36,885 bases of DNA from an uncultured Alphaproteobacteria bacterium (lineage in GTDB: Bacteria; Pseudomonadota; Alphaproteobacteria; Geminicoccales; Geminicoccaceae). The notes under the pieces were generated by a model, which had not been told where the DNA came from, ran no database searches, and saw only the letters and a program-made list of their open reading frames with translations. A program made the translations under genes and the position numbers. Location: contig CADEGR010000004.1 of the NCBI GenBank assembly GCA_902826935.1, forward strand, positions 37,577-74,461. The letters run 5' to 3'. This document shows positions 1 through 36,885 of the stretch, one piece after another. Every line of letters starts with the position of its first letter. The stretch's first letter is position 1.

Positions 1-1
1 G

Positions 2-508
2 TCCGATGACGACTCCGACCGCGGCGGCAAGGGGTCGAAAGCCTCGGGCTCGCACAACTACAACCGGGGCGATGACCGCCAGCGCGATGGTCGGGACGAC
101 CGCCAACGGGTGAAGGTCAACCTGCCGCCGCAGGAGCTGCGGGAGGTGCGCGCCGGCCAGCGGGTTCTGGTCGACGATCTGGGCCGGGTGCTCGAGGTCG
201 AGATCGAGAACGAGCATGGCCAGCGCGAGGTGGTGGTGAAGACCCATGGCGGCGCCGCGGAGCGTCGGCCAGGGCCGATCAAAGGCGTGCGGTCCGTGCC
301 GGTGGCGGGGCCGGACGGCCGCCGGGTGCTCGACGACAACGGCCGGCTGCTCGAGGTCGAGGTCGAGCGGCATGCCGACGACCGGCGCGGCGACCGCGCC
401 GCGTCGGATGACAATGGCATGGGCGAGGCGGCGCGTGAGCTGCTCGACCGGGGCCGGGATCTGTCGCCGGACGAAGAGGCGCGGATGATCGAGCGGGGGT
501 GGCAGTGA
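2..508 (+). CDS. Acidic/arginine-rich protein of unknown function (5' truncated by window edge)
   Basis: The reading frame is open from base 2 and ends at a TGA at 506-508, so the true start lies left of the window. A GTG at 110 is possible but the frame is equally protein-like upstream of it. The visible 168 residues are very rich in Asp, Arg and Gly at first (about residues 1-36), then contain two similar segments. One reads RVLVDDLGRVLEVEIE, the other RRVLDDNGRLLEVEVE, which suggests an internal duplication of a short beta-rich unit. No signal peptide, membrane segment or catalytic motif is visible. The stop overlaps the ATG of the next gene (TGATG), so the two are probably cotranslated. 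I do not recognise the family and give no function. Confidence 0.6.
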   Translation, partial: SDDDSDRGGKGSKASGSHNYNRGDDRQRDGRDDRQRVKVNLPPQELREVRAGQRVLVDDLGRVLEVEIENEHGQREVVVKTHGGAAERRPGPIKGVRSVPVAGPDGRRVLDDNGRLLEVEVERHADDRRGDRAASDDNGMGEAARELLDRGRDLSPDEEARMIERGWQ

Positions 509-852
509 TGCGGCCGATGGCGCGCCCGACCTTTCTGCTGGTGGTCCTGCCGCTGTTCGGCTGCGCCGCGCCTGGCGATCAGCCACCAGCCGCTAGCCGC
601 GACGTGCCGGCCGCAGCCGTGCAGCGGGCGCTCGAGACGCTGGCCAGCGGCGACACCTTGCGCTGGCGCGATCCCAGCCTCGGCGATACCGGCACGATCA
701 CGCCGCGGCGCACCTTCAAGGTGGCCTCCGGCCAGTTTTGCCGCGAATACGAGATCACCTATAGTGCTGCCGATGGCCGGAGCGAGCGCTGGATTCAGAC
801 CGCCTGCCGCGTCGCCGATGCCGGCTGGCAGCCGCTCGACGAGCTCGGCTGA
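508..852 (+). CDS. Surface-antigen-like lipoprotein (RT0821/Lpp0805 / 17-kDa antigen type C-terminal domain)
   Basis: This is a 114-residue protein starting at the ATG at 508, which overlaps the upstream stop. A GTG at 499 is in frame but would precede that stop without a better ribosome site. Residues 1-19 form a lipoprotein signal: basic start, hydrophobic core, and lipobox LFGC with Cys at about 18. The mature part shows the pattern of the small alphaproteobacterial surface-antigen domain: a W-R-D-P segment, then G-x-F-C-R-E-Y and a C-terminal tACR segment ending in a GW. The two Cys (in FCREY and TACR) could form a disulfide. The protein is likely anchored in the outer membrane. The molecular role is unknown; the family call rests on motif spacing seen by eye. 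Confidence 0.7.
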   Translation: MRPMARPTFLLVVLPLFGCAAPGDQPPAASRDVPAAAVQRALETLASGDTLRWRDPSLGDTGTITPRRTFKVASGQFCREYEITYSAADGRSERWIQTACRVADAGWQPLDELG

Positions 853-896
853 GCGCACCTCCCTCACCATTCATCGATGCACCCCAGGCGCTGCGG

Positions 897-2390
897 CTAG
901 TTGGTGCCGGCGGCGGGGAAACGCTCGGCCTGCTCGAACTTGCGGCCGAACTCGTAGGCGAGGAGCTTGAATTCGGCCTCGGTCAGCGGGCCGGCCTGGC
1001 GGCTGCGGCTGGCGAGCCGCCAGCGCGCGATCGCCGCTTGGGTCTGGGCGCCCAGCGTGCCGTCGAGGCAGCCGGGATTCCAGCCCTCGACCGTGAGCGC
1101 GCGCTGCGCCAGCTCGATCTGGGTCGGGCTCAAGCTGATCGGCTGGTCGTCTTCGGCCGGCGTGGCGGCCGCCGGTGGTGCCGCGGCCGGATTGGTGACC
1201 ATCGCCGATTCCGAGTGGTAGGGCGTGTATTCCGGCGGGCAGCGCTCCGGGATCGGCTGGCCATTGGCATCGCGCTCGCACTCGCTGGGCAGCACCGGCG
1301 TGACCTGGGCGCCGGGCGGCGCTGCTGCGCCTGCCTCATCCGCTCGCAGCAGCACGGCCTGGGCGTCGCCGGTGAGCGTGACCGTCTGGCTGCGGCCATA
1401 CTGAAACTTGGCGTCATGCATGACATTGCTGCGCAGATAGGTCGCGAGCTCGCCGAATGACAAGTCGCCATCGCCATCGCCGCCGAATTCGATCTGGTCG
1501 GCCAAGGGTGCCCCGGTCGCGGCGGTCGGCGCCACCGCTTCCAGCAGCCGGCGGGTGAACAGCCGGTCGCGGAACTCCCAGTGGCAGTGGCCGATCTCGA
1601 ACGGCCCGGCGGCGGTCAGCTCCGCCATGTTGCCCGGCAGCCGCGCCGCCTGCAGCCGGTCCGCATAGACCGTGCGCTGGGCGTCATGCAGCCGGACCGC
1701 AAGCGGATCGGGATCGCCGCAGCTGATCGGCCGCTGCGGAAAGCCGGCATCCAGGATCACCAGGCTGGCGCGCGCGCCGGAGGCTTGCAGCTGCTCGTGC
1801 AGCCGCTGCACCGGGTAGCCCTTCGCGGGGCAGGCGCGCCGGTCCGGGCTGACCGCGTCGACCGGCAGGAGCAGGCGGCGGCCGCTTTGCCGATCCGGCG
1901 CTTCCTGGAACAGGCCGTGGCCGAGATAATAGACGAAGATCCGGGACTGGTTGCGCCGCGTCAGCCGCCAGAGCAGAGGCGGCCACGGCCCGGCCTGCTG
2001 GGCCTGCTCGGCGGCGCAGCTGCCGGCGGCCGGGCCCACGTCCAACCCCGCCTGGCCGGAGCAGCCGCCAAAGATCGAGCAGAGCGTGCAATGGCTGGCA
2101 TCGGTCAGCTCGATCACGTTCGGCACCTGCAGCCGCCGGCGGAAGAAATCCGCGATCTTGCGCGCCTCGTCGCGGGCGCGCGGGAAGTTCAGGGTCGGTC
2201 GGTCATCGCCCGGTGGCAGGGGCGTCTGATAGCGCTGATTGTCGATGATAATGGCCAGATCGTGGTCCGCCGCCCATGCGCTGCCGCCGAGACCAAGGCA
2301 AAGCGCCGCCAGCGTCAGGGCCAGGCCGAAGCCGTGCCGCTTGAGCCTCGATCCGGCGGGCCTGCGATGCGGCTGATCTGGGCGGTCGAT
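897..2390 (-). CDS. Secreted caspase-like (C14 fold) protein, probably catalytically dead, with C-terminal peptidoglycan-binding domain
   Basis: The minus-strand frame is open from about 2402 to a TAG at 897-899. It begins with a signal peptide (hydrophobic core near 2300-2330, Ala-Trp-Ala-Ala cleavage region). Next comes a caspase p20-like domain: an early hydrophobic strand AIIIDNQRY, a helix with ARDEARKIADFF, then VYYLGHG carrying the catalytic His. The strand that should carry the catalytic Cys reads LVILDAGFPQ, with Gly where active members have Cys (DAC). An acidic DGDGDLSFGELATYL segment, usual near the end of bacterial caspase domains, follows. The C-terminal 80 residues look like a peptidoglycan-binding repeat (RALTVEGWNPGCLDGTLGAQTQ). 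There is no in-frame ATG, GTG or TTG before the signal peptide; the first is GTG at 2126, inside the fold. I place the start at an ATC (2390) that lies 9 nt after GAGGA, but this is uncertain. Confidence 0.7.
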   Translation of the reverse strand: MDRPDQPHRRPAGSRLKRHGFGLALTLAALCLGLGGSAWAADHDLAIIIDNQRYQTPLPPGDDRPTLNFPRARDEARKIADFFRRRLQVPNVIELTDASHCTLCSIFGGCSGQAGLDVGPAAGSCAAEQAQQAGPWPPLLWRLTRRNQSRIFVYYLGHGLFQEAPDRQSGRRLLLPVDAVSPDRRACPAKGYPVQRLHEQLQASGARASLVILDAGFPQRPISCGDPDPLAVRLHDAQRTVYADRLQAARLPGNMAELTAAGPFEIGHCHWEFRDRLFTRRLLEAVAPTAATGAPLADQIEFGGDGDGDLSFGELATYLRSNVMHDAKFQYGRSQTVTLTGDAQAVLLRADEAGAAAPPGAQVTPVLPSECERDANGQPIPERCPPEYTPYHSESAMVTNPAAAPPAAATPAEDDQPISLSPTQIELAQRALTVEGWNPGCLDGTLGAQTQAAIARWRLASRSRQAGPLTEAEFKLLAYEFGRKFEQAERFPAAGTN

Positions 2391-2634
2391 GGTGCCGTTT
2401 CCTCAAGTTTTTGCCTGCTGATCGGCTAGCCGTCATCTATCCGCAAGGCGGCCGCTCATGCAATCCCAAGGGCCCGCACCCACCCGCCGGACCAGGCCGG
2501 CGCCGGAGGTTGCCAAATACGCGCCTTAATAAACTCATGGTTTTGTCTGGATTCTAGACATCATCCCGTGATTGCGGCATGCTCGACATAATCAGGGCGG
2601 GGCAAGCGCGGCAAAACGATTGGGAGCAGCGGCG

Positions 2635-3069
2635 ATGTTTATTCGGCAGATCCTGTCAGCCAAAGGCGACAGCGTGGTCAGCACGCGCCCGGACGCGCTG
2701 ATGGCCGAGGTCGTCGACATGATGCAGAGCCAGCGGATCGGCGCGGTGGTGGTCCTGGATGGCGACGGCCGGCTGTGCGGCATCATTTCGGAGCGCGACG
2801 TCACCGGCGGCCTGGCCAAGCATCGGGCCGGCATGCTCGAGCTCCAGGTCGAGCAGCTGATGACCGCCAAGGTCGTGACCTGCGCCCCGGGCGACAGCGT
2901 CCACGAGGTCATGCAGATGATGACCTCGGGCCGGTTCCGGCACCTGCCGGTGCTGGAGGATGGGCGGATGATCGGCATCATCAGCATCGGCGACGTGGTC
3001 AAGTCGCGGCTGCAGGAGCTGGAGGCCGAGAGCAACCAGCTGCAGGACTACATCGCCGGCGCGGCGTGA
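2635..3069 (+). CDS. Stand-alone CBS-pair protein
   Basis: A 144-residue cytosolic protein made almost entirely of two tandem CBS motifs (about residues 8-60 and 72-130). Hallmarks are GAVVVLDGDGRLCGIISERDV in the first motif and RHLPVLEDGRMIGIISIGDV in the second, each ending in the G-I-I-S-x-x-D signature. CBS pairs commonly bind adenosyl ligands such as AMP, ATP or SAM and act as regulatory sensors. No attached enzyme domain is present. I chose the ATG at 2635 because a GGGAG (2622-2626) sits 8 nt upstream and the CBS fold begins right after it; an in-frame ATG at 2572 would add 21 unstructured residues. The AzlCD genes follow on the same strand, but nothing ties them functionally. Confidence 0.88.
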   Translation: MFIRQILSAKGDSVVSTRPDALMAEVVDMMQSQRIGAVVVLDGDGRLCGIISERDVTGGLAKHRAGMLELQVEQLMTAKVVTCAPGDSVHEVMQMMTSGRFRHLPVLEDGRMIGIISIGDVVKSRLQELEAESNQLQDYIAGAA

Positions 3070-3124
3070 GCGGGGCGGCAGCCCCAGCGCAGCCAGTTGC
3101 GGCCAATCGGCGGGCGGTGCCGGC

Positions 3125-3847
3125 ATGCCGCTGATCCATTTGGCGGGGCAACGCTCGGCTGGCCCGCGGGAAGCCGTGGCCGGGCTGCGCGCGATGCTCC
3201 CGGTGGCGATCGCGGCCGTGCCGATCGGCCTCCTGTTCGGCGCGCTGTGCGCTGGCAAGGGCCTGTCCGTCACCGAGAGCGGGCTGATGTCGATCCTGGT
3301 GTTCGCCGGCGGCGCCCAGTTCGCCGCGGTCGAGCTTTGGACCTGGCCCGTGTCGCTCGCGACGCTGGCGATCTCGACGCTCCTGATCAATGCCCGCCTC
3401 GGCCTGATGAGCGCCTCGCTGCTGCCCAAGCTGCGTCATCTCAGCCGCCGGCAGCGTCTGCTCGCCTGCGCGCTGATCACCGATGAGACCTGGGCGCTGG
3501 CGGAGCAGCGCGCCTTAGCCCAGCCGATCAGCCCGGCCTACTGGTATGCCCAGGGCCTGCTGCTGCTGACCGTCTGGAGCGGCACGACCATGCTCGGCGC
3601 CTCCCTTGGCGCGCTGCTCGGCGCGCCCGAGCGGATCGGCGCGGACTTCGTGTTCACCGCCTTGTTCATCGGCCTGATCGCCGGCTTCTGGCGGGGGCCG
3701 GCCACCGGCTGGACCATTGCCGCCAGCGGCGCGGTCGCCGCCCTGGTCCATCTCACCCTTGGCTCGCCTTGGCACATCATGGCCGGCGCTGCGGCCGGAA
3801 TGCTGGCCGGCTATCTCGCCGCGCTGCGGCCAGCGGCCCTGGCATGA
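3125..3847 (+). CDS. azlC: AzlC family branched-chain amino acid exporter, large subunit
   Basis: A 240-residue, multi-helix inner-membrane protein. After a short cytosolic start it shows the AzlC core: LPVAIAAVPIGLLFGAL, then FAGGAQFAAVEL, a conserved SLLPKLRHLSRRQRLLACALITDETWALA region, and further hydrophobic helices to the C-terminus. AzlC with AzlD forms an exporter for branched-chain amino acids and their analogues (azaleucine resistance in Bacillus is the founding example). The TGA overlaps the ATG of azlD by 4 bases (ATGA), a typical translational coupling of the two subunits. Length fits the family. Substrate specificity cannot be read from sequence. Confidence 0.92.
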   Translation: MPLIHLAGQRSAGPREAVAGLRAMLPVAIAAVPIGLLFGALCAGKGLSVTESGLMSILVFAGGAQFAAVELWTWPVSLATLAISTLLINARLGLMSASLLPKLRHLSRRQRLLACALITDETWALAEQRALAQPISPAYWYAQGLLLLTVWSGTTMLGASLGALLGAPERIGADFVFTALFIGLIAGFWRGPATGWTIAASGAVAALVHLTLGSPWHIMAGAAAGMLAGYLAALRPAALA

Positions 3848-4143
3848 CGCTTAGACCGGAGGCGCTCGCGGCGATCCTGCTGCTGGCGGTGATCACCTAT
3901 GGCTGCCGGATCGGCGGCGTGCTGGTCGCCAGCCGCTACGACCGGGCCGGGCGGGCGCGGGCGGCGTTCGATGCGATTCCGGCGGCAGTGCTGACCGCGG
4001 TGATCGCGCCGATGGTGCTGACCACCGGCTGGCCGGAGACCATCGCCGCCGGCCTGACCGCGCTGGCGGCATGGCGGCTGCCGCTGCTGGCGACGGTCGC
4101 CCTCGGAGTCGCCGCGGTCGTGCTGCTGCGCGCCGGCCTGTAG
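3844..4143 (+). CDS. azlD: AzlD family branched-chain amino acid exporter, small subunit
   Basis: A 99-residue hydrophobic protein starting at the ATG overlapping the azlC stop. It has the usual three to four membrane segments and the AzlD features ITYGCRIGG near the start and a central FDAIPAAVLTAVIAP. It is the small partner needed by AzlC for amino-acid export across the inner membrane. An in-frame upstream ATG at 3769 lies well inside azlC and is not credible. The gene is followed after 14 bases by the converging smpB, with a strong hairpin spanning the junction. Confidence 0.9.
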   Translation: MTLRPEALAAILLLAVITYGCRIGGVLVASRYDRAGRARAAFDAIPAAVLTAVIAPMVLTTGWPETIAAGLTALAAWRLPLLATVALGVAAVVLLRAGL

Positions 4144-4151
4144 GCAGGGCG

Positions 4152-4170
4152 CCGGCCTTACTCAGGCCGG
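4152..4170. terminator. Candidate bidirectional terminator hairpin between azlD and smpB
   Basis: CCGGCCT (4152-4158), loop TACTC, AGGCCGG (4164-4170): a perfect 7-bp stem with a 5-base loop exactly at the junction of two converging genes, overlapping the smpB stop codon. There is only a short T-containing stretch on the + side (TGGTCTTCTT) and no run of T on the other, so termination strength is uncertain. Confidence 0.45.
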
Positions 4171-4640
4171 GTGGTCTTCTTGAACAGCCGCTGCTTCTCG
4201 CGCTGCCAATCCCGCTCTTTGATGGAATGGCGCTTGTCGACCGTCTTCTTGCCGCGCGCCAGGCCGATCTCCAGCTTGGCCAAGCCGCGCGGATTGAAGT
4301 ACAGGCTGAGCGGGATGATGGTCTGGCCCTGCTTCCTGACCGCGCCGATCAGCTTCGCCATCTCCCGGCGCTTGAGCAGCAGCTTCCTCGGCCGGCGTGG
4401 CTCGTGGTTGAAGCGGTTGCCCGAGTGGTATTCCGGGATGGTCGCGTTGATCAGATACATCTCGCCGCCCTGCTCGGCGGCATAGGCTTCGTTGATGGTC
4501 GCCCGGCCATCGCGCAGCGACTTGACCTCGGTGCCAAGCAAGGCGAGCCCCGCCTCGAACCGCTCCTCGACGAAATAGTCGTGGGTCGCGCGTCGATTGC
4601 GGGCGACGATCTTGCGGCCCGGCAGCTGCTCCTTGGCCAT
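4158..4640 (-). CDS. smpB: SsrA-binding protein SmpB
   Basis: A 160-residue small basic protein that binds tmRNA and delivers it to stalled ribosomes for trans-translation. It shows the SmpB landmarks: an N-terminal [37 protein letters not shown], the [19 protein letters not shown] segment, and a lysine/arginine-rich C-terminal tail ([14 protein letters not shown]) that enters the decoding centre. Length is normal. It lies 19 bases downstream of dapA on the same strand, an order common in alphaproteobacteria, so it is probably cotranscribed with dapA. I found no tmRNA gene (ssrA) in the window. Confidence 0.97.
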
Positions 4641-4659
4641 GGCGGGCTACACGGGCGCG

Positions 4660-5535
4660 CTAGTTCAGCAGGCCGACCGCACGCAGAGCGTCGTCGATCA
4701 CCTGCTTGGAGGCCTCGCGCGGCTCGACCAGCGGCAGCCGCAGCTCGGGGGCGGCCTTGCCCAGGCGGCCCAGCGCATATTTGGTCGGCGCCGGGCTGCT
4801 CTCGATGAACAAGGCCTGGTGCAAGGGCATCAGCCGGCGGTGCAAGGCGAGCGCTCCGGCGGCATCGCCGCGCTGCCAGGTCTCGTGCAGCCGGGCGCAG
4901 AGCCTGGGTGCCACATTGGCGGTGACCGAGATGCAGCCATGGCCGCCATGGGCGAGATAGGCGAGGGTTGTGCCGTCCTCGCCGGTCAGAAGGCAGAAGT
5001 CCTCGCCGCAGCTCTGGCTGGTCAGGACCGGCCGGGTCAGGTCGGCGGTCGCGTCCTTGACGCCGATGATGTTGGGCAGCCTGGCCAGCTGGGCCATGGT
5101 CTCGACGCTCATGTCGATCACCGAGCGGCCGGGGATGTTGTAGATGACGATCGGCAGATCGACGGCGTCGTGGATCGCCTTGAAATGGGCGTAGAGGCCG
5201 GCTTGGGTCGGCTTGTTGTAATAGGGCGTCACCACCAGCGCGGCGTCGGCGCCGGCGGCCTTGGCATGCTTGGTGAAGCGGATCGCCTCGGCGGTCGAAT
5301 TGGAGCCGGTGCCGGCGATCACCGGCCGGCGCCCGGCATTGGCCTCGATCACCAGGTCGATCACCCGCTCATGCTCGTCATGGCTGAGCGTCGGCGACTC
5401 GCCGGTGGTGCCGACCGGCACGAAGCCGTGCGTGCCTTCCTCGATATGCCACTCGACCAGGGCCTGCAGCGCGGCTTCGTCCACCGCATTGTTGCGGAAT
5501 GGCGTGATCAACGCCACAATGGATCCACGGAACAT
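4660..5535 (-). CDS. dapA: 4-hydroxy-tetrahydrodipicolinate synthase
   Basis: A 291-residue cytosolic TIM-barrel enzyme that condenses pyruvate with aspartate semialdehyde, the first committed step of diaminopimelate and lysine synthesis. Starting at the ATG at 5535 (MFRGS), all catalytic residues fall at textbook positions: Thr43/Thr44 in GTTGESPTL, Tyr132 and Arg137 in IYNIPGRS, and the Schiff-base Lys160 in [11 protein letters not shown]. An in-frame ATG at 5571 would add 12 residues absent from the family; AGGA lies about 10-15 nt before the chosen start. The gene is head-to-head with slt (180 bp between) and directly upstream of smpB. The product feeds peptidoglycan cross-linking, which fits the neighbouring transglycosylase. 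Confidence 0.96.
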
Positions 5536-5715
5536 GTCGGGTTGAATCCTCTTGGCCTGTCCGGCGATCATTAAGGTGACTGCACCATAAGAGCAGGGGG
5601 GAGGGGCGGCAAGCGGGTGCTGCGGCCGAGCAACCCATGGGACCTAGGCTCGTCGACCGATCTGATTTGAGGAGCAGGAGCCATCATCGCCAGCCCATGG
5701 GATCGCCCCTGTCCG

Positions 5716-8025
5716 GTGCCGGCCACGTTGGCTGCGCGCTGCTTGCGGACCGTGCTGTTCGTGGCCTTGTTGATCGGCTGGCCGCTGCCGGCGCCAGCCG
5801 CCACCGATAGCCTGGTCGTCGAAGCCTTCGAGGCCGGCGACCAAGGCCAGTGGGAGCGGGCGTTCCGCCTGATTCGCCAGGCCAATCAGCCGCTCGCCAC
5901 CAAGACCTTGCGCTGGGTCGCCCTGGTCGAGGACGCGCCAGGAATCGGCGACAGCTTCCCCGTGATCGCGCGCTTCGTGCTGGAGAACCCGGCCTGGCCG
6001 GTGCCCCAGCAGCTGCGGGTCCGCGCCGAGGAGAGCATCGTCGATCCGGCCGATCACACCCTGGTCCGGCGCTATTTCAAGGCGCAGCCACCCTTGACCG
6101 CGCGCGGTCGGATCCGCCTGGCCGAAGCCCTGTTCGAGGTCGGCGCCGACGGCCCGGCGATCGAGCTGCTGCGCATGGCCTGGACCACCGGCATCTTCTC
6201 CGAGACCGAGGAACGCTCCTTTTTGACCCGGCACGGCCGGCAGCTGCGCAAGTCCGACCATATCGCCCGGCTCGACCAGCTGCTCTGGACCGATCAGCGC
6301 ACCGCGGCGCTGCGGATGCTGAAGCGCGTGCCCGACGGCGAGCGGCGCCTCGCCGAGGCGCGGCTGCGGCTGCAGCAGCGCAAGCCGGGGGTGGAAGGCG
6401 CGATCGCGGCGGTGCCGGCACGGCTGCGGGATGATCCGGGCCTGGTCTTCGATCGCCTGCGCTGGCGCCGCCACAAGGGTCAGAGCGAGGGCGTGGTCGA
6501 GATCCTGCTCGATCCGCCGGCGGAGCTGGGCCAGCCAGAGCGCTGGTGGGCCGAGCGCGAGCGGGCGCTGCGCGACGCGCTCGACCGGCGCGACTACCGG
6601 CTCGCCTATCGCCTGGCGCGTGCCCATGGCCAGCGCGAGGGGCGGGCCTTTGCCGAGGCGGAATGGCTGGCCGGCTGGCTGGCCTTGCGTTTTCGCGAGC
6701 AGCCCAAGGTGGCGCTGGCGCATTTCGCCGAGCTCTATGAGGGGGTCGAGAGCAACGCCCGGCGGCCGCGCGCCGCCTATTGGGCGGGCCGGGCCGCGGC
6801 GGCAATGGGGGATCAAACCACGGCCGCCTCGTGGTATCGCCGGGCAGCGGCCGATCCTTTGGCCTATTACGGCCAGCTGGCGGCGCAGGAGCTGGACTGG
6901 GCCCCGGCCCGCGCCTTGCCGCCGGCACCGGGGCCAGCGGCGCGGGCGCTGTTCAAGCGCGACGAGCTGGTCAAGGCGACCCGGCTGCTGCTGACGGCCA
7001 GCGCGGACCAGCCCTTGCGCCTGTTGACCCGCGCCCTGGCCGAGCGGGCCCAGGACGGCAGCGAGATCGGCCTGCTCGCCGATCTGTTCGCGCAGGCCAG
7101 GCGACCGGACCTGGTGGCGACGCTCGGTCGCTATGCGGTCTATCTCGGCAAGCCGCACGAGGCCGCGGCGTTTCCGATTCCGCAGCTGACCGGGCTGATC
7201 AGCCCGCCCAAGGGCTACCCCGATCCGGCCTTGCTGCTCGGCGTGACCCGGCAGGAGAGCATGTTCGACAGCGCCAGCCAGAGCCATGCCGGGGCGCGTG
7301 GCCTGATGCAGCTGATCCCACAGACCGCCAAGCTGATGGCGCGTGGCCTGGGCATGCCCTACAACGCCGGCCTCCTGGTCGCGAAGCCGGACTACAACGT
7401 CCGGCTCGGCAGCGAATATCTGCGGCGCATGCTCGAGCGCTACGGCGGCGAGCCGGTGCTGGCGCTGGCGGCCTACAATGCCGGCCCGAGCCGGGTCGAT
7501 CGCTGGCTGGGCGAGCACGGCGACCCGCGCGGCGATCGCTATGCCCTGGTCGACTGGGTCGAGCTGATCCCGTTCGACGAAACCCGCAACTACGTGCAGC
7601 GCGTGCTCGAAGGGGCGACCGTCTATCAGCGCCGCCTGGCCGACGCCGAGGTCGCGATGATCGAGTTTCCAGGCGGCAAGGGCGCGCTCAAGGCGCCGCC
7701 TTTGCCGGCACCCCGGCCGGTCAGCCTGGCGGAGGCCGACAAGGCTCAGGTGCCGGTCCCGCGCGCCCGGACTGGCGCCAGCCGCTCCCAGGCCATGCCT
7801 GGCGACAACCCGCCGGTCCACCTGCCGCGCCTCAAGCCGCGGCCGCTGGCGGAGGTCCAGGCGGCGGTCGAGCCGCGCTCGCCGGAGGCGCTGCCGGCCC
7901 GGGTCCGGCCGGTCCTGGCGCCCGATGACGCGGAGGCGGCGGCTGAGATGATCGAGGTGGTGGTGCCCGGCCGCGCGGCCCTGGTGGCCGACGAGGGGCG
8001 CCAGGCGGCGCCGGGTGAATGGTAG
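5716..8025 (+). CDS. slt: Soluble lytic murein transglycosylase (Slt70-like)
   Basis: A 769-residue periplasmic enzyme that cleaves peptidoglycan glycan strands, leaving 1,6-anhydro-muramyl ends. It starts at a GTG (5716), followed by a signal peptide ending in PAPAATD. Residues about 30-450 form a long array of helical (TPR-like) repeats, as in the ring of Slt70. The catalytic domain (about 495-650) has VTRQESMF with the catalytic Glu514, GARGLMQLIP, and LALAAYNAGPSRV. The last 110 residues are a Pro/Arg/Glu-rich, probably disordered extension containing APPLPAPRP. Such tails are common in alphaproteobacterial Slt. The stop overlaps the start of the following HAD gene by 7 bases, so the two are probably coupled. 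Confidence 0.95.
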   Translation: MPATLAARCLRTVLFVALLIGWPLPAPAATDSLVVEAFEAGDQGQWERAFRLIRQANQPLATKTLRWVALVEDAPGIGDSFPVIARFVLENPAWPVPQQLRVRAEESIVDPADHTLVRRYFKAQPPLTARGRIRLAEALFEVGADGPAIELLRMAWTTGIFSETEERSFLTRHGRQLRKSDHIARLDQLLWTDQRTAALRMLKRVPDGERRLAEARLRLQQRKPGVEGAIAAVPARLRDDPGLVFDRLRWRRHKGQSEGVVEILLDPPAELGQPERWWAERERALRDALDRRDYRLAYRLARAHGQREGRAFAEAEWLAGWLALRFREQPKVALAHFAELYEGVESNARRPRAAYWAGRAAAAMGDQTTAASWYRRAAADPLAYYGQLAAQELDWAPARALPPAPGPAARALFKRDELVKATRLLLTASADQPLRLLTRALAERAQDGSEIGLLADLFAQARRPDLVATLGRYAVYLGKPHEAAAFPIPQLTGLISPPKGYPDPALLLGVTRQESMFDSASQSHAGARGLMQLIPQTAKLMARGLGMPYNAGLLVAKPDYNVRLGSEYLRRMLERYGGEPVLALAAYNAGPSRVDRWLGEHGDPRGDRYALVDWVELIPFDETRNYVQRVLEGATVYQRRLADAEVAMIEFPGGKGALKAPPLPAPRPVSLAEADKAQVPVPRARTGASRSQAMPGDNPPVHLPRLKPRPLAEVQAAVEPRSPEALPARVRPVLAPDDAEAAAEMIEVVVPGRAALVADEGRQAAPGEW

Positions 8026-8708
8026 GCGAGCGCCGACCGGCGGGCCTGCGGGCCTGCGTGTTCGACGCCTATGGCACGCTCTTCGACGTCCATGCCGCAG
8101 TCGGCCGGCACCGCGCCGAGCTCGGCGATCAGGCCGATGCCGTGTCGGCGCTCTGGCGAGAGAAGCAGCTCGACTACAGCTGGCTGCGCACGCTGATCGG
8201 CCGGCATGTCGATTTCTGGCAGGTCACCGGCGATGCGCTCGACCATGCGCTCGCCCGACATGGCATCGCGAACCCGGCTTTGCGCGCGCAGCTGATGGCG
8301 GCCTATCGCACGCTGGCGGCCTATCCGGAGGTGCCAGACGTGCTGGCCAGGCTGCGCGCGGCCGGGTTCAAGCTCGCGATCCTCTCGAACGGGGCGCCGG
8401 CTATGCTGGCCGACGCGCTCGCCAGCGCCGGCCTCGCAGCGCTGCTGGATGCGGTCTATTCGGTCGAGGCCGTGGGGCGCTACAAGCCCGATCCGGCGGT
8501 CTATCAGCTGGCCGTGGCGGGGCTGGGCGTGGCGGCCGGCGAGATTGCGTTCCTCTCGGCGAATTGCTGGGACGCCCATGGCGCGGCCGCGTTCGGCTGC
8601 CGGGCGATCTGGATCAACCGGTCTGGCTTGCCCGATGACGGTCTGCCGGGTGCCCTCAGCCACGAGCTGCCGGATCTGGCAGGCCTGCCGGCGCTGCTCG
8701 GCGCCTGA
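8019..8708 (+). CDS. Haloacid dehalogenase type II (L-2-haloacid dehalogenase-like HAD hydrolase)
   Basis: A 229-residue cytosolic HAD-superfamily enzyme. The residues expected for L-2-haloacid dehalogenases are present: the nucleophile Asp16 in CVFDAYGTLFD, a Ser-Asn-Gly in ILSNGAP, a Lys in GRYKPDP, and the SANCWDAHGA loop (S-x-N-x-x-D). Members of the type II group hydrolyse S-2-haloacids to R-2-hydroxyacids through an aspartyl ester, but many annotated ones act on unknown substrates. The ATG at 8019 overlaps the slt stop (ATGGTAG). No export signal. The pairing with slt is likely just operon packing; nothing in the neighbourhood indicates organohalide metabolism. Confidence 0.88.
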   Translation: MVGERRPAGLRACVFDAYGTLFDVHAAVGRHRAELGDQADAVSALWREKQLDYSWLRTLIGRHVDFWQVTGDALDHALARHGIANPALRAQLMAAYRTLAAYPEVPDVLARLRAAGFKLAILSNGAPAMLADALASAGLAALLDAVYSVEAVGRYKPDPAVYQLAVAGLGVAAGEIAFLSANCWDAHGAAAFGCRAIWINRSGLPDDGLPGALSHELPDLAGLPALLGA

Positions 8709-8747
8709 CCTGCCGGCCGGCTATGGTCGGCGAGGCCGCGAACCGGC

Positions 8748-9764
8748 ATGATGCTCGGACCAACAACACCGGACGCAGCGATGGCCGAGCCAGATTTTAC
8801 CGCGGTCGAGGCTGCGGCGGCGCGTCTGGCGCCGGTTGCGGTGCGCACCCCGCTGCTCGAACACCCGGCGCTGAATGCGCTGACCTGCGGCCGGCTGCTG
8901 CTCAAGGCGGAACCGCTGCAGCGTACCGGCTCGTTCAAGTTCCGCGGCGCCTACAACGCGCTCAGCCAGCAGCCTGGCCGACCGGTGGTCGCCTATTCTT
9001 CGGGCAACCATGCCCAAGGGGTGGCGGCCGCGGCGGCGCTCTTGGGCGTGCCGGCGACCATCGTGATGCCGGCCGATGCGCCGGCGATCAAGCGCGCCAA
9101 CACCGAGGCGCTGGGCGCGCGGGTCCAGCTCTACGACCGCTATCGGGAGAGCCGCGAGGCGCTGGCGACCACGCTGGCCGAGACGACCGGCGCGGTTCTG
9201 GTCAAGCCCTATGACGATCCGGCGGTGATCGCCGGCCAGGGCACGATCGGGCTCGAGCTGGCCGCCCAGGCCAAGGCTTTGGGAGTGGTCCCGGATGCGG
9301 TGCTGATCTGCTGCGGCGGCGGCGGGCTCAGCGCCGGCTGCGGCCTTGCCTTGCGCCACCTCTTGCCGGCCTGCGAGCTCTATGCCGTGGAGCCCGCCGG
9401 CTTCGACGATACCGCCCGCTCGCTCGCGGCCGGCGAGCGGCTGGCCAATGCGCCGGGGGCCAGCTCGATCTGCGACGCCCTGCTGGCGCCGCAGCCCGGC
9501 CGGCTCACCTTCGCCTTGAACCAACGCCAGTTGACCGGCGGCCTGGTGGTCGACGACGCGGCGGTGGCCGAAGCGATGCGCCTGGCCTTTCGCCATCTGA
9601 AGCTGGTGCTGGAGCCGGGCGGCGCGGTCGCCCTGGCGGCGGCGCTCAGCGGCCGGCTGCCGACCGCCGGTCGGACGATTGGCGTGGTGCTGTCCGGCGG
9701 CAATGTCGATCCGGATCTTTATGCCCGGATCCTGAACGAACGCCCGGACGACAATTCTACATAG
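8748..9764 (+). CDS. PLP-dependent threonine/serine dehydratase (fold-type II)
   Basis: A 338-residue cytosolic enzyme of the tryptophan-synthase-beta fold. It has the PLP lysine motif TGSFKFRGAYNAL, the substrate loop YSSGNHAQGVA, and the glycine-rich phosphate loop CCGGGGLSAG. It ends without a C-terminal ACT regulatory domain, so it resembles catabolic threonine dehydratase or serine racemase rather than IlvA. It should deaminate threonine and/or serine to 2-oxobutyrate/pyruvate plus ammonia. Two starts are possible: ATG at 8748 and ATG at 8781 (MAEPDF). The second matches the usual family N-terminus and has a weak GGA 7 nt before it; the first has a more distant GAGG. The exact substrate cannot be decided. 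Confidence 0.88.
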   Translation: MMLGPTTPDAAMAEPDFTAVEAAAARLAPVAVRTPLLEHPALNALTCGRLLLKAEPLQRTGSFKFRGAYNALSQQPGRPVVAYSSGNHAQGVAAAAALLGVPATIVMPADAPAIKRANTEALGARVQLYDRYRESREALATTLAETTGAVLVKPYDDPAVIAGQGTIGLELAAQAKALGVVPDAVLICCGGGGLSAGCGLALRHLLPACELYAVEPAGFDDTARSLAAGERLANAPGASSICDALLAPQPGRLTFALNQRQLTGGLVVDDAAVAEAMRLAFRHLKLVLEPGGAVALAAALSGRLPTAGRTIGVVLSGGNVDPDLYARILNERPDDNST

Positions 9765-9864
9765 GGACCAAGTCCAGCTGCATCAGGGAAAAACGCTGCT
9801 GTGGACGGGAACAAATGCTCGCGAGCTGGACAATTCCGTGCTACATGATTCGAGCGATCAACTG

Positions 9865-9978
9865 GGGAGGCTGGTGCAGGACCGTAAGAGTCCGAGCCGG
9901 CATCGTGTGACCTGGCAGCGGCTTGCCGAAGTCGGGACCAGCACCTCCCTTAGCTGGTAATAATGCACCTGGGAGGTG
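9865..9978 (+). promoter_or_regulatory. Candidate structured 5' leader with alternative helices controlling the Rieske ribosome-binding site
   Basis: CCTCCC at 9944-9949 can pair in two ways. Helix B: CACCTCCC (9942-9949) with GGGAGGTG (9971-9978), a perfect 8-bp stem that hides the Shine-Dalgarno sequence of the Rieske gene (ATG 9983). Helix A: GGGAGGCTGGT (9865-9875) with ACCAG (9937-9941) plus CCTCCC, 11 bp with a 2-base bulge, which would release that ribosome site. Helix A encloses GGAC/GTCC (9879-9882/9890-9893) and GGCA/TGCC (9914-9917/9924-9927) hairpins. This mutually exclusive arrangement is typical of riboswitches and attenuators. It was found by eye, with no covariation support, and does not match a class I recognise. 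Confidence 0.4.
9874..9960 (+). CDS. Possible 28-codon leader peptide upstream of the Rieske gene
   Basis: GTG at 9874 opens a 28-codon frame ending at TAA 9958-9960. It lies just after GGGGAGG (9864-9870), only 3 nt before the GTG, which is shorter than usual. The predicted peptide begins MQDRKSPSRHR and ends TSTSLSW; it is basic and has no signal peptide. It is not a PqqA: the conserved E-x-x-x-Y pair is missing. Ribosomes translating its last codons would cover 9942-9949 and so open the helix that hides the Rieske ribosome site. The same 12 bases CAACTGGGGAGG precede this GTG (9859-9870) and the dehydrogenase start (10664-10675). Whether it is translated is unknown. Confidence 0.25.
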   Translation: MQDRKSPSRHRVTWQRLAEVGTSTSLSW

Positions 9979-9982
9979 GGCG

Positions 9983-10612
9983 ATGGCAGTGGGTCGTCCA
10001 GACGATCAAGACGGAACCGAGGAGCCTTGTGGCTGCGGGTGCGCTGATCGGCGGAGCCTGCTGCGTGGCGCCCTGGCGATCGGCCTGACGACCTCATTAC
10101 TGGGTGGCGGCGGCGAGATCTTGGCTGCCGACGATCCGAGCAAGAGCAAGCCTCAGCCCGGCGACGTCTTCGTGCATATCAAAGGCAAGCTCAAGGATCA
10201 GGTGGTGAAGGTCGAGGACCTGCCGGTTGGCGGGCCGCAGACCTTGGCCTTTCCGAAGGACCCCAAGGCCGATCTGGTGCGCAAGGGCAGCCGGCTCAAT
10301 CAGGTCGTGCTGGCGCGGTTTGCGCCCGATCAGCTGAAGGGCGAGAGCCAGAACCACTCCGCCGAGGGGGTCGTGGCCTTTTCCGCGATCTGCACCCATC
10401 AGGGCTGCCCGGTCTCGTTCTGGAAGAAGGACAAGCAGGTTTTCTACTGCTCCTGCCACGGCTCGCAGTTTGATCCGCGTGATGGCGGCAAGAAGGTGTT
10501 CGGGCCCGCCGAGCGCCGGCTCGCCATCCTGCCGGTCAAGATCGAGAATGGCACGGTGCTGGTGGCCGGCGAGTTTATCGGCACGCTCGGCCCCGCCAAG
10601 TCGAAGGCGTAG
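9983..10612 (+). CDS. Tat-exported Rieske [2Fe-2S] protein
   Basis: A 209-residue one-electron carrier. The ATG at 9983 follows GGGAGG by 6 nt; an upstream in-frame ATG at 9923 lies in the leader. The N-terminus has a twin-arginine signal (DRRSLLRGALAIGL, Arg23-Arg24), preceded by an unusual Cys cluster PCGCGC (Cys16, 18, 20). The C-terminal half holds a complete Rieske site: CTHQGC (Cys137, His139, Cys142) and CSCHGS (Cys156, Cys158, His159). Cys137/156 and His139/159 would bind the cluster and Cys142-Cys158 form the disulfide typical of high-potential bc1/arsenite-oxidase-type Rieske centres. No cytochrome b or c1 gene is nearby. It is followed after 68 bp by the quinoprotein dehydrogenase, for which it may be the electron acceptor. 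Confidence 0.92.
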   Translation: MAVGRPDDQDGTEEPCGCGCADRRSLLRGALAIGLTTSLLGGGGEILAADDPSKSKPQPGDVFVHIKGKLKDQVVKVEDLPVGGPQTLAFPKDPKADLVRKGSRLNQVVLARFAPDQLKGESQNHSAEGVVAFSAICTHQGCPVSFWKKDKQVFYCSCHGSQFDPRDGGKKVFGPAERRLAILPVKIENGTVLVAGEFIGTLGPAKSKA

Positions 10613-10680
10613 TCGCGATCGATCTAGCGCCGCAGCCGGCAAGCACGAACTGGCGCGGCGCCACAACTGGGGAGGTGTTC

Positions 10681-12384
10681 ATGAGGCTCTTGCGCAATGC
10701 GTTGGTCCTGGGCGTCGCGCTGTTTCCGCTGGCGGCCTTGGCCTATTCGCCGGTTACCGACGACCGGCTGAAGAATCCGGAGCCCGAGAACTGGCTGCAG
10801 ATCCGCGGCAACTATCAGGGCTGGATGTACAGCCCGCTCGAGCAGATCAACACCAACAACGTCAAGAACCTGGTGCCGGTCTGGAGCTACTCGACTGGCG
10901 TCGATTCCGGCCACGAGGCGCCACCGATCGTCAATGACGGCGTGATGTTCGTCGCGACGCCTTACGATCAGGTGATTGCGCTGGACGCCAAGACCGGCGA
11001 TCGCCTGTGGGTCTACAAGCGCGAGCTGCCGGAAGGCTTTGGCGCCCTGCACAACACCAAGCGCGGCATCGCCCTCTACGGCGACAAGATCTATATCGCC
11101 GCCCAAGACGCGAAGCTGGTGGCGCTCGATGCCAAGACCGGCGAGACGGTTTGGGAGAGCCCGGTCGAGGACTGGCAGACCGGCTACTATATGACCATGA
11201 CCCCCTTGATCGTGAACGGCAAGGTCATGGTCGGCGTGTCCGGCGGCGAGTTCGGCGTGCGTGGTTTCGTGCAGGCCTTCGACGCCGAAAGTGGCAAGTC
11301 CTTGTGGAAGACCTTCACGATCCCGGGACCGGGTGAGAAGGGCCATGACACCTGGACCGGCGACACCTGGCAGCGCGGCGGCGCATCGGTCTGGATGACC
11401 GGCGTCTACGATGCCGACAACAACACGACCTACTGGGGCACCGGCAACGGCTCGCCGTGGTTCGGCGATCAGCGGCCGGGCGACAACCTTTACACCTCCT
11501 CGACCGTGGCCATCAATCCGGACGACGGCAAGCTGGTCGGCCACTTCCAGTACCACTGGAACGACAGCTGGGACTGGGATGAGATGAACTCGCCCATGGT
11601 CGTCGACTACGAGAAGGACGGCAAGCAGGTCAAAGGCCTGCTGAAGGTCTCGCGCAACGGCTACATGTACTGGCTGGAGCGCAAGGACGACGGCTCGATC
11701 GGCTACGTCAACTCGATGCCGTATGTCCATCAAGACGTGTTTGCCAGCGTCGATCCGCAGACCGGCCGGCCGACCTACCACGACAACAAGAAGCCCGGCA
11801 CCGGCAAGTATGCTGATTTCTGCCCGTCACTGTGGGGCGGCAAGGACTGGCCGTACGAGGCGTTCAACCCGAAGACCGGCATGGTCTACATCCCGTCCAA
11901 CACCAACCACTGCGGTTATCTGGAAGGCAAGGAGCAGGAATATGTCGCCGGCCAGTGGTGGACCGGCGTCGACATCCCCGACATCGGCTTCACGCTGACC
12001 AAGGACGCCAGCCACTACGGCGAGATCCAGGCCCGCGACGTCAATACGGGCGAGGTCAAGTGGCAGCAGCTCTACAAGAACTCCATGAACTGGGGCTCGA
12101 TCCTGACCACCGGCGGCGGCTTGGTCTTCAATGGCGGCACCAACGACCGCTACTTCCGGGCCTATGATGCGAAGAACGGCGAGCAGCTGTGGTCGTTCCG
12201 CACCAACTCCGGGATCATGGCGCCCCCCAGCTCCTTCGAGGTGGATGGTCAGCAGTACATCGCCGTGCAGTCCGGCTGGGGCGTCGATCCGGCCTTCCAG
12301 CAGGGCCTGATGAACGAGCTGCTCGGCACCGACGTGCAGGTGCCGCAAGGCGGCGTGATCTGGGTGTTCGCCCTCGGTCAGTAG
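10681..12384 (+). CDS. PQQ-dependent alcohol-dehydrogenase-type quinoprotein (lanthanide-type motif)
   Basis: A 567-residue periplasmic eight-bladed propeller enzyme that oxidises a substrate (probably an alcohol or aldehyde) with pyrroloquinoline quinone. The ATG at 10681 has GGGGAGG ending 6 nt upstream. It has a Sec signal peptide (cleavage near ALA-YS, residue 21) and repeated propeller motifs such as ALDAKTGDRLW, ALDAKTGETVW and AYDAKNGEQLW. Active-site residues by analogy: Glu190 in SGGEFGV, Trp252/Asn256 in WGTGNG, catalytic Asp298 and Asp300 in SWDWDEMN. The D-x-D pair is the signature of lanthanide-using XoxF/ExaF enzymes; calcium MxaF has Ala at the second position. The vicinal Cys pair of MxaF/ExaA is absent: Ala122-Leu123 occupy that place. 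No cytochrome c, XoxJ/MxaJ or pqq genes are in the window. Confidence 0.93.
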   Translation: MRLLRNALVLGVALFPLAALAYSPVTDDRLKNPEPENWLQIRGNYQGWMYSPLEQINTNNVKNLVPVWSYSTGVDSGHEAPPIVNDGVMFVATPYDQVIALDAKTGDRLWVYKRELPEGFGALHNTKRGIALYGDKIYIAAQDAKLVALDAKTGETVWESPVEDWQTGYYMTMTPLIVNGKVMVGVSGGEFGVRGFVQAFDAESGKSLWKTFTIPGPGEKGHDTWTGDTWQRGGASVWMTGVYDADNNTTYWGTGNGSPWFGDQRPGDNLYTSSTVAINPDDGKLVGHFQYHWNDSWDWDEMNSPMVVDYEKDGKQVKGLLKVSRNGYMYWLERKDDGSIGYVNSMPYVHQDVFASVDPQTGRPTYHDNKKPGTGKYADFCPSLWGGKDWPYEAFNPKTGMVYIPSNTNHCGYLEGKEQEYVAGQWWTGVDIPDIGFTLTKDASHYGEIQARDVNTGEVKWQQLYKNSMNWGSILTTGGGLVFNGGTNDRYFRAYDAKNGEQLWSFRTNSGIMAPPSSFEVDGQQYIAVQSGWGVDPAFQQGLMNELLGTDVQVPQGGVIWVFALGQ

Positions 12385-12473
12385 ACCAGGACGAGCGCGG
12401 CCGGACGGGCCGGGGATTTCTGGAGCAAGGTCCGTCCGGCTGCACAGCCCAGCACCAAGGAGGGAGGGCATCG

Positions 12474-12902
12474 ATGGCAATAACGAGACTGATCACCCTG
12501 AGCGCAGCGCTGGCCGTCGGTGCTTGGACGTGGTCGGCCGCGGCGGCGGATAAGGCAGAGGTCGATCACGCCTACGCGGTCAAGGTCGAGAATGCGGCGG
12601 CCAAGGTCGGGGAGGAGACCACGATTCAGGCGCGGATCGCGGTCCAGGACGGCTACCATTTCTCGAAGGCCTACCGCAATCGCCTGATCAAGCTGTCGAC
12701 CGAGGACGATTCGGTCGCGTTTGACGATGAAGTCGTCATCGGCACGCAAGAAGGCGACGAGCTGGTCTTCAAGGTTCCGGTCAAGCCAACCAAGCCGGGC
12801 GAGCATCCGGTCAATGGCGTGTTCCGGATTGGCTTCCACAAGGATGGTCAAGTCAACATGGTCTCGGCACCGCTGATGGCGAAGGTGACCGGCACCAACT
12901 AA
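12474..12902 (+). CDS. Small secreted beta-rich protein of the PQQ-dehydrogenase unit
   Basis: A 142-residue protein starting at the ATG at 12474 after AAGGAGGGAGGG. A signal peptide (residues 1-23, ending SAAAADK) leads to a mature domain of about 118 residues made of alternating hydrophobic strands. It contains YAVKVENAAAKVGE, a central QDGYHFSKAYRNRLIKL and a final GVFRIGFHKDGQVNM. It has no Cys. The pattern is reminiscent of immunoglobulin-like periplasmic domains such as the N-terminal part of DsbD, but the match is weak and I do not recognise a named family. Its position 89 bp after the quinoprotein, before a strong hairpin, suggests it is the last gene of that unit; it could be a chaperone, docking or metal-handling partner. 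Confidence 0.8.
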   Translation: MAITRLITLSAALAVGAWTWSAAAADKAEVDHAYAVKVENAAAKVGEETTIQARIAVQDGYHFSKAYRNRLIKLSTEDDSVAFDDEVVIGTQEGDELVFKVPVKPTKPGEHPVNGVFRIGFHKDGQVNMVSAPLMAKVTGTN

Positions 12903-12920
12903 GCAAGTGGCTGGGGGGCG

Positions 12921-12954
12921 CGGCGGCGGTCGGCAGTGATGCCGGCCGCTGCCG
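12921..12954 (+). terminator. Strong hairpin, candidate terminator of the Rieske/PQQ-dehydrogenase unit
   Basis: Bases 12921-12934 pair with 12941-12954 to give a 14-bp stem with two G-T wobbles and a 6-base loop (AGTGAT). It lies 18 bases after the stop of the last gene in the unit. There is no T-run after it, so it may act as a Rho-assisted terminator or a 3' mRNA stabiliser rather than a classic intrinsic terminator. Confidence 0.5.
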
Positions 12955-13055
12955 GATTCTGCAGCCCGACCGGCCGACCAGCGGCCACGCGTACTTTCGC
13001 AATCCCGCGCCGATGGGCTAGCTAGGGTCAGCAGGCACCGTTTTCGGGGAGTGGC

Positions 13056-13808
13056 ATGCTGCGAGCTGGCTGGCTGCTGGCGGTCGTGATCGCGTTCGGG
13101 CTGTCCAGCCAGACGGCGCTCGGCCGCTCCTTGGCTTGTCCGGAGCGGCCCCAGCCGGCGGGCAGCGCTGCCACGGCAGCGGTGGTCATCGAGCAGTGGC
13201 TGCAGCGCTACTTCACGGTGCTGGGGCTGAGCAGGGCGGTGCTGCCGGAGCGGACCGAGCTGATCGGCGTGATGCGCGGGCAGGGCAATGGGCTGCTCGA
13301 CGGGCTTGGCCAGCTCAGTCGGCGTTGCGCCCAGCTGGTCCAGCAGGAGCCGCAGGCGACCCCGGCCCAGCAACGCCGCCTGCGGGCGGAGCTCTTGACG
13401 CTGCTCTGGTCGGCGGCGCCGGAGGGCCCCGCGGCCGCGGCCCGGCCCGCCCGTCTCGCGGCGATCGAGCAGGCGATCGGCCTGACGCCCGCAGAGCTCT
13501 GGCGCCGGCTCTGGTACCGCGATCCCAGCCAGCCGCTGGGCGAAGCCAGCCGCTGGGCCGCGATCGTCGCCTCGCCGGCGACCGAGGCCGCCGGCTACGA
13601 GCTGCTGCAAGCCTATCAGCGCCGCTGGCCTGCGGTGCATTTCGAGCTGCAGCCGCCCTATCGCGCCGGGGCGCCGCTGGCGCTGATCATCGGCCGCCGC
13701 CTGAGCCAGGCGAATGCTATCAAGCTCCTCGACCTGGCGCGCGTGCTGGGTCTGCCGGCCGATGCTTTCATCTGGCCGGTGCCGATCGGCGCCGAGGTCG
13801 CCGGCTAG
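13056..13808 (+). CDS. Secreted protein with C-terminal SPOR-like domain, paralogue A
   Basis: A 250-residue protein. Residues 1-23 are a signal peptide. The mature N-terminal region (about 25-165) is helical, with two Cys (ACPERPQ at the start and RRCAQL near 95). The C-terminal 80 residues resemble a SPOR/RNP-like fold: RWAAIVASPATEAAGYELL, RRWPAVHFELQPPY, LALIIGRRLSQANAIKLL, and FIWPVP at the end. It shares this domain and a similar N-terminal layout with the next gene, so the two are tandem paralogues. SPOR domains bind denuded peptidoglycan, but whether this one does is inference. The ATG at 13056 follows GGGGAGTGGC. I know of no named family for the whole protein. Confidence 0.75.
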   Translation: MLRAGWLLAVVIAFGLSSQTALGRSLACPERPQPAGSAATAAVVIEQWLQRYFTVLGLSRAVLPERTELIGVMRGQGNGLLDGLGQLSRRCAQLVQQEPQATPAQQRRLRAELLTLLWSAAPEGPAAAARPARLAAIEQAIGLTPAELWRRLWYRDPSQPLGEASRWAAIVASPATEAAGYELLQAYQRRWPAVHFELQPPYRAGAPLALIIGRRLSQANAIKLLDLARVLGLPADAFIWPVPIGAEVAG

Positions 13809-13930
13809 AAGCTCGGCGCAGCGTGGCACCATGTTTGCAGAAAAATTGCCAAAACTTATCGAGATGATGGCTAGTCACGTGCTCCTGGTGTAGAGGAAGG
13901 CGCGCGCTTGCTACCAAGGGGGAAAACGCC

Positions 13931-14755
13931 GTGGTTGTTCGCAGTTGGCTCGCGGCCGGGCTCGCCTTGCTGATGTCGAGCGCCGCGTCTGCGCAGGTGG
14001 TCGAATGTCCGGGCTCGGTGCCGGTCATGCAGATGTCCAAGGAGCGGGCGGCGGCCACGGCCGAGCGGCTGCTCGACCGGTTCGTCGGCGCGCTAGGCTT
14101 GCGCGGCGTCAAGGCCGTCGACCAGGCGGCGGTGCTCAAGGCCTATGGCGAGCTGCCGGAGCAGCTCCTGGTCAAGCTGCAATATCTGGCGCTGCAATGC
14201 GGCATGCTGGTGCTGAGCGGCCCGTCTGAGCTGGCCGAGCGGCAGGCGATCATCCGGCGCGTGTTCCTCGACTATGCGCTCTCGCCGCCGGCCACCGGCA
14301 ATGTCGATCTGGCGTCCTATCTCAATCAGACGGCTTCGGCTGGCACCGGCATCCCGAAGGATCCAAAGCTCGCCCAGCTGGTCAAGGCGGCCGAGCAGCA
14401 ACAGCAGCAGCTGCCGAGCGCTGCCTGGCATACCGCTTGGTTCCGGCCAGCCGGCGCCTTGCAGGATGATCCGAATCGCTGGGCCGTGATCGTCGCCTCG
14501 CCCGAGACCGAGAACGAGGGCTGGACCATGCTACGCGAGCATCAGGCCCGCTGGCCGAAGGTCCATTTCGAGCTGCATGCGCCCTATGATCCCGACAGCC
14601 CGACCTATGCTCTGGTGGTTGGCCGGCGGCTGCCGGAAGGAGATGCGCGCAGCTTGCTCGAGAGCGTCAAGCGGGACGGCCTGGCGCCGGACAGCTTCGT
14701 CTGGCAGCTGCCGCCGGGCGAGGACGTCGGCCAGATTGCGCGCGCCCAGCCGTAG
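13931..14755 (+). CDS. Secreted protein with C-terminal SPOR-like domain, paralogue B
   Basis: A 274-residue protein from a GTG at 13931 with AGGGGGAAAA just upstream. Signal peptide ends SAASAQV (about residue 22). The mature part has the same layout as its upstream neighbour: VECPGS near the start, a second Cys in ALQCGM, a helical middle, then RWAVIVASPETENEGWTML, RWPKVHFELHAPY, YALVVGRRLPEGDA and FVWQLP. Identity between the two is highest in this C-terminal 80 residues. A short Gln run (EQQQQQL) precedes that domain. The gap of 122 bp from the upstream copy leaves room for its own promoter. Function unknown; a periplasmic role linked to peptidoglycan or a partner protein is plausible. 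Confidence 0.77.
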   Translation: MVVRSWLAAGLALLMSSAASAQVVECPGSVPVMQMSKERAAATAERLLDRFVGALGLRGVKAVDQAAVLKAYGELPEQLLVKLQYLALQCGMLVLSGPSELAERQAIIRRVFLDYALSPPATGNVDLASYLNQTASAGTGIPKDPKLAQLVKAAEQQQQQLPSAAWHTAWFRPAGALQDDPNRWAVIVASPETENEGWTMLREHQARWPKVHFELHAPYDPDSPTYALVVGRRLPEGDARSLLESVKRDGLAPDSFVWQLPPGEDVGQIARAQP

Positions 14756-14768
14756 GCGCAGACGGCGC

Positions 14769-16091
14769 TCAGTGGAGCTTTAGTTCCGGCTGGGTGCCGC
14801 GGATGAAGAGGCGGGCCAGCACGGTCTTGATGGTCCAGAGCAGCCCGTGCAGCGCCATCTGGTGCTTGCGGTAAAGCGACAGATAGGTCAGACGCGCGAC
14901 GATGCCCTCGACCATCCAGCTGCCGAACAGATTGCCCATCAGATTGCCGACCACGCTGTAGCTGAGCGAGACCAGCGAGCCATAGTCCTTGTAGACGAAC
15001 GGCTGCGGCGGCTGGTGGCGCAGGCGCCGTGCCAGCGTGTCGGCCAGGGCATAGGCTTCCTGGTACGCCGCCTGGGCGCGCGGCGGCACCGGCCGGCTTG
15101 CGCCCGGCTGCGGACAGGCGGCGCAGTCGCCGAGCGCGAAGATCGCCTCATCACGGGTGGTGCGCAGGCTCTGCTCGACCACCAGCTGGCCAATCCGGTT
15201 GGTCTCGAGCCCGTCGAGCTGGGTGGTGAAGGCGGGCGCCTTGACGCCGGCGCACCAGATCTTGATCTCCGACGCGATGCGGTGGCCGCTCTTGGTCAGG
15301 ACGGCTTCAGGGGTGACCTCGGTGACCTGCTCGTTGGTCAGGAGCTCGATGCCGAGCTTGTCGAGCTGCTGCTCGGTCGCATCCTGGAGCCGGCGTGACA
15401 GCGCCGGCAGGACCGTAGGTGCCGCCTCGATCAGGGTCAGCTTGACGTCGTGCTCGCGATCGATCCGGTCCAAGCCGTAGGCGACCAGCTCGCGGGTCGA
15501 GCGATGCAGCTCGGCGGCCAGCTCGACGCCGGTGGCACCGGCGCCGATGATCGCGATGTGCAGCTGGCCTGGCCTGAGCGGACCAGGCTGGACCTGGGCG
15601 CGCAGGAAGTCGTGCAGCAGGCGCTGCTGCAGATCCTCGGCCTGGCGCTGATTGTCCAGGAAGATGCAATTCTCGGCCACGCCCGGCACGCCGAAATCAT
15701 TGGCCGTGCTGCCGACCGCCAGGACCAGCGTGTCGTAGTCGAACGCCCGGCTCGGCACCAGCTCACGGCCGTGGATGTCACGCACCGGCGCCAGCCAGAT
15801 CTGCTTCTTGGCCCGGTCCAGACCCGCCATCTCGCCCTGCATGAAGCGAAAATGATGCGCCTTGGCGTGGCTCAGATAGCCGACGCTGTCGAAATCGGCA
15901 TTGAGCGTGCCGGCGGCGATCTCGTGCAGCAGCGGCTTCCAGACATGGGTCAGGCTCTGGTCGACCAGCGTGATCCGGGCCCGCTTCTGCCGGCCGAGCC
16001 GCCGGCCTAGCACCGTCGCCAGCACCAGGCCGCCGGCGCCGCCGCCGACCACGACGATATGGTGCAGCGGGGGTAGGGCAGTCTCGGTCAT
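14769..16091 (-). CDS. ndh: Type II NADH dehydrogenase (NDH-2)
   Basis: A 440-residue peripheral inner-membrane flavoprotein that passes electrons from NADH to quinone without pumping protons. Two Rossmann dinucleotide sites are clear: IVVVGGGAGGLVLAT at the start (FAD) and IAIIGAGATGVELAAEL near residue 165 (NADH). Further family marks are YDTLVLAVGS, WCAGVKA and ALGDCAACPQ. The C-terminal 100 residues (YGSLVSLSYSVVGNLMG and after) form the amphipathic membrane anchor. ATG at 16091 (MTETALPP) has a weak GGA 8-10 nt upstream; an ATG at 16103 would add four residues. It is divergent from zur. This gives the cell an uncoupled entry of electrons into the quinone pool. Confidence 0.93.
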   Translation of the reverse strand: MTETALPPLHHIVVVGGGAGGLVLATVLGRRLGRQKRARITLVDQSLTHVWKPLLHEIAAGTLNADFDSVGYLSHAKAHHFRFMQGEMAGLDRAKKQIWLAPVRDIHGRELVPSRAFDYDTLVLAVGSTANDFGVPGVAENCIFLDNQRQAEDLQQRLLHDFLRAQVQPGPLRPGQLHIAIIGAGATGVELAAELHRSTRELVAYGLDRIDREHDVKLTLIEAAPTVLPALSRRLQDATEQQLDKLGIELLTNEQVTEVTPEAVLTKSGHRIASEIKIWCAGVKAPAFTTQLDGLETNRIGQLVVEQSLRTTRDEAIFALGDCAACPQPGASRPVPPRAQAAYQEAYALADTLARRLRHQPPQPFVYKDYGSLVSLSYSVVGNLMGNLFGSWMVEGIVARLTYLSLYRKHQMALHGLLWTIKTVLARLFIRGTQPELKLH

Positions 16092-16259
16092 GAGGGGGTC
16101 CATCTGGTCGGCCGCGCGGCGCGCGCGGCAGGGTCAAGCCCAGGCATGCAGGAGCAATGCCAGCAAGGTCCGCCACTCGCAACCGGCAAATCGGAATGGC
16201 AGCCTTGCGCCGTTTCAAGCCCTGGCCCTGGCTGCGGCGGGCGAAGCTGGCAAGCGCGG

Positions 16260-16275
16260 TTGATACAGTATAGCA
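16260..16275 (+). promoter_or_regulatory. AT-rich dyad upstream of zur (weak Zur-box or promoter candidate)
   Basis: In otherwise GC-rich DNA, 16260-16275 is AT-rich and contains the perfect 9-base dyad ATACAGTAT (16263-16271), 25 bases before the zur start. Alphaproteobacterial Zur boxes are AT-rich palindromes placed like this, and zur-znuCB units are often self-regulated. The match to the published TATAAC-type palindrome is poor, and TATAGC (16269-16274) could instead be a -10 element. Only a weak proposal. Confidence 0.25.
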
Positions 16276-16295
16276 TTGCGCGCCTCAGGCAGAGC

Positions 16296-16820
16296 ATGGA
16301 GCAGGATGGCATGGCTGGCAGCAGCGACGTCCAGGCGCGGCCGGCGGCATCGGGCGCCCGCCATGATCATGGCCGATGCATCGATGCCGCGCTGGCGCGG
16401 GCCGCGGCGCTCTGCGCGCGCCGCGGGGCGCGCCTGACCAGCCTGCGCCGCCGGGTGCTCGAGCTGGTCTGGCAGGATCATGCGGCGGTCAAGGCCTATG
16501 ATCTCCTCAAGGTGCTGGACCGCGAGGGCGGCCAGACCAAGCCGCCCACGGTCTATCGGGCGCTCGATTTCCTGATCGCCCATGGCCTGGTGCATCGGCT
16601 GGAAAGCCTGAACGCCTTCATCGGCTGCCCGGCGCCGGAGCCGAGCCACAGCGGCCAGTTCCTGATCTGCGGCAAATGCGGCGATGTGGTGGAGTTCGAA
16701 GCGCCCGAGATCGCGGCTGCGCTCGAGACCGAGGCGGCCGCTCGCCACTTCACGATCGTGCGGCGCACCATCGAGGTCCATGGCCTATGCGCCGCGTGCA
16801 CGGGCGCGGGGCACGCCTGA
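16296..16820 (+). CDS. zur: Fur-family zinc uptake regulator Zur
   Basis: A 174-residue dimeric DNA-binding repressor. The winged helix lies at about residues 35-95 (RLTSLRRRVLELVW, KAYDLLKVL, KPPTVYRALDFLIAHGLVHRL). The dimer domain carries the structural zinc pairs CGKC (in FLICGKCGDV) and CAAC near the C-terminus, as in Zur/Fur proteins. An N-terminal HDHGRC adds possible metal ligands. The identification as Zur rather than Fur follows from linkage: it is 1 bp upstream of znuC. ATG at 16296 and ATG at 16311 are both usable; AGGA lies 4 nt before the second. The protein should repress znuCB when zinc is plentiful. Confidence 0.92.
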   Translation: MEQDGMAGSSDVQARPAASGARHDHGRCIDAALARAAALCARRGARLTSLRRRVLELVWQDHAAVKAYDLLKVLDREGGQTKPPTVYRALDFLIAHGLVHRLESLNAFIGCPAPEPSHSGQFLICGKCGDVVEFEAPEIAAALETEAAARHFTIVRRTIEVHGLCAACTGAGHA

Positions 16821-16821
16821 C

Positions 16822-17644
<823 letters not shown>

Positions 17645-17655
<11 letters not shown>

Positions 17656-18454
17656 TTTCCTGGTGCGCGCCATGCTGGGCGGCGTCGGCGTGGCCTTGGT
17701 GGCCGGACCGCTCGGCTGCGTCGTGGTGTGGCGGCGCATGGCATATTTCGGCGGCGCGCTCGCCCACAGCGCGCTGCTCGGCGTGGCCCTGGGGCTCCTG
17801 CTGGCGATCGACATCAGGCTGGCGACCCTGGCGATCTGCGTGCTGTTCGCGTTGCTCCTGGGGCGGCTGCAGCGCCGCCGTGAGCTGGCGACCGACACGC
17901 TGCTCGGGGTGTTCGCCGAAACCTCGCTGGCGCTGGGCCTGGTGGCGCTGAGCTTCATGGAGACCGTGCGGATCGATCTGATGGCCTATCTGTTCGGCGA
18001 CGTGCTGGCGATCGGCCGTGGCGATCTGCTCTGGATCTGGGTAGGCGGCCTCGCAGTCCTGGCGGCGCTGGCGGCGCTCTGGGAGCCGCTCTTGCGGATC
18101 ACGCTGCATGCCGAGCTGGCCCAGGCCGAAGGGCTCGCGGTCGAGCCGGTGCGCTACGCCTTCATGCTGCTGATCGCGCTGACCGTGGCGATGGCCATGA
18201 AGATCGTCGGCATCCTTTTGATCGTGGCGCTCCTGATCATCCCGGCGGCGGCCGCGCGGCCCTTCGCGCGCAATCCGGAGCAGATGGCCCTGGCCACGGC
18301 GGCGCTGGGCGCCTTGGCCGTGGCGCTCGGCATCTTCGGCTCGCTCACCTTCGATACCCCGTCCGGCCCCTCGATCGTGGTCGCGATGGCCAGCCTGTTC
18401 GGGCTGAGCCTCTGCCTTGGCGGCCTGCGGCTGATGGGCCGGCGCGTCGGCTAG
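17645..18454 (+). CDS. znuB: Zinc ABC transporter permease ZnuB
   Basis: A 269-residue inner-membrane permease of the ABC-3 family, with about eight hydrophobic segments. Family marks include GCVVVWRRMAYFGGALAHSALLGVALG near the N-terminus and the cytosolic coupling region with HAELAQAEGLAVEPVRYAFMLL. ATG at 17645 overlaps znuC, indicating translational coupling. No gene for the periplasmic zinc-binding protein ZnuA is present in the window, so it must be elsewhere if the system is complete. The gene end overlaps the converging lipoprotein gene by 4 bases. Confidence 0.94.
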
Positions 18455-19074
18455 TTGACTGGCACGGGATTGGGCGGCGGACCAGCGCCCGGGGCTGGCT
18501 CGGCCACCGGCGCAGCGGCGGCGGCGGTCGCGGTAGCACCCCGATCGATCGTGCCGTTCAGCCGGTTCAGCACGTCCTTGGTCGCGTAGACCTCGCGATA
18601 GACCGGCGGGATGCGGTCGGTGCCACGGTAGAAGGCGACGTCGAGCACCGCCTGGTAGAACTCGATTTTCTCGCGCACGCCGCCGCCACCCCGGCGGCCG
18701 CCGCTGCTGGCATCGCCATCCGCTTGCTCGAGCTCGAAGTCGAGCCTGGTGGTCGGCCGCGGCCGCAGCTCGCCGTAGTGCTTGACGATCTGGCTGGCGT
18801 CCTCGACGCCCAGATGATCGTAGCCCTGCTGCTCGGCCAGCTCGGCCGCGCGGTAGAGCACGTAGCGATGGATCACCTGGCGCTCGGTCATCCAGTTGCC
18901 GGTGAACGCGACGCGGTAGTTCTTCGGGCCGGTCCGGGTCTCGGCAAAGCCGTAGCCCTGGAGCGCCTGCTGGTAGGGCGTCGGGGTCGAGCAGGCGCCC
19001 AGCCACAGGCTCATGAGCACGCCACCAGCAATCAGAGGCCAGCGATGCGATGCGCGTCGGCAGATGGCGGTCAT
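18451..19074 (-). CDS. CC0125/CC1285-family lipoprotein
   Basis: A 207-residue predicted outer-membrane lipoprotein with lipobox LGAC (Cys at about 28). The mature part follows the CC0125/CC1285 pattern: PYQQALQGYGFAETRTGPKNYRVAFTGN (here split by eye), then TERQVIHRYVLYRAAELAEQQGYDHLGVED. It also has a Gly/Arg loop GGRRGGGG and a Pro/Ala-rich tail. The family's function is not established. It starts 21 bases after the stop of the M28 peptidase gene on the same strand, so the two are likely cotranscribed. The 3' end overlaps znuB on the other strand by 4 bases. Confidence 0.85.
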   Translation of the reverse strand: MTAICRRASHRWPLIAGGVLMSLWLGACSTPTPYQQALQGYGFAETRTGPKNYRVAFTGNWMTERQVIHRYVLYRAAELAEQQGYDHLGVEDASQIVKHYGELRPRPTTRLDFELEQADGDASSGGRRGGGGVREKIEFYQAVLDVAFYRGTDRIPPVYREVYATKDVLNRLNGTIDRGATATAAAAAPVAEPAPGAGPPPNPVPVN

Positions 19075-19095
19075 GGACGTTTCCTTTATTGGTTC

Positions 19096-22017
19096 TTATT
19101 CGCGCGAGCCGGGCACCACCTCCAGGGTGACCTCCTCGCCCTTGCGCAGGACGACGATCTTGATCGCCTCGCCGACCTTCAGCCCATCCAGGGCATGGGA
19201 ATAGTCGTAGATATTGGCGATCTTGCGGCCAGCGATGGCGATCACCTGATCGCCCGCCTGCAGTCCGGCAGTGGCGGCCGGGCTGTCGGCGGCCACGCCA
19301 CCGATCAACGCGCCGGCGGCATCGGTGTTGGTGTAGTCGGGAATCGTGCCGAGATAGACGCTGCTGGTGCGGCGGCGGTCCGAGCGCTCGGTCGGCGCCT
19401 GCTTGATGTAGTCGGGTGCGGCCTCAGCCAGCGCGAGCGAGCGGGTGATCGCCCCCATCAGCTGCGCGACCTTGGCGGCACCGTCATAGTTGAGGCTGGC
19501 CGGCACGTCGCGCGGGCTGTGGTAGGTCGGCACCGCGCCCGTGAACGCATTCAGCACCGGCACGCCCTTGAGATAGAAGGCGGTGGTATCGGTCGGCAGG
19601 AAGGCATTGTCATTGGTGGTGATCGCCAGGCCGATCGGGACATTGCGCTGCTCGATCTCGCGCTTCCAGATCGAGCTCGAGCCAATGCCTTGCAACACCA
19701 AACTGCGGTCGTAGTGCCCGATCATGTCCATGTTGAGGTAGGCGGCGATCAATTTATGCAGATCGGTCTGGCCGCTGCCGACGAACCGATCGACGAAATG
19801 GGTCGAGCCGAGGAGGCCCAGCTCTTCGCCCGACCAGGCGGCAAACACCACGTCGCGAGGCGGCGCGAAGCGGCCGGTCGCCTTGAGATCGGCCAGATAT
19901 TCGGCGATCTCGAGCAGGGCTGCCACGCCTGACGCATTGTCGTCGGCGCCGCGGTGGATCTGGCCCTGCTCCTCGGAGCGCGCCAGCGACTTGCCCTCGA
20001 GGCCGCGGCCCAGATGATCGACATGCGCGCCGATCACGACCGCGCTCCCGGTCGAGCCGTCGCCGGCCTGGAGCCGGGCCAGCACGTTGCGGCCCTGGCG
20101 GATCTGCCGCTCCAGGTCGATGCTGGCCGCCAGCGTGACGTCGGGAATCAGAAAGCCGGGCACCACGGTGCCTTGATCCAGCTCGCTCTGCAGCTTGTCC
20201 AGATCCTTGCCGACCGCCGCCAGCAGGGTGCCGGCGAGGCGATTGCTGAGGCTGATCCCGGCCAGGCTGCCGCCGGCGCTGGCGGCATCGAAGCTGAGCG
20301 GCACCAGCTCTTCCTTGACCTTGGCGCGCGGGCCGCTGACCACGATCAGGCCGGCGGCACCACGCTCGCGCGCGACCGCCGCCTTATAGCCACGATCGGC
20401 ATAGCGATAAAGATGCTGGCGCAGTTCCGGCGTGATGTCCTCCGGCATCTGGCGCAGCACCATGACCCATTTGCCGGCGACGTCGAGGTCGCCATAGGCG
20501 TCATAGGCCGGCTGGCCATTGCTGCTCGGCGCCACGATGCCGTAGCCGGCAAACGCCAGCTCGGCCGGCTCGAACTTGCCCGACTGCGACAGGCCGAGCG
20601 GGCGCCAGTCCTGATCGACCACGGCCGGCAGGTCCGGCCCCTTGAAGGTCAGCGCGTTGTCGGCGCCGAGCTTGACGCCGGCGGTGAAGTCGAAGCGCTG
20701 AAAATAGCCGCCATCATCGCCGGCCGGCTCCAGGCCCAGCCGCTCCAGGGCCTCGGCGACATAGGCGGTGGCAAGCTGCTCGCCATGGGTGCCGGTGAGC
20801 CGGCCCTCCATCGCCTCCGACGCCAGGACCTCGACATGGCGCTTCAGGTCGTCCGCCGTGATGCCGGGCACGGTCGCCGGCAATGGCGGCACGGTGTTGG
20901 GGTCGGCCGCCGCCACCGGCTGCAGCTCGAGAAGCCGGCGCGCCTCGGCGTCGTTCCAGTCGGCCATGAAGATCTGCGGCGTCTTGTCGGGACCGCGCGC
21001 GCTCGACCAGGCCAGCCGCTTGCCGTCGGGCGTGAATACCGGCAGCCCGTCGAAGCCGGGCTGGTCGGTGACCCGGACCGGCGGATGCTGACCGGCGGCG
21101 TCGACCAGGTAGAGCTCGAAATTGTCGAAGCCGTGGACGCTGGTGGCGAAGATCACGTAGTCGCCGGAGGGGTGGTAGAACGGCGCCCAGGACATGGCGC
21201 CCAGATGGGTGATCGCGCGCTGGCCGGTGCCGTCCCGGTGCATGGTGTGGATCTCGGCCTTGCTGCCATCAGGCGAGAAGCGGCGCCAGACGATCATCTC
21301 GCCATCGGCGCTGAAGAAGGGCCCGCCGTCATAGCCCGGCGTGTCGGTCAGGCGGCGCAGGTTGCTGCCGTCCGCGTTCATGACGTAGAGGTCCATGAAG
21401 TAGGACGGATCGCGCTCGAACAGCGCCTGGTCGGCCGGGTTGAGCGGCGCGTCATAGGCGTGCCGGTTCGAGGCGAACAGGATCTCCTTGCCGTCGGGCG
21501 AGTAGGAGCCCTCGGCGTCGTAGCCCTTGTGATTGGTCAGATTGACCAGTTCGCTGCCGTCCGGCTGGCTGCTGAAGATGTCGTAGGTGTCGTCGAAGCT
21601 CCAGGCGTAGCGCCGGCCCTTGCCCTCGGCGCGCGCGGCGAACTCTTCCGTCTGCTTGGCCGTGGCCTCGGGATCGAGATGGGTCGAGGCGTACAGCACC
21701 TGGCGGCCATTGGGATGGATCCAGCCGCAGCTGGTCTTGCCGACGCCCGGCGACACCCGGCGCGTGTCGCCGGTGTCCAGATCCATCAAATAGATCTGGT
21801 AGAACGGGTTGTCGGCCTCCCGCTCGCTCTGGAAGATCATCTGCTTGCCGTCGGCGCTGAAATAGCCCTCGCCGGCGCGCAGCCCCTCGAAGGTCAGCTG
21901 GCGGCCATTGGCGAGGAGGCCCGCCTCATGGGCCGCAGCCTCCGGCTCAGCGCCCAGCACCGGCGCCGACAGCACGAGGCTGCTCAACAAGAGAGCACTC
22001 AGGCGCGGCAAAATCAT
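19096..22017 (-). CDS. Secreted M28 metallopeptidase with TolB-like propeller, PA domain and C-terminal PDZ
   Basis: A 973-residue exported protein. The ATG at 22017 begins a signal peptide (ALLLSSLVLSAPVLGAEP); frames upstream of it are not protein-like. Residues about 40-390 contain repeated TolB/PD40 blades (GEGYFSADGKQMIFQS, EGSYSPDGKEILFASN, GGPFFSADGEMIVWRR). After a linker comes a PA-like insert around AFAGYGIVAPSS. The M28 aminopeptidase core has all zinc and catalytic residues: GAHVDHLGRG, GADDNASGVAALLE, WSGEELGLLGS, NMDMIGHYD and YHSPRDVP. A PDZ domain (ADSPAATAGLQAGDQVIAIAGR) ends the protein. Zinc aminopeptidase activity on peptides is expected; the propeller may feed or select substrates. 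Confidence 0.9.
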   Translation of the reverse strand: MILPRLSALLLSSLVLSAPVLGAEPEAAAHEAGLLANGRQLTFEGLRAGEGYFSADGKQMIFQSEREADNPFYQIYLMDLDTGDTRRVSPGVGKTSCGWIHPNGRQVLYASTHLDPEATAKQTEEFAARAEGKGRRYAWSFDDTYDIFSSQPDGSELVNLTNHKGYDAEGSYSPDGKEILFASNRHAYDAPLNPADQALFERDPSYFMDLYVMNADGSNLRRLTDTPGYDGGPFFSADGEMIVWRRFSPDGSKAEIHTMHRDGTGQRAITHLGAMSWAPFYHPSGDYVIFATSVHGFDNFELYLVDAAGQHPPVRVTDQPGFDGLPVFTPDGKRLAWSSARGPDKTPQIFMADWNDAEARRLLELQPVAAADPNTVPPLPATVPGITADDLKRHVEVLASEAMEGRLTGTHGEQLATAYVAEALERLGLEPAGDDGGYFQRFDFTAGVKLGADNALTFKGPDLPAVVDQDWRPLGLSQSGKFEPAELAFAGYGIVAPSSNGQPAYDAYGDLDVAGKWVMVLRQMPEDITPELRQHLYRYADRGYKAAVARERGAAGLIVVSGPRAKVKEELVPLSFDAASAGGSLAGISLSNRLAGTLLAAVGKDLDKLQSELDQGTVVPGFLIPDVTLAASIDLERQIRQGRNVLARLQAGDGSTGSAVVIGAHVDHLGRGLEGKSLARSEEQGQIHRGADDNASGVAALLEIAEYLADLKATGRFAPPRDVVFAAWSGEELGLLGSTHFVDRFVGSGQTDLHKLIAAYLNMDMIGHYDRSLVLQGIGSSSIWKREIEQRNVPIGLAITTNDNAFLPTDTTAFYLKGVPVLNAFTGAVPTYHSPRDVPASLNYDGAAKVAQLMGAITRSLALAEAAPDYIKQAPTERSDRRRTSSVYLGTIPDYTNTDAAGALIGGVAADSPAATAGLQAGDQVIAIAGRKIANIYDYSHALDGLKVGEAIKIVVLRKGEEVTLEVVPGSRE

Positions 22018-22196
22018 GGTTCGCGGGAGATCCTGATTGACGGCGTCCAAGCCCTTGAAAGAGTTGTAGATAATAGTAGTCGAACCAGCAGGGTCAATGG
22101 ACAGTCGGCCAATACGCCGCTGACGCGAAGGACGATCGGGGCTGGACACCGGCGGCGCGACCGTCTCGCCAAGGCATTGCGCCGATCGGCGCTCGC

Positions 22197-23300
22197 TCAC
22201 GGCAATAGGCTCGCGATCGCATCCCAGGCCATGCGGCCTTGCCGCTCGAGCGTGAATTCGGCCGCCCGGGCGCGGCCGCGGCGGCTGAGATCGGCCGCCA
22301 AGGCAGGCTGCTCGATAATCTGCCGGATCGCCGCGACGACGGCCGGCGGATCGTCCGGATCGACCAGAAGGGCAGCGTCGCCCAGCACTTCCGGCATCGA
22401 GGTCCGGTTGCTCGAGACCACCGGCAGGCCATGGGCCATCGCTTCCAGCGGCGGCAGGCCGAAGCCCTCATAGCGGGACAGGAACAGGAACAAGGTGGCG
22501 TCGCGGTAATGGGCGGCCAGCTTGGTGTCGTCGACATGGCCAGTGATGGTCACCGCGTGATCCAGGCCGAGCCGCGCCACGGCCTGCGCGACCTCGGGGT
22601 AGCGCGGATCGGGCTCGCCCACGATCGCTAGCTCCGCCGGCAGCCCACTCTGGCGGAGGCTCGCCAGCGCCTCGATGCAGCCGATGATGTTCTTGTAGGG
22701 CGCGCAGCGGCCGACATAGAGCAGCCGGGCGACCGGTCCCGGCGCAGGCCTGGCTGACAAAGGCTGGAGCTCGACTGCATTGTATACGGTGCGCAGCTTC
22801 GGCCGGGCGCCTGCGAACAGGGCAGCGATATCGGCGCGCGCATGCTCGCTGACCGTCAGCACCCGATCCGCGGCGGCAATCTGCAGCGTCAGCCATTGCC
22901 GCCAGAGCCGGCTGTAGCGGCCCTTCGCCGAGCGCGGCAGGAGCTCCGGGCAGCGCAACGGCACCACGTCATGCAGCGTGATCACCTGCCGGGGCCGCCG
23001 GCAGAAGGGCGCGAACACGTCGGGGCTGACCATGACCTCGACGCCTGCCTCGGCCAGCTGCCGGGCGAGGCGCCGCTGCTGAAGGGGCGCATAGGGCCGG
23101 CTGACCACGTCGCGCCAGGTGACGCCGGGTGCCGCCGCGAGCGCCGGCGGCACCGCCTGGCCCGGATGCCGGATCAGCATGAGCGGGGCCGGGGGGCCGA
23201 GCCGGGCGAGGCCAATCACGAGGTTCCACGTGAACCGCCCGAAGCCGCTCAGCGGCGCAGCGGCATAGCGCAGGTCGATAGCAATCCGGGACGCGGTCAC
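22197..23300 (-). CDS. Glycosyltransferase family 4 protein
   Basis: A 367-residue GT-B enzyme, starting from GTG at 23300 with AGGG 4 nt upstream. N-terminal acceptor domain begins IAIDLRYAAAPLSGFGRFTWN. The C-terminal nucleotide-sugar domain has LLYVGRCAPYKNI, ITGHVDDTKLAAHY and the E-x7-E region SRYEGFGLPPLEAMAHGLPVVSS, then SMPEVLGDAALLVDPDD. These are typical of GT4 retaining transferases that build lipopolysaccharide, capsule or exopolysaccharide. It has no neighbouring polysaccharide genes, so the sugar and acceptor cannot be inferred. It lies 179 bp upstream of the M28 peptidase on the same strand. Confidence 0.9.
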   Translation of the reverse strand: MTASRIAIDLRYAAAPLSGFGRFTWNLVIGLARLGPPAPLMLIRHPGQAVPPALAAAPGVTWRDVVSRPYAPLQQRRLARQLAEAGVEVMVSPDVFAPFCRRPRQVITLHDVVPLRCPELLPRSAKGRYSRLWRQWLTLQIAAADRVLTVSEHARADIAALFAGARPKLRTVYNAVELQPLSARPAPGPVARLLYVGRCAPYKNIIGCIEALASLRQSGLPAELAIVGEPDPRYPEVAQAVARLGLDHAVTITGHVDDTKLAAHYRDATLFLFLSRYEGFGLPPLEAMAHGLPVVSSNRTSMPEVLGDAALLVDPDDPPAVVAAIRQIIEQPALAADLSRRGRARAAEFTLERQGRMAWDAIASLLP

Positions 23301-23366
23301 AGCCCTGTTTGGCCGCAGCCGCCCGGGCCGTCAACGGCGCAGGCGCTCGGCGATCGCGACCGGCGG

Positions 23367-23675
23367 TCAGCGCTGCTCGGGCGGCAGGCCCCTGATCTCG
23401 GCGGCGAACTCGGCGTGCTCGATGGGATCGACCGGGCGATGCTTGCGCAGCTCGGTCGGCGGCTGGCCGATCACCGAAAGCTCGTCGCGCCAGGCCCGCT
23501 TGGGTCGGATCGGCCGCGCGACCAGACCGCCGCCGCAATTGGGGCAGACATTGCTCAGCACCTGGTCGACGCAGTCGCGGCAGAAGGTGCATTCATAGGA
23601 GCAGATCATGGCGTCCGGGGCATCCGGCGGCAGGCTCTTGGCGCATTGCTCGCAGATCGGCCGCAACTCCAGCAT
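23367..23675 (-). CDS. DUF1272 family zinc-ribbon protein
   Basis: A 102-residue cytosolic protein. It shows the DUF1272 pattern: MLELRPICEQCAKSLPPDA, then AMICSYECTFCRDC, then VCPNCGGGLVARP. Eight Cys in CxxC-type pairs (CEQC, C-x3-C-x2-C-x2-C, CPNC) should bind two zinc ions. The C-terminal 40 residues are charged and probably flexible. The family's biochemical role is unknown. It is a single gene with no clear operon partner; the next gene upstream is divergent (cytochrome c). Confidence 0.88.
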   Translation of the reverse strand: MLELRPICEQCAKSLPPDAPDAMICSYECTFCRDCVDQVLSNVCPNCGGGLVARPIRPKRAWRDELSVIGQPPTELRKHRPVDPIEHAEFAAEIRGLPPEQR

Positions 23676-23851
23676 CGATGCGCCTCCGGCTGACGGGACC
23701 TCGAACGATCAGCTTGCCTCGGCCAGGCAGCGCCCGGGCTTGATCCAGGTCAAGATGCCGGCGGCGCCGGGCTGAAATAAGGGCGGGCTGACAACTCGCT
23801 GCGGTCGGACCGGCGCGCTCGGCCGCAGCTGCGCCAAGGAGCTGGGATCCG

Positions 23852-24385
23852 ATGCGGCAATTGTCCAAGCATGCGGCGGCGGCGGTCTGCTGCCTCACTG
23901 GCTGGCTGGCTGGATCAGCGCAGGCCGAGGAGGCCAAGCCGGCGCCACCGGCCAAGGGGCTGACCGAGCTGGTCCTGCCGATGCTGAATCCAGAGGCGGG
24001 CCGGCAGCTGTTCGTGCGCAAGGGCTGCTTCATCTGCCATTCTGTGCACGGCGTCGGCGGCCAAGCCGCACCAGCCTTGGACGCGCCGGCTGGCAACCAC
24101 CGGCTCGATCTGATGGACTTCACGGCCCGCATGTGGCGCGGCGCGCCGGCGATGCTGGAGCTGCAGATGCGCGAGCTTGGCTACCGGATCGAGCTATCGG
24201 GACCGGAAATCGCCCATCTCGCCGCGTTCCTGGCTGCCCCCGAGGTGCAAGCCGAGTTCGGCCAGGAGGAGATTCCGGAAGCGCTGCGCGACTGGCAGCT
24301 GCAGGAGCCCTACTGGCTGCGCGACAATTGGCCGGACTTCAAGTCGGAGTTCGATAGCGACGGCGTGCCTTACGACTATCGTTGA
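23852..24385 (+). CDS. Periplasmic monohaem cytochrome c (class I)
   Basis: A 177-residue exported protein, with AAGGAG 10 nt before the ATG. Signal peptide ends near SAQAEEA (residue 26). One haem-binding motif is present, CFICH, in GRQLFVRKGCFICHSVHGVGG, with the usual GxxLFxxKGC context. A plausible distal Met is in FTARMWRGAPAM. After the haem domain comes a C-terminal tail of about 50 residues (EALRDWQLQEPYWLRDNWP) that is not part of the standard fold. It would carry electrons in the periplasm. No oxidase or dehydrogenase gene is adjacent, but the quinoprotein 11 kb away lacks a linked cytochrome and this could serve it; that is speculation. Confidence 0.85.
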   Translation: MRQLSKHAAAAVCCLTGWLAGSAQAEEAKPAPPAKGLTELVLPMLNPEAGRQLFVRKGCFICHSVHGVGGQAAPALDAPAGNHRLDLMDFTARMWRGAPAMLELQMRELGYRIELSGPEIAHLAAFLAAPEVQAEFGQEEIPEALRDWQLQEPYWLRDNWPDFKSEFDSDGVPYDYR

Positions 24386-24386
24386 T

Positions 24387-24408
24387 CAGCCGCGCTGCGC
24401 TGCGGCTG
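24387..24408. terminator. Hairpin between converging genes (cytochrome c and tail-anchored protein)
   Basis: CAGCCGC (24387-24393), 8-base loop, GCGGCTG (24402-24408): a perfect 7-bp stem in the 33-bp gap between two converging genes. It starts 2 bases after the cytochrome stop. No T-run follows on either strand. Confidence 0.4.
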
Positions 24409-24418
24409 GGTCGCGCGG

Positions 24419-24853
24419 TCAGGTCGCGAGGCTGAGGGTCACGATCAAGCCGAGCGCGATCAGGCCCCAGGAGGCGATCACGCTCTGCCAGCTCTTGCCC
24501 TTGGCGCGCACCTTGCGCTTCATCTCCTCGAGCCGATCGAGCGGCCGATCCACGGCACCCACGGTGTTGCGGTGCAGCGCCAAAAGCTTCGACAGGTCCG
24601 CCTCCGCCTGCTCGTCCTCGAGCTCCGGCACCGCCAGATCAGAGCCATTGTGGCGATCGGTCTTGCGCTCGACGGGGGCCCGCCGTTCCAAGGTCTCCGG
24701 GCGGCGGCCCAGGTCGCGCATGATGCTGCGGGCTTCCGCGGCGAACTTGGCGGCATTCTCGGGATCGGTCGGCATCATATCGCGGCTGGTTTGATACAGG
24801 CGCTCCGCGAGCTCCAGCAGCTCCGCCTCGATCGTGCCTTCGTTGGTCGTCAT
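24419..24853 (-). CDS. Hypothetical tail-anchored membrane protein
   Basis: A 144-residue protein not recognised as a family. The ATG at 24853 has GAGG 8 nt upstream. Residues 1-95 are acidic and helical: RLYQTSRDMMPTDPENAAKF, then a linker rich in Glu and Arg, then EADLSKLLALHRNTVGAVDRPL. A basic patch (RKVRAKGKSW) precedes a single C-terminal membrane helix (about residues 122-143, VIASWGLIALGLIVTLSLAT). This gives a tail-anchored topology with the soluble part in the cytosol. No conserved catalytic residues are visible. It converges on the cytochrome c gene. Confidence 0.75.
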   Translation of the reverse strand: MTTNEGTIEAELLELAERLYQTSRDMMPTDPENAAKFAAEARSIMRDLGRRPETLERRAPVERKTDRHNGSDLAVPELEDEQAEADLSKLLALHRNTVGAVDRPLDRLEEMKRKVRAKGKSWQSVIASWGLIALGLIVTLSLAT

Positions 24854-25428
24854 GACTACTACCTCAGAGTCCCCAATACCCGCGCGTTGCCGGGCCCATC
24901 AGGCCACGACGCAGATGGTTCTTCTCGACTGATAGACACTTTTATACACCATTTATTCCACCTTGGTCGCGAAAACCGATGTCGCACGGGGTGCGCCCTG
25001 CCCGGATTTCCGCCCATTTTGCCGCCGCCTGACCGGGCCGCCACTCGGTTGGCCGCGTCACTGACCGGCCGGATCGGCCGAACATCGCGGCGCCGACCCG
25101 CCGCTCGGGGCCAAGCAGCATCCTCCGAGCAAGGCCAAGACGTAGTGATCTAGATTTAAAATAGTATGAACTAAGAACCTAATCTACCATAACATTTGGT
25201 GGGCGTGTCGTCGCCCAGGCGAATTCGCAAGCGACGAGCCACAGACTGTGCCGTTGGTGCAAGTGGCGCGTTGAACCTGACGGCCCTCCCATCCGAACCA
25301 CAGTGCTTGGGGTGGACTTCGCAGCTGATTTCGAGCAGTCAATCTGAATAGCCTGACCATCAACATGGCAGGGACGATGATCTTATGGAGGAACCCTTGA
25401 CTCGGATCTTGCTCGAAAGTGTGCCGCC
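24854..25428. other. 575-bp intergenic region with AT-rich patches, upstream of the S8 protease
   Basis: No convincing gene. It contains a small hairpin CGGCCG-GAT-CGGCCG (25066-25080). Two markedly AT-rich patches stand out in this GC-rich DNA: 24927-24960, and 25147-25199 with runs such as TTTAAAATAG. The latter is the likeliest promoter zone for the protease, but I cannot assign -35/-10 boxes with confidence. A minimal reading frame of 13 codons (TTG 25397 to TAA 25436-25438, after GGAGGA at 25387) overlaps the protease ATG at 25429 and might couple its translation. Confidence 0.5.
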
Positions 25429-27666
25429 ATGCGGCTAATGATCGCCCGCCGACTGGCCTCGACTGCGCTGGTGACGACCCTCGCGGCCTGTGTCAGCAGC
25501 GGCGACGACAGCAGCGTCTCGAACGGCTTCACGACCGCCGAGTTCAACCGCTCGACCGGGCTCGACCAGATCCGTGCCGCCCAAGGTTATGCGCGGGTCC
25601 AGGGCCGCCAGGGCGGTGCTGGCATCAAGGTGGCGGTCATCGATGAGGGCATGGCCGCCAACAACGACTACAACATCGTGGCGGAGGCATTCTTCGCGCC
25701 CGATATCGGCTTTCGCAACGGCGACCACGGCACCGCGGTGGCCGGCATTGTGGGCGCCCGCAAGAACGACATCGGGACCCACGGCGTGGCGTTCAACTCG
25801 GATATCGTCAACATCCAGGTGTTCGACGATGCCGGCTCGGTGCCGGATGGCCGCTTGTCGGTGGCGATCGATGCTGGCGCCGGCCTGGTCGGCAGCCAGC
25901 CTGATCTCGAATCCGACGTGCTGAACATGAGCCTGGGCGGCGGCCCGATCCTGAACGACGTTCTGATCTCGATGCGCAATGCCGCGTCCCGTGACAAGAT
26001 CATGGTCATGGCGGCCGGCAATGACGGCTCGGCCGATCCGTTGTTCCCGGGGGTGCTAGTGACCGATGCCGGCATCCAGGGTCAGGGCATTGTTGTCGGC
26101 AGCGTCGATGCCGACAACAATCTGTCCAGCTTCAGCGCCCGCTGCGGTAGCGCCGCCGCCTTCTGCATGGTGGCGCCGGGCGAGGATATCGTGACCACCG
26201 GTGTCAACGATCTGGTGCGGGTGTCCGGCACGTCCTTCGCTGCGCCAATGGTGTCGGGCGCTGCGGCGGTGGTCAAAGCGGCCTTCCCCGGCGTATCCGG
26301 TGCGGCGGTCGTGGACCGCCTGCTGACCAGCGCCACGGATCTCGGGACGGCCGGCGTCGATACGGTGTTCGGCCACGGCCTGCTCAATCTCGACAACGCG
26401 CTCGATCCGAACGGCACCTTGTCGGTGGCGGCCAGCGGCACGGTGGACGGCCCCAGAGCGCCCGTGGCCGGCAGCCGCATGCTGCTGGGCAGCGCCGCCA
26501 GCCTGGACGACCAGGGCCGGTCGTTGCTGCGTCGGACCATGGCCTTGGACGAGGACAACTTCCCGTTCAACGTCGATCTGACCGGCAGCACGCGCGAAAG
26601 CCCGCGCAGCTCCGGCCTGGCCAATTTCGTCGAGCGGGGGGACCGGATCAGCGCCGTGACCAGCGGCGCTGGCAGTACCTTCGCGCTGTCGGTCAGCGCC
26701 GATCAGGCGAGCTTCTCGGCCAGCGATCAAGTCTTGCCGCCGACGGGCGAGCGGGGCGACCGGCTCGAGCCGGCGGCGCCCACGCTGCAGCTGCAATCCT
26801 CGCTTGGCACCAACATTGGCATGTTCTTCGCCGTCAACGGCGCTAGCGGCACGCCCGATGATCTGAGCGCTGACCTCCTGGGCCGCGGCGGCGGCGGCCT
26901 GGCCCAGGGTGCTTTCCTGGCGCCGTACGATCAGCTGGCGGGTGCCCAGAGCGGTGGCGGCGCCAGCATCGTGCTGGCCGAAGCGACCACGCTCACGCTG
27001 GCCGCGTTCGATGCCGCCGACAACGAGCTTAGCGATGACCGGCTGCGCGCCGCGCGGCTCCAGAAGCTGGCGCTCAAGCATCGGACCTACGGCGATGTCG
27101 AGCTCCGGCTCGGTCTGGGCGCGCTGCAGGAGCAAGGCGGCTTCCTCGGCAGCGATACCAGCGGCGCCTTCGGTAGCGACACGGCCAGCCAGTCGGTCTA
27201 CCTCGATGCCTCGGTGCTGGCGCCAGTGACCACCAAGCTGGCGCTGTTCGGCGCCTATACCCGCGGCAGCTCGACCGCCTCGGCGGGCGGCAGCAGCCTG
27301 CTCGGCGACTACAGCCAGCTGGCCTCGGACGCCTTTGGCGCTGGACTGCTGCTGCGGGACGTTGCGGCCGACGGCGATGGCTTCAGCCTGATGGTCGGCC
27401 AGCCGCTGCGGATCACCGACGGCAGCGCCACGGTCGACGTCCCGGTCAGCCGCAGCGTGGATGGCCAGGTGCAGCGCGAATCCGCCGAGGTCGATCTGGC
27501 GCCGGAGGGGCGCGAGATCGCCACCGAGGCCGTCTACCGCTTTGCCCTGACCGATGCCAGCCACCAGTCGCTGGCCACCGGCGCCTTCCTCCGGCTCAAT
27601 CCAGATCACGATCCGAACGCCGCGCCTGATCTTGGCGTCGGCGTGCGCTATCAGTGGCGGTTCTGA
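25429..27666 (+). CDS. Subtilisin-type (S8) serine protease autotransporter, predicted lipoprotein
   Basis: A 745-residue surface protease. The N-terminus is a lipoprotein signal (basic start, lipobox LAAC, Cys21), as in NalP and SphB1. The S8 passenger domain (about 60-330) has the full triad: Asp72 in VAVIDEG, His100 in GDHGTAVAGIVGA and Ser269 in SGTSFAAPMVSG. The oxyanion region is VMAAGNDGS. After a linker (residues about 335-430) comes a C-terminal beta-rich domain with alternating strands ending VGVRYQWRF, fitting an autotransporter barrel with terminal Phe. It is probably exported by Sec, lipidated, inserted in the outer membrane and exposed or released outside. Its TGA overlaps the ATG of the next lipoprotein gene. 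Confidence 0.9.
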   Translation: MRLMIARRLASTALVTTLAACVSSGDDSSVSNGFTTAEFNRSTGLDQIRAAQGYARVQGRQGGAGIKVAVIDEGMAANNDYNIVAEAFFAPDIGFRNGDHGTAVAGIVGARKNDIGTHGVAFNSDIVNIQVFDDAGSVPDGRLSVAIDAGAGLVGSQPDLESDVLNMSLGGGPILNDVLISMRNAASRDKIMVMAAGNDGSADPLFPGVLVTDAGIQGQGIVVGSVDADNNLSSFSARCGSAAAFCMVAPGEDIVTTGVNDLVRVSGTSFAAPMVSGAAAVVKAAFPGVSGAAVVDRLLTSATDLGTAGVDTVFGHGLLNLDNALDPNGTLSVAASGTVDGPRAPVAGSRMLLGSAASLDDQGRSLLRRTMALDEDNFPFNVDLTGSTRESPRSSGLANFVERGDRISAVTSGAGSTFALSVSADQASFSASDQVLPPTGERGDRLEPAAPTLQLQSSLGTNIGMFFAVNGASGTPDDLSADLLGRGGGGLAQGAFLAPYDQLAGAQSGGGASIVLAEATTLTLAAFDAADNELSDDRLRAARLQKLALKHRTYGDVELRLGLGALQEQGGFLGSDTSGAFGSDTASQSVYLDASVLAPVTTKLALFGAYTRGSSTASAGGSSLLGDYSQLASDAFGAGLLLRDVAADGDGFSLMVGQPLRITDGSATVDVPVSRSVDGQVQRESAEVDLAPEGREIATEAVYRFALTDASHQSLATGAFLRLNPDHDPNAAPDLGVGVRYQWRF

Positions 27667-28193
27667 TGGCGGCAGGTATGACGCCGGCCTATGGTCGTGG
27701 GCGATTTTGCCATGGGTTCGTGACCAAGGGGTTAACGACGGTGACCGGCCTGGCGGTGCTGCTGGGCGCAACCGCCTGCACGCCGGCACCGACCCGGGAG
27801 GGGGAACCGCTGAGGGTGGAAAAGCGGGAAGGCATGCCGACGAGTGCCGCCGAGGTCGCCTTGCCGCCCGGCGCCATCAAGGTCTCGGAGCGGCTGTACA
27901 TGGTGCCGATCGGCATCGACGTGGACGGCTGCGAGCAATTCTCGGCTTATCCCGCCGATGGCGGCATGACCAAGCAGGCGATCCACTATCGCCGGCCAGA
28001 TGGTTCTTTCAGCCTGGACAAGGATAGCGCTACCTGCCGAGTCGAGGTGGTGGCACTTGGCCCGGATGCGGCCGGCTGTGCCCAGTTCCGCGCTGAGCCG
28101 GCTGCTGGCCTGGCGCCGACCGGGGTGACCTATTACCAGGCCAAAGCCGGCGGCTATGTGGCGCGCAAGCCGGAAGCTGGCTGCCAGCCCTAG
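27666..28193 (+). CDS. Small lipoprotein of unknown function, coupled to the S8 protease
   Basis: The ATG at 27666 overlaps the protease stop (TGATG). A GTG at 27720 gives a more standard lipoprotein signal (VTKGLTTVTGLAVLLGATAC) and may be the true start. The lipobox is GATAC. The mature domain of about 120 residues has three regularly spaced Cys in similar contexts: DGCEQFSAYPADG, ATCRVE and AGCAQFRAEPA, plus a Cys near the C-terminus. The first and third segments (GCEQFSAYPA, GCAQFRAEPA) look like a duplicated unit. It could be a partner, inhibitor or chaperone of the protease, but only the gene order suggests this. Confidence 0.72.
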   Translation: MAAGMTPAYGRGRFCHGFVTKGLTTVTGLAVLLGATACTPAPTREGEPLRVEKREGMPTSAAEVALPPGAIKVSERLYMVPIGIDVDGCEQFSAYPADGGMTKQAIHYRRPDGSFSLDKDSATCRVEVVALGPDAAGCAQFRAEPAAGLAPTGVTYYQAKAGGYVARKPEAGCQP

Positions 28194-28222
28194 GCGGTTC
28201 CAGGGACCGGCAGGCGCGCTGC

Positions 28223-28729
28223 TCACTTCGATAGCCGGCTGGTCCCGAGCCTCTGTTGCAGCTTGATTTCGGCCAGATTGGCGGCGGTGACCTGGTCGAT
28301 CTCGAGCCGGTTGCGACTGGCCGCGGCTTGGGCTTGATGGGCGATCTCGGCAAAGCCGTCGATCGTCGAGTCCACCTGGATCCGGGCGCCATCCTGCGCC
28401 CGCAAGGTGAGCTGCAGCCAGCCCTCCGGGCGCTCGCGACCGCGGGCGTAATATTGCAAGCGGATTGCCCGCAGCTCGGGCCAGGGCAGGCGGCGCGCCA
28501 GCGGCCCGTGCTGCGCGATCATGGCCGGTGTCAGCTCGATCCGGCTGAGCTGGCGGAGCAGGGTGCGCGCCCCGAACCAGGTGAACAGCGCGGCCAGACC
28601 CGCCAGCAGCAGCGCCAGCGCCGGCGCCACCGGCACCGCCAGCAGGGGGCCAAGCGTCAGGCCGAGGCCCAGCAGCGCTCGGCAGTAATCAATCCATAAG
28701 GTTCGTGGTGGATAACGGTGCTGACTCAT
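28223..28729 (-). CDS. Hypothetical two-helix membrane protein with PH-like cytosolic domain
   Basis: A 168-residue protein. Residues about 15-55 form two closely spaced membrane helices (CRALLGLGLTLGPLLAVPVA and APALALLLAGLAALFTWFG). The remaining residues look like a bPH-type domain (SRIELTPAMIAQHGPLARRLPWPELRAIRL in successive strands, then WLQLTLRAQDGARIQVDS) and a C-terminal helix. This layout is known from many small uncharacterised membrane proteins. It is divergent from the EAL-domain gene and converges on the lipoprotein gene. No function can be given. Confidence 0.75.
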   Translation of the reverse strand: MSQHRYPPRTLWIDYCRALLGLGLTLGPLLAVPVAPALALLLAGLAALFTWFGARTLLRQLSRIELTPAMIAQHGPLARRLPWPELRAIRLQYYARGRERPEGWLQLTLRAQDGARIQVDSTIDGFAEIAHQAQAAASRNRLEIDQVTAANLAEIKLQQRLGTSRLSK

Positions 28730-28836
28730 GGCGGCAAGCCGGCGCGCTCCTCGGCCCTAGGCTGCATAGCGCGGCGTGGCTTGTGCTCAGCTCCTGCCCT
28801 GCCGATCGGACTCCATGGCGTGACCGACCAACTTTG

Positions 28837-30435
28837 ATGACCAGAAGCGCTTCCTTGCGTCAAGCCGATCCCGCGCTGGCCACCTTGCGCCAGGATCGCG
28901 CCCGCTTTCTCGCTTTCGCGTTCGCAGGCGGCGACCTTCTGCTCGAGGTCGATGGCGCGGGGCGGATCACCTATGCAACCGGGGCGGCCCAGGTGGTGAC
29001 CGGCGTCGAGCAGGCCGCGCTGATCTCGTGCCAGCTGGTCGATCTGGTCGCGCCGGATCAGCGGTCCGAGTTGCAGCGGCAGCTCCTGGCCTTGCCGGCA
29101 GCCGGCCGGCTGGCGCCCCAATGCCTGACCTTCATGAAGCCTAGGCCGCATCAGGTCTGGCTCGCCGGCCATGGCGGCAGCGCCGAATCCGAGACCTGTC
29201 ATCTCAGCCTGCGGCTGGGGGCTGCGAAGCTGCCGGAACCGTTGGCGCGCGAGCGCTTCGAGGCGAGCCTCATGGAGCGGGTGCAGCAGGCCTCCGACGA
29301 CGAGCGCCTGACCATGCTCGATCTGAGCGAGCTTGGCGCCCTGGCCGACCGTCTGGATCAGAGCCAGCTGGGCAGCTTGCGCGCCGAGATCGGCCAATGC
29401 ATCGGGCGCTATGGCGTCGATGAGGCCGGCGCTGGCTGGCTGGCCGGCGACACGTTCGGCGTGGTCCATGATGCGGCGCTCGATCCGGCGGCGCTTAGCG
29501 CCATGATCGAGGCCATGACCGCCGATGCCGATCCGGCCGGGCGGGGCGTGCGGGCGACCCAGGCAACGCTCAGCATCGGCCAGGACGGTCTCAGTGCCAG
29601 CGATGCCGGCCAAGCCTTGCTCTATGCGATCAACCGCTTCGCCGCGACCAAGGGCCAGGACTTCGACATCGCCTCGCTCCAGGACGGCTTCCAGGGCCTG
29701 GTCGCCAGCACCGTGGCGCGAGTGGCCGAGATCCGCGGCCGGGTCGACACCGAAAGCTTCGGCCTGGCCTTCCAGCCGATCGTCGAGCTGCGTAGCCGGC
29801 AGGTCCACCACTATGAGCTCCTGACGCGCCTCGAAGATGGCTGCTCGCCCTTCGAGATGGTGTGTTTCGCCGAGCAGACCGGGTTGGTGATCGATCTCGA
29901 TCTGGCGATCTGCCGGCGCGCCTTCGAGGTCCTGCAGCGGCCGCGCAAGGTGAGCGTCAGCATCGCGGTCAATCTGTCGGGCCGCTCGCTCGAGAGCGAG
30001 CTGTTCGTGACCGCCCTGCTGGCGCTGCTGGACGGCACGCCCGAAGTGCGCGGCCGGCTCCTGTTCGAGCTGACCGAATCGGCGGCCATCATCGATCCCG
30101 AACGGGTCGCCAATGTCGTGCGCGCGTTGCGCGCCCGCGGCCTGCCGATCTGCCTGGACGATTTCGGCAGCGGCGCTGCCGCGTTCCACTATCTGCGCGC
30201 CTTCCGCTTCGACTACGTCAAGATCGATGGCGCCTACATCAAGTCGGTCGATCATCGCGACCAGGCGATCCTCAAGGGCATGATCGGCATGTGCCGCGAG
30301 CTGGGCATCGCGACCGTGGCCGAAATGGTCGAAACTCCGTTGCAGGCCGAGCGCCTGCGCCGCCTCAAGGTCGACTATGCCCAAGGCTACCTGTTTGGCC
30401 GGCCGATCGCCGAGGCCGAGCTGGGGCTGCGATGA
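28837..30435 (+). CDS. PAS - degenerate GGDEF - EAL domain protein (c-di-GMP phosphodiesterase candidate)
   Basis: A 532-residue cytosolic protein from the ATG at 28837. A PAS domain (about 28-90, LLLEVDGAGRITYATGAA) leads to a weak GGDEF-like domain (about 140-290) in which the signature reads AGDTF, so it should not make c-di-GMP. The EAL domain (about 300-532) begins FQPIVELRSRQVHHYELLTRL, with ELL in place of EAL. The metal and catalytic residues seem intact: AVNLSGRSL, LFELTES, CLDDFGSG, YVKIDG, VAEMVET and YAQGYLFGRP. It probably hydrolyses c-di-GMP. Its stop overlaps the ATG of the kinase-like gene (ATGATG), so they act as a pair. Confidence 0.9.
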   Translation: MTRSASLRQADPALATLRQDRARFLAFAFAGGDLLLEVDGAGRITYATGAAQVVTGVEQAALISCQLVDLVAPDQRSELQRQLLALPAAGRLAPQCLTFMKPRPHQVWLAGHGGSAESETCHLSLRLGAAKLPEPLARERFEASLMERVQQASDDERLTMLDLSELGALADRLDQSQLGSLRAEIGQCIGRYGVDEAGAGWLAGDTFGVVHDAALDPAALSAMIEAMTADADPAGRGVRATQATLSIGQDGLSASDAGQALLYAINRFAATKGQDFDIASLQDGFQGLVASTVARVAEIRGRVDTESFGLAFQPIVELRSRQVHHYELLTRLEDGCSPFEMVCFAEQTGLVIDLDLAICRRAFEVLQRPRKVSVSIAVNLSGRSLESELFVTALLALLDGTPEVRGRLLFELTESAAIIDPERVANVVRALRARGLPICLDDFGSGAAAFHYLRAFRFDYVKIDGAYIKSVDHRDQAILKGMIGMCRELGIATVAEMVETPLQAERLRRLKVDYAQGYLFGRPIAEAELGLR

Positions 30436-31232
30436 TGCGCTGCGAGCGACAACGGCAGCTCAGGTCGCCAGTCGGGGGCGATCCCGGCGTCCCGGTCGGA
30501 TCCGACCGTACGCCGGAGCTTGATCGATGCGCCGATTGGCCCGGGGCTGCCCGGCCGGACCCGGTACCGGCCGTGGCGCGATCGCAGCGACCGCCGAGTC
30601 CGCCGGTCGCTGATCAGGATGTCCTGGCCGAGCTGCGCCAGCTCGCCGCAACCCACGAGCTCCGCACGCCTGTCCATGCGATCTTGGGTCATCTCGATCT
30701 CCTGGCCGCCGGCGCCTTCGGACCCCTGGGCAGCGAGGTCCGCGCCTGCCTGGCCGAAATGCAGCGAGCCGGCCTGGCGCTGGCTGAGCGCGTGGCGCAG
30801 CTTCATCGTCTGGCGGACACGCCGCGAGCGCAGCCATCGGTTGAGCCGGTCTGGTTCGATCTGACCGCCGCGCTGTGGGCGGCAACCGGCCCCTGGTCGG
30901 AACCAGCGGCGGACCAACGCAGCTTGTCGGTGCTGGGCGATCCGGTGGCGCTGGCCTGGCTGGTCGAGGCACTCGCCGCGGCCTTAGGCGCTCGGTCAAA
31001 TCGAGCTCTGGTCGTGCAGGTGTCGCCAGCGCTGCCCGATTGCGCCGGACGCTCGCTCAAGGTCGCCTGGGCGGATGGCGCAAGCCTGACCTGGGCGACC
31101 AGCGATTGGCGCCTGGCGACGACGATCATGGCGCTGCATGGCGGCAGCCTCGGGCGCCAATCCGCGCAGCTCGTCTTGACCTGGCCGGCTTGGCGCGTGC
31201 TCGAGCGGCCCGCCCGCGCACAAAGTGAATAA
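30432..31232 (+). CDS. Histidine-kinase-like protein with intact H-box but degenerate ATPase
   Basis: A 266-residue soluble protein coupled to the EAL gene by a 4-base overlap. After a Pro/Arg-rich N-terminus it has a HisKA helix with the phospho-acceptor His75 in THELRTPVHAILGHLDLL. The second half has the outline of a HATPase domain (LGDPVALAWLVEALAAALG, VAWADGASLTW, TIMALHGGSLG). However, the N-box Asn is replaced by Ala and the D-x-G-x-G loop is ADGASL. It lacks any transmembrane or sensor domain. It may be a phosphotransfer or pseudo-kinase partner rather than an active kinase. No response regulator is nearby. Confidence 0.72.
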   Translation: MMRCERQRQLRSPVGGDPGVPVGSDRTPELDRCADWPGAARPDPVPAVARSQRPPSPPVADQDVLAELRQLAATHELRTPVHAILGHLDLLAAGAFGPLGSEVRACLAEMQRAGLALAERVAQLHRLADTPRAQPSVEPVWFDLTAALWAATGPWSEPAADQRSLSVLGDPVALAWLVEALAAALGARSNRALVVQVSPALPDCAGRSLKVAWADGASLTWATSDWRLATTIMALHGGSLGRQSAQLVLTWPAWRVLERPARAQSE

Positions 31233-31717
31233 TTCCTGGGGCGCCAGGGTTGCCCGCTGCGGCGCCAATGCCTACCTTCCTTGGTATTGATAAACATATC
31301 CTGAATTTGTATTGCGCGGCTTGCTTTGCATGACGGGTCGAGGCCGGGGCCGCGGTTGATCTTGCGGATTCCAGGTTGGCAAAGGCAGTGGAAATGGTTA
31401 TTACAGTGGAGACAAGTCTTTGACTTGTTTCGCCCCGTAACCATGGCAGCACTCCGGTGCATGGTGCGCCTCGGATCGCCTGGCTGGTCCAAGCGCGCGG
31501 TTGCGGGGCATCTGAAGATAGGCTCGCCTGCCGCCGGGATGCGACCTAAAGCAAGTGCATGCCGGGCGGGGGAGTGCCGAGTGCCCGTCAATCGAGCAGC
31601 GTGATCTTAAGCCAAAGGCGCGGCTTCGACCGTGCCCACCAAGGCAGCCCCGACCATGAGCGGGGCGCTTCACGCGGATGACGAGCTGGTTGTTCACATC
31701 AAGGTTGAATCAACTCG
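31233..31717. other. 485-bp intergenic region with hairpins and a possible promoter
   Basis: I see no convincing gene. It holds a GGCGCC/GGCGCC hairpin (31240-31245 with 31261-31266) just after the kinase-like gene. A sigma-70-like pair follows, TTGATA (31287-31292) and TATTGC (31310-31315), 17 bases apart; the -35 is good, the -10 poor. There is a 10-bp hairpin at 31409-31431 and a GCCCCG/CGGGGC stem (31647-31652 with 31661-31666) shortly before the next gene. Confidence 0.45.
31409..31431. repeat. Tight inverted repeat (hairpin) in intergenic DNA
   Basis: ACAAGTC (31412-31418), TTT, GACTTGT (31422-31428) is a perfect 7-bp dyad, extended to 10 bp (31409-31431) with one G-T wobble. The sequence is less GC-rich than its surroundings. 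It may be an operator, a small-RNA hairpin or a terminator with a weak T-run; nothing decides between these. Confidence 0.4.
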
Positions 31718-32827
31718 ATGCAAAATCGAAGCATGTTTCTCTACCGCCGCCAGGGGCCGAAAAAGCGTTCCAAGCCGGGCGGGCCGCCGCACAACAACAA
31801 GCCGCGCGGCCAGGGAAAAAGCTTGCCGAATTCGGCGCGCGATCTGCTGCCGCTGCTGCAGCCTGCCACCAAGGCGCTGGCGCAGATGCTGGCTGGCCGG
31901 GCCGGTGCTTCGGGCCAGCTCGGCCATGCTCGCGCAATGCTGGCGCAGGCGGAGCGGATGGTCAGCGAGCGCTCGCATAACCGCCTCAATCCAGCCGAGC
32001 GGGAAGAGTTCTTCGAGCAGGTGGCACGGCTCAAGCTGACCATCGCCGATGCCGAGAGCGAAGCCGAGGCGGATGAAGTGGCAGCCGCTGCGCCCCCGCC
32101 CCCGCCAAGTGCGCCGCCGGTCGGCCAGGAGCGTCTGCGTGCCATGGCGCTGGCCTTGGCCTCCCGCGATCGTCCAGTCGCGGGCCCGGCGGTGCCGGCA
32201 CCCGCTGCTGAGGCACCCTTGCCAGAGGAGCCCGCGATCAGCCGGCCAGGCCCCGCCGCTGAATCGTCCACCATGCCAGCTGAGCTGGTGGCCGGCTCGT
32301 CGGGGCCGGAGACGCCCCGTGATCGCACCCGCAGCACGCAGCTGCGGCTGGCGCGGCCTGGTGATTCGAGCGCGCCGGCGCTTGCGCCGGCAGCCCTGCC
32401 GGCGCCCAAACGTGCGCCGCTGGTCGTGCCAGCCAGCGCGCGGGCAGTAGCGCGCGAGCCGGCGCCGGCCCAACTGCCCGCCGAGCATGCCTCGGCGGCA
32501 CCACTGCCGGAGCCCGCGCCCGAGCCGGCCGGGACGCTGAGCACTCCGGCGGCTACCGAGGTCGCTGCGGCCGAGCCGCCGCCACCAGCGGCACCGGCGA
32601 AGCCGTCACGGCCGCGTGCGCCGCGGCGTCCTCGCGTTGCCAGCGCCGAGCAGCCTGATCTGAGCGTCGATGGGGCAGCGGCCGCAAGCAATGGCGGCGC
32701 GCCGAGTGACGCGGCCGCGGTCGACGTCGATGGCGCCATCCCGCGCAAGCGGCGGAGCAAGCGCAATGGCTTGCCGGAGGGCTGGATCATCGACGAAGAA
32801 GGCTTCGTGGTGCCGGCGGGCGATTGA
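31718..32827 (+). CDS. Pro/Ala-rich protein of unknown function with conserved-looking ends
   Basis: A 369-residue protein; starts at ATG 31718 or ATG 31733 (MFLYRRQG), and the second gives a basic N-terminus directly. Residues about 5-35 are strongly basic (RRQGPKKRSKPGG, NNKPRGQGK), suggesting nucleic-acid contact. Residues 40-115 are helical (LLPLLQPATKALAQML, ERMVSERSHNRLNPAEREEFFEQVARLKL). Residues 125-320 are low-complexity Pro/Ala/Glu with AAAAPPPPPSAPP. The last 25 residues, RKRRSKRNGLPEGWIIDEEG, then FVVPAGD, look like a compact defined motif. No membrane segment. Family not recognised. A long hairpin begins right after its stop. Confidence 0.65.
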   Translation: MQNRSMFLYRRQGPKKRSKPGGPPHNNKPRGQGKSLPNSARDLLPLLQPATKALAQMLAGRAGASGQLGHARAMLAQAERMVSERSHNRLNPAEREEFFEQVARLKLTIADAESEAEADEVAAAAPPPPPSAPPVGQERLRAMALALASRDRPVAGPAVPAPAAEAPLPEEPAISRPGPAAESSTMPAELVAGSSGPETPRDRTRSTQLRLARPGDSSAPALAPAALPAPKRAPLVVPASARAVAREPAPAQLPAEHASAAPLPEPAPEPAGTLSTPAATEVAAAEPPPPAAPAKPSRPRAPRRPRVASAEQPDLSVDGAAAASNGGAPSDAAAVDVDGAIPRKRRSKRNGLPEGWIIDEEGFVVPAGD

Positions 32828-32893
32828 GACCTGCCAACCGGCCAACTTGGCGGCCGCCCGGGGACGGCCGGCCATGACGCCCGGTGGCAGGTC
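32828..32893 (+). repeat. Long imperfect hairpin spanning a gene end and the next start
   Basis: GACCTGCCAACCGG (32828-32841) pairs with CCGGTGGCAGGTC (32881-32893): 13 bp with one bulged A. Inside, TGGCGGCCG pairs with CGGCCG-G-CCA for a further 9 bp with one bulge, around loop CCCGGGGA. It begins on the base after the stop codon of the Pro/Ala-rich gene and includes the ATG (32874) of the next frame in its 3' arm. It could stop transcription or hide that start codon. Confidence 0.55.
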
Positions 32894-33293
32894 TGCCGAG
32901 CGGCTGGCCGGGCAATCCTTGGTCGCCAATTGCATATTTGTGGCGTTGACGCTGCGCAGCGTCCTTACCTTGGGGCGGGATCACACCCTGCGGCTCCAGA
33001 CCGCGCAGAGCGAGGGGCTCGCCTACGCCCAGGCCTGGCCCAAACAGCAGCTGGCGATGAGCTGGCAGCTGGCTAGCTGTGATTCCCCCGATCCGTGGCG
33101 CGCTCTGCAGCTCGAGCATTGCAAGGTCACATGGCAGGCCTACATGGATAGCGTCGCTGCATCCCGCCACGTTGACGCTGCGCCGCAGCAATCGCGCAGG
33201 TCGGCGGCTGGCAATGTTGGTGTGGGGCAACGGTTGAGCGGCGGCGAGTGGCAGCGACGACGCGGCACTGGCTTCGCCAGCCCAGTCTGCTAA
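32874..33293 (+). CDS. Phasin-like small protein
   Basis: A 139-residue protein from ATG 32874. The middle part (about 20-95) is an amphipathic helix rich in Ala, Leu, Gln and Trp: LQTAQSEGLAYAQAWPKQQ, then WQLASCDSPDPWRALQLEHCK, then TWQAYMDSVAASRHV. The helix with an 'LASC-x-SP' turn, then a second helix ending in a Y-x-D/E, is the pattern of phasins, which coat polyhydroxyalkanoate granules. The first 100 codons have the high third-position G+C of real genes here. The C-terminal 40 residues are Arg/Gly-rich and less convincing. There is no good ribosome site, and the start codon lies in a hairpin. Moderate confidence that it is a gene; low confidence in function. Confidence 0.5.
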   Translation: MTPGGRSAERLAGQSLVANCIFVALTLRSVLTLGRDHTLRLQTAQSEGLAYAQAWPKQQLAMSWQLASCDSPDPWRALQLEHCKVTWQAYMDSVAASRHVDAAPQQSRRSAAGNVGVGQRLSGGEWQRRRGTGFASPVC

Positions 33294-33512
33294 GATCGCG
33301 CCGGTGGTCGTTGCCGTGCCGGAGCGGCGCTGAACGGATCCAGCGCAACTTCGAAATCATCATTTGTTAACCATGGTGCTGGTATCTAGATCGTACGGCG
33401 ACGGTGATGCCAGCAACGCCATGGAGTATGCCAAGGGTAAGAGCCTTTTCTTCCTGCTGACGAATCCGATATCATCGGTAGGGAAGGGGCCGTAGGGACG
33501 ACGGTAGGACGC

Positions 33513-33839
33513 ATGACCAAAGGCCCTGACGACTCCCGGACTGGCCCGGCTGGTCAGGTTGTTACCAAGACCCGCGAGAAGACGGATAAGCCGTCGATGT
33601 ACAAGGTCTTGCTTCTGAACGACGATTATACCCCAATGGAGTTTGTCGTTCATGTGCTTGAGCGTTTTTTCGGCAAGAGTTCTGAGGATGCTCACCGGAT
33701 CATGCTCCATGTTCACAATCACGGCGTTGGAATCTGCGGCGTCTATACCTATGAGGTCGCGGAGACGAAGGTCTCCCAGGTGATCGACTTCGCGCGGCAG
33801 AACCAGCATCCGCTGCAGTGCACCATGGAGAAGGACTAA
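33513..33839 (+). CDS. clpS: ClpS, adaptor for the ClpAP protease
   Basis: A 108-residue cytosolic adaptor that brings N-degron substrates (N-terminal Leu, Phe, Tyr, Trp) to ClpA. A flexible N-terminus of about 28 residues precedes the fold. Family marks: [41 protein letters not shown], and [16 protein letters not shown]. The acidic NDDYTPM region and the HVHNHG helix form the degron pocket. AGGA lies 5 nt before the ATG. It is 12 bp upstream of clpA, the standard order, and the two are surely one operon. Confidence 0.97.
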
Positions 33840-33851
33840 CGGAAGGCGCGG

Positions 33852-36215
33852 ATGCCCATGTTGTCGCGCAACCTTGAAAAGACGCTTCGCCGGGCTCTGG
33901 CGCTTGCTAACGCCCGGCAGCACGAATACGCCACCCTTGAGCATCTGCTCATGGCCTTGACGGATGATGAGGACGCGGCCGCCGTGCTGCGTGCTTGCGC
34001 CGTCGAAATCGATCGGCTGCGCACCAGCCTGAACGATTTTCTGGATCATGAGCTGACTAGCCTCGCGATCGAGGGCGTGGTCGATGCCAAGCCCACGGCT
34101 GGCTTTCAGCGCGTGATCCAGCGTGCGGCAATTCACGTGCAGGGCTCCGGCCGCAGCGAGGTAACTGGCGCGAATGTGCTGGTGGCGCTGTTCTCCGAAC
34201 GGGAATCGAACGCTGTCTATTTCCTGCAGGAGCAGAATATGTCGCGGCTGGACGCCGTGAACTATATCAGCCACGGCATCGCCAAACGTTCGGGTCTGAC
34301 CGAGACCAAGCGGGTCAAGGGAGCGGAGGAGCCTACCGAGGAGCGTCGCAACGGCAATCAGCAGGGCGAGGCCTTGACTGCCTATTGCATCGATCTGAAC
34401 GCGAAGGCGCGCCAGGGCAAAATCGACATCCTGGTCGGGCGTGACGCCGAGGTCGAGCGCACCATCCAGATTCTCTGCCGTCGCTCCAAGAACAATCCGC
34501 TGTTCGTGGGCGACCCCGGGGTCGGCAAGACCGCGATCGCCGAAGGCTTGGCCTTGCGGATCGTGCAGGGCCAGGTGCCGGAAGTGCTGGCATCGGCGAT
34601 CATCCATCAGCTCGACATGGGCGCGTTGCTGGCAGGTACCCGCTATCGCGGCGACTTCGAAGAACGCCTGAAGGCGGTCCTATCGGAGCTGGAGGCCGAT
34701 CCGCGGGCAATCTTGTTCATCGACGAGATCCATACCGTGATCGGTGCCGGCGCCACCAGCGGCGGCTCGCTGGATGCATCCAACCTGCTGAAGCCAGCCT
34801 TGCAGAGCGGCGGCCTGCGCTGCCTAGGCTCGACGACCTACAAGGAATACCGGAACTACTTCGAGAAGGACCGTGCGCTGGTCCGCCGGTTCCAGAAGAT
34901 CGACATCAGCGAGCCCAGCCAGGATGAGGCGATCAAGATCCTGCAGGGGCTGAAGCCGAGCTTCGAGCAGCACCATCAGGTCGTCTACAGCGCTGGTGCC
35001 ATTCGCGCGGCGGTCGAGCTGTCCAGCCGCTACATCCATGACCGCAAGCTGCCAGACAAGGCGATCGACGTGATCGACGAGGTCGGCGCGGCGCAGATGC
35101 TGAAGCCCGCCCACCAGCGGCGGAAAAAGCTGGGCGTCAAGGATGTTGAGGAGATCGTGTCCAAGATGGCGCGGGTGCCGATCAAGCACGTCAACGCCCG
35201 CGACAAGGAGGTCCTGCGCCAGCTGGACAGCGAGCTGAAGTCGGTAGTGTTCGGCCAAGATCTGGCGATCGAAGCGCTGGCTAGCGCGATCAAGCTCTCC
35301 CGCGCGGGGCTGCGTGATCCGCAAAAGCCGATCGGCTGCTACCTGTTCTCTGGGCCGACCGGAGTGGGCAAGACCGAAGTTGCCCGCCAGCTTGCCCGGA
35401 TCATGGGCATCGAGCTGGTCCGCTTTGACATGTCCGAGTACATGGAGCGCCATGCGGTTTCGCGGCTGATCGGCGCGCCGCCTGGCTATGTCGGCTTCGA
35501 TCAGGGCGGTCTCCTGACCGATGCGGTCGATCAGCAGCCGCATTCGGTCCTGCTGCTGGATGAGATCGAGAAGGCGCACCCCGATGTCTTTAACATCCTT
35601 TTACAGGTCATGGACTACGGCAAGCTGACCGACAACAACGGCAAGACGGTCGATTTCCGAAATATTATTCTGATCATGACGACCAATGCCGGCGCTTCGG
35701 ATATGAGCCGGCCCGCCATGGGCTTCGGGCGGCAGGGGCGCGAGGGCGAGGATGCGGAAGCGATAAACCGCACCTTCACACCGGAGTTCAGGAACCGGCT
35801 GGACGCGGTCGTGCAGTTCCAAGGTCTGACACCGGGCATCCTGGAAAACGTCGTTCGCAAATTCGTGCAGGAGCTGGCGGCGCAGCTCGCCGATCGCCGG
35901 GTGCATCTCGAGATCGATGAGCTGGCTTTGGTCTGGCTTTGCGAGAAGGGCTACGACCCGCTCTATGGAGCGCGCCCCCTCGCTCGGGTCATTCAGGAGC
36001 ATATCAAGCGCCCGCTGGCCGAGGAGCTGCTGTTCGGTCAGCTCGCGCGGGGCGGCAAGGTGGTCGTCACGATCGTCGATGGCCGGCCGTCCTTCATCTG
36101 CACCAGCAGCGACGGCCAGGCTGTGGTGGCCGCAGGCCGCGATGCCGCGGCTCTCTCGGCCGACGACGAGCAGGGCGATGAAGCTGGCGAGCTTGCGATC
36201 GAGCCCGTGGCTTGA
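33852..36215 (+). CDS. clpA: ClpA, ATP-dependent Clp protease ATP-binding subunit
   Basis: A 787-residue hexameric AAA+ unfoldase that feeds ClpP. The Clp N-domain (about 1-145) starts LSRNLEKTLRRALALANARQHEYATLEHLL and binds ClpS. The first AAA module has Walker A GDPGVGKTAIAEGLA and Walker B ILFIDEIHTVIGAG. The second has SGPTGVGKTEVARQLA, VLLLDEIEKAHPDV, and the C-terminal GYDPLYGARPLARVIQ sensor-2 region. There is no long coiled-coil insert, so it is ClpA rather than ClpB. GGAAGG ends 5 nt before the ATG at 33852. The C-terminal 40 residues are acidic and variable. clpP is not in the window. Confidence 0.97.
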   Translation: MPMLSRNLEKTLRRALALANARQHEYATLEHLLMALTDDEDAAAVLRACAVEIDRLRTSLNDFLDHELTSLAIEGVVDAKPTAGFQRVIQRAAIHVQGSGRSEVTGANVLVALFSERESNAVYFLQEQNMSRLDAVNYISHGIAKRSGLTETKRVKGAEEPTEERRNGNQQGEALTAYCIDLNAKARQGKIDILVGRDAEVERTIQILCRRSKNNPLFVGDPGVGKTAIAEGLALRIVQGQVPEVLASAIIHQLDMGALLAGTRYRGDFEERLKAVLSELEADPRAILFIDEIHTVIGAGATSGGSLDASNLLKPALQSGGLRCLGSTTYKEYRNYFEKDRALVRRFQKIDISEPSQDEAIKILQGLKPSFEQHHQVVYSAGAIRAAVELSSRYIHDRKLPDKAIDVIDEVGAAQMLKPAHQRRKKLGVKDVEEIVSKMARVPIKHVNARDKEVLRQLDSELKSVVFGQDLAIEALASAIKLSRAGLRDPQKPIGCYLFSGPTGVGKTEVARQLARIMGIELVRFDMSEYMERHAVSRLIGAPPGYVGFDQGGLLTDAVDQQPHSVLLLDEIEKAHPDVFNILLQVMDYGKLTDNNGKTVDFRNIILIMTTNAGASDMSRPAMGFGRQGREGEDAEAINRTFTPEFRNRLDAVVQFQGLTPGILENVVRKFVQELAAQLADRRVHLEIDELALVWLCEKGYDPLYGARPLARVIQEHIKRPLAEELLFGQLARGGKVVVTIVDGRPSFICTSSDGQAVVAAGRDAAALSADDEQGDEAGELAIEPVA

Positions 36216-36275
36216 TTTTGTAGCTTTGCTCGTGGCCAAAAGTGCCTTGCGCCCTTGATAGGGGAGCTTGCTCTA

Positions 36276-36290
36276 GCTGCATGAAGCAGC
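36276..36290 (+). terminator. Small hairpin downstream of clpA
   Basis: GCTGC (36276-36280) and GCAGC (36286-36290) form a 5-bp stem with loop ATGAA about 60 bases after the clpA stop. The stem is short and has no T-run, so it is only a weak terminator candidate. Confidence 0.2.
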
Positions 36291-36310
36291 GATTGCAGCC
36301 CTATGCCATC

Positions 36311-36885
36311 TTAGCCTTCAGACCGAGCTTCTGGCGTATGAACCAGGTTGCCAGTGCACTCGATAATCTTGCTGGTGGGTCTGGTCCAGGTGAAGGGCTT
36401 AGGATCGGCGTTGTGGTCGGCGAAATAGCGGTGGATGGCGGCCTGCAGATCGACGATCGAGCGGAACACGCCGCGCTTGAGGCGGCGGGTGAGCGTGGAG
36501 AAGAATATTTCGACGGCGTTCACCCAGGAGTCGCAAGTCGGGGTGAAGTGGAACATCCAGCACCGGTGGTGCGCACGCCACTAACGGACCTTCTCGTGCT
36601 TGTGGGTGGCATCGTTGTCAGGCCCACGTGTGGATCACCTTCCGGCGGCACGGTCCGCTCGATGGCCTTGAGGAAGCGAATGAACTCCTGGTGACGATGG
36701 CGCTGCATGCACCTGCCAAGCACGGTGCCATCCAGGACGTTGAGGGCGGCGAACAGCATGGTGGTGCCATGGTGGATGCAGTCATGGGTGAACGTGCCGG
36801 CCTTGAGGGCCAGTCCGGAATGGGTACGATGGAGGGCTGGGATCTGGCTCTTTTCGTCGATCGAGACCCCCTGCGCATGGGCCGG
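36311..36885 (-). pseudogene. IS630-family transposase remnant (frameshifted, internal stop, runs off window)
   Basis: On the minus strand, from the right edge, the frame reads VSIDEKSQIPAL (the DDE-type first Asp), HGTTMLFAALNVLDG and FLKAIERTVPPEG. It then breaks near 36617-36630 and continues in another frame with DNDATHKHEKVR (second Asp). A TAG at 36581-36583 follows, then WMFHFTPT, SWVNAVEIFFSTLTRRLKRG (catalytic Glu) and HNADPKPFTWT to a stop at 36311-36313. These are the hallmarks of IS630 transposases. At least one frameshift and one in-frame stop make it nonfunctional as read; a sequencing error could mimic this. The 5' part lies beyond the window. I could not identify the terminal inverted repeat. 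Confidence 0.85.

Follow-up and report, generated by a model that had tools for sequence, protein, structure and literature searches.

The window, a stretch of 36,885 nucleotides from a Geminicoccaceae bacterium, encodes at positions 9983-12902 three exported proteins: a Rieske protein of the Tat type, a PQQ-dependent alcohol dehydrogenase and a small protein with a beta-sandwich fold. The genes and the RNA hairpins associated with them are listed below.

9983..10612, + strand: Rieske [2Fe-2S] protein gene, 209 aa (PF00355)
10681..12384, + strand: PQQ-dependent alcohol dehydrogenase gene, 567 aa (TIGR03075; alignment to PedH 6zcv)
12397..12443, + strand: hairpin between the dehydrogenase and small-protein genes, 15-nt arms, z = -3.2
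12474..12902, + strand: gene of a small exported Ig-like beta-sandwich protein, 142 aa (alignment A2 and structure model)
about 12921..12954, + strand: GC-rich hairpin 3' of the small gene, 15-bp stem and tetraloop, z = -4.35

The original prediction, of three consecutive exported genes each with its own ribosome site, was borne out at these positions, with purine-rich sites for the Rieske (GGGAGG), dehydrogenase (GGGGAGG) and small-protein (AGGAGGGAGG) genes. The predicted lack of a neighboring cytochrome c was likewise found: a CxxCH check of the predicted genes in the window revealed no cytochrome c gene in the operon, and the sole called CxxCH protein of the window lies at 23852-24385, more than 10 kb from the three genes. 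The hairpin claimed at the 3' boundary of the unit is real, its stem being one of 15 rather than 14 bp; it is devoid of a T run and possibly constitutes the operon end or the 3' end of the mRNA. The "structured leader" proposed at 9765-9985 was not substantiated, since it folds no better than shuffled sequences (z = -0.14), and with an empty Rfam search in addition, a riboswitch at this position was rejected.

The Rieske domain is recognized by PF00355 with 38.5 bits (Pfam cut-off 20.3), and the protein carries a Tat-type signal (RRSLLRGALAIG) with a CGCGC motif ahead of it. In agreement with the expectation of a Tat-exported protein with a complete high-potential center, the cluster ligands C137/H139 and C156/H159 and the disulfide cysteines C142/C158 are all present. 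They are invariant in the aligned relatives (alignment A4, 32 rows) and kept in nearly all of the 74 Rieske-linked loci described below, the exception in L111 being an apparent frameshift; this invariance points to a working cluster. The closest solved structure is the Rieske protein of Thermus thermophilus (phmmer 7.5e-41), and the structure model of the window protein superimposes on 1nyk with a TM score of 0.94.

PQQ alcohol dehydrogenases of the methanol/ethanol family are textbook partners of cytochromes c, and a vicinal disulfide beside PQQ, the role of which in electron transfer is debated, is regarded as their hallmark. The window dehydrogenase bears a Sec-type signal and scores 577.3 bits against the model of this family (TIGR03075, cut-off 480.05), which eight distant members of its clade likewise exceed. 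Alignment with PedH (6zcv) shows that the PQQ/metal and catalytic residues E190, N256, D298 and R325 are kept, and the same residues are conserved across the clade (alignment A1 and a check of 96 loci). At the metal site a DxD motif (D298/D300, WDWDEMN aligned with WDFDGVN of PedH) suggests a lanthanide as the metal; one subclade has WDWA in place of DxD. The vicinal Cys-Cys next to PQQ is replaced by ALHNTKRG in the window enzyme, with C381/C411 kept, and clade-wide by HxTxRG; it is gone in every clade member in which that stretch is aligned (L101 is not covered), while 22 of 25 control PQQ dehydrogenases have it. The Rieske-type dehydrogenases form a monophyletic clade apart from these controls (SH-aLRT 100), with the Rieske-linked state on its deepest branches. 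The original assignment to the MxaF/XoxF/ExaA group is thus right insofar as the enzyme is a PQQ alcohol dehydrogenase by TIGR03075, and too simple insofar as it belongs to a separate clade lacking the vicinal disulfide. A XoxF/MxaF methanol dehydrogenase was ruled out because the closest solved enzymes are of the PedH type. The second-best family match, acido-empty-quinoprotein group A (TIGR04528), shares the propeller, but the score of 371.6 bits falls under its cut-off of 650 and the cofactor-site residues are kept here, ruling out an empty (PQQ-free) quinoprotein.

The small protein has no match in Pfam and NCBIfam searches. Its model (pLDDT 84) gives distant structural matches to the SOQ1 C-terminal domain, YcnI and nDsbD. 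Homologues occur as a conserved third gene and are confined to Geminicoccaceae/HR40-like loci, a restriction that rules out the general docking or assembly partner once envisaged; in a few loci a different small protein fills the third-gene slot.

Adjacency of the Rieske and dehydrogenase genes, proposed earlier as a test in relatives, proved to be widely conserved. The two adjoin in 9/9 genomes of the family having the Rieske protein. Among 91 dereplicated loci, 74 have them side by side; these loci were retrieved by a query derived from Rieske-linked dehydrogenases and span Alpha-, Beta- and Gammaproteobacteria, Rokubacteria, Binatota, Gemmatimonadota and Myxococcota; in the reverse direction, all 20 such Rieske proteins tested adjoin such a dehydrogenase. 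A cytochrome c encoded just outside similar units, the other test put forward, is rare: a heme-c open reading frame lies within two genes in just 3 of the 74 Rieske-linked loci (scored as CxxCH in predicted genes only), whereas 19 of the 25 control dehydrogenases from the same class have a fused or neighboring heme c (Fisher p about 2e-12) and none has a Rieske neighbor. Five further PQQ dehydrogenases of the window genome were inspected, and four of them have a cytochrome c nearby. The distance matrices of the Rieske proteins and dehydrogenases are correlated with r = 0.78 (permutation maximum 0.10), which partly reflects shared descent. In the remaining 17 of the 91 loci no Rieske gene adjoins the dehydrogenase, some of these loci being contig edges; an acidobacterial/gemmatimonad subclade mostly lacks it, so that the dehydrogenase can apparently work without the Rieske protein. 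Adjacency is functional linkage, and the direction and path of electrons lie beyond it. A literature search of open-access PMC papers found no description of the pairing; a study of a pair of Rieske proteins in Mesorhizobium (PMC6256036) deals with bc1 clusters only.

The retention of the pair across several bacterial phyla suggests that electrons can leave enzymes of the PQQ dehydrogenase family by a route not yet described. From gene content, conservation, clade membership, active site residues and the absence of a linked cytochrome c, we infer electron transfer between the two proteins, and consider it likely that the Rieske protein, in place of cytochrome c, is the direct and dedicated electron acceptor in a periplasmic alcohol-oxidizing module built on a distinct quinoprotein clade.

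The true acceptor could be an unlinked cytochrome c, with the dehydrogenase working as usual and the Rieske protein serving a neighboring enzyme such as IorAB or acting as a side carrier. IorAB shares the cluster in 13 loci, the host genome codes for many soluble c-type cytochromes, and the acidobacterial/gemmatimonad subclade does mostly without an adjacent Rieske gene. However, IorAB is not nearby in most of the 74 loci, yet the Rieske gene remains with the dehydrogenase; the window genome keeps the pair intact with IorAB on a separate contig, and the clade-wide loss of the vicinal disulfide also speaks against this explanation, which is unlikely. (At C24 the same genome carries another IorAB, with a CxxCH protein encoded after it.) A helper role of the Rieske protein in assembly, stability or redox protection of the dehydrogenase, for which the altered loop at the former disulfide might call, is improbable given the invariance of the cluster ligands and disulfide cysteines noted above. 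We regard as slightly more improbable still a spare or alternative QcrA of a bc-type complex placed beside the dehydrogenase by accident: the nearest solved relative is indeed a bc-complex Rieske protein, but the score against the cytochrome bc1 Rieske subunit (TIGR01416) is 46.2 bits, under the cut-off of 97.4, no cytochrome b is found among the neighbors of the Rieske gene, and its place beside the dehydrogenase gene is kept from phylum to phylum. The host has its own complete bc1 operon elsewhere in the genome, at C51, which rules out the window protein as the bc1 subunit of this genome. Chance or hitch-hiking of neighboring genes is refuted by the presence of the pair, amid differing outer neighbors, at 74 of the 91 loci from several phyla and by the lack of a Rieske neighbor in all 25 controls, and deserves next to no credence.

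If the Rieske protein is the acceptor, the dehydrogenase would oxidize an alcohol using PQQ and a metal, and PQQH2 would be re-oxidized by the Rieske center in two one-electron steps. The Rieske protein would then hand the electrons onward to the general respiratory chain, and a soluble c-type cytochrome would most likely be the next carrier. The precedent is AioB, the Rieske subunit of arsenite oxidase, from which cytochrome c or azurin receives electrons (PMC5574378). The molybdenum enzyme IorAB, or AldA, is encoded near 28 of the 74 Rieske-linked loci. Because these neighbors, IorAB without a cytochrome c of its own, would oxidize the aldehyde product further in many hosts, the dehydrogenase probably acts on a short alcohol or diol.

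With its loss of the disulfide and its Rieske partner, this large natural clade allows the purpose of the disulfide to be tested directly. Should the proposal prove true, it would establish a new path, perhaps dependent on lanthanides, by which electrons from alcohols reach respiration in many bacteria, provide a new donor-acceptor pair for bioelectrodes, and give a better name to genes that are likely annotated as stray bc1 Rieske subunits.

Among known systems, the lanthanide-dependent quinoprotein ethanol dehydrogenase PedH/ExaF (6zcv, 6zcw) shares with the window enzyme the fold, the TIGR03075 family, the E/N/D/R residues and DxD, but the window enzyme differs in having ALHNTKRG in place of the Cys-Cys, in belonging to a clade apart from the control dehydrogenases, and in having a Rieske protein rather than a cytochrome c as neighboring carrier. 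The Rieske protein of the Thermus thermophilus bc complex (1nyk, 3fou) is co-linear with the window protein over 152-154 residues, with 42% identity in the structural match; unlike it, the window Rieske gene has no linked cytochrome b and travels with a PQQ dehydrogenase, and the host possesses a further, bc1-linked Rieske protein. Molybdenum aldehyde dehydrogenases of the IorAB type with a cytochrome c subunit have homologues in the extended operon of relatives, but there IorAB comes without a cytochrome c gene. The arsenite oxidase AioAB likewise pairs a periplasmic catalytic subunit with a Rieske protein. In contrast to AioAB, the catalytic subunit here is a PQQ propeller and not a molybdenum enzyme, and the window Rieske protein, whose neighbor is that dehydrogenase, scores 57.9 bits against AioB (TIGR02694), under the cut-off of 95.65, and is closer to the Thermus bc Rieske protein. 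With somewhat less assurance than for the acceptor role itself, we lean toward a third acceptor solution beside separate cytochromes c and fused heme domains, in which a disulfide-less, cross-phylum clade would form a stable quinoprotein-Rieske complex and, in the manner of AioAB, pass electrons from alcohols through an iron-sulfur center into the respiratory chain.

The host genome (4.77 Mb, 289 contigs), whose closest named relatives are Geminicoccaceae, Alphaproteobacteria, carries the window on contig C4, where the three consecutive genes of the original prediction were recovered at 9983-12902, each with a separate ribosome site:

First of three genes, + strand: Rieske protein, 209 aa, twin-arginine signal, above the Pfam cut-off
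Second gene, + strand: PQQ dehydrogenase, 567 aa, well above the TIGR03075 cut-off
Third gene, + strand: small exported protein, 142 aa, no family assigned

A PLP enzyme gene upstream ends 218 bases ahead of the Rieske gene. The hairpin expected directly after the third gene is present (15 bp) and a second one lies ahead of that gene; the proposed structured leader was not upheld, its folding being not above chance. The claimed absence of a linked cytochrome c was borne out by a scan of the whole window, in which CxxCH occurs in a single called protein (23852-24385). Directly downstream of the operon, two related exported proteins without a known Pfam family (31% identity to each other) are encoded in tandem (13056-13808 and 13931-14755). 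Further along lie a minus-strand pyridine nucleotide-disulphide oxidoreductase (14769-16103), possibly a type II NADH dehydrogenase, and a probable zinc uptake operon (16296-18454), which we read as a Fur/Zur-like regulator gene with ABC ATPase and permease genes behind it.

Adjacency of the Rieske and dehydrogenase genes, first noticed at this one locus, held in relatives. This Rieske protein was found in 9 of 61 genomes searched (host included), with the adjoining dehydrogenase in 9/9, and in 11 of 385 genomes of a class-wide sample, seven of which were new to the set and had the dehydrogenase close by (7/7). A dehydrogenase-alignment scan of one genome per species (84,980 species), from which the best 80 of 390 relatives were retained, supplied the scan part of a dereplicated set of 91 loci; across phyla, the Rieske gene lies within 1.5 kb of the dehydrogenase gene, almost always directly upstream, in 74 of the 91. 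Among the named hosts are Methylobacterium, Bradyrhizobium, Hyphomicrobium, Azoarcus, Zoogloea, Pseudoxanthomonas, Hydrocarboniphaga, Neptuniibacter and Skermanella, and metagenome-assembled hosts include Rokubacteria, Binatota, Gemmatimonadota and Myxococcota. A few of the 17 loci without a nearby Rieske gene are contig edges and most belong to an acidobacterial/gemmatimonad subclade; four of the 17 genomes encode a strong Rieske homologue elsewhere, beside another dehydrogenase of the clade in all four, with the sequence at one (L199) reaching only into the beginning of the dehydrogenase gene. Members with no adjacent Rieske gene include L105, L109, L118, L127, L137, L142 and related Acidobacteria/Gemmatimonadota loci, some being second copies in genomes that also carry a Rieske-linked copy. 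On two Rokubacteria contigs (L138, L111) the Rieske gene is split or frameshifted, possibly through sequencing error or decay.

As controls, 25 other PQQ dehydrogenases (5 from the host genome, 20 from the same class) were examined identically. Cys-Cys is present in 22 of the 25, and none has a Rieske neighbor. Heme c is encoded within two genes in only 3 of the 74 Rieske-linked loci; in 19 of the 25 controls, heme is either fused to the dehydrogenase or encoded at no more than that distance. Fisher tests of clade against controls, descriptive because they ignore relatedness, gave 2e-12 (heme) and 1.6e-14 (Rieske). A branch with SH-aLRT 100 sets the clade lacking Cys-Cys apart from the rest of the tree; the clade's deepest forks hold Rieske-linked members, and the unlinked ones fall mostly in a single inner subclade. 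This fits an ancestral pairing later lost in some lineages, although the root was placed by a quick tree search with 25 divergent controls. Rieske and dehydrogenase distance matrices correlate (r = 0.78 over 72 pairs; permutation maximum 0.10), shared descent contributing to the value. The two genes are inherited together across phyla without a linked cytochrome c, a linkage described in none of the open-access papers that our literature searches returned.

In the Rieske protein, the cluster ligands C137, H139, C156 and H159 and the disulfide cysteines C142 and C158 are invariant in a 32-row alignment. Among solved structures it matches the Thermus thermophilus bc-complex Rieske best (7.5e-41), and the AlphaFold model (mean pLDDT 87.5) superimposes on 1nyk with TM 0.94 at 42% identity; AioB, the arsenite oxidase Rieske subunit, is structurally farther in model comparison. 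The protein scores below the cut-offs of both proteobacterial bc1 Rieske and AioB. A role as the host's bc1 subunit is ruled out, since a separate bc1 operon on contig C51 encodes its own Rieske protein, cytochrome b and heme-bearing c1. In 28 of the 74 such Rieske proteins, a CxC motif stands ahead of the twin arginines (CGCGCADRR in the window, within 10025-10058).

The small third protein is predicted to adopt an Ig-like sandwich (pLDDT 84) with distant structural matches only (SOQ1 C-terminal domain, YcnI, nDsbD). It is conserved in the family, whose members share 36-39% identity with the window copy, and no homologues were found outside it among the clade loci examined. An accessory role is likely; docking would be a guess.

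Most Geminicoccaceae relatives have a cluster of Rieske, dehydrogenase, small protein, [2Fe-2S] protein and an IorAB-like molybdenum aldehyde oxidoreductase of the Tat type, and a DctM transporter gene often comes next; in several (flanks of L019, L020, L021), organic-acid transporter genes, DctM and TAXI/NMT1-like ones among them, lie near the operon. The host's counterpart IorAB pair is unlinked, on contig C89 (L043:6335-9137; large subunit 62% identical), and lacks an adjacent cytochrome c; another host IorAB, on C24, is followed by a CxxCH protein. Across loci, AldA-like aldehyde dehydrogenases neighbor 14 and IorAB 13; two AldA-like members tested scored 760-766 bits against NF007497 (cut-off 500). 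In one Hyphomicrobium locus (L083), genes for lactate permease, a LutA-like protein and LutB border the cluster, and pyruvate dehydrogenase lies on its opposite flank. These neighbors suggest an oxidation course from alcohol to aldehyde to acid, for which 1,2-propanediol or ethylene glycol would be plausible substrates in hosts so equipped. In a Porticoccaceae locus (L102:5931-8051), a TonB-dependent receptor gene, which could serve metal or PQQ uptake, diverges from the Rieske gene; the related L103, L104, L124 and L133 have divergent genes of similar size.

The solved enzymes closest to the dehydrogenase are 6zcv and 6zcw, annotated as quinoprotein ethanol dehydrogenase and corresponding to PedH. 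Alignment with PedH shows the PQQ/metal-site Glu, Asn, Asp and Arg retained, together with the second metal-site Asp that marks lanthanide enzymes (WDWDEMN; WDFDGVN in PedH). A conserved cysteine pair other than the vicinal one, C381/C411, is also kept. Both proteins of the module are exported; the cofactor site of the PQQ dehydrogenase and the cluster ligands of the Rieske protein are intact. PedH has vicinal cysteines in PCCDVINRG, whereas the window enzyme reads ALHNTKRG, and because this disulfide is lost in the same clade, a changed electron exit from PQQ is suggested. The host probably makes PQQ, as pqqD lies near another of its PQQ dehydrogenases on C47, and its genome encodes many c-type cytochromes. 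On host contig C71 (L209), heme-c proteins and several short regulator-like genes accompany a COX1-family oxidase/NorB-like gene, a set that looks like a denitrification/heme d1 cluster. For the pair itself, the Rieske centre would re-oxidize PQQH2 one electron per step and then pass electrons to a general c-type cytochrome. Arsenite oxidase offers a precedent: its Rieske subunit is the intermediate on the way from the catalytic subunit to cytochrome c (PMC5574378).
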